The notes beneath the pieces were generated by a model. That model was not told the DNA's origin, searched no databases, and saw only the letters and a list, made by a program, of their open reading frames with translations. Shown piece by piece: positions 1 through 38,352 of a stretch of DNA of 38,352 bases. The translations under genes were made by a program, and so were the position numbers. Within the stretch, counting starts at the first letter, position 1; each line of letters starts with the position of its first letter. The stretch spans positions 1-38,352 of the forward strand of contig JACCRF010000117.1 of NCBI GenBank assembly GCA_013813715.1, read 5' to 3'. This DNA is from Gemmatimonadaceae bacterium (GTDB lineage: Bacteria; Gemmatimonadota; Gemmatimonadetes; Gemmatimonadales; Gemmatimonadaceae).

Positions 1-244
1 CGGCGGAAAATCCGTTGAGCAAGTCAGTGTATACGTGTCGCGGCTGGATACCATACTCGGCGGCGATCGCGAGTGCATCGGCGCTCCAGTCGGCGACTAC
101 GATGTAGTGGCCGGGAATCGAGCCGTCGGAGTCAACAACCGTGGAAGTGGGTGTCAGTGTTGGAGACGGACCGACGGGTTGTGAGGCGTCGTTACATGCG
201 GTCAGTGCTGCGGCCGCGAGCAGGAGTCGGAGTTGTCGGGTCAT
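1..244 (-). CDS. Subtilisin-like (S8) lipoprotein, N-terminal part only
   Basis: This gene runs off the left edge; only about 81 N-terminal codons are visible. The start is ATG at 244-242, preceded by GAGGAG about 8 nt upstream. The peptide begins with a lipoprotein signal (two basic residues, a Leu/Ala core, then LTAC as lipobox), followed by a Ser/Thr/Pro linker. Next comes a segment reading IPGHYIVVADWSADALA, which looks like the start of an inhibitor-I9 propeptide found in front of S8 proteases, including a later LNGFSA. No catalytic residues are inside the window, so the protease call is an inference from the propeptide and from the complete S8 lipoprotein immediately upstream on the same strand. 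It could be another I9-bearing protein. Confidence 0.6.
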   Translation of the reverse strand, partial: MTRQLRLLLAAAALTACNDASQPVGPSPTLTPTSTVVDSDGSIPGHYIVVADWSADALAIAAEYGIQPRHVYTDLLNGFSA

Positions 245-272
245 GGCAGGGCTCCTCGATGATTCGGGGGAT

Positions 273-308
273 GCGATGCAGGCAGAAGTCAATTTCTGCC
301 TGCATCGC
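273..308 (-). terminator. 15-bp perfect hairpin between tandem S8 genes
   Basis: Positions 273-287 and 294-308 are perfect reverse complements (15 bp) around a 6-nt loop. The hairpin lies 11 nt after the stop codon of the upstream S8 gene and about 30 nt before the start of the next, so it sits in the intercistronic gap. A T-rich run follows it on the plus strand (309-325), not on the minus strand along which both genes are read. It may be a terminator, a bidirectional one, or an mRNA-stabilising/processing hairpin. Confidence 0.55.
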
Positions 309-319
309 AATGTTTTTGT

Positions 320-1801
320 TTATTTCAGCCCGAGGGCGGTGGCGAGGTTGATACGGCCGTAGTTGCTGTAGATGTCACGGCCCTTGACACCGATATCGTC
401 AGCGGTCGACTGGATCTTCGTTCGGAGCCCATTGACCGACAACAGCGGGTTGTACGACTTGATCATCGCCGCGACACCAGCTACGTGCGGAGACGCCATG
501 CTGGTGCCCGCCGCGTAAGCGTAGAAGTACACTCCGCCATCAACGTTGCCGCGGCAAACGGCGAGCCCGGGCTCGGACGTGCGGCGCGAGCACGCTCCGA
601 TTATCAAGTCCTGATTCACGTAGCCGCCTTCCTCGTCAGTCGCATTCCCTCCGGGCGCGGCCACTTCGATCGCCGTTATCCCGTAGTTGGTGTAGGTCGC
701 CGGCTGATCGAAGTTCTGCTGAAGCAGCGGTCCCGTCGCTGAAACGCACATGGTGCTCTGCTCGCACGGCGTCGAGACGATCACTCCCTCGTCGAGGTTG
801 AGGGCGTCGTTACCAGCTGCGGAAATAACGATCGCGCCCTGCTTCTCCGCGTCCTTGATGACCCGTGCCATCAGCTCGAGGAGCGCAGGTACTCCCTCCT
901 CGTTCGGATCCACATTGGCGCCCAGACTCATGTTGATGACATCCGCGTTGGCTGGACCCGCGGCGTGACGGATTCCGCTCGCCACGCCCTCGAACGTCCC
1001 GCTGCCCTGGAAGTTCAAGACCTTGACCGCGATGAGGGTCACGTCGGGCGCGATGCTGGCTACGCTGATGTTGTTGCTCGCAACAGTGGAAGCGACGTGA
1101 GTACCATGGAAGTGGTTATCCATGTAGGGTTTGTCGCCGGGCACCTGAGGCTCGACCGGGATGGCGGCTTCGACCCCGGCTTCTCCGACGATCAAGGAGG
1201 AGAACGATGCTGACGCGGTGTGGTCGACGAGGGTTCGAATCTCGCGGTGATCGTAATCGATGCCGGTGTCGACAATGGCGACGCGCGTTGATGGCAGTCC
1301 CTGTTTGCCTGCGGCCCAGGCCTTGTCGGCGCCGATGATGCGCATGTTCCACTGAGTGCCGTCGGCGAAGTAACGCGCTTGGGCAGGGTCATTCTGTGGA
1401 AGCGCGAGAGCATCGCCCGCAACTGCCAGCACCTTTGTCTTCGGCAGCCATGTCAGAATCCGGTCATTGCCGGCGGCCGCGACCAGGTCACTAGTGATGA
1501 GAGTGTTCAGCGCGGTAACCGAAAGTCCGGTGACAAAGGCAACGCCGACATTGTCCCAGCTGGTCGAGACAGTGCCGCCGAGCGAACTGAGCAGTGCGAG
1601 ACCGGCTGCGGGAATCGACGCCGTGTCCCTGAAAACCACGACAGTCTTGCCTGTAGGTACTCCGCTGCCAACGACCGATGCCGCAGGGCCGGCTGGCGCT
1701 CTCGGGATCGCGGACGATGGTGAGGTTGGCTGATCGGAGCATGCGGCAAGAGCCAACAACGCGGAAACTGCGATGTACCATCGGCTGGTTCGCGGGTGCA
1801 T
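320..1801 (-). CDS. Secreted subtilisin-like serine protease (S8), lipoprotein
   Basis: A complete 493-residue S8 protease predicted to be anchored to a membrane by lipidation. The start is ATG at 1801, chosen because GAGGAAG precedes it at good spacing and because the protein then opens with a clean lipoprotein signal ending LAAC (Cys about residue 21). A longer frame upstream exists but would bury the signal. A propeptide-like region (roughly 50-120) precedes the catalytic domain. The triad is visible: D178 in VAIVDTGIDYDH, H232 in HGTHVAS, S434 in GTSMASPHVAG, with oxyanion N331 in SAAGND. The protein stops soon after the catalytic domain with no extra C-terminal module. Four Cys in the 340-420 region could form disulfides. 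It is followed on the same strand by a second, truncated-by-window S8-like gene, so this is a tandem pair. Confidence 0.9.
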   Translation of the reverse strand: MHPRTSRWYIAVSALLALAACSDQPTSPSSAIPRAPAGPAASVVGSGVPTGKTVVVFRDTASIPAAGLALLSSLGGTVSTSWDNVGVAFVTGLSVTALNTLITSDLVAAAGNDRILTWLPKTKVLAVAGDALALPQNDPAQARYFADGTQWNMRIIGADKAWAAGKQGLPSTRVAIVDTGIDYDHREIRTLVDHTASASFSSLIVGEAGVEAAIPVEPQVPGDKPYMDNHFHGTHVASTVASNNISVASIAPDVTLIAVKVLNFQGSGTFEGVASGIRHAAGPANADVINMSLGANVDPNEEGVPALLELMARVIKDAEKQGAIVISAAGNDALNLDEGVIVSTPCEQSTMCVSATGPLLQQNFDQPATYTNYGITAIEVAAPGGNATDEEGGYVNQDLIIGACSRRTSEPGLAVCRGNVDGGVYFYAYAAGTSMASPHVAGVAAMIKSYNPLLSVNGLRTKIQSTADDIGVKGRDIYSNYGRINLATALGLK

Positions 1802-2245
1802 ATCTTCCTCGACTCGAGTTGGCTGCGCGCCGTGGAGGACCCCCCTCCGATTCGGCCGCGGGCGTTGATGGTCCGCACTCGGTACGGCTTCTTGGCGCAA
1901 CGGAGCCGCCGGTCACCGCGCTCGACGCGCACCACGGAGGGATTGTCGGTACACCGAGCTGGCGCGAAAATTGGTGGATCGCCGTATTCGGCCTGCAAAA
2001 GCGGGACGGATGCTCCTGCCGGACTAGGTATTTCTCCTTAGTTCGGGGTCAAGAAACGATCGGTATCAACACCAGGACTTCTTAGGCAAGTGACTGGAGC
2101 GACGACGCCCCCGGAGCAAGCGATCCCGTGCGACCGGGATGTTTATCTGATTACCGACGAGCCATCGGCTGCGCCCACGAAAACGTCTTCCGGCTGTGCG
2201 ACATCATGTGTGGGTAGCATCGAGTCCGGACTGCGGGGCGGGCGC
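1802..2245. other. Gene-free interval with a short hairpin
   Basis: No convincing coding sequence is seen in these 444 bases; open frames here lack a ribosome binding site and recognisable content. It should contain the promoter of the S8 protease gene. A hairpin lies at 2019-2046: CCGGACTAGG pairs with CCTTAGTTCGG allowing one G-U pair and one bulged base. A second, weaker one (ATCCCG/CGGGAT) is at 2123-2140. No function is assigned. Confidence 0.4.
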
Positions 2246-2989
2246 CTACGCGTCGGCCGCCAGCGTCGCTCTCAGCTGTCCGATTCGCTCGGCGACGCTC
2301 GCCGCAGCCTTGGCCGTGGCTTCGCCGATCGCTGATTCGCGGATGTTCTCGGTACCGATCTTCGCCCCGCCCAGTCCCCAGCCACCCATGCCGAACACGG
2401 TAATGCCCCACCCTTTGGTGGAGATCCCTTCGCCGGTGAAACTCGCGACGATCTCGCCTGTCTCGGCGTCGATGACCCGCGCGGTGAGATTGACCTGGGT
2501 GGTGTTCTTCTTCCCGCCGAGCCCGTAGAGAAACGCGGCCGAAGCAAGTCGTCCGGCCATACCCCCGAGATGCTTTTCCTCGAAGCCAAGGCGTGTGAGA
2601 GATCCGGAGACGATGTAGCGGGCGCGCGCGATCCGTGTCGGCGAAGCGCTTGTGATGGAGTCCGGAGTGATCGACTGCTCCTGGCGGATCGCGTCGAGCT
2701 CCCTCCGCTCGAGGACGCGGAACGCGCCGCTCTTCACCAGTCCTTCGACGATCAAGTCGGTCGCGCCAAGGCCAAGTGCCTCGGCGAAGTTGGCGCCGTC
2801 GCGAATTCCCATCTTCTCGAGACGTTTGCGCGTGCCTCTGTCACTGGCGATCTGAGCGGCAACGGTGCCGTACTCGAAAGCGGCGACGGTGATCGACGGG
2901 CGCGCGGCCGCGATCTGCGGCGCGTCCTGCGCGACGAGCGCGGCGGGAGCGAAAATCAGGGCGGCGAGCATCGAACGAATGGGGCTCAT
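2246..2989 (-). CDS. CsgG/HfaB-like secreted protein
   Basis: A 247-residue protein starting at ATG 2989 with GGAGA about 7 nt upstream. Residues 1-20 form a Sec signal peptide (Arg, then an Ala/Leu/Ile core, cut near LVA-QDA). The body resembles the CsgG family: an ITVAAFEYG strand near the mature start, a segment ADLIVEGLVKSGAFRVLERR-like in which a Leu-Val/Phe-Arg-Val-Leu-Glu-Arg motif is followed by a helix, then ARYIVSGSLT, then VNLTARVIDAETGEIV. These are the landmarks of the CsgG nucleotide-independent periplasmic fold. Unlike curli CsgG there is no lipobox Cys, so it is probably a soluble periplasmic or pore-subunit homologue. A glycine-rich loop (about 195-205) is distinctive. No curli genes are adjacent; the role is unknown. 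Confidence 0.7.
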   Translation of the reverse strand: MSPIRSMLAALIFAPAALVAQDAPQIAAARPSITVAAFEYGTVAAQIASDRGTRKRLEKMGIRDGANFAEALGLGATDLIVEGLVKSGAFRVLERRELDAIRQEQSITPDSITSASPTRIARARYIVSGSLTRLGFEEKHLGGMAGRLASAAFLYGLGGKKNTTQVNLTARVIDAETGEIVASFTGEGISTKGWGITVFGMGGWGLGGAKIGTENIRESAIGEATAKAAASVAERIGQLRATLAADA

Positions 2990-3047
2990 TGCAATCTCCT
3001 CTTAGGTGGTGCGATTGGAGATTAGCCTCGTCCCGGTGGCGCTCCCA

Positions 3048-3094
3048 TACGTACCGTTACGTAGCCAATGGATAATTCGGCCACCGGTTACGTA
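3048..3094. promoter_or_regulatory. Three phased TACGTA palindromes, possible operator
   Basis: TACGTA occurs at 3048-3053, 3058-3063 and 3089-3094. The centres are 10 and 31 bp apart, i.e. about one and three helical turns, so all face the same side. The last two are part of a longer shared word, TTACGTAG. The cluster lies in the 214-bp gap between the divergent CsgG-like gene (start 2989) and the DUF2461 gene (start 3204). A GATAAT sequence at 3071-3076 on the plus strand could be a -10 element. This is a candidate operator only. Confidence 0.35.
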
Positions 3095-3203
3095 GTCATC
3101 AGTTTAATGACACGGATGGGGACCCGCGCCCACTTGTCCTACGACGAAGCGCCAGCGATTCTTTACGACAACGAGCTCGTATGCGTCTCGACGAGGGTAG
3201 ACT

Positions 3204-3923
3204 TTGGCATTCTCCAAACGGGCGTTGCAGTTCCTGCGAGGGCTCAAGAAGAACAACGCGAAGCCCTGGTTCGAGGCGCATCGGGATGAGTACGAGAGCG
3301 ACGTCCGCGAGCCGATGCGCGAGCTAATCGAAGACCTTGACCGTCGCCTGCGTCGCTTCGCGCCCGAGATCGGCGGCGACCCGCAGCGCTCCATGTTCCG
3401 CATTCATCGCGACGTCCGCTTCTCCAAGGACAAGTCGCCGTACAAGACTCACGCCGCGTGCTGGTTCCACCATCGCAGCGCCACGGGCCGAGTGGGCGGT
3501 GAAGCACAGGAAGGCAGCGCGGGATTCTATTTCCACCTCGAGCCCGGACGGTCAATGGTGGGCGGCGGACTCTGGATGCCGCCGCGGCCACAGCTCAACA
3601 AGCTCCGCGATGCGATCGTTGAGAATCCAGCGCGCTTCGATCAGGTCGCGCGCGGGCTAACGCGACGATTCGGCGGTTTGGATGGCGAGAACGTGCTCAA
3701 GCGAATGCCACGTGGGTACGCCGATGACCAGCCTGGAGCGCAGTGGCTGCGGTACACATCGTTCACCGCTGGGCGCCGGCTTACCGACGCTCAGGTCACC
3801 GCGGCGGATCTGCCATCACTGCTCGAGAAAGAATTCACCGCCCTGCTGCCGCTGGTGCGGTGGCTGAACGGCGCGCTCGGGTTCAGTTCCCCAGCGGCGG
3901 CCCCTTCTCGATCACCATCATGA
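3204..3923 (+). CDS. DUF2461 (TIGR02453-type) protein
   Basis: A 239-residue protein. The start is TTG at 3204 with GAGGG at 3193-3197, six bases upstream. It carries the family signature throughout: an N-terminal FLRGLKKNNAKPWFEAHRDEY segment (residues 10-30), an MFRIHRDVRFSKDKSPYKTH segment near residue 65-84, then a GFYFHLEPG strand and GGGLWMPP. This matches the widespread DUF2461 family in length and motif order; its biochemical function is not established. It is divergent from the CsgG-like gene and convergent with proA, so it is probably transcribed alone. The last about 10 residues are Ser/Pro/Ala rich and may not be structured. Confidence 0.85.
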   Translation: MAFSKRALQFLRGLKKNNAKPWFEAHRDEYESDVREPMRELIEDLDRRLRRFAPEIGGDPQRSMFRIHRDVRFSKDKSPYKTHAACWFHHRSATGRVGGEAQEGSAGFYFHLEPGRSMVGGGLWMPPRPQLNKLRDAIVENPARFDQVARGLTRRFGGLDGENVLKRMPRGYADDQPGAQWLRYTSFTAGRRLTDAQVTAADLPSLLEKEFTALLPLVRWLNGALGFSSPAAAPSRSPS

Positions 3924-3971
3924 ATGCGTCCCGAACAAAGTAGTCGCCCGATCTGATGGGGGCCCGCTTTC

Positions 3972-5237
3972 TTACGCCTTTACCTGCCCCTCGCCAGTGA
4001 CGAGGTACTTGTAGCTGCACAGCTCCGCCAGGCCCATCGGCCCCCGGGCATGGAGCTTGTCCGTGCTGATTCCAATCTCCGCGCCGAATCCGAACTCGCC
4101 ACCGTCATTGAAGCGGGTGCTAGCGTTCCAGAGAACCACCGCCGAGTCCACCTCGTGGAAAAAGGCGTCCGCGACTTCCTTGCTTCCCGTAACGACGGTG
4201 TCGGTATGATGCGAACCGTAACCGTTGATGTGCGCGATGGCTGCGTCCGGGCCAGCCACAGTCTTCACGGAAAGAATCAGATCCAGGTACTCCGTCGCCC
4301 AGTCCTCTTCGGTCGCCGCAACGGCACCCGGCCAATGCTCGCGAACGGTCTCGTCTCCCCTGACCTCGACGCGATGCGGTTCGAGCAGCCCGGCCATCTC
4401 CTGGTAGAAAGCCGTCGCAATGGCGCTGTCTACGAGCAGGGTCTCGACGGCATTGCAGACGCCGGGCTTCCGGCACTTGCCGTCGATGAGAATCCGCGCT
4501 GCCATGTCGAAGTCCGCATCCTCATGCACGTAGACATGACAGACGCCCTGATAGTGCTTGAGCACGGGCATGCGGGCCGCCGCCACGACCCGCTCGATCA
4601 GCGCCTTACCGCCGCGCGGAATTATCAGATCGAGATACTGATCCATTCGCGCGAGGTGATCGATCCCCTCGCGATCGGTGAAAGGGACGAGCTGAATACT
4701 GTCAGGTGGCAGCCCGGCAGGCTCACCACCCTGCTGCAACGCCGCAGCAATCGCCGTGTTGGAGGCGAGGGCCTCAGACCCGCCGCGTAGAATTGTCGCA
4801 TTGCCCGTCTTGAAGCACAGCGCCGCGGCATCGCTGGTCACGTTGGGGCGGGATTCGTAGATCATTCCGATAACCCCGATCGGCACTCGCACCTTCCGCA
4901 TGTGCAGCCCGTTGGGGCGCGTCCATTCGGCGATCACTTCGCCCACCGGATCGGGTAGCGCCGCGACATCCTCGATTGCCGTAGCAATTGCCTCGAGGCG
5001 CTCCGGGCCGAGCCTCAACCGGTCGGTCATCGCCGAGCTCAGACCGCGATTCTGCTGTTGTTGCAGATCACTCTCATTCGCCGCGAGGATCTCGCTGCGC
5101 CGGGCGCGCACCTCGGCCGCCATCGCGCGAAGAATGACATTCTTCTGCTCCGAGTCCAACTGCACCAGCCTCCGCGTCGCGGCGCGTGCGCGGGCACCCA
5201 TCTCGAGAATCCGGGATTCGATGTCGGGCGAGGACAT
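3972..5237 (-). CDS. proA: Gamma-glutamyl phosphate reductase
   Basis: A 421-residue cytosolic enzyme of proline synthesis that reduces gamma-glutamyl phosphate to glutamate semialdehyde with NADPH. It is full length for ProA. Recognisable segments are VRVPIGVIGMIYESRPNVT (about 117-134), the FKTGNATILRGGSEA stretch, the catalytic Cys261 in KPGVCNAVETLL, and the C-terminal ARGPMGLAELCSYKY. The start is ATG at 5237, three bases after the proB stop codon, so proB and proA form a translationally linked operon. The order proB-proA with a nearby divergent proC puts the whole three-step glutamate-to-proline route in 3.1 kb. Confidence 0.97.
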   Translation of the reverse strand: MSSPDIESRILEMGARARAATRRLVQLDSEQKNVILRAMAAEVRARRSEILAANESDLQQQQNRGLSSAMTDRLRLGPERLEAIATAIEDVAALPDPVGEVIAEWTRPNGLHMRKVRVPIGVIGMIYESRPNVTSDAAALCFKTGNATILRGGSEALASNTAIAAALQQGGEPAGLPPDSIQLVPFTDREGIDHLARMDQYLDLIIPRGGKALIERVVAAARMPVLKHYQGVCHVYVHEDADFDMAARILIDGKCRKPGVCNAVETLLVDSAIATAFYQEMAGLLEPHRVEVRGDETVREHWPGAVAATEEDWATEYLDLILSVKTVAGPDAAIAHINGYGSHHTDTVVTGSKEVADAFFHEVDSAVVLWNASTRFNDGGEFGFGAEIGISTDKLHARGPMGLAELCSYKYLVTGEGQVKA

Positions 5238-5240
5238 GCG

Positions 5241-6020
5241 CTACTCCGCCATCTTTACTGGGAACCTTGTGCCCGTGCCTCGACCTTCCACCAGCTCCAC
5301 GATTTGCTCAGGCTGCATTCCGGAAGCGATAATGCACGGGACACCGCCATGAACAGCTTCGCGAACTGCCCGCAACTTGGACGGCATCCCCCCGACTGAA
5401 ACGCTCCCCGTGCCGTCCCGCGCGAGATGCAGTACCGAATCCACATCGGTCACCAGCGGAATCACCTCTGCTTCGCCGTCTGATTTCAGGTCCATGAGAC
5501 CGGGAACGCCGGTGAGAAGAATGAGCATGTCCGCTCCCCAGAGAACGGCGACGCGGGCCGAAAGTGTGTCGTTGTCGCCGAGGCGCAGCTCTTCGACTGC
5601 CACCGAATCGTTCTCGTTTATGATGGGAACGACGTTGCGCTGCTCCAGCAGACGCAGCATGGTTGCCTTCACTCTGCCCACCCGATCTTCACTTTCCAGG
5701 TCTGCATAGGTGAGAAGCAGCTGCGCCACGTGCAGCCCATGCCCTCTGAGGTAGCTCTGGTAGGCATGCATCAGGTACGACTGGCCCACCGCGGCGCAGG
5801 CCTGCAGGCTCACGATGTCAGTGGGGCGCTTGTCGAAGTGCATTGGCTTCAAGCCGGAAGCAACCGCACCGCTGGTCACCACCACGACCTTGTGACCGCG
5901 ACGCTTGAGCTCGGCGACGGCCTGGACGAGTCTGCATAACTGATCCTCGTCCATCTCCGCGCTTTCCTTACGCGTGAGGATGCCGCTGCCGAATTTCAGA
6001 ACAACGCGTTTGTCACTCAT
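5241..6020 (-). CDS. proB: Glutamate 5-kinase, short form without PUA domain
   Basis: Phosphorylates the gamma-carboxyl of glutamate with ATP, the first step of proline synthesis. I place the start at ATG 6020, where the amino-acid kinase fold begins (MSDKRVVLKFGSGIL). The open frame extends 82 codons upstream but that part is not kinase-like and would overlap the divergent proC. Kinase motifs include VVVVTSGAVASG, the INENDSVAVEEL glutamate/metal segment and DNDTLSARVA, followed by LTGVPGLMD. The protein is 259 residues, against about 365 for the E. coli enzyme, because it ends after the kinase domain with no C-terminal PUA domain. It is upstream of proA with a 3-nt gap. Confidence 0.95.
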   Translation of the reverse strand: MSDKRVVLKFGSGILTRKESAEMDEDQLCRLVQAVAELKRRGHKVVVVTSGAVASGLKPMHFDKRPTDIVSLQACAAVGQSYLMHAYQSYLRGHGLHVAQLLLTYADLESEDRVGRVKATMLRLLEQRNVVPIINENDSVAVEELRLGDNDTLSARVAVLWGADMLILLTGVPGLMDLKSDGEAEVIPLVTDVDSVLHLARDGTGSVSVGGMPSKLRAVREAVHGGVPCIIASGMQPEQIVELVEGRGTGTRFPVKMAE

Positions 6021-6156
6021 GCGATGCTGTTGGGGAAGTACCGTATCCCGTATCTTCTGCGAGATCGCCTGGCCAATATTGCTCGCCGAGGTCGGAACCG
6101 CCAACGGCCAACTCCCAACGGCAGCAACCGGCAGCCTGCAGAGGAATGCTTCGATC

Positions 6157-7068
6157 ATGACGACCACTGAGCGCGAGTCACCGCGATCATCCGTAAGCGG
6201 CGCTGATCCACTCGGCGCGGTCAGGCTCGCTTTCATCGGCTGCGGGGTGATGGCCGAGGCAATCATTGCCGGCTTGCTGAAGCGACGGCTGGTGACGCCC
6301 GGACAGATTGTCGGCAGCCATCCAACTCAAGCGCGCCGTGATGAGCTCGAGGCGAATTATGGCATCGACATGGTCGAAGACAATCGCGAAGCGGCGGTAT
6401 TCGATTCTTCGCCCGAGGGCTCGTCGGCGAACGGCCACGCCCACTCGCTGGTGATGCTCACCGTCAAGCCGCAGCGCCTGGCCACGGTGCTGGGCGAGCT
6501 GAAGGGTGCGTTGCAGCAGGACCAGCTCCTGCTCTCGATCGTCGCTGGCGCGCGTACCGACACGCTAGCGAGGGGCCTGCTTCACCCGTCGATCGTCAGG
6601 GCGATGCCGAACACACCGGCGCAGATAGGAGAGGGAATCACCGTCTGGACGGCGACGCCCGAGGTGACCGAGGCGCAGCGCATGCAGGTTAGCGCGCTCC
6701 TCGGCGCCCTGGGTCGCGAGATGCCGGTGGAAGAGGAGAAGCTGATCGACATGGCGACGGCCCTCAGTGCGACGGGACCGACGTACATCTTCCTCGTGAT
6801 GGAAGCGCTTGTGGACGCCGGCGTGCACATGGGGTTTTCCCGTCACATGGCTCAGGAGCTCGTCATCCAGACGATGCTGGGGTCGGTGCTGTTCGCCCGC
6901 GAATCGCAGAAGCATCCGGCGGAGCTGCGCAACATGGTCACGTCCCCGGGCGGAACGTCGGCGGAAGCGATCTACCAGATGGAGAAGGGCGGACTGCGGA
7001 CAGTGCTCTCCAAGGCCGTCTGGGCCGCCTATCAGCGGGCGGTATCGCTGGGTTCGGCAAAAGGGTGA
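6157..7068 (+). CDS. proC: Pyrroline-5-carboxylate reductase
   Basis: Last step of proline synthesis: NAD(P)H reduction of pyrroline-5-carboxylate. Start ATG at 6157 with GAGGAA at 6141-6146; the frame is open further upstream but into the divergent proB gene. The Rossmann motif is near the N-terminus (LAFIGCGVMAEAIIAGLL), followed by LTVKPQ, the IVRAMPNTPAQIGEG segment and the C-terminal active-site region LSATGPTYIFLVMEAL and TSPGGTSAEAI. Length 303 residues is slightly longer than the usual 270-280, accounted for by an N-terminal tail of about 25 residues and a short insertion (about residues 78-93). It is divergent from proBA across a 136-bp gap that must hold both promoters. Confidence 0.96.
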   Translation: MTTTERESPRSSVSGADPLGAVRLAFIGCGVMAEAIIAGLLKRRLVTPGQIVGSHPTQARRDELEANYGIDMVEDNREAAVFDSSPEGSSANGHAHSLVMLTVKPQRLATVLGELKGALQQDQLLLSIVAGARTDTLARGLLHPSIVRAMPNTPAQIGEGITVWTATPEVTEAQRMQVSALLGALGREMPVEEEKLIDMATALSATGPTYIFLVMEALVDAGVHMGFSRHMAQELVIQTMLGSVLFARESQKHPAELRNMVTSPGGTSAEAIYQMEKGGLRTVLSKAVWAAYQRAVSLGSAKG

Positions 7069-7155
7069 TCGGTCGGATTCGCTGAACTGCGGCTTCTGCT
7101 GAAGAGACTCAAGTTAGGCAGCGCCTTAAGCATTGGATTGCCCTTCGCAACGGCT

Positions 7156-7229
7156 CGGATTATCGTGTTCGTAGTTGAGGCGCCTGCGCTGGAAGCAGGA
7201 ACAACCCGGTTCGAATCCGGGCGCCCCGA
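7156..7229 (+). pseudogene. tRNA-Pro(TGG)-like sequence with decayed 5' half
   Basis: The 3' half is a clean tRNA: anticodon stem CCTGC/GCAGG, 7-nt loop containing TGG at the anticodon position, 5-nt variable loop, T arm CCCGG-TTCGAAT-CCGGG, and acceptor strand CGCCCCG plus A, the usual 3' end of tRNA-Pro. Counting back gives exactly the canonical 74-nt length, but the 5' acceptor strand is CGGATTA instead of CGGGGCG, the D arm pairs poorly and lacks GG, and base 33 is C not T. No CCA is encoded. I read it as a degenerate tRNA or a tRNA 3' fragment in front of unrelated sequence. Confidence 0.5.
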
Positions 7230-7240
7230 TTGGACCGGAG

Positions 7241-7258
7241 CAATTGAAGCAATTGAAG
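7241..7258. repeat. Two tandem copies of a 9-bp word
   Basis: CAATTGAAG is repeated twice without a gap (7241-7249, 7250-7258), and followed by a partial copy (CGAAG). It lies between the tRNA-Pro-like sequence and tRNA-Arg. Probably incidental or part of the pre-tRNA spacer. Confidence 0.5.
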
Positions 7259-7293
7259 CGAAGCTTGAGACCGCTTAACTTGCGAGATTACCT

Positions 7294-7370
7294 GCGCCAG
7301 TAGCTCAGTTGGATAGAGCAACAGCCTTCTAAGCTGTGGGTCGGGGGTTCGATTCCCTCCTGGCGCGCCA
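7294..7370 (+). tRNA. tRNA-Arg(TCT)
   Basis: A complete cloverleaf: acceptor GCGCCAG pairs with CTGGCGC, D stem GCTC/GAGC, anticodon stem ACAGC/GCTGT with loop CTTCTAA (anticodon TCT at 7328-7330), T arm with loop TTCGATT, discriminator G7367 and an encoded CCA at 7368-7370. It reads AGA/AGG-type arginine codons. Confidence 0.95.
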
Positions 7371-7388
7371 GCCTGCGTTGTACCATCC

Positions 7389-7461
7389 GCGCCGTTAGCT
7401 CAATTGGCAGAGCAAATGACTCTTAATCATTAGGTTGTAGGTTCGATTCCTACACGGCGCA
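7389..7461 (+). tRNA. tRNA-Lys(CTT)
   Basis: Acceptor GCGCCGT pairs with ACGGCGC; D stem GCTC/GAGC; anticodon stem AATGA/TCATT with loop CTCTTAA, anticodon CTT; T stem GTAGG/CCTAC with TTCGATT; discriminator A7461. CCA is not encoded, unlike the tRNA-Arg 18 bp upstream, with which it may be co-transcribed. Confidence 0.95.
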
Positions 7462-7594
7462 TTCTTGCACAAACGTCAACTCGCGGAACGCGGCGCACCT
7501 CGTACAGTGCGCCGTTTTCGCATCGCTCCCGACCCGGTCGCCACGCCGTTGAATCCCGGCCGTTGCGCTCTCCAGATTGCCCGGACATGAACTC

Positions 7595-8560
7595 ATGCTC
7601 TCGGTGATGGGCTTAGTTGACGGCGCCGATGGGTCGACCTCCGGCGGGCCCGATTCCGAATCCCGCGACGCCGTCATTCCGGTGACCTCGGTCGTGGTGG
7701 GCTCGGTGGAATCTGCGCGCTCGATCTCCAGGTGCCTTGCTTCGATCTTCGCCGGCGCGCCGAGGGAGTCCATCGAGGTGATTCTGGTGGACGCGTCGGC
7801 AGACGATACCGCGTCAATCGCGCGCCGCGAGTTTCCGGCCGCCCGAGTCATCGCGATGCCGGTTGACACTCTCACACCCGTACTCTGGGCGGCCGGAATA
7901 TCGGCGGCGCGTGGCCAGTACGTTGCGCTCACAACCGGCCACTGCGTTGTTGCCCCGGGCTGGACTCGATCCCTCGGCAATGCGCTCGACAGCGGTGCCG
8001 CGGGGGCGGGGGGTCCGATTGCGCTCGCCGACGACGCGTCGCTGCTCGACGCCGCGATCTATTTTCTTCGGTATTCCGCGTTCATGCCGCCGCGTCGCCC
8101 GCCCGCGCCGCCCATCCGCGACATCGCCGGTGACAACGCCATGTACCGCCGGGACGTGCTCGAACGGCACGCGCCCTCGTTCGCCGGAGGATTCTGGGAG
8201 AAGGAGTTCCACGAGGCTCTCTTTCATGACGGCGAACACCTTTCATTCGTGACTGCGGCTGCCGCGCGATTCGGCAGATCGTTCCCATTGCGCGTGATTT
8301 CGCGTCACCGTTTCGAGCACGGTCGCCGCTTCGGTGCCTGGCGCGCGACCAAGGGAGGCGAGAGCGTGATCAGAGTCTGCGCGGCGGCGCCGGTCGTCCC
8401 GATCGTAATGCTCGCGCGGATAGCGAATCGCGTCTACAGGGACGGCGCGCCCAAGGCCCGGTTTGTTCTCTCCACTCCGGCGATTCTGTGGCTGGCCGCG
8501 TGCTGGGCGACCGGTGAAGCGGCCGGTGCGTGGAGGGCAAGGCATGCGGATCGGCGTTGA
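7595..8560 (+). CDS. GT2-like glycosyltransferase lacking a DXD motif
   Basis: A GT-A fold glycosyltransferase-like protein, first gene of a four-gene plus-strand block. The start is unclear: TTG 7577, ATG 7595 and ATG 7607 are all in frame and none has a strong ribosome binding site; I use 7595. The N-terminal domain has the GT2 order: VTSVVVGSVESARSISRCL, then EVILVDASADDTASIA, then a strand reading GQYVALTTGHCVVAPGW, where the usual DXD is replaced by TGHC. A GDNAMYRRDVL acceptor-side segment and FWEKEFHEAL follow, and a hydrophobic C-terminus. It is homologous in layout to the minus-strand gene at 11942-12910. Stops 17 nt inside the next gene. Confidence 0.7.
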   Translation: MLSVMGLVDGADGSTSGGPDSESRDAVIPVTSVVVGSVESARSISRCLASIFAGAPRESIEVILVDASADDTASIARREFPAARVIAMPVDTLTPVLWAAGISAARGQYVALTTGHCVVAPGWTRSLGNALDSGAAGAGGPIALADDASLLDAAIYFLRYSAFMPPRRPPAPPIRDIAGDNAMYRRDVLERHAPSFAGGFWEKEFHEALFHDGEHLSFVTAAAARFGRSFPLRVISRHRFEHGRRFGAWRATKGGESVIRVCAAAPVVPIVMLARIANRVYRDGAPKARFVLSTPAILWLAACWATGEAAGAWRARHADRR

Positions 8561-9722
8561 TGCTTCGTGCTGGGCGAACCGGCGGGGCTACGGTCGGTTC
8601 GCCCGCGAAATCATCTCGTCGATGGCCACGATCGCACCGGATGACGAATTCGTCTGCTTTCTGGATCCACTATCCGCCAGCACGTTCGACCTTCGGTCGG
8701 CAAATGTCCGTATCGTGAATGTAGCCCTTCGTGAATCGCCGACCGAAGCCGCGTCGGCTGACGGCAGCCGGTCGATCATGGATGTCCTCCGGATGAGCCG
8801 GGCGGTCTGGCGTGAACAACTCGACGTCTTCTTCTTCCCGTCAGTCTATACATGGTTTCCCGTTTCTCCGACGCTTCCCACGGTAGTGACGATTCACGAC
8901 GCGATCCCCGAGCGATTTCCCGCGCTCACTCTTCCGCTGCCTCGCGCACGAGCGCTGTGGCGGCTGAAGACGCGCCTCGCGACTCGACAGGCAAAAAGAA
9001 TCCTTACCGTTTCGGAATACGCCGCGAACGAGGTGGCGCGCGCCCATAACGTTCCGCGCTCGCGCATCGCGGTGGCCGTCGAGGCGCCGGCGGCCGCGTA
9101 CACCGGGAAACGCGATGACGCCGCCATCGCGGAAGAGGCGCGGCGTCACGGCCTTGCCGATGGCGACCGATGGTTTATCTACGTGGGGGGCTTCAACCCG
9201 CACAAGAATCTGCCCGCCCTCATCCGAGCGCACGCGGCGCTCGCACGCGAATTCGCTGATCACCCGCCGCTCCTGCTTCTCGTCGGCACCGTCAGCGGTG
9301 ATGTCTTTCATCACGAGCAGGAGTCAATTCGCCGGATGATTCGCGACTCAGGCACCGAGACGCTCGTAAGATGGACCGGCTACGTGGATGACGAGAAACT
9401 CAGGCATCTCCAGGCCGGCGCGATTGCGCTCGTTCTTCCATCGGAATCGGAAGGCTTTGGATTGCCAGCGGTGGAGGCGGCCGCCACCGGTACTCCGGTA
9501 ATCGCGACCAGCGAGAGCCCGCTCCCCAGGCTGCTCGACGGTGGAGGCATTTTCGTAAGGCCGGGTGATGAGCCCGGGCTTCTCGCAGCAATGCGGCTGA
9601 TGCTGCTCGATGAGACAACTCGGTCCGCGATGGGCCGGCAGGCACGGGTTCGAGCGGCAGCGCTCACGTGGCCGGACAGCGCGAAGAGCGCGCTGGCCGC
9701 GATCCGCGAGGCGGCGCGATGA
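8544..9722 (+). CDS. GT4-family glycosyltransferase
   Basis: A 392-residue GT-B retaining glycosyltransferase, presumably adding a sugar to a lipid-linked glycan at the cytoplasmic membrane face. Start ATG 8544 with GGAGG at 8532-8536, inside the end of the preceding gene. The N-terminal domain begins MRIGVDASCWANRRGYGRFAR, with the glycine-bearing substrate loop. The C-terminal donor domain contains FIYVGGFNPHKNLPALIRA and the EX7E signature ESEGFGLPAVEA, which binds the nucleotide sugar. The gene ends in an ATGA overlap with the next glycosyltransferase. Donor and acceptor cannot be read from sequence. Confidence 0.9.
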   Translation: MRIGVDASCWANRRGYGRFAREIISSMATIAPDDEFVCFLDPLSASTFDLRSANVRIVNVALRESPTEAASADGSRSIMDVLRMSRAVWREQLDVFFFPSVYTWFPVSPTLPTVVTIHDAIPERFPALTLPLPRARALWRLKTRLATRQAKRILTVSEYAANEVARAHNVPRSRIAVAVEAPAAAYTGKRDDAAIAEEARRHGLADGDRWFIYVGGFNPHKNLPALIRAHAALAREFADHPPLLLLVGTVSGDVFHHEQESIRRMIRDSGTETLVRWTGYVDDEKLRHLQAGAIALVLPSESEGFGLPAVEAAATGTPVIATSESPLPRLLDGGGIFVRPGDEPGLLAAMRLMLLDETTRSAMGRQARVRAAALTWPDSAKSALAAIREAAR

Positions 9723-10942
9723 GTCCGCTGCGCTTCTGTTTTCCAACGACATTCTATCCCCCGTACAGCTTCGGGGGAGACGCCGTCGGTGTGCAGCGGC
9801 TCGCCCGTGCGCTCGTCAGGCGCGGCCACGAAGTCACCGTGGTGCACGACATGGATGCGTACACGACGCTCCACGACGGGCCGATGCCTCAAGCTCCCCG
9901 AAGAGATGACGGGGTCGAGGTCATTTCACTCGAGAGCCGGCTCGGACCAATCGCGGTATTGCTGGCTCAGCAGACCGGGCGTCCCACAGTCCACCGTCGC
10001 ACGCTGACGGACCTCCTCGACAATGGCAAGTTCGATGTCATCAACTATCACAACTCATCCCTCGTCGGCGGACCGGGGCTGTTCAGTTACGGGGCGGCCG
10101 CGGCGAAGGTGTTTATGGCGCACGAGCATTGGCTCGTGTGTCCCACACACGTGCTCTGGCGTCACAACCGCGAGCTGTGCGATGCGAGGCAGTGCACGCG
10201 TTGCCAGATTCGTTACCACCGGCCCCCTCAGCTATGGAGGCACACCGGGCACCTGGTCGAGCAGCTGAAGAATGTGGATCTCTTCATCGCGATGAGCGAG
10301 TTCAGCAGACAGAAGCATTACGAATTCGGATTTCCGCATGAAATGGAAGTGCTTCCGTACTTCCTGGCCGACCCCGATCCAGACCCCGCCACCGATTCAG
10401 TGCCGGAACCCCCTCCGCATGCCCGGCCCTATTTCTTGTTCGTGGGACGGCTCGAGAAAATCAAAGGCCTCGACAGCGTTATCCCCGTCTTTCGCGACTA
10501 CCCCGATGCCGACCTGCTGATCGCTGGTGACGGAAACTACGCGGATACGCTGAAAGCCTTGGCCGTGGGCGCGAAGGGCGTGAAGTTTCTCGGCAGAGTG
10601 GCGCTCGACAGTCTGACAGAGTATTACCAGCACGCGATCGCGACCATCGTGCCCTCGGTGTGCTATGAAACCTTTGGAATCATCTTGATCGAATCATTCA
10701 AGCAGCGAACCCCCGTTATCGCCCGCAATCTCGGCCCATTTCCCGAAATCGTTTCCGCCTCCGGTGGCGGCGAAGTCTTCGACACCCAAGCCGATCTCCT
10801 CTTATCAATGCGCCGCCTTCAGTCAGACCCCGCCTATCGCGAGACGCTCGCCGCGAACGGCTATAACGGCTACGCCACCCGGTGGTCGGAAAGCGCGGTG
10901 GTGCCTCGCTATCTCGAAATGGTTGAGAGCGTCAGGCGATGA
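9719..10942 (+). CDS. GT4-family glycosyltransferase with Cys-rich acceptor-domain loop
   Basis: A 407-residue GT-B enzyme starting at ATG 9719, overlapping the previous stop by ATGA. The N-domain has the YPPYSFGGDAVGVQRLAR loop typical of GT4. An insertion around residues 137-165 carries four Cys (CPTHVL..., ELCDA, CTRC), a pattern seen in a subset of GT4 enzymes and possibly metal-binding. The donor domain has FLFVGRLEKIKGLDSVI and the EX7E motif in CYETFGIILIESF. It ends in another ATGA overlap with the epimerase gene, so the three proteins are translationally coupled. Confidence 0.9.
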   Translation: MSPLRFCFPTTFYPPYSFGGDAVGVQRLARALVRRGHEVTVVHDMDAYTTLHDGPMPQAPRRDDGVEVISLESRLGPIAVLLAQQTGRPTVHRRTLTDLLDNGKFDVINYHNSSLVGGPGLFSYGAAAAKVFMAHEHWLVCPTHVLWRHNRELCDARQCTRCQIRYHRPPQLWRHTGHLVEQLKNVDLFIAMSEFSRQKHYEFGFPHEMEVLPYFLADPDPDPATDSVPEPPPHARPYFLFVGRLEKIKGLDSVIPVFRDYPDADLLIAGDGNYADTLKALAVGAKGVKFLGRVALDSLTEYYQHAIATIVPSVCYETFGIILIESFKQRTPVIARNLGPFPEIVSASGGGEVFDTQADLLLSMRRLQSDPAYRETLAANGYNGYATRWSESAVVPRYLEMVESVRR

Positions 10943-11979
10943 AGGTACTGATCACCGGGGGAGCGGGATTCATCGGGTCACATCTGGCCGAACGACTTGT
11001 GGAGCGTGGAGACGAGGTTGTGGCACTCGACGATCTATCGAGTGGATCCGCCGAGAATGTCGCGCACCTCGAAGCGCACCCGGGGTTCGCGCTCGTCATC
11101 GGATCGGCCGCCGACGCCAGCGTCGTCGAGACGCTAGTCGAGCGATGCGACACCGTCATCCATCTCGCCGCTGCCGTCGGCGTACGCCTGATTCTCGAGA
11201 GGCCCGTCTACGCGATCGAGAACAATCTGTTCGCGACTGCGGTCGTGCTCGACGCCGCCGCCAAGGCTCGGAAGGCGGGCGACACCAAACTCGTTCTGAT
11301 TGCCTCGACTTCGGAAGTCTATGGCAAGGGCTCGTCGCCGCCGTTCCGTGAAGACGATGACCTCACCCTGGGCCCGACCAGAAACTCCCGGTGGGCGTAC
11401 GCCTGCTCGAAGGCGATGGACGAATGGCTCGGCCTGGCCTATTACCGGGAACACGGCGTTCCCACGATTATCGCACGCTTCTTCAATACAGTCGGTCCGC
11501 GGCAGACCGGTCGCTACGGGATGGTGCTTCCTAACTTCACCCAGCAAGCACTCGACGGCGATCCGATTACGGTCTTCGGCACCGGAGATCAATCCCGTTG
11601 CTTCTGCCACGTGAGAGACGTCGTCGAAGCCGTCGTCCGGCTGATCGCGACCCCGCGAGCGGTTGGAGAGGTTTTCAACATCGGCTCCGACCGCGAAATC
11701 TCGATGCGGGGGCTTGCCGAGCTCGTGCGCGACACGGTGTCGAGCCGCTCTCCGATCAAGCTCGTGCCCTACGATGAAGCCTACGCTGACGGCTTCGAGG
11801 ACATGCTGCGCCGAGTTCCGGATACGTCGAAGCTCGAGCGATACATCGCCTTTCGGCCGATGACGACGCTCGAGGAGATCGTCGCCGACGTGATCGCTGA
11901 TCGCCGGGGACGCATGTCGATGGGGGATGCCGAAGACCAATTCACTCCGTCGATTCCCCCACTTCCGGCGCGGTCGTGA
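10939..11979 (+). CDS. NAD-dependent nucleotide-sugar epimerase/dehydratase (extended SDR)
   Basis: A 346-residue extended short-chain dehydrogenase acting on an NDP-sugar. The NAD motif GGAGFIGS is at residues 7-14; the acidic D31/D32 after strand 2 favours NAD. The catalytic set is the S/T in IASTSEVYG (about 122-129) and Y154-x3-K158 in WAYACSK. HLAAAVGVRLILERP and RFFNTVGPRQTGRYGMVLP resemble the UDP-glucuronate decarboxylase / UDP-glucose 4-epimerase group; which reaction it catalyses is not decidable. Last gene of the block starting at 7.6 kb. Its final 38 bases overlap the end of the convergent gene at 11942. Confidence 0.88.
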   Translation: MKVLITGGAGFIGSHLAERLVERGDEVVALDDLSSGSAENVAHLEAHPGFALVIGSAADASVVETLVERCDTVIHLAAAVGVRLILERPVYAIENNLFATAVVLDAAAKARKAGDTKLVLIASTSEVYGKGSSPPFREDDDLTLGPTRNSRWAYACSKAMDEWLGLAYYREHGVPTIIARFFNTVGPRQTGRYGMVLPNFTQQALDGDPITVFGTGDQSRCFCHVRDVVEAVVRLIATPRAVGEVFNIGSDREISMRGLAELVRDTVSSRSPIKLVPYDEAYADGFEDMLRRVPDTSKLERYIAFRPMTTLEEIVADVIADRRGRMSMGDAEDQFTPSIPPLPARS

Positions 11980-12910
11980 TGCGTCTGGGGCGCCGGCCTG
12001 TCAGATAGCCGAGCCATTCGCCCCACGACCACGCGAACACCAGGGCGACAAGAGCGGGCAATGCGCGACGGAACAGCGCCGCGGTTTCCGGACTGGCGAC
12101 CGCCTTCGCGGCGAGCCGCCTGAAGAGGAGCGCAGGCAGAGCGGGTGCCAGCAGCACGTAGGAAAGTCGGCGACCTATGGACATGTTTCGCATGCGGGTA
12201 GCGCCGAAAAGCCGACCGAAGGCATACCGCTCGTACAAAGCATCCCCAAAGCGAACGTTCCTGCGGACCCTGACCTCCGATTCGGGTGAGAGCCAAAGCG
12301 GGCCGAACCGATCCCGGAGCTTCGCATGGACTTCGGTCTCGAGAAAGCTCGTCTGCCAGAGGTGGGCTATCGCCGTCAGGTGCGACCGGTGGTAGGCGAC
12401 GTTGCACACGCTCAATGACGGCGTGATTCCCTCGCTGGCGGGTCGCATATAGCGAAAAAAATCCACATAGCAGAATGCCCATGCGGCGGGCGATGCATCC
12501 TCACGCGGCTCGACGAGGCCACCCACAGCGCCTCGTCCCTGCCACGCCGTCGCGGCCAGCGTCGCCACCCACAAGTGATGGGCGACGCAGCTGTCCTCAG
12601 TGAGCAGAATTCGAGCGCCGCTGCAGGACTGAATCGCCATCGCCGCCAGCTCGATCGGCGTGCGACACCCCTCTCGCGACAGGAGTGTGATCGAAGGAAA
12701 CTGGGCCCTGAGCTGCGACAGATCGCCGAGTGCAGTGTCAGCTGCGACAATGACTTCGAAATCCGGAGCTTCACGTTGTGAGACGAGTGAATCGAGGCAT
12801 CGTTCGAGCTGAGGCAGGCTGCAGATCGCGACCACGGCTACACTGACCGAATCGTCCGCCGAAGACGGGGCCAGGGTCAACATCGGCGATTCAAAGAGAG
12901 CATGTGTCAT
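11942..12910 (-). CDS. GT2-like glycosyltransferase lacking a DXD motif
   Basis: A 322-residue protein with the GT-A layout: VSVAVVAICSLPQLERCLDSL, a FEVIVAADTALGDLSQL strand, then GARILLTEDSCVAHHLW where the DXD is EDSC. A FRYMRPASEGITPSLSVCNVAYHR region and FLETEVHAKL follow, as in the protein at 7595-8560; the C-terminal 80 residues include one or two hydrophobic segments. ATG 12910 is the first start; ATG at 12903-12901 is out of frame, and Met10 is an alternative; no clear ribosome binding site. It is alone on its strand between two plus blocks. Confidence 0.65.
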   Translation of the reverse strand: MTHALFESPMLTLAPSSADDSVSVAVVAICSLPQLERCLDSLVSQREAPDFEVIVAADTALGDLSQLRAQFPSITLLSREGCRTPIELAAMAIQSCSGARILLTEDSCVAHHLWVATLAATAWQGRGAVGGLVEPREDASPAAWAFCYVDFFRYMRPASEGITPSLSVCNVAYHRSHLTAIAHLWQTSFLETEVHAKLRDRFGPLWLSPESEVRVRRNVRFGDALYERYAFGRLFGATRMRNMSIGRRLSYVLLAPALPALLFRRLAAKAVASPETAALFRRALPALVALVFAWSWGEWLGYLTGRRPRRITTAPEVGESTE

Positions 12911-13025
12911 CGCAGGCCGCGGAAGTTAACTTTGTCCGCGAACTCCACCAAGATGGGCGGGTCGCTCCCCGAATTCCGGAACTGGCGCGTCTCGATTCGA
13001 TCTCCCAACGGCGGCTGCGAACTCC

Positions 13026-13781
13026 GTGCGCGCAATCCTCACCTACCATTCGGTCGATTCAAGCGACTCCCTCATATCCGTCAGCGAGGCGGTCTTCCGC
13101 GGTCACGTCGCCTGGCTCTCGGGTGGCCGCGTGCGTGTCGTTCCGCTCGAGGAGCTGGTGCGAATCTCCGACGAAGTTGATGCTGTATCGCTCACCTTCG
13201 ATGACGGTTTCGCGAACTTCGCGACGGTGGCTGCGCCGCTTCTCGAGGACGCGTCCCTCCCGGCAACGGTCTTCGTCGTCAGCGATTTCGTCGGCGGCGC
13301 CAACACCTGGGGCGGCATGCACAGCGACGATGTTCCGGTGCTTCCGCTCCTCGACTGGCCACAAGTCGCAGGGCTCCATGAACGAGGCTTCAGCATCGGC
13401 GCCCACAGTCGCACTCACGTGCGGCTCACCGGCTTGTCGCGCGCGCAGCTTGAAGACGAAGTGGGTGGATGTGGCGAGATCATACGGCGCGAGACCGGGG
13501 CCACGCCGCGGGCGTTCTGCTATCCCTACGGATCGTCGGGTGCCGAGGCCGCGACGGTGGTCTCATCCTTCTACGAGCTGGCCTGCACCACCGAGCTCGA
13601 GCCGCTCTCCGCCGACACGGACATCTACATGTTGCCTCGCTTCGACATGTACTACTTTCGCGGCGCGGGACGGCTCGAGTCGTGGGGCAGCGCGGCATTC
13701 GAGCGATATCTCCGGCTCCGGCGCCGGGCGAGAACGGTGCGGGGTTCGATACGCCGTGCCGTGCGCGGCCGAGATGGGTGA
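13026..13781 (+). CDS. Polysaccharide deacetylase (NodB-like, CE4)
   Basis: A 251-residue carbohydrate esterase predicted to remove N- or O-acetyl groups from a glycan or its precursor. The start is GTG at 13026, where the fold begins (MRAILTYHSVD). The catalytic/metal motifs are visible: TFDDG at 56-60 (base Asp58, metal Asp59) and HSRTH at 126-130 (metal His126, His130). AFCYPYGSS (motif 3) follows near residue 162-170. No signal peptide, so it would act in the cytoplasm, on a nucleotide- or lipid-linked sugar. The end overlaps the GT2 gene by 8 nt (ATGGGTGA). Confidence 0.88.
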   Translation: MRAILTYHSVDSSDSLISVSEAVFRGHVAWLSGGRVRVVPLEELVRISDEVDAVSLTFDDGFANFATVAAPLLEDASLPATVFVVSDFVGGANTWGGMHSDDVPVLPLLDWPQVAGLHERGFSIGAHSRTHVRLTGLSRAQLEDEVGGCGEIIRRETGATPRAFCYPYGSSGAEAATVVSSFYELACTTELEPLSADTDIYMLPRFDMYYFRGAGRLESWGSAAFERYLRLRRRARTVRGSIRRAVRGRDG

Positions 13782-14799
13782 ACCTCCACAGCTATCGGTG
13801 ATCGTCCCGGTTCATGACGGTGGACCGGAGCTGCTTGAATGCCTTACGGCGCTCCGTGCGAGCGATATTCCGCCACGTGAGTGGGAGCTGATTGTCGTAG
13901 ACGATTCGAGCACCGACCGAAGTGTCGAGCTCGCTTCCCGGTTCGCGGACCGTCTTGTTGCTCTGGACGGAGGCGCTCGTGGACCCGCTTACGCCCGGAA
14001 TCGCGGAGTCGATGCCGCACTGGGGAGCGTGCTGGTTTTCGTAGACTCCGACGTCTCTGTGCATCCGGATGCGCTGAGGCTATTGCAGGTCCGCCTTGCC
14101 CGCGACCCGTCAATTGCAGCAGTCTTCGGATCGTACGACGACCGACCGTCGCACCCGTCATTCGTCTCCCAATACCGGAATCTGCTCCATCACTACGTCC
14201 ACCAGCGGAACGCCGGCGACGCACAGAGCTTCTGGGCGGGATGCGGTGCGGTGCGTCGCGATGCCTTCGCCGGTGCGGGCGCATTCGACGAAGAACGATA
14301 CTCCGCCGCCCAGATAGAGGACGTGGAGCTCGGCTACCGCCTTCGCGATCGGGGCGGAAAGCTCTTCCTCGACCCGGCTGTTCTCGGAACCCATCACAAA
14401 AAATGGACTTTTGGAAGAATGCTGCGCGCCGACTTCTTCAGCCGCGGCGTTCCGTGGACACGCCTGCTGCTCGAGAGGGGCGAGCTGGTGAGCGGAAGGG
14501 GAGCGAGCCTCGGTGCCTCGGCGAAGGCGAGTGTAATAGTTACCGCGCTCGCCTGGCTTTTCGCGGTGATGGCGGCTCTCGACGACCCCCGCTGGCTGGC
14601 CGCATCGGCCGCGTCGCTCCTCTGCCTCAGCGCCGTAAATGCTGACCTTCTGGTCTGGTTCGCCAACCGGCGCGGCTGGGCCTTCGCTCTGAGAGGCATC
14701 CCGATGCTGGTTCTGTACAACTCGATCAGCCTCGCATCCGCCGGCGCCGGTTACCTGGCGCATCTCCTGTCGGCGCGCTCGCGCGCGCGCTCCTCGTGA
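13774..14799 (+). CDS. GT2 glycosyltransferase with C-terminal membrane segments
   Basis: A 341-residue GT-A inverting transferase. The start is ATG 13774; the frame is open about 290 codons upstream but that is the shadow of the deacetylase gene. Motifs in order: LSVIVPVHDGGPELLECL, IVVDDSSTDRS, VFVDSDVSVHPDAL with the DSD metal site, a FWAGCGAVRRDAF acceptor segment, and IEDVELGYRLRDRGGKLFL with the ED catalytic base. HKKWTFGRMLRADFFSRG follows, then two or three hydrophobic segments (about 255-330) that would anchor it to the membrane. Such architecture is typical of polyprenyl-phosphate-linked sugar transferases. It is paired with the deacetylase. Confidence 0.9.
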   Translation: MGEPPQLSVIVPVHDGGPELLECLTALRASDIPPREWELIVVDDSSTDRSVELASRFADRLVALDGGARGPAYARNRGVDAALGSVLVFVDSDVSVHPDALRLLQVRLARDPSIAAVFGSYDDRPSHPSFVSQYRNLLHHYVHQRNAGDAQSFWAGCGAVRRDAFAGAGAFDEERYSAAQIEDVELGYRLRDRGGKLFLDPAVLGTHHKKWTFGRMLRADFFSRGVPWTRLLLERGELVSGRGASLGASAKASVIVTALAWLFAVMAALDDPRWLAASAASLLCLSAVNADLLVWFANRRGWAFALRGIPMLVLYNSISLASAGAGYLAHLLSARSRARSS

Positions 14800-14804
14800 C
14801 ATCC

Positions 14805-14841
14805 GCCGCTACCGTGCGCACGGGCCGGCCTTCAATTTTTT
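14805..14841 (+). terminator. Possible intrinsic terminator after the GT2 gene
   Basis: GCCG (14805-14808) pairs with CGGC (14826-14829) and, inside it, CCGT (14812-14815) with ACGG (14820-14823) around a GCGC loop, with a small internal loop between. A T-rich tail with six T in a row (14836-14841) follows. It starts 6 nt after the GT2 stop codon, before the convergent flippase gene. Confidence 0.4.
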
Positions 14842-14845
14842 CCCC

Positions 14846-16294
14846 TCAGGGCCGCCGGGCGAGCATGCCGATGCGGGATTCCTCTAGCTCTCTCCGTATT
14901 CCACCCGTCGCGCCAAACACCACCAGGTACACGAGTCCACCCAGTGGAACGAGCGCCCAAACAGGGAGTCGGCCCGCAAGCGGGAACAGGGCTACGCCCA
15001 TGACCGCCGACGCAGCCAGGGGAAGTACCATTCTCGACAAAGCCGGCTTCAGCCCTGACCTGATCAGAACCACGGCGTTCGCGATCAGAATGAATGTTTC
15101 GGCGGCGAGTGTCGCGAACGCTGCCCCGATCAGTCCGTAGCGGGGAATAAGAATTACGTTCAGGCCGATGTTTACGATGGCCGCGGCGCCGAAGATCACC
15201 GCTTCTCTGCCAGTCTGGTGCATCGCGACGAAGACGTTGTGCGCGATGCCGTGAATGGCCAGTACGCCAATGCTCGCGAGAAGCAGTTGGAAGGCAACCG
15301 CCGCCGCTCCATACTCTGCGCCGAAAAGAAAGGCCAGTAGTGGCTCGGCAAGCACGATTCCTCCGACCACGAGAGGAATGATGACGGCGCTGGTGAGAGA
15401 AAGGGAACGGCTCATCACTGTCGTCACGCGCTCCGGACCGGCGGCCGCCGACTCCACCAAGCCTGGCAGAAACACGACATGGGTCGCCATCGCGATGGTG
15501 GTTACGAGCAGACAGACGCGGTATGCTGCCGTGTACAATCCGACGTCGCTGTTACTCGCGAGCAGCGCTAGCAGCAGAATGTCAAACGTCACGATGAGGG
15601 CTCGCAGCAGGCGCGACACGGTGATGAAGCCAGATTGGCGGAGCAACGCCATTCCGCCGATGAGACTGGGCCGCGGGATCGTCCGACCGAACAAGAGTCC
15701 CAGAAGCATGAACGCGGCGAGCATGTCTCCCGCGAACTGAATTAGCGGCACGCGCACCACGTCTTTCGGCGAGCTGACGAGTACGATGACCCCGGCGAGG
15801 TATGCAGACTGCGCCAGCAGCAACGCGAGGCCAGCAGTTCTGTTTCGCGAGAGCCCGCGATAGACCCAGCTCGTATCGAGAGCAAGCGATACGAGCACCA
15901 TCATGCCGACGAGCAGGACGGTCCTGTGGATCGCGGAGGAGATGACCGCGAACGAAATGAAGGCGATAGAGGCGATCCCTGCCACCGCAATGAGGAGCCT
16001 GATTCCGGTGGCGTCGGCGGCAAGACGCCTGGCCGCCGACGGATCGCGGGCCACCTCGCGTGCGCCGATGTCTCCGAACCCGACTGTAAGCGCGATGCCG
16101 AAGTACGACATCAGGGCGGTCGCGAATCCCAGAACGCCGAACGCATCCACGCCGAGCTTTCGAGCCAGCAGTGCGGTCGCATAGAAGCCGATAAATCGCG
16201 CCGCGACTTCACTCGCCCCGAGCGCCGCGAAATTGCCGAGGGGGCTCAGCGTACGTGTCCCTGGAACCGTCACATACAATCCATGTTGTGCCAA
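14846..16294 (-). CDS. Wzx-type polysaccharide/oligosaccharide flippase
   Basis: A 482-residue polytopic membrane protein of the MOP/MATE superfamily, predicted to flip a polyprenyl-linked oligosaccharide across the inner membrane. About 12-14 hydrophobic segments run through the whole length. Family landmarks are the N-terminal GNFAALGASEVAARFIGFY with an Arg in the first helix, LGVDAFGVLGFATAL, GFGDIGAREVARD in the second loop, and FGAEYGAAAVAFQLLL before the second half. The start is TTG 16294 or GTG 16273; no ATG is available near the N-terminus. It sits alone on its strand between plus-strand glycosyltransferase blocks. Confidence 0.9.
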   Translation of the reverse strand: MAQHGLYVTVPGTRTLSPLGNFAALGASEVAARFIGFYATALLARKLGVDAFGVLGFATALMSYFGIALTVGFGDIGAREVARDPSAARRLAADATGIRLLIAVAGIASIAFISFAVISSAIHRTVLLVGMMVLVSLALDTSWVYRGLSRNRTAGLALLLAQSAYLAGVIVLVSSPKDVVRVPLIQFAGDMLAAFMLLGLLFGRTIPRPSLIGGMALLRQSGFITVSRLLRALIVTFDILLLALLASNSDVGLYTAAYRVCLLVTTIAMATHVVFLPGLVESAAAGPERVTTVMSRSLSLTSAVIIPLVVGGIVLAEPLLAFLFGAEYGAAAVAFQLLLASIGVLAIHGIAHNVFVAMHQTGREAVIFGAAAIVNIGLNVILIPRYGLIGAAFATLAAETFILIANAVVLIRSGLKPALSRMVLPLAASAVMGVALFPLAGRLPVWALVPLGGLVYLVVFGATGGIRRELEESRIGMLARRP

Positions 16295-16299
16295 TTTAC

Positions 16300-16313
16300 C
16301 GGAGCGAACTCCG
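16300..16313 (-). promoter_or_regulatory. Small hairpin in front of the flippase start
   Basis: On the minus strand CGGAG-TTCG-CTCCG forms a 5-bp stem with a UUCG loop, five bases before the TTG start of the flippase. The only Shine-Dalgarno-like word nearby (CGGAG) is inside the stem, so the structure could limit translation initiation. Confidence 0.3.
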
Positions 16314-16440
16314 CGCGGGAATCACGCTTTCCGCGTTCAGCGGGGGAGATCTGCAAACTAAAATTCGCGTCGCGATGGCGGTCCTTTTCACTTTCGACGG
16401 TCGGTGAATCGGGTCATGGAAAGCGATCAGAGCGCCGAGG

Positions 16441-17283
16441 ATGCGGCTGGGCAGCTCGGGCTTCCGGCCGCGTTGCGCGACCGTCACCGTGAGCGATAGT
16501 TTTTGCGGACCTGGGAGTAAATCACAGGTCAACGGCCCGGAAAAACGGAAGCGAGAGCGTGAGCCTTTGAGACAGATTTTCAAGAGTGGCGCAGGGGGAA
16601 CAGGGAGAGCACTTGTCCACAAGCTCTACTGGTACGCCGATCTGGCGAAAGAGCTGTTACTCAAGCCGCGGTACCGGCCACGCGAATTCTGGGAGCGACG
16701 CCACGCGCAGGGGCACGACTTTTGGACCGTCGGCCGGCGCGCGTTCGATGAAGACGGGAACGAGGCCTGGTACGACAAGCTATCCCAGGATCTCGTCGCG
16801 GAATTTCGCGCCGACCAGCTGGATCTTCGCCGTCTCTCGGTATGCGAGATTGGTGCGGGGATCGGATACTGGACTCGGCTCGTGCGTGATCTGGGTTGTG
16901 AGCGGTATCTGGGCATTGAGATCGCCGAGGCCGCCGTGCAGTGGCTGCAGCCGCGATTTCCGGGTTACGATTTCTCCGTCGCCGATGCGGCCGAAGTACC
17001 CCTGCCGGGCACCTGGGATGTGATACTCATGATTCACGTCGACGAGCACATTCACGGAGACCGCTTCCGGGCCGCACTTCGGCATATCAAGGCCGCCATG
17101 TCACCGAGTACCCGGTTTTTTACAACCTACCGAACGGAAGCTACCGTCAGCGGCGTGCCCTACGTTGAGTACCACACGCGGGAGGACTTCGCGGCGGTTT
17201 TCCCACTCTCGTGGATCAAGCTGGTTCCGCGACCGAACGTTGGCGACCCTATGCTTTCCATCTCGGCGGCGCATGCGGAGTAG
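16441..17283 (+). CDS. SAM-dependent class I methyltransferase
   Basis: A predicted cytosolic methyltransferase. The SAM site is the glycine-rich VCEIGAGIGYWTRLVRDLG (about residues 133-151), followed by an acidic LGIEIAE strand 2 and DVILMIHVDEHI strand 4, where HVDEHIHGDRF is unusual. The segment FWERRHAQGHDFWTVGRRAFDEDGNEAWY before the SAM domain suggests a specific substrate. The start is uncertain: ATG 16441 follows GAGG too closely, and the first about 42 residues are low-complexity; TTG 16567 is an alternative that begins just before the conserved part. Located between the divergent flippase and convergent GT4 gene, so it probably modifies a sugar of the same glycan. Confidence 0.75.
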   Translation: MRLGSSGFRPRCATVTVSDSFCGPGSKSQVNGPEKRKREREPLRQIFKSGAGGTGRALVHKLYWYADLAKELLLKPRYRPREFWERRHAQGHDFWTVGRRAFDEDGNEAWYDKLSQDLVAEFRADQLDLRRLSVCEIGAGIGYWTRLVRDLGCERYLGIEIAEAAVQWLQPRFPGYDFSVADAAEVPLPGTWDVILMIHVDEHIHGDRFRAALRHIKAAMSPSTRFFTTYRTEATVSGVPYVEYHTREDFAAVFPLSWIKLVPRPNVGDPMLSISAAHAE

Positions 17284-17313
17284 ACTCATGGGGCGCGAGC
17301 GGCAGTCCGATGC

Positions 17314-18453
17314 TCAGCCGTGGCTCATCGCTGCAGCTTCGCCGCACACGGCAAGCGTCTCCGCGGCGCAACGCACCCACGAGTAGCGGCGGGAGTTCTG
17401 CAGACCGCGACGCGAGAGATCGCGACGCAGGGACTCATCGGTCGCGATTCGCGTCATCGCCTCGACCAGCGCGCCCACCTCGAGACGCGGAATCAACAGC
17501 GCCTCGCCGCCGGTGATCTCGTCGGTGCCTTCCGTCGCAACAGATATGACGGGGGTGCCAGTCGCCTGTGCCTCGAACACCGGCAGCGACCCATTCTCAT
17601 AGACTGATGGCATGATGAACGCATCCGCACAATTGTAGATGCGGTTGAGCACGTCATCCGACACGAACGAACGCGTGACGATGTCGCTCGCGACACCTCC
17701 GGCGACCGCGAGGACCTTCACCGCCTCCACCGCATAAGTGGGCCCGACCACGACCAGCTTGTGCGGATGACCTCCCAGCTTGAACCTGGCGAATGCGCGC
17801 AAGAGCTCGGGAACGTTGCGTCGGCCGGAGATCTTGCCGACGAACATGAAAAAGGGGGCGTCGTCGCCGAACATCTCATGGCGAAGCCTGCCGCGGTCGT
17901 CGTCGGCCGGCAGCGGATGAAAGCATTCCGCAGCGGCTAGGGGTGTGACGCGGATCTTCGCGGGGTCAACGTCCCATTCGCGCACGATGTCCCGCTTCGC
18001 TGCTTCGGAAGTGGTGAGCACGAGCGTCGCAGCGCGGGCGCTCCAGCCGTACAGGCGGTCGTATACGATACGATCACGGCGCGTGAACATCTCGGGCACG
18101 ATCCGCATCGTCGCGTCGTGCGTCGTGACTACTGTGGCACGGCGGGCAAAGAACGGCCGGGAGAAGGACGGGTAGAGAACCACGTCGTCCGTTGCTGACG
18201 GACCGAGCCGGAGATTCTCCCAGGGCACCATCGGCAGGCGGGAGCGAAGCACCTTGTTGTTGACGTGCGGCGGGAGGTGGACGCGAGATGCCGCGAGCGG
18301 CTGCGGGCTGTACACGTTGATGTCGGCGAACCGCTGCGCGGCAAGCTCGGGCGAGAACCGCTCAACGATGCTAAGCAGATAGCGCCCGATGCCGGTTCGT
18401 TCGTTCTGCAGCCGCCAGCCGCTCACGCCGAGTGTCAGCCCCGTAGCGCTCAT
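17314..18453 (-). CDS. GT4-family glycosyltransferase (paralogue A, last of six-gene operon)
   Basis: A 379-residue GT-B retaining glycosyltransferase. It opens LTLGVSGWRLQNERTGIGRYL, with the GIGRY substrate loop, then SFSRPFFARRATVVTTHDAT and a donor domain FMFVGKISGRRNVPELLRA. The EX7E motif is YENGSLPVFEAQATGTPV. It is closely similar along its whole length to the gene at 19456-20604 (shared VSGWRL, ENLRLGP, LYPSFSRP, REWxVDPxKIRVT, GKxSGRRN, YNCADAFIMPS), so the two arose by duplication. Start ATG 18453 lies 10 nt after the stop of the preceding epimerase gene. The donor could be the sugar made by the operon. Confidence 0.9.
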   Translation of the reverse strand: MSATGLTLGVSGWRLQNERTGIGRYLLSIVERFSPELAAQRFADINVYSPQPLAASRVHLPPHVNNKVLRSRLPMVPWENLRLGPSATDDVVLYPSFSRPFFARRATVVTTHDATMRIVPEMFTRRDRIVYDRLYGWSARAATLVLTTSEAAKRDIVREWDVDPAKIRVTPLAAAECFHPLPADDDRGRLRHEMFGDDAPFFMFVGKISGRRNVPELLRAFARFKLGGHPHKLVVVGPTYAVEAVKVLAVAGGVASDIVTRSFVSDDVLNRIYNCADAFIMPSVYENGSLPVFEAQATGTPVISVATEGTDEITGGEALLIPRLEVGALVEAMTRIATDESLRRDLSRRGLQNSRRYSWVRCAAETLAVCGEAAAMSHG

Positions 18454-18463
18454 AACACCCGCA

Positions 18464-19459
18464 TCAACCGGTCATGCCTGTTGTCAACCCGCCGGGTCGC
18501 TGATGCGACTGCAGGCGCCGAAACCAGGCCACAGTGTCGGCGAGGCCGTCCTGGTAACCCATCTCGGGCCTGTAGCCGAGCGCTTCGATCCGGCTGATAT
18601 CGGCTTGCCAGCTGCGGGCATTGCCGGCTTGCTGTTCGCCCGTGTGACGAAAGATCGGCGCGATGCCCATCGCCGCCGACAGACTGCGAGCTGCCTCATC
18701 GATCGACACTGATTCACGTGCCGCGACGTTGAAAACATCCCCTGTCAGCGGCGAGCGCTCGGCGACAAGCAATATTGCGTGGACCACATTCCGGACGTGG
18801 TTCAGATCGCGGCGTTCGCCTCCGTCGCCGAGGATCACGAGCTCGTGCGGGTTGGCGGCGAGCTTGTTCATGAAATCCCAGATCACCTGCTTCCTCAACC
18901 GTGGGCCGAATACGGAAAACAGTCGCACGGTGCAGGTTCGCAGCCCGAACAGCCGGGCATAGAGAGCAACATAGAGCTCCGCGGCAAGCTTGCTCACGCC
19001 GTATGGTGATACCGGGCGCGTAGGCTCGTCTTCGTTGATCGGCACTCCCGAGCCCTCGCCGTACACCGTGGCGCTCGAGATATTGACGACGCGGGAGTGC
19101 GGCGAGACGCGACGAACAGCTGCCAGAAGGTTGTGAGTCGAAACGATGTTGTCCTCGAGATCCCGCCCCGGGTCGTCGATCGACGATGGTATGTGCGCGT
19201 TGCCGGCAGCGTGAATGATGGTATCGAACGCGCCCGACCCCAGCAGCGGATCGATGTCGTCCCTCGCGATGTCCAGAGTCTCGTACAGTATCTGGCCGGC
19301 GACGGCGTCGAGATTCTCCATGTGGCCGGTCGACAAGTTGTCGGCTACCGTGACTTCCACGCGGCGCGCGACAAGCGCTTCGACAACATGCGATCCGATG
19401 AATCCGGCTCCGCCGGTCACCAGCGCACGTCGGATCGCGGACGTCGATGGTGTCGTCAT
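18464..19459 (-). CDS. NAD-dependent nucleotide-sugar epimerase (extended SDR)
   Basis: A 331-residue extended SDR. I start it at ATG 19459, which overlaps the stop of the upstream GT4 gene by ATGA; the frame is open 24 codons further but that is inside the neighbour. NAD motif VTGGAGFIGSH near residue 14-24, DNLSTGHMENL following strand 2 as in GalE-type epimerases, IIHAAGNAHIPSSI, catalytic NISSATVYGEG and Tyr-x3-Lys in PYGVSKLAAE. RRDLNHVRNVV and FNVAARES match the substrate domain. Probable 4-epimerase/reductase on an NDP-hexose; placed between the two paralogous GT4 genes. Confidence 0.88.
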   Translation of the reverse strand: MTTPSTSAIRRALVTGGAGFIGSHVVEALVARRVEVTVADNLSTGHMENLDAVAGQILYETLDIARDDIDPLLGSGAFDTIIHAAGNAHIPSSIDDPGRDLEDNIVSTHNLLAAVRRVSPHSRVVNISSATVYGEGSGVPINEDEPTRPVSPYGVSKLAAELYVALYARLFGLRTCTVRLFSVFGPRLRKQVIWDFMNKLAANPHELVILGDGGERRDLNHVRNVVHAILLVAERSPLTGDVFNVAARESVSIDEAARSLSAAMGIAPIFRHTGEQQAGNARSWQADISRIEALGYRPEMGYQDGLADTVAWFRRLQSHQRPGGLTTGMTG

Positions 19460-20604
19460 GCGGCAGGTCGCCCCTTCATCCGGGCAGCTTCGGCGCAGAC
19501 ATCGAGCGTCATCCGTGCGCACCGCTGCCACGAGAAGTTGCGCGAGTTCCGGAGACCGCGCGCGGCCAGATCGGCGCGCAGACCGCCATCGGATGCGAGC
19601 CGGATCATCGCCTCGACGAGCTCCTTCACGTCGAGCCGCGCGATCAGCAGCGCTTCACCGCCAGTTATTTCGCGTGAGCCCGGAGTATCGATGCAGATGA
19701 CGGGCGTTCCAGCCGCCTGCGCCTCCATGATGGGAAAGGACACGGTCTCGTATGTCGACGGCATGATGAACGCGTCGGCACAATTGTACAGGTCGTTCAG
19801 CTCTTCATCTCCGACGAATGTCCTGGTTATGAGCGACGCGCGGACATTCAGCTCATCCGCCATCTTCTCGAGGGCCGCGATGGCGTATTGCGGCCCCACG
19901 ACAACTAGTCGGTGGGGGTACGTCGAGGTTGCGCGGAATTGCGCGAACGCTTCCAGCAGGCGCGGAATGTTGCGGCGGCCGGAGAGCTTTCCTACGAAGA
20001 AAAAATACGGATCCTGCGCACCCGTGAGGCGCGCCCGCATCGTATTCCGGTCGACCGAATCGGGCAGGGGACGGAAGCACTCGGCGGATGCGAGGTGAGT
20101 GACCCGAATCTTTTCCGGATCCACGTTCCATTCGCGGACTATGTCCGCCTTCGCGGCGTTGGTGGTGGTGATCACGAGAGTGGAGGCCCTCGAGCTCCAT
20201 CCGTAAAGCGGGTCGTAGATGAGCTTGTCGCGCTTCGTGAAGAGCTCAGGATGGAGCCGCATCGTTGCATCGTGTGTGACTACGACCGAGGCACCGTGCG
20301 TCAAGAGTGGCCGGGAAAACGAGGGATATAGCATGACCGATTCCCGTGCCGCTGGCCCCAGTCGCAGATTCTCCCATGCTATCATCGGCATCAGCGGCCC
20401 TAGCACCCGGTGCGCGATGCCAGTGGGAAAATTGATGGTCTCGCCGACAAAATCGCTCGGAGAGTAGACCGTCATCCGGTCGAACTGGCCGGCGACGACC
20501 TCGCTCGTCCAGTGCTGAATCAGGTTCAGAATGTACCGACCCACTCCCGTGCGCTGGCCGTGAAGTCGCCAGCCGCTCACACCCAGAGTTACTGCGTCGC
20601 CCAT
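19456..20604 (-). CDS. GT4-family glycosyltransferase (paralogue B)
   Basis: A 382-residue GT-B enzyme. Start ATG 20604 (MGDAVTLGVSGWRLHGQRTG) aligns with the start of paralogue A; an upstream Met in the same frame would add 31 residues encoded inside the preceding SDR gene and not similar to anything in the paralogue. Donor-domain segments are FFFVGKLSGRRNIPRLLEA and the EX7E motif YETVSFPIMEAQAAGTPV. It overlaps the SDR gene upstream by 16 nt and the SDR gene downstream by 4 nt, so translation is coupled. Two near-identical scaffolds in one operon suggest either two successive additions or divergence of acceptor specificity. Confidence 0.9.
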   Translation of the reverse strand: MGDAVTLGVSGWRLHGQRTGVGRYILNLIQHWTSEVVAGQFDRMTVYSPSDFVGETINFPTGIAHRVLGPLMPMIAWENLRLGPAARESVMLYPSFSRPLLTHGASVVVTHDATMRLHPELFTKRDKLIYDPLYGWSSRASTLVITTTNAAKADIVREWNVDPEKIRVTHLASAECFRPLPDSVDRNTMRARLTGAQDPYFFFVGKLSGRRNIPRLLEAFAQFRATSTYPHRLVVVGPQYAIAALEKMADELNVRASLITRTFVGDEELNDLYNCADAFIMPSTYETVSFPIMEAQAAGTPVICIDTPGSREITGGEALLIARLDVKELVEAMIRLASDGGLRADLAARGLRNSRNFSWQRCARMTLDVCAEAARMKGRPAA

Positions 20605-21512
20605 TGCGCCATCAGCTCGTACGTTCGCCGAACGCCCTGCTCGGTGGAGTACTGCGGCGTCCAGTCGATCAGCGAATTCACGGTCCGCATGTCGCACCGA
20701 AACTCCATCGGTCCCGTGACCTCCCGGCGTTCGTCATGTATCGGGCATCGGCTGAGTTCGCGAAGCAGCTCCACTATCTCCGAGACCGGTGTTATCGTGC
20801 CAGTCCCGAGGTTGAGGGTGCCGGTGTAATCGGTGTCGAGCAGCTTCACGATAGCGTGCGCAGCGTCTTCCACATATATGAAATCGCGCCGCGGTTTCGT
20901 TGTCCACACCGTCCCCGCTTTCTCCGCCAGCAGCTGCTTGATGAGAACGTGGATCAGGTCGTACCGCTCGAGCCGAGTCGGCCCGTAGATGTTGGAGAGA
21001 CGCACGTTGATAATCGGCACCCACGCCGAGTAAAACCGGCAGGCCTCCTCGGCCATATGCTTGCTCAGGACGTATCGCGTCCGGTACGGATCGATGGGCG
21101 CGTGCTCGTCAACCGGGAGCGTCAGCCGCTTCTGGTCGTAGAGAAGGATGGTCGAAAAGTGAATGAGCTTCTTGATCGGGTAGCTCTTGAGCTGCTCCAT
21201 GACCTGCACCAGCGGAATCACATGGTAGTCGAACGCCGTCGGTTCGTTCCGGTCAAGCGTTTGTTTCTCGAGGTTGTAGTGGTCGGTATTGCCGATGATG
21301 TAGATCACCGTGTCGAATTCCACATCCCGCAGAACGTCGAGATTGGCCAGCGTCTCGATCGGGATGTGCCGGTTCGTCGTAGTGGGGCGCGTACGCCCCA
21401 CCGATATCATGTCCGGATTGTTCGCAAGTATGTACGGCCCGAGGAAGCCGCTTCCGCCGAACAGGATTGTTCTCGAACGAGTCGCGCGGGATCCGGAACC
21501 ACCCGAAGTCAC
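20589..21512 (-). CDS. Divergent extended SDR (NDP-sugar reductase/epimerase)
   Basis: A 307-residue SDR. The dinucleotide loop is LFGGSGFLGPYIL (about 17-29), a variant of GGxGFIG. Catalytic residues are visible as HFSTILLYDQK (the Ser/Thr) and RYVLSKHMAEEA (Tyr-x3-Lys). Substrate-side NVRLSNIYGPTRLERYDLIHVL and RRDFIYVEDAAHAIV are typical of NDP-sugar reductases and epimerases. In this operon, directly after a dehydratase and a C-methyltransferase, a 4-ketoreductase (or 3,5-epimerase/4-reductase) role is the simplest inference. Start ATG 21512, ATGA overlap with the C-methyltransferase. Confidence 0.82.
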   Translation of the reverse strand: MTSGGSGSRATRSRTILFGGSGFLGPYILANNPDMISVGRTRPTTTNRHIPIETLANLDVLRDVEFDTVIYIIGNTDHYNLEKQTLDRNEPTAFDYHVIPLVQVMEQLKSYPIKKLIHFSTILLYDQKRLTLPVDEHAPIDPYRTRYVLSKHMAEEACRFYSAWVPIINVRLSNIYGPTRLERYDLIHVLIKQLLAEKAGTVWTTKPRRDFIYVEDAAHAIVKLLDTDYTGTLNLGTGTITPVSEIVELLRELSRCPIHDERREVTGPMEFRCDMRTVNSLIDWTPQYSTEQGVRRTYELMAQWATQ

Positions 21513-22783
21513 GGAAGAATTATCTCGCCGGCGAATCCTCGCTGCCTGAGTCGCGGGACGATCTCATCGTGATAGTTCCATGCGAAGAGCACAGCCGCGT
21601 CGGCCCGCCGGGGATCGCTGAACAGCCGCTCCTCGTCCACGATGGGAATGTGGACGCCAGGCAGATACCTGCCGATCCGTAGCGGATTCACCTCGGCAAT
21701 GTAGTCGATCATCTCGGGACCCAGCCGACAGAAGTTGCAGACGGTGGCCGCCTTCGCCGGCGCTCCAATGCCGATCACTTTTCTGCCCGCGCGCACGTGC
21801 CCGTGCACGGCGTCGAACAGCTCCTGTCGACGCTTCGCGACGTCGGCGGCGAACTTCTCGTTCGTCGCGCTATCGTACAGGGCCGCCTCGTCTTCGACCG
21901 CCAGCAGCTTACCTATGCGCGGAGAGATCGCGTGCTCACCGGCGTGTCCGGCGAAAACGCGGATGGAACCACCGTACACCTCCGAGCGCTCGACGTCGAA
22001 AAGTTCCATGTCGTACTGCTCGAACAGGTGGATCAGCGGCTTCATCGAGTAGTATCGGAGGTGCTGGTGGAACATGTTGTCGTAGTGACGGCGCGCCATG
22101 GTGTCGAGCCAGTATTGGGAGTCGGTGGCAAACACTCCGCGGGGCGCGAGCAGCCGCTTCACCGCCTGCATCAGCCCGGAAAGATCGGCGATGTGTCCGA
22201 ACACGCCGCACGCGCTGATCGCGTTCGCCTGTCCGTGCTCGGCCTTTATCTCCGTGACAGCGTCGTCATCGAAGAACGCGTGCATTGTTGGAATGCCCTG
22301 TTCGCGGGCAATCCGCACCGGGTCGCCCGATGGATCGACGCCAAGGAACTTGACGCCGTGAGGCAGATACGCCTTGAGAAGCGTTCCGTCATTTGAGCCG
22401 ATGTCGACCGCGAATGACCTGGCAGTAAGGCCAGCCATCTTGACGAGCTGCGGCGGTAGCGATTGCAGATGCTGCGTTGCCGTCTGTGTCGTGCCGCTCA
22501 CGAAGGGAAAGTTCTTGTAGACGATTCGCGGATTGACGATGTAGCCGAGCTGGGTGAGGCCGCAGGTAGGGCAGTGGTGCAATTGCATCGGGTAGAACGT
22601 CTCCGGCTGATTGAGCTGCGCCGCAGAAAGAACGAGGTCGCCGACCGGTTGCGGCCCGACGTCAAGACCGGGAACTGTGATGCTCCGGCAGATCTGGCAC
22701 CTGACAGGTCGCGCCGTCTCCCGGTCGCGCCTCGCTGCGAGCGGTTTCTTTTTCGACGACGCTGTTGCGTGCGGAGCGGTCAT
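21509..22783 (-). CDS. Sugar C-methyltransferase (TylC3/TcaB9-like)
   Basis: A 424-residue enzyme with the three-part architecture of NDP-sugar C-methyltransferases: an N-terminal zinc site (C29-x2-C32 and C71-x2-C74), a central SAM domain (FAVDIGSNDGTLL, about 124-136), and a C-terminal domain with IGIGAPAKAATVCNF. These enzymes transfer methyl to C3 of an NDP-4-keto-deoxyhexose. The His in GVFGHIADL (H197, matching the conserved NVFAHI motif) and H241 are kept, but the family motif YHEH reads F238-H-Q240-H here, so two residues normally ascribed to catalysis are changed. Start 22783 overlaps the dehydratase stop by four bases. It may act on the 3-deoxy-4-keto product of its neighbour. Confidence 0.88.
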   Translation of the reverse strand: MTAPHATASSKKKPLAARRDRETARPVRCQICRSITVPGLDVGPQPVGDLVLSAAQLNQPETFYPMQLHHCPTCGLTQLGYIVNPRIVYKNFPFVSGTTQTATQHLQSLPPQLVKMAGLTARSFAVDIGSNDGTLLKAYLPHGVKFLGVDPSGDPVRIAREQGIPTMHAFFDDDAVTEIKAEHGQANAISACGVFGHIADLSGLMQAVKRLLAPRGVFATDSQYWLDTMARRHYDNMFHQHLRYYSMKPLIHLFEQYDMELFDVERSEVYGGSIRVFAGHAGEHAISPRIGKLLAVEDEAALYDSATNEKFAADVAKRRQELFDAVHGHVRAGRKVIGIGAPAKAATVCNFCRLGPEMIDYIAEVNPLRIGRYLPGVHIPIVDEERLFSDPRRADAAVLFAWNYHDEIVPRLRQRGFAGEIILP

Positions 22784-24000
22784 GTGCGGTCAGCGAAGTA
22801 CGTTTGCAAGCATTCAATCACATAGTCGGCGTCGCCGTCGGTCATCTCCGGATGACACCCGATGTAGAACGCCTTCTCGTTGAGACGCGCGGCAACCGGA
22901 TACTCCGCGTCGAGGTTGCCGAACATCCGTCGATAGACGGGCTGATTGATCAGCGGCAGGAGATACCGGGTCTCGATGCCGCGCTCTTCCAGGAATTGGA
23001 TGAGCGCCGGTCGCGAATCGGCGGGATCGGAAAGTACGAGCGGATAAAACATGAAGGCGTGATCCGATTCCGGCCGCACTTCGGGCAGCTGCAGGCGGCC
23101 TTCGAGAGAGCCAAGGGCATCCCGGTAGCGGCCCGCGATCCTCCGCCGGCGTGCCCAGTGCTCATCGCGCTCCTCCAGTTGCGCGATGCCGAGCGCGGCT
23201 TCCATCTCCGTACATCTGAAGCTGTGACCAAGTCTCACGAACGAGAAACGGCGATTGGCGACTTCGAAAAGCTCGTCGCCGGTGCGCCCGGCGTCATCAT
23301 CGATACGGATGTAGATCGAATCGCGGCCATGGTTCATGATGCTCTTCATCAACACCAGCAGCTCGGGATCGTTCGTCGTCGAAACGCCGCCGACTCCCGT
23401 CGTGATGATGTGCGCAGCATATGTCGAGAAGCATCCGACGTTACCGAACGAACCTACAGTACGTCGCTTGTAGCGGGCGAACATCGTCTCGGCGGAGTCT
23501 TCGACAATTTGAAGGCCGTGCCGCCGGGCAATGTCGAGAATCGGGTCCATGTCGCAGGGTAGACCCCCTACGTGCACCGGCATGATCGCCCGCGTTCTTG
23601 GCGTGATCCGGCGCTCGATCGAGGCCGGGTCGATGTCGTAGAAGTCAGGCTCGACGTCCACGAAGACGGGAACCAGATTGTTATACAGCACCACGTTGGA
23701 AGTCGCGACAAACGTGACTGCGGGAACCAGCACTTCGTCACCATCGGCCCAGTCGTGTGTCTCCTTAAGGGCGGCGAGCGCGATCTGGAGCGCGCTCGTA
23801 CCGCTGTTTGACATCAGGCCAAAGCGGCAATCGTGAAGCGACGCGACTTCCGATTCAAAACGGCTCATCATCGGTCCCGCCGTGATGCGATTGCTGTCGA
23901 GAACCTCCATCACGAGTTGCTTGGCGCGTTCCGATGTGCGAAACCCTCCGACACCAATTTGCTGCCTCACCGAATCTGCCGACGAAACTGGATTCACCAA
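22780..24000 (-). CDS. PLP/PMP-dependent sugar 3-dehydratase (DegT family, ColD/RfbH-like)
   Basis: A 406-residue fold-type I PLP enzyme of the DegT/DnrJ/EryC1/StrS family and first gene of a six-gene operon. The family landmarks are present: NSGTSALQIAL (64-74), VPAVTFVATSN, and the Asp that holds the pyridine nitrogen, D168 in IVEDSAE. The residue that is Lys in sugar aminotransferases is His197 (FSTYAAHIITTGVGG). Exchange of this Lys for His is the hallmark of ColD and of the E1 (RfbH/DdhC/AscC) 3-dehydratases, which remove the C3 hydroxyl of an NDP-4-keto-6-deoxyhexose. The closely spaced Cys set of the iron-sulfur E1 enzymes is not seen, so it is more ColD-like. The start is TTG 24000 or the adjacent GTG 23997; no ribosome binding site. 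Confidence 0.88.
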   Translation of the reverse strand: MVNPVSSADSVRQQIGVGGFRTSERAKQLVMEVLDSNRITAGPMMSRFESEVASLHDCRFGLMSNSGTSALQIALAALKETHDWADGDEVLVPAVTFVATSNVVLYNNLVPVFVDVEPDFYDIDPASIERRITPRTRAIMPVHVGGLPCDMDPILDIARRHGLQIVEDSAETMFARYKRRTVGSFGNVGCFSTYAAHIITTGVGGVSTTNDPELLVLMKSIMNHGRDSIYIRIDDDAGRTGDELFEVANRRFSFVRLGHSFRCTEMEAALGIAQLEERDEHWARRRRIAGRYRDALGSLEGRLQLPEVRPESDHAFMFYPLVLSDPADSRPALIQFLEERGIETRYLLPLINQPVYRRMFGNLDAEYPVAARLNEKAFYIGCHPEMTDGDADYVIECLQTYFADRT

Positions 24001-24003
24001 TCG

Positions 24004-24009
24004 AGTATA
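24004..24009 (-). promoter_or_regulatory. Candidate -10 element of a leaderless operon promoter
   Basis: On the minus strand TATACT ends 4 bases before the TTG codon at 24000 and 7 before GTG 23997. Transcription from it would begin about at the GTG, which would explain why no Shine-Dalgarno word precedes the operon. No good -35 hexamer is visible. On the other strand TATAAA (24006-24011) in the same AT-rich patch could serve the divergent GH30 gene. Confidence 0.35.
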
Positions 24010-24150
24010 AATAGGGTATTTTCATGGCACGGGGTGCTCGCGGCGTGCCGGTGTTACGCGGGCGCGTCCGGCAGTCGTCTTTAACGCGCAGGAAATGATG
24101 GAACCGGCCGGCCGCAGGTGTAAACCTCGCGGCTGCCGACTTGATGGTCA

Positions 24151-25707
24151 ATGGCCGGGCTCAGCTCTTGCTTGCTCGCTGCTGAGTCAGATGGTTCGCC
24201 GCCGCAACGCATGAGGCACACGCAGACGCAAATGAGTCGCTCCGACCCACCCACCGAGACAGCATCGCGAGCCGGCCCCCATCGCCGGGTTGACGCGGAG
24301 CTGCGAAAGCGTCGGGGAGGAGGCGTCGCCATCGCCATTTCCGTCGTTGTCTCTCTTGGCTGCGCGAGCCCCGATCGTGACCCGACCGTGCCGGTTGCGC
24401 CCGACTCCACGCTTACCGGCCCAGTCCTGCCGCCGCTCCCTCAGCCGTCGTCGTTCGATGTTGCGATTGCCGTGGACTCGCGAGCGCTCAACCAGACGAT
24501 GGAGGGCTTCGGGACGACCGTGCGACTCTTCAACGACCCGCACCTCATCGGGGCGAGCGGCGGCATGGGCAACGGGCTCGACATCGGCGCCGCTTCCCAG
24601 GACGAGATCCTCCGCCGGCTTTACGAAGACATCGGGCTGACTCGTATCCGCGCGGCGGTACAGTCACCCGGGGTTGAACCTGTCAACGATAATGACGACC
24701 CGGCAGTCACCGACGTCTCCCGATTTCGATTTGAATGGGTTTTCAGCGACGGGCACATTGACTTGCTCAAGCGTGCTCGCGCGATGGGGGTCAGCACGTG
24801 GTGGCTCTCTCCCGGAGCGCTGGAGACGTGGATGGGTGAGGCGAGCGTGGAAGAGTACGTCGAGTGGACAATGACCGTCCTCCGGTATTGGCGCGCGAAG
24901 GGCGTCGAGCCACCGTTCCATTCGATAGTCAACGAACCGAACCACCCTCGCGTTAACGTTTCGGGTGAGTTCATTCGCGACGTGGTGAAGCTGCTCGGAC
25001 CGCGCCTCCGGGCCGAGGGATTCGCGACAAAGCTCGTCATCCCGGATGACGTGCACCCCTACCATGCGGTCGTGTCGGCCAGGCCGACGCTGGAAGATCC
25101 CGAAGCCCGTCAGTACATCGCTGCGCTGGCCTTTCACCTCTACGACCACCCCGTGGACGCGGCGGCCCAGATGAGGCCGCTCGCTGAACAGTTCGGCCTA
25201 CCGCTCTGGATGAGCGAGTTCGCCGTCGCCGGGGATTTCCTGGAGTGGGCCATCATCATGCACCGGCTCATCGCCGAGCACAATGTCTCTGCCGTGGACT
25301 ATATGTGGGGCTTCTTCGGCTTCTACGACAAGAACCAGCTCCTCCGCGTCGATCACAGCGGGACGCAATATCAGGGCTATGCCCCACTACCGCCGTTCTT
25401 CGCGATGGGGCAGTACTCGAAGTACGTCAGGCCCGGTGCGCGCCGCATCGGCGCCGTCTCCTCCGACCGATCGGTAATGGCCTCTGCGTTTCTCCGCGAC
25501 GGGCGTGTCACGATTGTCGTGATCAACGAGCGCGACAGTGTCACGCGCGCCCGGGTCACGATCGCCGGCGTCGCCGCGCCGCGGTCAGTATCGCTGGTCA
25601 GGACATCCGCGACGGAGAACATGTTGGGCATCGGGCGAATCGATCTTTCCGGCGACGCGTATACCGTCGAGCTCCCGGCACGCAGCATATCCACGTTCGT
25701 ACAGTAG
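24151..25707 (+). CDS. GH30-like glycoside hydrolase, lipoprotein
   Basis: A secreted (beta/alpha)8 glycosidase resembling family GH30 (glucosylceramidase/xylanase/fucosidase clan A). The start is not decided: ATG 24151, 24211 and 24232 are all possible. The signal has a long basic N-region, then a core ending SLGC, so Cys71 (longest form) is a lipobox. The (beta/alpha)8 domain starts with LNQTMEGFGTTVRLF (about 113-127); acid/base Glu262 is in IVNEPNH and nucleophile Glu356 in WMSEFAV, both intact. The last about 70 residues form a beta-sandwich-like tail. In a polysaccharide locus such an enzyme could trim, release or shorten the surface polymer, or scavenge. Divergent from the dideoxysugar operon. 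Confidence 0.8.
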   Translation: MAGLSSCLLAAESDGSPPQRMRHTQTQMSRSDPPTETASRAGPHRRVDAELRKRRGGGVAIAISVVVSLGCASPDRDPTVPVAPDSTLTGPVLPPLPQPSSFDVAIAVDSRALNQTMEGFGTTVRLFNDPHLIGASGGMGNGLDIGAASQDEILRRLYEDIGLTRIRAAVQSPGVEPVNDNDDPAVTDVSRFRFEWVFSDGHIDLLKRARAMGVSTWWLSPGALETWMGEASVEEYVEWTMTVLRYWRAKGVEPPFHSIVNEPNHPRVNVSGEFIRDVVKLLGPRLRAEGFATKLVIPDDVHPYHAVVSARPTLEDPEARQYIAALAFHLYDHPVDAAAQMRPLAEQFGLPLWMSEFAVAGDFLEWAIIMHRLIAEHNVSAVDYMWGFFGFYDKNQLLRVDHSGTQYQGYAPLPPFFAMGQYSKYVRPGARRIGAVSSDRSVMASAFLRDGRVTIVVINERDSVTRARVTIAGVAAPRSVSLVRTSATENMLGIGRIDLSGDAYTVELPARSISTFVQ

Positions 25708-25810
25708 ATATCCCGGCTGCCGGCAACGAATTCTCAGGCCGTCGGCGAGAGGGTAACAGTCGGCGTTCCGCGATCGTGGCGTTCACGCCTGACTCCACGG
25801 GCACCGATCG

Positions 25811-27637
25811 ATGATCGACGCTCGGACACCAGCCACATCGGCTGAGCCGGAACGCACCGCCCGCGCGGCGCGCATTGCGTTTCTCGTTGCGTCGGTGGTG
25901 CTGGTAATGTTCGCCGCCGCGCTTCCGTCGGGGTGGTACGATGCGCTGCCACGGAACACGAACCTTCCCCCGCGGCCGTTTGACGGAATGATGCTGCTTC
26001 GAATGACCTTCCTGGTTCAAGCGTTGGTGTTCGCCGCCCTTGCCGTCACCGGGTGGAAGCCTGCTCCCGAGAGACACTCCCTTCGCGCGGCCCCTTCCTC
26101 CAGCCCCCAGGGGAACGACGATGTCTCCAGTAATCACGCCGTTGCCATTCTCGCGTTCATAATTGCAGTGGCCATCGTATTTCGCGTGTACAGGCTGGGA
26201 TCCGACCTCTGGCTGGATGAGATCGCCACCGTGGGCACTTACGCAGCGCGACCACTCGCCGAGGTGTATGCAGCGTATCTGAGCCCCGGCAATCATCTGC
26301 TGAATTCGCTGCTCCTGAAAATCTCGGTCGCTGTGTTCGGAGAATCGGAGTGGTCTGTGAGGCTGCCGGCCGTTGCATTCGGTGTGGCGACGATTCCGGC
26401 GATGTATTGGGCGGCGCGCCTGGCGATGTCGCGCGCCGCGAGTCTTGGGGCGGCGCTGCTGCTCGCGGTTTCGTACCACCACATTTTCTTTTCGCAGAAC
26501 GCGCGTGGCTACAGCGGCCACCTTTTCTTTACGCTTGTTTCTTCCGCGCTGCTTGCCAGTGCCCTTCGGCGTGATCGCCTGAGCAAATGGGTGGCCTACG
26601 TCCTGTCGATGACGCTCGGATTCGCCGTGCTCATGACGACCGCTTTTACTCTGGGGGCTCATGTCATCGTCGGCGCTATTGCGCTGGCATCGCGATGGAG
26701 AGACGGAATTTCTTTGAGACCGCTGGCGATGCGTCTCGGGATCGCGTTCGCGGCGGCGGGGTTCTTCGCGTTCCAGGTGTACGCGGTGTCGATTCCCGAC
26801 GTCATCGCCATTTATCCCACAATCTATGCCGTGCAGGGGTCCGGCTACGTTCTGTTCTCCCGTGAGTTTGCGACCGAGCTCATTCGAGGGCTGTCGGCGG
26901 GTTTCGCTGTCGGTATCGTTGTCCTGCCTTTCGTCGCTGCGGCCGCCGGCGGCTTCATCATTCTGATTCGGCGGAACTGGGCTCTTGCTAGCTCGCTCGC
27001 ACTCGTTGTTGCGCTGACGGTTGCGTTTCTGTTGATCCGCGGCCAGAGCATCGCTCCGCGTCTTCTGTTGTCGGGACTTCCGCTCGCGATTCTGTCCTGC
27101 CTGGCAACCGTGGATGCGGCTGCACTTCTCCTTGCGCGTCGAGGCGTGGTTTCGCGGTTCCGGGCGCGCGCGCTGACGTTCGGCGTCGCAGCCGGACTTT
27201 CCGCCGCTTCTCTGCTCGCGCTCCCGAGGTACTACTCCGCCCCGAAGCAGCCATACCGGAGTGCAATTCGATACGTCGAGGTGCAACGACGGAGCGGTGA
27301 CGACGTGGTCGTCGTGTATCCCGCTGTTGGCGGGTTCAGGTACTACCTTCCCCGTGAAGGGGTGAACGACACCAGAGCATACCATTTCGTGACCGACGCC
27401 TCCGACTACGATTCCGCGCTGCGTTCGCTGGCCGCCGACAAGGGGCTGCTCGTGACGACTCTGTTCCGCGTGCTTCACAGCGCGTCGCCGGAGCTGACTC
27501 AACGGATAGACCAGGACTGGGTCGCCGTAACGGTTTTCCGGGGCACGCTCGGCGGCGGCGGTATGACGATCTGGCGCAGGAGAGGCGCCTCTCGCGCGAA
27601 AGCCGCCGAAACGGAGCGCAGTCGTGACGACGGATGA
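25811..27637 (+). CDS. GT39/ArnT-like membrane glycosyltransferase (GT-C)
   Basis: A 608-residue protein with about 10-12 hydrophobic segments and a hydrophilic C-terminal domain (about 480-600). The first periplasmic loop carries the acidic pair D136-E137 in SDLWLDEIATV, the position of the metal/catalytic aspartate in the PMT_2/ArnT family that uses polyprenyl-phosphate sugars. FFSQNARGYSGHLFF in the next loop is also typical (Gln-Asn/Ala-Arg-x-Tyr). It would add a sugar to a glycan or lipid outside the membrane. Start ATG 25811; it ends inside the next methyltransferase gene by 14 nt. Confidence 0.85.
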   Translation: MIDARTPATSAEPERTARAARIAFLVASVVLVMFAAALPSGWYDALPRNTNLPPRPFDGMMLLRMTFLVQALVFAALAVTGWKPAPERHSLRAAPSSSPQGNDDVSSNHAVAILAFIIAVAIVFRVYRLGSDLWLDEIATVGTYAARPLAEVYAAYLSPGNHLLNSLLLKISVAVFGESEWSVRLPAVAFGVATIPAMYWAARLAMSRAASLGAALLLAVSYHHIFFSQNARGYSGHLFFTLVSSALLASALRRDRLSKWVAYVLSMTLGFAVLMTTAFTLGAHVIVGAIALASRWRDGISLRPLAMRLGIAFAAAGFFAFQVYAVSIPDVIAIYPTIYAVQGSGYVLFSREFATELIRGLSAGFAVGIVVLPFVAAAAGGFIILIRRNWALASSLALVVALTVAFLLIRGQSIAPRLLLSGLPLAILSCLATVDAAALLLARRGVVSRFRARALTFGVAAGLSAASLLALPRYYSAPKQPYRSAIRYVEVQRRSGDDVVVVYPAVGGFRYYLPREGVNDTRAYHFVTDASDYDSALRSLAADKGLLVTTLFRVLHSASPELTQRIDQDWVAVTVFRGTLGGGGMTIWRRRGASRAKAAETERSRDDG

Positions 27638-28412
27638 CCCCCGGCCGCCGCGCATTTTCTCTGCGGAATACTACGCCCGCATGCGAGTGCTCGAAGCGGA
27701 TTCGTGGTGGAATGCCGCGATGCGGGACATTGCGGGATCGCTGCTCCGCGACGCTCGATTGTCCGAACGCGGAATGCTCGTCGACGTTGGCTGCGGCTCA
27801 GGGCAGACTATCTCGTGGTTCCAGGGGGAATGGCCGGACTGGTCTGCGGCCGGACTCGACGTAGCGCGTGAAGGATTGGCCGCCGCGCTCGACCTCGGAC
27901 ATCACGTTGTGCAAGGGTCGGCGATGGCACTGCCGCACGCCGATGCGTCAACAGACCTCATCATTACGTTCGACGTGCTCCAGCACCTTCCCCTCGACGG
28001 AGGCGACGCGCAGGCGCTTTCGGAGATGCGTCGTGCGCTCAAGCCGGGTGGCGTGCTCCTGGTTCGGACAAATGCACAGGCCTTTCCTCGCGCCGCCGCC
28101 GACCGTCAGTACAACTTTCGAAAGTACACGCCTGATCTGCTGCGTGACCGGCTCGAATCGGCTGGGTTCAGGGTCGAGACGCTGGGTCGAGTCAACGCAC
28201 TTCTCGGGCTCGCCGAGATCCCGCGCGAAATGCGCGCGCGTCGCAGCCAGTCGTCGGAGTATCACGGCATTCTCTCGGGGCCGCGGTCGACGCACAGTCT
28301 GGTTGGCCGCTTGAAGCGGAGGTGGCTGGCGTTCGAGGGCCGCGCGCTCCGCGATGGGTGGCACCTGCCGCTGGGAAGAACCATCTTTGCCCTGTGCCGC
28401 CGCCCCGCATGA
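27624..28412 (+). CDS. SAM-dependent class I methyltransferase
   Basis: A 262-residue methyltransferase (type Methyltransf_11). Start GTG 27624 with GGAG at 27613-27616, overlapping the GT39 gene. The SAM loop is LVDVGCGSGQTISW (about 52-65) and the strand 4 region DLIITFDVLQHLPLDGG. MRRALKPGGVLLVRTNA follows as strand 5. The C-terminal 80 residues are Arg-rich and probably substrate specific. Likely modifies a sugar or lipid linker of the local glycan; the target is not recognisable. Confidence 0.85.
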   Translation: MTTDDPRPPRIFSAEYYARMRVLEADSWWNAAMRDIAGSLLRDARLSERGMLVDVGCGSGQTISWFQGEWPDWSAAGLDVAREGLAAALDLGHHVVQGSAMALPHADASTDLIITFDVLQHLPLDGGDAQALSEMRRALKPGGVLLVRTNAQAFPRAAADRQYNFRKYTPDLLRDRLESAGFRVETLGRVNALLGLAEIPREMRARRSQSSEYHGILSGPRSTHSLVGRLKRRWLAFEGRALRDGWHLPLGRTIFALCRRPA

Positions 28413-28512
28413 CTCGAGCCGCACCAGCCTCGAGGCGCAGAACCAGACCTTTCTCCTCAAGACCAACAGCCATGCTTCTCGCCTCCCGTGGGTACAACCT
28501 TCCGAGGTTGAC

Positions 28513-29637
28513 TTGAACGCTGTTCGAATCGCAGTGCTGGGCCTCGGCGAGGCCGGATACAACATGCACATGCCGGCTCTAGCGCAGATGCGCGGGATTG
28601 AGCTCGTCGGAGCCTGTGACATCGATCTCGATCGCCGTGCCAACGCCGCTAAGGCGTGGAGCGTCCCCGTCTTCGACAACCTCGAGAAAATGCTTGCTGA
28701 AGCGAGGCCGGAGATGCTGATCGTCGCGACGCCGCCGGACAGCCACGCGCGGATTTGCCTCCAGGCGATCGCTGCCGGCTGCCATGTCATTTGCGAGAAG
28801 CCGTTTACGTCGACACTCGAGGAGGCGGATACAGTGATGGCCGCTGCCGCCGCAGCGGGGCGCCGAATAGCGCTGAATCACGAGTTCCGGGAGATGCCCA
28901 TTTTCCGCGCTGTTCTCGACGAGATTGGCGGGCCGAGGGGAGATCAAATCGTGTTCGCGCAGCTCTGGCAGCACATGGACATGGCGCCATGGATGGAAAA
29001 GGGCTGGCGTGGCAGCATGCAGCGGCGGACCCTTCACGAGGGAGGCGTCCATCTCGTGGACTATCTGCTAGCGCTGTTCGGCGAAAAGCCCCACGCCGTA
29101 TCGGCCACGATGTCGGCGTGCGGGGCGCAGGAACCAGGCGCGGATGTCGGTGCCGACGCAGTGGCGATCGTTTCGCTCGAGTTCTCGCGCGGGCGTCTCG
29201 CTCAGATTCTCCAGCACCGCCTGTGCAAGGGCGAGACCCAGTACTTCGAGCTCCGCGCCGATACTCGCGTCGCGTCATACCGTGCATCCTTCGGCGGGCG
29301 TGCGCGAGTGACCGCTGGCCTGTATCGCAGCACTGTTCCGCACCTGCGGGTCGATTACGGCGTGTCAGGCCTGGCGTGGCGGGAAGTGGGTAACAAGCGC
29401 ACGCTGCTCGCGCGCAACCCGAAAGAACCGCGTGTTGTGTCGACCCGCAACGTGCTCGAGCGCTCGCTGGCTGCGTTCGCGAGCGGCAGCGCACCTCCCG
29501 CGTCGGCGCAGGACGGCCGCGACGCGCTCGAGGTGATTAACGCCTGCTACGAGGCGGCAGCGATCGGCCGCCGCATTCCTGTGTCCGGAACCAATTCGGC
29601 CGAACCCGCGCTGGCGTCCGACAGCAAGGGGGGGTGA
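28513..29637 (+). CDS. Gfo/Idh/MocA-family oxidoreductase
   Basis: A 374-residue NAD(P)-dependent sugar oxidoreductase. I place the start at TTG 28513, with GAGG at 28504-28507, because the Rossmann fold starts at once (VRIAVLGLGEAGYNMH). The longer open frame (from 28354) starts inside the preceding gene. Motifs: ACDIDLDRR after strand 2, VATPPDSHARICLQA, catalytic-Lys EKP at residues 95-97, and EGGVHLVDYLLALFG, which carries the active-site His and Asp. The substrate is presumably an NDP-sugar keto or hydroxy group. A second, shorter member of the family follows 27 bp later. Confidence 0.87.
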   Translation: MNAVRIAVLGLGEAGYNMHMPALAQMRGIELVGACDIDLDRRANAAKAWSVPVFDNLEKMLAEARPEMLIVATPPDSHARICLQAIAAGCHVICEKPFTSTLEEADTVMAAAAAAGRRIALNHEFREMPIFRAVLDEIGGPRGDQIVFAQLWQHMDMAPWMEKGWRGSMQRRTLHEGGVHLVDYLLALFGEKPHAVSATMSACGAQEPGADVGADAVAIVSLEFSRGRLAQILQHRLCKGETQYFELRADTRVASYRASFGGRARVTAGLYRSTVPHLRVDYGVSGLAWREVGNKRTLLARNPKEPRVVSTRNVLERSLAAFASGSAPPASAQDGRDALEVINACYEAAAIGRRIPVSGTNSAEPALASDSKGG

Positions 29638-29664
29638 CCGAGTGGCGGCTCGCGGGGGACGCAG

Positions 29665-30657
29665 TTGCGCGCGGCGATAATCGGCGCGGGGCTGATGGGG
29701 CGTTGGCATGCCGATGCCGTGCGGCGAGCCGGCGGAGAAGTGATTGCCGTCGCCGATGCGGACATCGCCCGTGCGCGCAAGCTCGCCGACGGGTTTGCTG
29801 GATCGCGCGTCGTCAGTTCTCCGCGCGAAGCAATGTCCTCGGTCGAAGTCGTTCACGTGTGCACGCCGCTGGCCGGTCGCGATGAGATCATATCCGCCGC
29901 CCTCGAGCTCGGCTGTCATGTGCTGGCCGAAAAGCCTCTCGCCGCGACCGCCGGGAGTGTGACTGAGCTGCATTCGCGGGCCGCGGCGGCGGGCGTTCTC
30001 CTGTGCCCCGTGCATCAGTTCATCTTTCAGCCTGGCGCGTTGCGAGCAGCAGCGCTCTGCGGCCGCATCGCGCCGTTGCGTCAGTTCGCGGCCGTAGTCT
30101 GCTCGGCCGGCGCCGACAACAGGTCTGACCAGGAAAGGGATGAACTGGCATTCGGCATCCTGCCCCATCCGCTCTCGCTGGCCGAGCGGCTGACGCCCGG
30201 GGGATTGTCGGGAATACGCTGGCTCGGGAACCGCGCGGCAGCGGGTGAGGTCCAGGTCATCGGTTCAGCGCGCGGGATCGCGTTTTCCATCCAGCTCTCG
30301 ACCACTGCCCGCCCGACGCGTCATGCACTGCGAATTGCAGGCGAGGGTGGAACGATCCACGCCGATCTCTTTCACGGCTTCGCTTTCGCCGAAGCAGGAG
30401 ACGTGTCGAGGCTGAGAAAGACGACACGGCCGTTCACATATGCCGCAGCGACCTTTTCCGCCGCGACCGGGAATCTCGCGCGGCGTGCCATGCGCGGCGA
30501 ATCGGGGTTTCCAGGTCTGCGGGAGCTGGTGGCGCGTTTCCATGCTGCAGCGAGCAATGGCGGCGCGTCGCCTATTCCCATGAGCGAGAGCCTTTCCGTC
30601 GCCGTTGCACGCGATGACATCATCGAGATTCTACGCCGCGATGGAGCGCTTGCGTGA
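29665..30657 (+). CDS. Second Gfo/Idh/MocA-family oxidoreductase
   Basis: A 330-residue family member starting at TTG 29665 with a strong GGGGGA 5' to it. Rossmann loop AAIIGAGLMGRWHADAV (3-19), VADADIARARKLA, VCTPLAGRDEI, and the AEKP motif with Lys90. The third motif is FGILPHPLSLAERL, where the His is kept but the exact GxHxxD is not. This loss of the second active-site Asp suggests a divergent substrate or a changed reaction compared with the upstream gene. Last about 40 residues include SIPMSESLSVA-like substrate-side helix. It is in the same plus-strand run as the GT39 and methyltransferase genes. Confidence 0.85.
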   Translation: MRAAIIGAGLMGRWHADAVRRAGGEVIAVADADIARARKLADGFAGSRVVSSPREAMSSVEVVHVCTPLAGRDEIISAALELGCHVLAEKPLAATAGSVTELHSRAAAAGVLLCPVHQFIFQPGALRAAALCGRIAPLRQFAAVVCSAGADNRSDQERDELAFGILPHPLSLAERLTPGGLSGIRWLGNRAAAGEVQVIGSARGIAFSIQLSTTARPTRHALRIAGEGGTIHADLFHGFAFAEAGDVSRLRKTTRPFTYAAATFSAATGNLARRAMRGESGFPGLRELVARFHAAASNGGASPIPMSESLSVAVARDDIIEILRRDGALA

Positions 30658-30733
30658 AAGCTCCTCAACGCGGTGGATGCCTGCGATATTGGATGCCAAC
30701 ATGCTTTTCCTCGGTCGTTAAGCCAGTCTCGTT

Positions 30734-31714
30734 ATGACGATCCCGTGGCTCGACGCAATCCTCGTGTGCCCCGCCTGTCGTGGCGAGCTTGCCGGGCGAG
30801 GTGGGGGTTACGCCTGTGAGGTCTGCGCACGCGCGTATCCCGTGCGGTACGGCATCCCGGATTTCCGTCTCCAGCCCGACCCCTACATCAGCGTCGACGA
30901 CGAGATACGCAAGATCGAGGCATTCGCTGCGCCCGGCCGATCCTTCGCGGACATGGTGCGCGCCTATTACGTGCTAACTCCTGAGAGTCCGCCTGAACTG
31001 CATTCCAGATACATCGCCGCGATGGCGGCGGCGGTGATGCGCGGCGATGGCATTCTGCGAAAGCTTCGTGCGGAGTATCCGGGCATCGGAAGCGGCGATC
31101 TGCTCGACCTCGGATGCGGCACGGGCGGAATGAGTATCGCGGCCAGCGGCGAGTTCGATCGCGTGGTAGGTGTGGACATTGCGCTCCGCTGGCTGGTGAT
31201 GGGACAACAGCGGCTGAAGGAGGATACGGTGGACGTTCCACTGGTCTGCGCCAACGCGGAAGCGCTTCCTTTCCGCCCGGGCGCTTTCGATGCGGTCGTC
31301 GCCGACGCCGTGATCGAGCACGTGCGAAGTCCGGGGATGATGCGTGACGAGACCGTACGCGTGCTGCGGCGGGGCGGCGCATTCTTCTTTACGACCAACA
31401 ACCGCTACAGCATTCTACCCGAACCACACGTCCGGCTCCTGGGTTTCGGGCTGCTCCCCCGGGCGTGGATGGAGACGGTTGCCAGGCGCGTTCGCCGCAC
31501 CCCATACAAGGCGCGCCTTCTCTCGAGGGGCGAGCTCGCTGCTGTGTTCCGCGGCGTGGGTCGTGTGGTGCTTCCGTGGTTCGAGGCGGGCGAACTGGGT
31601 GACCGCAACGAGCAGCTTCGTCGGAGCTGGGAACGCATGAGCAGCTACGCGCCTTTCCGTTTCCTGGTCAGGAACGTGGTTCCGCAGTACTTCATTCTGG
31701 GGAAGCGGGCGTAG
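30734..31714 (+). CDS. Methyltransferase with N-terminal zinc ribbon (Trm112-like)
   Basis: A 326-residue protein. The first 45 residues form a Trm112-like zinc ribbon: CPAC at 12-15 and CEVC at 28-31, then YPVRYGIPDF. A class I SAM methyltransferase follows, with LLDLGCGTGGMSIAA (about 123-137), VGVDIALRWLVMG, CANAEALPFRPGAFDAVVADAVIEHV and VLRRGGAFFFTTNN. This fusion is common in bacterial glycan and lipid loci. Start ATG 30734 has no Shine-Dalgarno word. Its last 23 bases overlap the convergent haem-protein gene. Confidence 0.85.
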   Translation: MTIPWLDAILVCPACRGELAGRGGGYACEVCARAYPVRYGIPDFRLQPDPYISVDDEIRKIEAFAAPGRSFADMVRAYYVLTPESPPELHSRYIAAMAAAVMRGDGILRKLRAEYPGIGSGDLLDLGCGTGGMSIAASGEFDRVVGVDIALRWLVMGQQRLKEDTVDVPLVCANAEALPFRPGAFDAVVADAVIEHVRSPGMMRDETVRVLRRGGAFFFTTNNRYSILPEPHVRLLGFGLLPRAWMETVARRVRRTPYKARLLSRGELAAVFRGVGRVVLPWFEAGELGDRNEQLRRSWERMSSYAPFRFLVRNVVPQYFILGKRA

Positions 31715-32366
31715 CCACCCGACTCCCAGCCATCTGGCGGCGGCGCCGTACGCCGGCCACCTGAAACACGAGTACCGCCGCCAGCATTGCGCCGAACAGC
31801 ATGACGAGTTCAGGGCGTCTCTTCTCGAGCAGTTGATAAAACACGCCGTGGACCGCGACGAGCGCGATTATGAAGTAGTTCGACCGCTGGATTCGTTTCC
31901 ACGCCGGCACGCCAAGCGCGCGCAGCGCAACGTCGCTGGATATCGCCAGCAGGATGACCAGTAGCAGCGCCGCAACGAGCCCCATGTAATTGGCGGCGAC
32001 GAAAGCCAGCGTTGCGGCCGATGCCTCCCCCTCTGCGGCGGCGGAAGGCAGAAAATACCGGCGCAGGCTCCCGCCCATGTGCACCTGAAGTCCGAGAATA
32101 GTATGGAGCACGCCCATGCTGCCGGCCCAGATTCCGATGTCACGCCTGAGATCGGTGCTGACGGGGTTGGGTCTGGATCGCAGCAGATTTCGCGGGCCGA
32201 GTGCCAGGGATAATGCGAGGAACGCAATGCCGGCATAAGCCGTCGCGGTGCTCGCGTTCTCGACTGCGCTGCGCGATCCCCGGAGCATCCATATGGCCGC
32301 GGAGATGGCGATGGCCGCGGCCGCGATCATCAGGTGGCGGATGAAGCGGCGCTGAGAATGCGACAT
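31692..32366 (-). CDS. Ferric-reductase/YedZ-like haem membrane protein
   Basis: A 224-residue membrane protein with about six hydrophobic segments. RRDIGIWAGSMGVLHTILG (about 74-92), with an Arg-Arg and a His in the same helix, and a second His in ALVAVHGVFYQLL (about 170-180) are the pattern of the ferric-reductase-like transmembrane domain (MsrQ/YedZ), in which paired His bind haem b. It would take part in electron transfer at the inner membrane. It is the last gene of a five-gene minus-strand operon, 26 nt after the small membrane protein. No MsrP partner is in the window. Confidence 0.75.
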   Translation of the reverse strand: MSHSQRRFIRHLMIAAAAIAISAAIWMLRGSRSAVENASTATAYAGIAFLALSLALGPRNLLRSRPNPVSTDLRRDIGIWAGSMGVLHTILGLQVHMGGSLRRYFLPSAAAEGEASAATLAFVAANYMGLVAALLLVILLAISSDVALRALGVPAWKRIQRSNYFIIALVAVHGVFYQLLEKRRPELVMLFGAMLAAVLVFQVAGVRRRRQMAGSRVATPASPE

Positions 32367-32392
32367 TCGCCGGGCCGCGTCAGTGCGCGCCG

Positions 32393-32704
32393 CTATTTCT
32401 CAGTTCGCGCGAGTGCGTTGTACACCGAGCCAATGATCCGCCCGATAGCGTACCCGATGACGAACGCGTAGACGAACCCGATGAACGCGCCGGCAGTCGT
32501 CACCTGGTATCCGGGAAGAAAGACTCCGAGAAGACCCAGGTGCGGCCCGACCCGCGGGCCGCCGCGCATCACGAGAACGATCGTCGCCAGAAACAGACCG
32601 AGACCAAAGAGCAGCCCGAGCGCGATTCCCCAGGCCCGCGCGTTCAGCCGGAGCAGCGTCGTCTTGAGATCATCCTCTGATGCGTCGATCTGATCGTGAC
32701 TCAT
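32393..32704 (-). CDS. Small membrane protein, paralogue 2
   Basis: A 103-residue protein with two predicted transmembrane helices (about 24-46 and 67-92). The loop between holds GLLGVFLPGYQVTTAGAFIG. It is clearly related to the gene immediately upstream (32717-33130): both have a hydrophobic helix, an L/M-G-x-Y/F-x-x-GY-x-V-T-x-x-G-A segment, and a second helix with FxxGYxxG/FCAGW. I do not recognise a named family or function. Start ATG 32704, 12 nt after its paralogue. Confidence 0.75.
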   Translation of the reverse strand: MSHDQIDASEDDLKTTLLRLNARAWGIALGLLFGLGLFLATIVLVMRGGPRVGPHLGLLGVFLPGYQVTTAGAFIGFVYAFVIGYAIGRIIGSVYNALARTEK

Positions 32705-32716
32705 TCCAGGTGCCGG

Positions 32717-33130
32717 TTAGATGTGGTCCAGAAAATCGCGCGTCTCGCCGAGCTCGGCCCGTGAACGAATTATGAACAGGGAAACCGCGAGCACGAGATT
32801 GCGTGTGAACGCAACGAACCATCCGGCGCAAAACCCGACGGCGAACCCCCACCCGAGACCGATCACCGCGCCGGACCAGGTGACCGAGTATCCCGCGAAA
32901 TACTCGCCCATCAGAGCGAGTGGAAGGGAGTTCTCCGGCGAGAGAAGCAGGACGAGCGACGTCGCTCCGAAGAAGCTGATCCCAACTGCGGTTCCGATCG
33001 CAGCGCCAAAGGCGCGCTTGTCCACTGGTGCGAAGAGCAGCGCCGCACTGCTCGAAAGCGTGTCGGGACTGTCGGCCGACGGCGGAACCGCGTTTCCGTC
33101 GTGGCGGGCGTCGAACCCGGTTTTGCTCAT
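32717..33130 (-). CDS. Small membrane protein, paralogue 1
   Basis: A 137-residue protein whose stop-proximal half matches paralogue 2. A soluble N-terminus of about 38 residues rich in Ser, Asp and Pro precedes helix 1 (about 42-66), a loop with LMGEYFAGYSVTWSGAVIG, and helix 2 (about 86-115). The start ATG 33130 directly abuts the stop TAG of the flavoprotein gene (33131-33133), so translation is coupled. No recognised family. Confidence 0.75.
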   Translation of the reverse strand: MSKTGFDARHDGNAVPPSADSPDTLSSSAALLFAPVDKRAFGAAIGTAVGISFFGATSLVLLLSPENSLPLALMGEYFAGYSVTWSGAVIGLGWGFAVGFCAGWFVAFTRNLVLAVSLFIIRSRAELGETRDFLDHI

Positions 33131-34657
33131 CTAGGCCGCCGCCGTGGTGCGCGCCGCAGCGGGCGCCTCCACTCTCTGCTCCTCGTGATACTCGAGGTCT
33201 GTATTCACCTCCCAGAGATCGTGGTTCGCCCCATTCATGTTCTCTACCGCGAGCATCGCGGTGTACATCGAATGGTCCTGATTGTTGTACTTGTGCATTC
33301 CGTTGCGGCCGACGGTATGCAGATTCGCGATCGGGTCGAGATACCGGCGGATAACGTCGAGATTGTCGCGGTACGTCGAGTCATAGATCGGATATGCCTT
33401 CGGCATCCTCACCACCGAGCCGTCTTCGACGCGGGCGCCAGGAGCGAGCCCGAGCTCCGCGAGCTCTTCAGACGCGAGACGAATGAGATCTTCATCTCTG
33501 CTCTCCCACAGCCCGTCGCCCTCGAAGCAGAAATACTCCATACCGATGCACGTCTTGCCGGCATGCGGCACCATCGCCGCACTCCAGTTGTTGAAGTTCT
33601 GGATGCGTCCGACTTTCACTCCCGGAGTATGGACATATATCCAGTTGTCCGGAAAGAGCGAATCGCGATCGAGAATGAGGGCAACGAGAATGAAGTCTCG
33701 GTAGGCCAGTCCCTCGGCGGCGGCGCCGGCCTCCGCAGGTTTTCCGGGGCCGAGAGCGCGCACCAGCGAACGCAGCGGCATCGTCGTGATGAAGTGCTCT
33801 GCCTCGAGCCTCGACTCGCGGGACTCGGGGCCCGCGACCCGAGCCGCGATCACGCGCGAACCGTCCGTCTCAAGGCCGATCACGCGATGGTGCAGGTGAA
33901 CGCGTCCGCCCAGCTCTGCCACCCGCTCAGCGCATTTCTCCCACATCTGCCCCGGTCCTAACCGCGGATACTTGAATTCCTCGATCAGCGTCTTGATCGC
34001 CGGAGCGCGGCGGTTGAGGGACGTCGCCGACAGTATCGCGCGCGCGAGCGACAGGCCCTGAATTCGCTGTGCCGCCCACTCCGCTCTGATCTCGGTACAA
34101 GGAAGGCCCCAGACCTTTTCCGTGTAGGTCTTGAAGAATATCCGGTACAGGCGATCGCCGAACCGGTTGGTTACCCACTGCTCAAGATTCTCCTCCACTG
34201 GGTGCGGAGACATCCGTGCACGGACATAGCTCAGCACGATCATCAACGCCTGCCGCAGCCCGAGTCCGCTTAGCGCGTTGGCCGCCTTGAGCGGATAGAA
34301 AAAGAACTTGCCGTTGTAGACGATTCGCGACAGTCGCGGAACGTCGATGAACTCATCGCCGAGCAGCTCCTCCCACAGCGCCTGGACAGCCGGAATCTTC
34401 GTGAAGAAGCGGTGGCCTCCGATGTCGAATCGGAAATCCTTGTACCGAGCCGTGCGCGATATCCCGCCCACGATATTGTCGGCCTCGAGGACAGTTACCG
34501 CGTATCCCTGCTTCGCCAGCAGGTAAGCGGCGGTGAGGCCGGCCGGGCCCGCGCCGCAGATCACTACCCGGTCTCCGGGCACGAGACGGCGTGTCACCGG
34601 TCTGTCGCCGCTGGCGGAGTCGGACAAGGTCAAACTGGCGGCTGTATGCTTGGGCAC
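33131..34657 (-). CDS. FAD-dependent oxidoreductase, UDP-galactopyranose-mutase-like
   Basis: A 508-residue flavoprotein. The FAD-binding Rossmann loop is VVICGAGPAGLTAAYLL (31-47), ending with Glu58 as the ribose-binding acidic residue, then NIVGGISRTARYKDFRFDIGGHRFF, which is shared with UDP-galactopyranose mutases and amine-oxidase-type flavoproteins. GMEYFCFEGDGLWE and HTVGRNGMHKYNNQDHSM in the C-terminal part are family-like. It is longer than the classical mutase (about 400), so the substrate may differ. Start GTG 34657 is one base after the stop of the GT-C gene. Presence with a GT-C protein suggests modification of a polyprenyl-linked or nucleotide sugar. Confidence 0.8.
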   Translation of the reverse strand: MPKHTAASLTLSDSASGDRPVTRRLVPGDRVVICGAGPAGLTAAYLLAKQGYAVTVLEADNIVGGISRTARYKDFRFDIGGHRFFTKIPAVQALWEELLGDEFIDVPRLSRIVYNGKFFFYPLKAANALSGLGLRQALMIVLSYVRARMSPHPVEENLEQWVTNRFGDRLYRIFFKTYTEKVWGLPCTEIRAEWAAQRIQGLSLARAILSATSLNRRAPAIKTLIEEFKYPRLGPGQMWEKCAERVAELGGRVHLHHRVIGLETDGSRVIAARVAGPESRESRLEAEHFITTMPLRSLVRALGPGKPAEAGAAAEGLAYRDFILVALILDRDSLFPDNWIYVHTPGVKVGRIQNFNNWSAAMVPHAGKTCIGMEYFCFEGDGLWESRDEDLIRLASEELAELGLAPGARVEDGSVVRMPKAYPIYDSTYRDNLDVIRRYLDPIANLHTVGRNGMHKYNNQDHSMYTAMLAVENMNGANHDLWEVNTDLEYHEEQRVEAPAAARTTAAA

Positions 34658-34658
34658 A

Positions 34659-36341
34659 TCATTCCTTCAAATGTACTCGATACACTGCCGCTCTTGTGTG
34701 CCTCGTTGACCGTACGAAGACTCGCTCGTACGCGAAATCGCCGAAGTCCCCGAGCGGAAGCTTCGCGCTGGTCTCCCATGCGACGTCATCAAGGCAGTCT
34801 TCCCGCGTGCCGCACTCCGCCAGGAGGTATACGTCCTTTTGAACAACGGCCGCGGCGAGCGAGCTGTCGGGGAAATAATAGTCAATGTCCGAGATCGCCT
34901 TCCACCGCCCGGTGGTGCCGCGCGCGCCAATGAGCAGCGACCGCTCCCGTGGAAGCGTTTCCAGAAATCGCCGCAGCTGACGAAAGGTCGAAGCGACATC
35001 CGCAGCGTACGACCGGGCCTCGATTACCGATACAGAGGCCGAATTCCTGTACTGGGTTCCCGCGATTCGCCGCGCCCGCATGACCCCCATTCCCACGACC
35101 GCGAAAACGGCCATCGCGCTTGCGACGTGCATGTGACGGGCGCTCAGCCGCGATCTGAAAGGGCTTAGAAGGAATGACAGCCCGGCGAGAAAGAACATCC
35201 ATATGAACGGCTGGTAGGCCATCAAATAGCGAGACGTGCTCGGAATGATGAGGGTCAGCACCGGCAGCACGCAAATGAGGTAAGCGATCTCGGGCAAAAG
35301 GCGAGCTCGCGTTCGCCACATACCGAAAAAAACGACGCACGCGATCGCGATTCCAATCGCCGTCCATGCCCTATCGCGCGGCGTTGTGCCGAAAACCAGA
35401 TAGAAGATGCTCTCCATCGGCGGCTGCGCGAAACCGAGCTGAAATACCGGCACGATCTGGGAGGGAAGCGCCAGCGCGACGAGGTTGAGCACCATCGATG
35501 ACTTGTCCGCCTCACGCAGGAAGTAGAGGCTCTCGCCGAGGTAACGATCAGACAGCACTTCCCAGTTGAGGGCTATCATCGTCAGCAGCACCACAGTCGA
35601 ACACGATGCGCCAACAATCATCCTGCGGCGTGACAGGCCGTGAAATACTCCGCGTCCCGCGGCGAGCAGTCCCGCCAGGACGAGCAACGCCGGTGCAGTG
35701 AAACGGACCAGGAATGCGACAGCAAAGCAGAATGCGCCGAGGACCACTACCGGCCAGTTGTCGCGCAGGCGAGCGTCGGACGCGAGGACCCGCGCGACGA
35801 TGATGCACGCGGCCGCTGAGAAGAACGCGTACGGTGCGTCGCCCAGCGGCGCCAGAACGTTCGTTATCCACCATGGACTGAGGAGCACGAACGAGAAAGA
35901 GAAGCCGACCGCGACCCAGTGCCAGGCGCGCGCAATTCCCCATGACAGGATATATGCGTACATCGTCGCCGTGGCGGCAACGAGAAAAATGTTGCCTACC
36001 TGGATTGCTCTCAACCGGGTATCGAAGTCGTCGAACGCGAGAAATACCGGCGATCGCAGAATGCCCGGCATCGACACATAGTGGAGGGCAGGGAGATTGA
36101 CCGCGATTACCGCCTCGGCGCGACCTGTCTGCGCGAAGGACAACCCCTTGAGATAGTAGAGAAGGGGATCGGTCGAGAAGCGCGGATAAAAAAAGGCGGG
36201 GTCGAGGGCCAGCACACCGACGAGCATCAGAACCGAGAACGCTCCGCCGAACAGGAGCAGCGCGGCCCACTCGCGCCGCACGAACGCCACGGGTGACTCG
36301 ATGCGGCGGTGGAACTCGTACGACGAGATTATGTCACCCAA
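34659..36341 (-). CDS. Membrane protein with GT-C (GT39-like) architecture
   Basis: A polytopic protein of about 560 residues with about ten hydrophobic segments and a soluble C-terminal domain (about the last 140). The open frame extends to 36614, but that would overlap the divergent zinc-ribbon gene and is basic and Ser-rich. I use TTG 36341, which has GGAG nine bases upstream. The region after the first helix reads FYPRFSTDPLLYYLKGLSFAQTGR, with an Asp-Pro in the loop as in GT-C enzymes, and MPGILRSPVFLAF next. It resembles a GT39-type transferase but lacks the clear DE pair seen in the gene at 25811. Function inferred from architecture. First gene of the five-gene minus-strand operon. Confidence 0.65.
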   Translation of the reverse strand: MGDIISSYEFHRRIESPVAFVRREWAALLLFGGAFSVLMLVGVLALDPAFFYPRFSTDPLLYYLKGLSFAQTGRAEAVIAVNLPALHYVSMPGILRSPVFLAFDDFDTRLRAIQVGNIFLVAATATMYAYILSWGIARAWHWVAVGFSFSFVLLSPWWITNVLAPLGDAPYAFFSAAACIIVARVLASDARLRDNWPVVVLGAFCFAVAFLVRFTAPALLVLAGLLAAGRGVFHGLSRRRMIVGASCSTVVLLTMIALNWEVLSDRYLGESLYFLREADKSSMVLNLVALALPSQIVPVFQLGFAQPPMESIFYLVFGTTPRDRAWTAIGIAIACVVFFGMWRTRARLLPEIAYLICVLPVLTLIIPSTSRYLMAYQPFIWMFFLAGLSFLLSPFRSRLSARHMHVASAMAVFAVVGMGVMRARRIAGTQYRNSASVSVIEARSYAADVASTFRQLRRFLETLPRERSLLIGARGTTGRWKAISDIDYYFPDSSLAAAVVQKDVYLLAECGTREDCLDDVAWETSAKLPLGDFGDFAYERVFVRSTRHTRAAVYRVHLKE

Positions 36342-36495
36342 GACGCGCAACTCCTTCTGCAAGTGCCTCACCCCTGGCGAGCCATGCGAATGGTTCGCGG
36401 CGCCTTTCCGATTAACTTTCGGGCGGACAATAATTCGAGACCGCGCCGGCGGCAATGTGACGCCGACTGGAGCAGCATAAATTTGAGGACTGAAT

Positions 36496-36801
36496 ATGGC
36501 GATCGAAGAGAAGCCGAGTCGGAATGAGGACGAGTACTTCGCGCGCCGCGACGCCGAGCTCATGAAGGAGAGGCGCGCCCGGCTTGACGAGGAGCGCTTG
36601 AAGCAGGAACGCACGAGTCACTACAACAAATGCCCGAAGTGCGGGGCCGACCTCCGCGAGCGCGAGCATCACGGGGTGAAGATCGACGAGTGCGGCGCCT
36701 GTGGCGGAATGTGGCTGGACAAGGGCGAGCTCGAGATGATCGAGGAGATGGACCGCAAATCGTCGAGCTTCGTGAATTCGTTGTTTCGCTTCAAGCGCTG
36801 A
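36496..36801 (+). CDS. TFIIB-type zinc-ribbon protein
   Basis: A 101-residue protein starting at ATG 36496 with GAGGA at 36485-36489. The first 40 residues are a charged helix; then C46-x2-C49 in CPKCGADL and C66-x2-C69 in CGACGGMWLDKGELE, the zf-TFIIB (PF13453-type) signature. Function unknown; such proteins are small zinc-binding factors. The stop shares one base with the ATG of the next gene, so the two are coupled. Confidence 0.85.
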   Translation: MAIEEKPSRNEDEYFARRDAELMKERRARLDEERLKQERTSHYNKCPKCGADLREREHHGVKIDECGACGGMWLDKGELEMIEEMDRKSSSFVNSLFRFKR

Positions 36802-37241
36802 TGTCCGCCCGCGATAATGGGTTGGGCGGCCAGGCTGACATTCTGTTTCGCTCTGCCGCTGAGTGCTGCCGCCAGCATAAGAGGTATGCAGGGCTCGTCG
36901 AGCGGGGAGCTCCCGTCTCGGAACAGAAAGCCGCGTTCAAGGCGGCCTGCCTCTCGGATGACATTCTCTCACGGGCTGTTGCCGGCTATGGGGCGGGGAA
37001 GGGACACGGTGACGCGCACGCCGATGACGCGTGGTGGCACAAGGGCAATATGCTGTGGCACGCAAGCCGCGAGTACATCCGGCACCACGCAACATGCGAT
37101 AGCGTGGCCCGCGGGAGAGGCGAGCACAGCCCGGACGATCTCGGGGAGATGGCGATGGAGTTCGATCTCGGGGCGTCGGCTCTCCTCGCGTTGCGAATGG
37201 CGGTCGACGGCTACCGCGCGGTACGCCCGGGAATCGAATAG
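36801..37241 (+). CDS. Hypothetical protein, coupled to zinc-ribbon gene
   Basis: A 146-residue soluble protein starting at ATG 36801, sharing one base with the previous stop. It is helical by composition, with a His/Trp-rich core (ADDAWWHKGNMLWHASREY, about 75-93, then IRHH) and three or four Cys, so metal binding is possible. I recognise no family. An upstream open frame (from 36630) lies inside the zinc-ribbon gene. Confidence 0.65.
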   Translation: MSARDNGLGGQADILFRSAAECCRQHKRYAGLVERGAPVSEQKAAFKAACLSDDILSRAVAGYGAGKGHGDAHADDAWWHKGNMLWHASREYIRHHATCDSVARGRGEHSPDDLGEMAMEFDLGASALLALRMAVDGYRAVRPGIE

Positions 37242-37283
37242 TTACTACAATTCTCCGCCCGTCGCCCTGGGCTCGCGTTTGAG

Positions 37284-37907
37284 TCACCGCTGAGCCAGCC
37301 GCTGGCGGATCTTGGCGGCGATCATCTCGATCGCAACCGCATTATGCCCGCCCCGCGGGACGATGATGTCGGCGTAGCGCTTGCTCGGCTCCACGAACTG
37401 AAGGTGCATAGGCTGAACGGTTGACATGTACTGCTCGATTACCTCGTCGAGCGAGCGGCCGCGCTTCGATATGTCGCGCTGGAGCCGGCGGATGAGGCGG
37501 ACATCGGCGTCCGCGTCGACGAATACCTTGACGTCGCAGAGATCGCGCACGCGCTCGTCAACGAACAGCAGGATACCGTCGATGACGATCACGTCCGAGG
37601 GTTCGACCGCAGCAGTTTCGTCCGATCGCAGGTGAGTGACGAAATCGTAGACCGGTTTGTTGATCGTCGTGCGGGCGGCAAGCAGATCGAGGTGGGTGGC
37701 GAGCAGGTCGAAGTCGAAGGCGTCGGGGTGGTCCCAGTTGAGGTGTCGCCGCTGGTCGAGCGTGAGCTCGCTGAAGTTGCGGTAGTACGCGTCCATGTCG
37801 ATAAACGCGACGGAGAGGTTTGTCAGCGCGTTGGTGACGTTGGCTGCGACGGTGGACTTGCCGCTGCCCGATCCTCCTGCGATGCCGATGATCAGTGGCT
37901 TGGACAC
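37284..37907 (-). CDS. udk: Uridine kinase
   Basis: A 207-residue enzyme that phosphorylates uridine and cytidine in pyrimidine salvage. The P-loop GGSGSGKST is at 11-19; AFIDMDAYYRN (about 34-44) carries the substrate-binding Asp; NWDHPDAFDFDLL and IVIDGILLFVDERVRDL follow. The lid RRLQRDISKRGR holds the Arg residues. All family landmarks and the length are normal. Start GTG 37907 is not preceded by a Shine-Dalgarno word. Terminates against the plus-strand gene before it. Confidence 0.95.
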   Translation of the reverse strand: MSKPLIIGIAGGSGSGKSTVAANVTNALTNLSVAFIDMDAYYRNFSELTLDQRRHLNWDHPDAFDFDLLATHLDLLAARTTINKPVYDFVTHLRSDETAAVEPSDVIVIDGILLFVDERVRDLCDVKVFVDADADVRLIRRLQRDISKRGRSLDEVIEQYMSTVQPMHLQFVEPSKRYADIIVPRGGHNAVAIEMIAAKIRQRLAQR

Positions 37908-38046
37908 GGGGGGAATTTAGCTGTGTTGGAGGAGGGGGTTGAAGTCAGTTGGGGGAGTGGGTAACATGAGCATCCCGGTACGATCTCCGTTGTGATGCGG
38001 GTGTTTGGAACGGGGGCGGGTTCGCGAAAGAAACTTGCGGAAACGC

Positions 38047-38075
38047 TTGACTGACTGGAGTGGGTCTGGTATAAT
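38047..38075 (+). promoter_or_regulatory. Strong sigma-70 promoter of the rRNA operon
   Basis: TTGACT at 38047-38052 and TATAAT at 38070-38075 are separated by exactly 17 bp, and TGG precedes the -10, giving an extended -10. This is one mismatch from consensus and leads the 16S gene about 200 bp downstream. Confidence 0.85.
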
Positions 38076-38103
38076 TGAAGGCTGCCTGAGAATGGCACCC
38101 AGA

Positions 38104-38115
38104 GCTGTTTGAAAA
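38104..38115 (+). promoter_or_regulatory. boxA-like rRNA leader element
   Basis: GCTGTTTGAAAA in the leader resembles the boxA antitermination site (consensus close to GCTCTTTGAAAA or GCTCTTTAACAA) seen upstream of 16S genes. It lies about 29 nt after the -10 and 168 nt before the 16S start. The match is by eye and not exact. Confidence 0.4.
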
Positions 38116-38282
38116 TCGAAGTTGAGATCAAGTGATGTGCGAGGCGAACTCTATGATCCGCGGTCGTTCAGGACTTCGGGGAGAGTTAGACCTGAAAACA
38201 TTACAAGTGATTCCGGACGTGGATGCCAGAAGGCATGATGCGTCTGGTAAAGCCGCGTTCGGAGAGCAATCGAATCTCTTAA

Positions 38283-38352
<70 letters not shown>

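Follow-up and report, generated by a model that had tools for sequence, protein, structure and literature searches.

According to the available portion of the Islander report (PMC4383910), a regenerated tRNA gene and a displaced tRNA gene fragment mark the ends of a genomic island. In the accessible part of a second report (PMC10872708), an additive flexible genomic island with recurring 20-base repeats of the tRNA-Lys 3' end was described for Methylophilaceae. Here, a locus of this kind was analysed in a 38,352-nt stretch of DNA (the window) from a Gemmatimonadaceae bacterium, which formed contig C106 of the draft genome G000 (3.73 Mb, 183 contigs). A tRNA-Pro(TGG) 3' half in front of a tRNA-Arg–tRNA-Lys pair was very probably the old attR of an integrative element, the original 3' end of a tRNA-Pro gene that was displaced when the gene was split.

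The locus was similar to the Islander islands, as that portion of the report presents them, in its working tRNA gene, displaced 3' fragment, and tyrosine integrase beside the tRNA gene. The fragment began at the anticodon arm, which corresponds to their anticodon-centred subsite. It differed from them in that the fragment was mutated, the integrase by the working gene was a remnant, and the two ends were located on different contigs. As in the accessible description of the Methylophilaceae island, successive insertions at one tRNA gene were marked by multiple copies of its 3' end, whereas the tRNA involved was tRNA-Pro, the host belonged to Gemmatimonadaceae, the repeats were 47 bases long instead of 20, and most of them carried a conserved upstream end. 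The locus also resembled tycheposons, as far as their available description goes, in that elements with cargo and tyrosine recombinases occur at tRNA genes. The literature search found nothing on tandem tRNA-Pro fragments at integrase-bearing genomic islands, and the locus is not claimed to be unpublished. The type of scar is already known, and the fragment in the window is a new, mutated member of it.

Sequence and extent of the tRNA-Pro 3' half

The displaced 3' half was located at 7183–7229 on the forward strand and was composed of the anticodon arm, the variable loop, the T arm, the 3' strand of the acceptor stem, and the discriminator A. The anticodon stem CCTGC/GCAGG (7183–7187/7195–7199) was perfect and enclosed the loop GCTGGAA, with C at position 33 and the anticodon TGG. 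The T arm (7205–7221; CCCGG-TTCGAAT-CCGGG) was also perfect, and was followed by the acceptor 3' strand CGCCCCG and A73 (7222–7229). The perfect anticodon stem, T arm, and acceptor 3' strand and the C at position 33 had been listed in a first-pass annotation of the window and were confirmed by the sequence. When 21 fetched sequences were used as the BLAST database, the fragment matched the 3' half of tRNA-Pro(TGG) of relatives (G003 and others) with an identity of 39/47 and an E value of 3.6e-9. The identity with the working tRNA-Pro(TGG) of G000 itself was 35/47.

The first-pass annotation had described the tRNA-Pro-like sequence as extending over 7156–7229, of which only the 3' half was retained. 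The 5' strand from 7156 (CGGATTA) paired poorly with the acceptor 3' strand of the fragment, and the sequence preceding the fragment in the window matched the 5' 27 nt of tRNA-Pro no better than shuffled sequences (p 0.26). The same test was negative in all six species with fragments (p 0.14–0.64). The recognisable tRNA portion is therefore 7183–7229, perhaps from 7180, and a full-length tRNA relict at 7156–7229 was rejected, as its 5' part showed no similarity to tRNA-Pro beyond chance.

In the whole window, ARAGORN called only tRNA-Arg(TCT) and tRNA-Lys(CTT), with no call at the fragment, and the Rfam tRNA model at its gathering score gave nothing at 7156–7229. Nor was the fragment among the matches listed when 421 bases were searched with an E limit of 10; four overlapping same-clan matches with lower scores were not part of this list. 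By the covariance model, the fragment does not qualify as a functional tRNA gene, and the high-scoring cloverleaf against which the first-pass annotation had proposed to check it did not appear. The silence of both programs would suit a chance or low-information resemblance to tRNA. Against this stood the BLAST match described above and the like fragments before tRNA-Arg in five other genomes of the genus, and a chance resemblance is hardly credible.

Working tRNA-Pro gene and gene order in relatives

Among the 49 tRNA matches listed for G000, two were in the window, and the other 47 places were fetched as 30 stretches for ARAGORN. An intact working tRNA-Pro(TGG) gene was found at C12:5613–5686, and the other tRNA-Pro genes were Pro(CGG) on C72 and C97 and Pro(GGG) on C81. 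Thus the fragment was not the sole TGG tRNA-Pro of the genome, as the first-pass annotation had suggested verifying.

A DNA search of 61 genomes yielded 30 loci. L037 and L038, which showed the same order in other families, were excluded from the counts, and the remaining 28 loci (L009–L036, one per genome, own included) were compared; all of them held tRNA-Arg(TCT) and tRNA-Lys(CTT). An intact tRNA-Pro(TGG) gene was located directly before tRNA-Arg in 12 of the 28 loci, at the exact position of the fragment. This unsplit Pro-Arg-Lys order was found in 10 of 12 loci from other genera of the family and in 2 of 16 loci from the genus of the window (G003 and G011). The other 14 loci of the genus comprised six with a fragment like that of the window (G000, G006, G007, G013, G015, and G018) and eight in which no fragment was seen by eye. 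The order in G003 was rph-rdgB-Pro-Arg-Lys-glycosyltransferases, where rph and rdgB were named by reading the ORFs and the glycosyltransferases by tblastn with those of the window.

In five split genomes of the genus, tRNA-Pro(TGG) and the tRNA-Arg–tRNA-Lys pair were found on single contigs at distances of 2–74 kb. The distance to tRNA-Arg was 2.0 kb in G013, 2.6 kb in G017, 4.8 kb in G015, 6.2 kb in G002, and ~74 kb in G012, and the genes in between differed among the loci read. In G013 and G015, a single contig contained tRNA-Pro(TGG), the interval, and, downstream in the same orientation, the fragment before tRNA-Arg. In G000, tRNA-Pro(TGG) was on C12 and the fragment on C106, and these contigs were not joined; we infer that they represent the two sides of one interval.

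In the rpoB tree, which kept one bad row (G038) and lacked G018 as well as G005, G007, G008, and G010 (no rpoB match), the unsplit G003 (support 85/95) and G011 (99/98) were nested inside split groups. A single split alone is therefore insufficient, and reversal, replacement, or repeated splitting is possible.

The position of the fragment, which is that of tRNA-Pro in unsplit loci, would also be expected if a second full tRNA-Pro gene before tRNA-Arg–tRNA-Lys had decayed where it stood after duplication, losing its 5' half with no site-specific integration involved. In addition, no integrase was seen adjoining the fragment, and GGATTATCG resembled, by eye, the D-loop letters GGTATCG. These observations were opposed by the different genes held by the interval between tRNA-Pro and tRNA-Arg in the loci read, by the upstream part, which was no closer to the tRNA-Pro 5' end than shuffles in any of the six species, and by the left boundary of the fragment, which was the same as that of the clean 47-base copies described below. 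The upstream part also matched the end of a mobile element in register. Decay after duplication is thus unlikely.

Mobile elements with copies of the 3' half

When the genomes were searched with the working tRNA-Pro gene, many partial copies were found. Twenty stretches from 11 genomes (10 of the genus), picked for partial tRNA-Pro matches, were fetched. By BLAST, 47-base copies of the 3' half outside intact genes, each starting at the anticodon stem, were present in the fetched regions of seven of the 10 genomes of the genus (G000, G001, G002, G003, G012, G013, and G015), and none were found in those of G005, G006, and G017. Up to four copies were present on one stretch (L099). A conserved end of ~75 bases was found upstream of 14 of the 18 printed 3'-half sites, two of which were partial (L101:14155, and L111:48, which was cut by the contig start); this end was missing or nearly so at L101:1755, L099:11583, L114:4279, and L115:9031. 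In G000 itself, contig C182 contained a 3' half identical to that of the working gene (47/47) together with the conserved element end, which provided the direct repeat of the 3' half that the first-pass annotation had advised looking for.

Integrase ORFs (PF00589) ended 94 nt from the 3' end of Pro(TGG) in G012 and 77 nt from the 3' end of Pro(CGG) in G001. In G000, an ORF with an 80-residue remnant of an integrase C-terminus ended 95 nt from the working tRNA-Pro gene; it matched the G012 integrase (L104:1427–2680; phmmer, 7.6e-20) and had no Pfam match. The integrases scored 19.7 and 19.9 of 220 bits against the NCBIfam XerA/integron model, far under the cut-off, and a search of solved structures with the integrase matched nothing. 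A scan of five window proteins revealed no integrase.

The tRNA-Pro 3' halves were arranged in tandem at L099:5718–12864, L101:824–18860, L103:2688–14818, and L105:7401–9710, with a spacing of 0.9–12.4 kb. Few of the array segments contained an integrase-like ORF (phmmer, three seeds), so some of these elements may be mobilised in trans. A model of the clean sites (R2, described below) also matched element ends with a divergent 3' part on C15, C16, and C4 of G012, C210 of G005, and C30 and C178 of G000, which spanned about positions 2–94 to 3–120 of the model. Elements of this family may therefore insert at other tRNA genes as well.

Element-end-like sequence upstream of the fragment

The region at 7136–7182 on the forward strand, which ended where the 3' half began, was a probable remnant of the right end of a mobile element. 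The block at 7136–7166 matched the element ends in register at 19 of 31 positions (p 4.5e-4 against shuffles for this fragment alone), and ended 16 nt before the fragment, compared with 17–20 nt before the 3' half in the elements. The profile score for 12 sites and six fragments was 11.4 in register and 0.9 or less at offsets of 1–8. Column permutation of the block, which was picked after the alignment had been seen, gave p 1.5e-4; when the six final columns, which had served as the anchor, were omitted, p was 0.002. For single fragments, the in-register match gave p 0.0002–0.0005 in the window, and p 0.007 in G015, 0.008 in G013, 0.010 in G006, 0.03 in G018, and 0.07 in G007 in the same register. 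By this match, element-specific sequence was located directly inside the fragment.

Other searches gave mixed results. A 75-nt HMM of the element end alone, run on the window and ten loci, recovered the two sites of G012 and C182 and left the flank of the fragment undetected, its best match in the window being elsewhere (E 0.059). Local alignment to three reference ends was significant for L106 only (p 0.001; L099, 0.59; L110, 0.99). The R2 model, built from 12 clean sites with the fragment excluded, matched 7136–7229 over positions 27–122 with 27.7 bits (E 8e-6), and since ordinary tRNA 3' parts scored like the fragment, this match is consistent with an element end without singling it out. 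A model built from the six fragments (R1) had matches in 174 of the 179 genomes of the family, for the most part with much lower scores, and its matches beyond the training sequences were left unused.

The same flank was considered as part of a functional, small D-armless tRNA-like RNA, in which the acceptor strand TGAGGCG (7176–7182) would adjoin the anticodon stem, with the promoter-like TTGCCC-N17-TATCGT ahead. A TTG-N17-TA[TA]CGT pattern (TTA in G007) was present in six species at a nearly constant distance of 58–64 nt ahead of the final A, anticodon-arm-like hairpins were enriched in the six (combined p 8e-4), and the T arm was conserved above the rest. The acceptor pairing, however, was no better than in shuffles (combined p 0.43, six species), T-stem pairs were broken in some species without covariation beyond shuffles, the anticodon loop varied among species, and the promoter-like block was in register with the element end. 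Such an RNA is very unlikely, and a D-armless tRNA was rejected as the main reading after pairing, hairpin, covariation, consensus-fold, and single-fold tests. TTGCCC-N17-TATCGT as a conserved promoter before the fragment was likewise dropped, the block being in register with the element ends.

T-stem alleles and conservation of the fragments

The last 25 bases of the fragment (T arm and acceptor end) were identical at 24 of 25 positions to the CCCGG-type allele, and at 20 of 25 to the own gene of G000. G003, G011, and the working genes of G002, G012, G013, and G017 had the CCCGG stem, and the working genes of G000 and G015 had the GCTGG stem. A fragment nearer to the CCCGG type than to the own gene is expected if the 3' half of the working gene was exchanged. 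The alleles fit such an exchange and are not proof of it, because both occur in unsplit loci of other genera (4 CCCGG, 3 GCTGG, and 3 GCCGG among 10 loci).

The T loop of all six fragments contained CGA, compared with CAA in the working tRNA-Pro genes of the genus that were read, which speaks against gene conversion. The TTCGA T loop was also found in other genera; CGA occurred in 3 of their 10 unsplit loci, so that CGA is not necessarily a novelty shared by the fragments. The match of the G015 fragment to the tRNA 3' half reached only p 0.07. Conservation among the six fragments was 78% in the T arm, 36% in the anticodon part, and 27% in the leader, and the better-kept T arm is unexplained by plain decay. 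It is conceivable, albeit improbable, that the T arm and the upstream block are under selection in the six species, and that the scar has taken on a role for tRNA-Arg–tRNA-Lys, as a small hairpin that is transcribed or as a control element.

The orphaned tRNA-Arg–tRNA-Lys pair

The tRNA-Arg(TCT) gene, which usually follows tRNA-Pro where the locus is unsplit, was located at 7294–7370 (ARAGORN; Rfam, 71.8 bits), and tRNA-Lys(CTT) at 7389–7461 (ARAGORN; Rfam, 75.5 bits), both on the forward strand. A putative sigma-70-like promoter, TTGAAG-N17-TAACTT-N12, was present on the same strand at 7253–7293. Its pattern, TTGWWK-N17-TANNTT ~12 nt before tRNA-Arg, was shared by all 14 split loci of the genus, and was absent from all 12 loci with an intact tRNA-Pro and from the 2 others; it was derived from these same loci, with tolerances of 16–18 for the spacer and 10–13 for the distance. 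The promoter-like sequence may represent one inherited event, and its activity is predicted from the sequence pattern. A search with the promoter-plus-Arg pattern retrieved 11 public contigs. A second tRNA-Arg–tRNA-Lys locus, in the MAG Chersky_446 (L119:5042–5166), contained the block TTGTCT-N17-TATTCT and what looked by eye like a long hairpin where the T arm would be.

Proline-synthesis genes and surroundings

A cluster at 3972–7068 of the window contained proA (3972–5237; TIGR00407, 471 bits) and proB (5241–6266; TIGR01027, 264 bits) on the reverse strand, and proC (6214–7068; TIGR00112, 239 bits) on the forward strand. The family match of the proB ORF was limited to residues 86–337, and the true start is probably inside the ORF. 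No full-length homologue of proA was found in 36 relatives, which gave three weak partial matches, and proC was absent from 35 of the 36; the genomes of some relatives were incomplete. In a good-quality subset (completeness of 90% or more and contamination of 5% or less; 24 genomes, own included), proA was matched in three genomes, two of them by weak partial matches outside the genus, and proC in the own genome alone. Among 118 family genomes, 28 matched the proA model, and six were over the cut-off, own included. Missing from nearly all of the relatives searched, proA and proC look like cargo, and are probable island cargo. The location of proline-synthesis genes beside a tRNA-Pro scar may be a coincidence.

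By tblastn, the glycosyltransferases adjoining tRNA-Lys in the window were also present in G015 and G003. The first-pass annotation had placed the fragment between a conserved proC and a variable glycan locus. The rarity of proA and proC in relatives and the shared glycosyltransferases contradict both descriptions and indicate that the variable side is upstream. The contig broke off 70 bases into a 16S rRNA gene (38283–38352; Rfam), which is likely an assembly break at the rRNA operon.

Proposed history of the locus and its implications

Of the two origins offered in the first-pass annotation, integration at the 3' end of a tRNA gene was better supported than decay after duplication. Integration is favoured by the Pro-Arg-Lys order in relatives, the intact TGG gene elsewhere in the genome, the 47/47 repeat on C182, the integrases beside tRNA-Pro genes, and the element-end-like block upstream in the right register. 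A tyrosine-recombinase element with a copy of the tRNA-Pro 3' half would have integrated into tRNA-Pro(TGG), which would then have been located directly before tRNA-Arg(TCT) and tRNA-Lys(CTT). The 3'-half copy of the element would have restored a working gene, while the original 3' half would have been pushed to the far end, now before tRNA-Arg–tRNA-Lys, where it would be decaying. Later insertions would make the interval variable, which in G000 appears to hold proABC, and the orphaned pair would have gained its own promoter. We infer that such an integration produced the fragment.

The half tRNA thus serves as a landmark, at the probable edge of a tRNA-Pro insertion hot spot in an uncultured genus of Gemmatimonadaceae. 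Such a hot spot would explain why genes for proline synthesis that are missing from almost all of the relatives searched are present here. The locus also suggests a fate of tRNA genes left behind by integration, which seem to acquire their own promoter.
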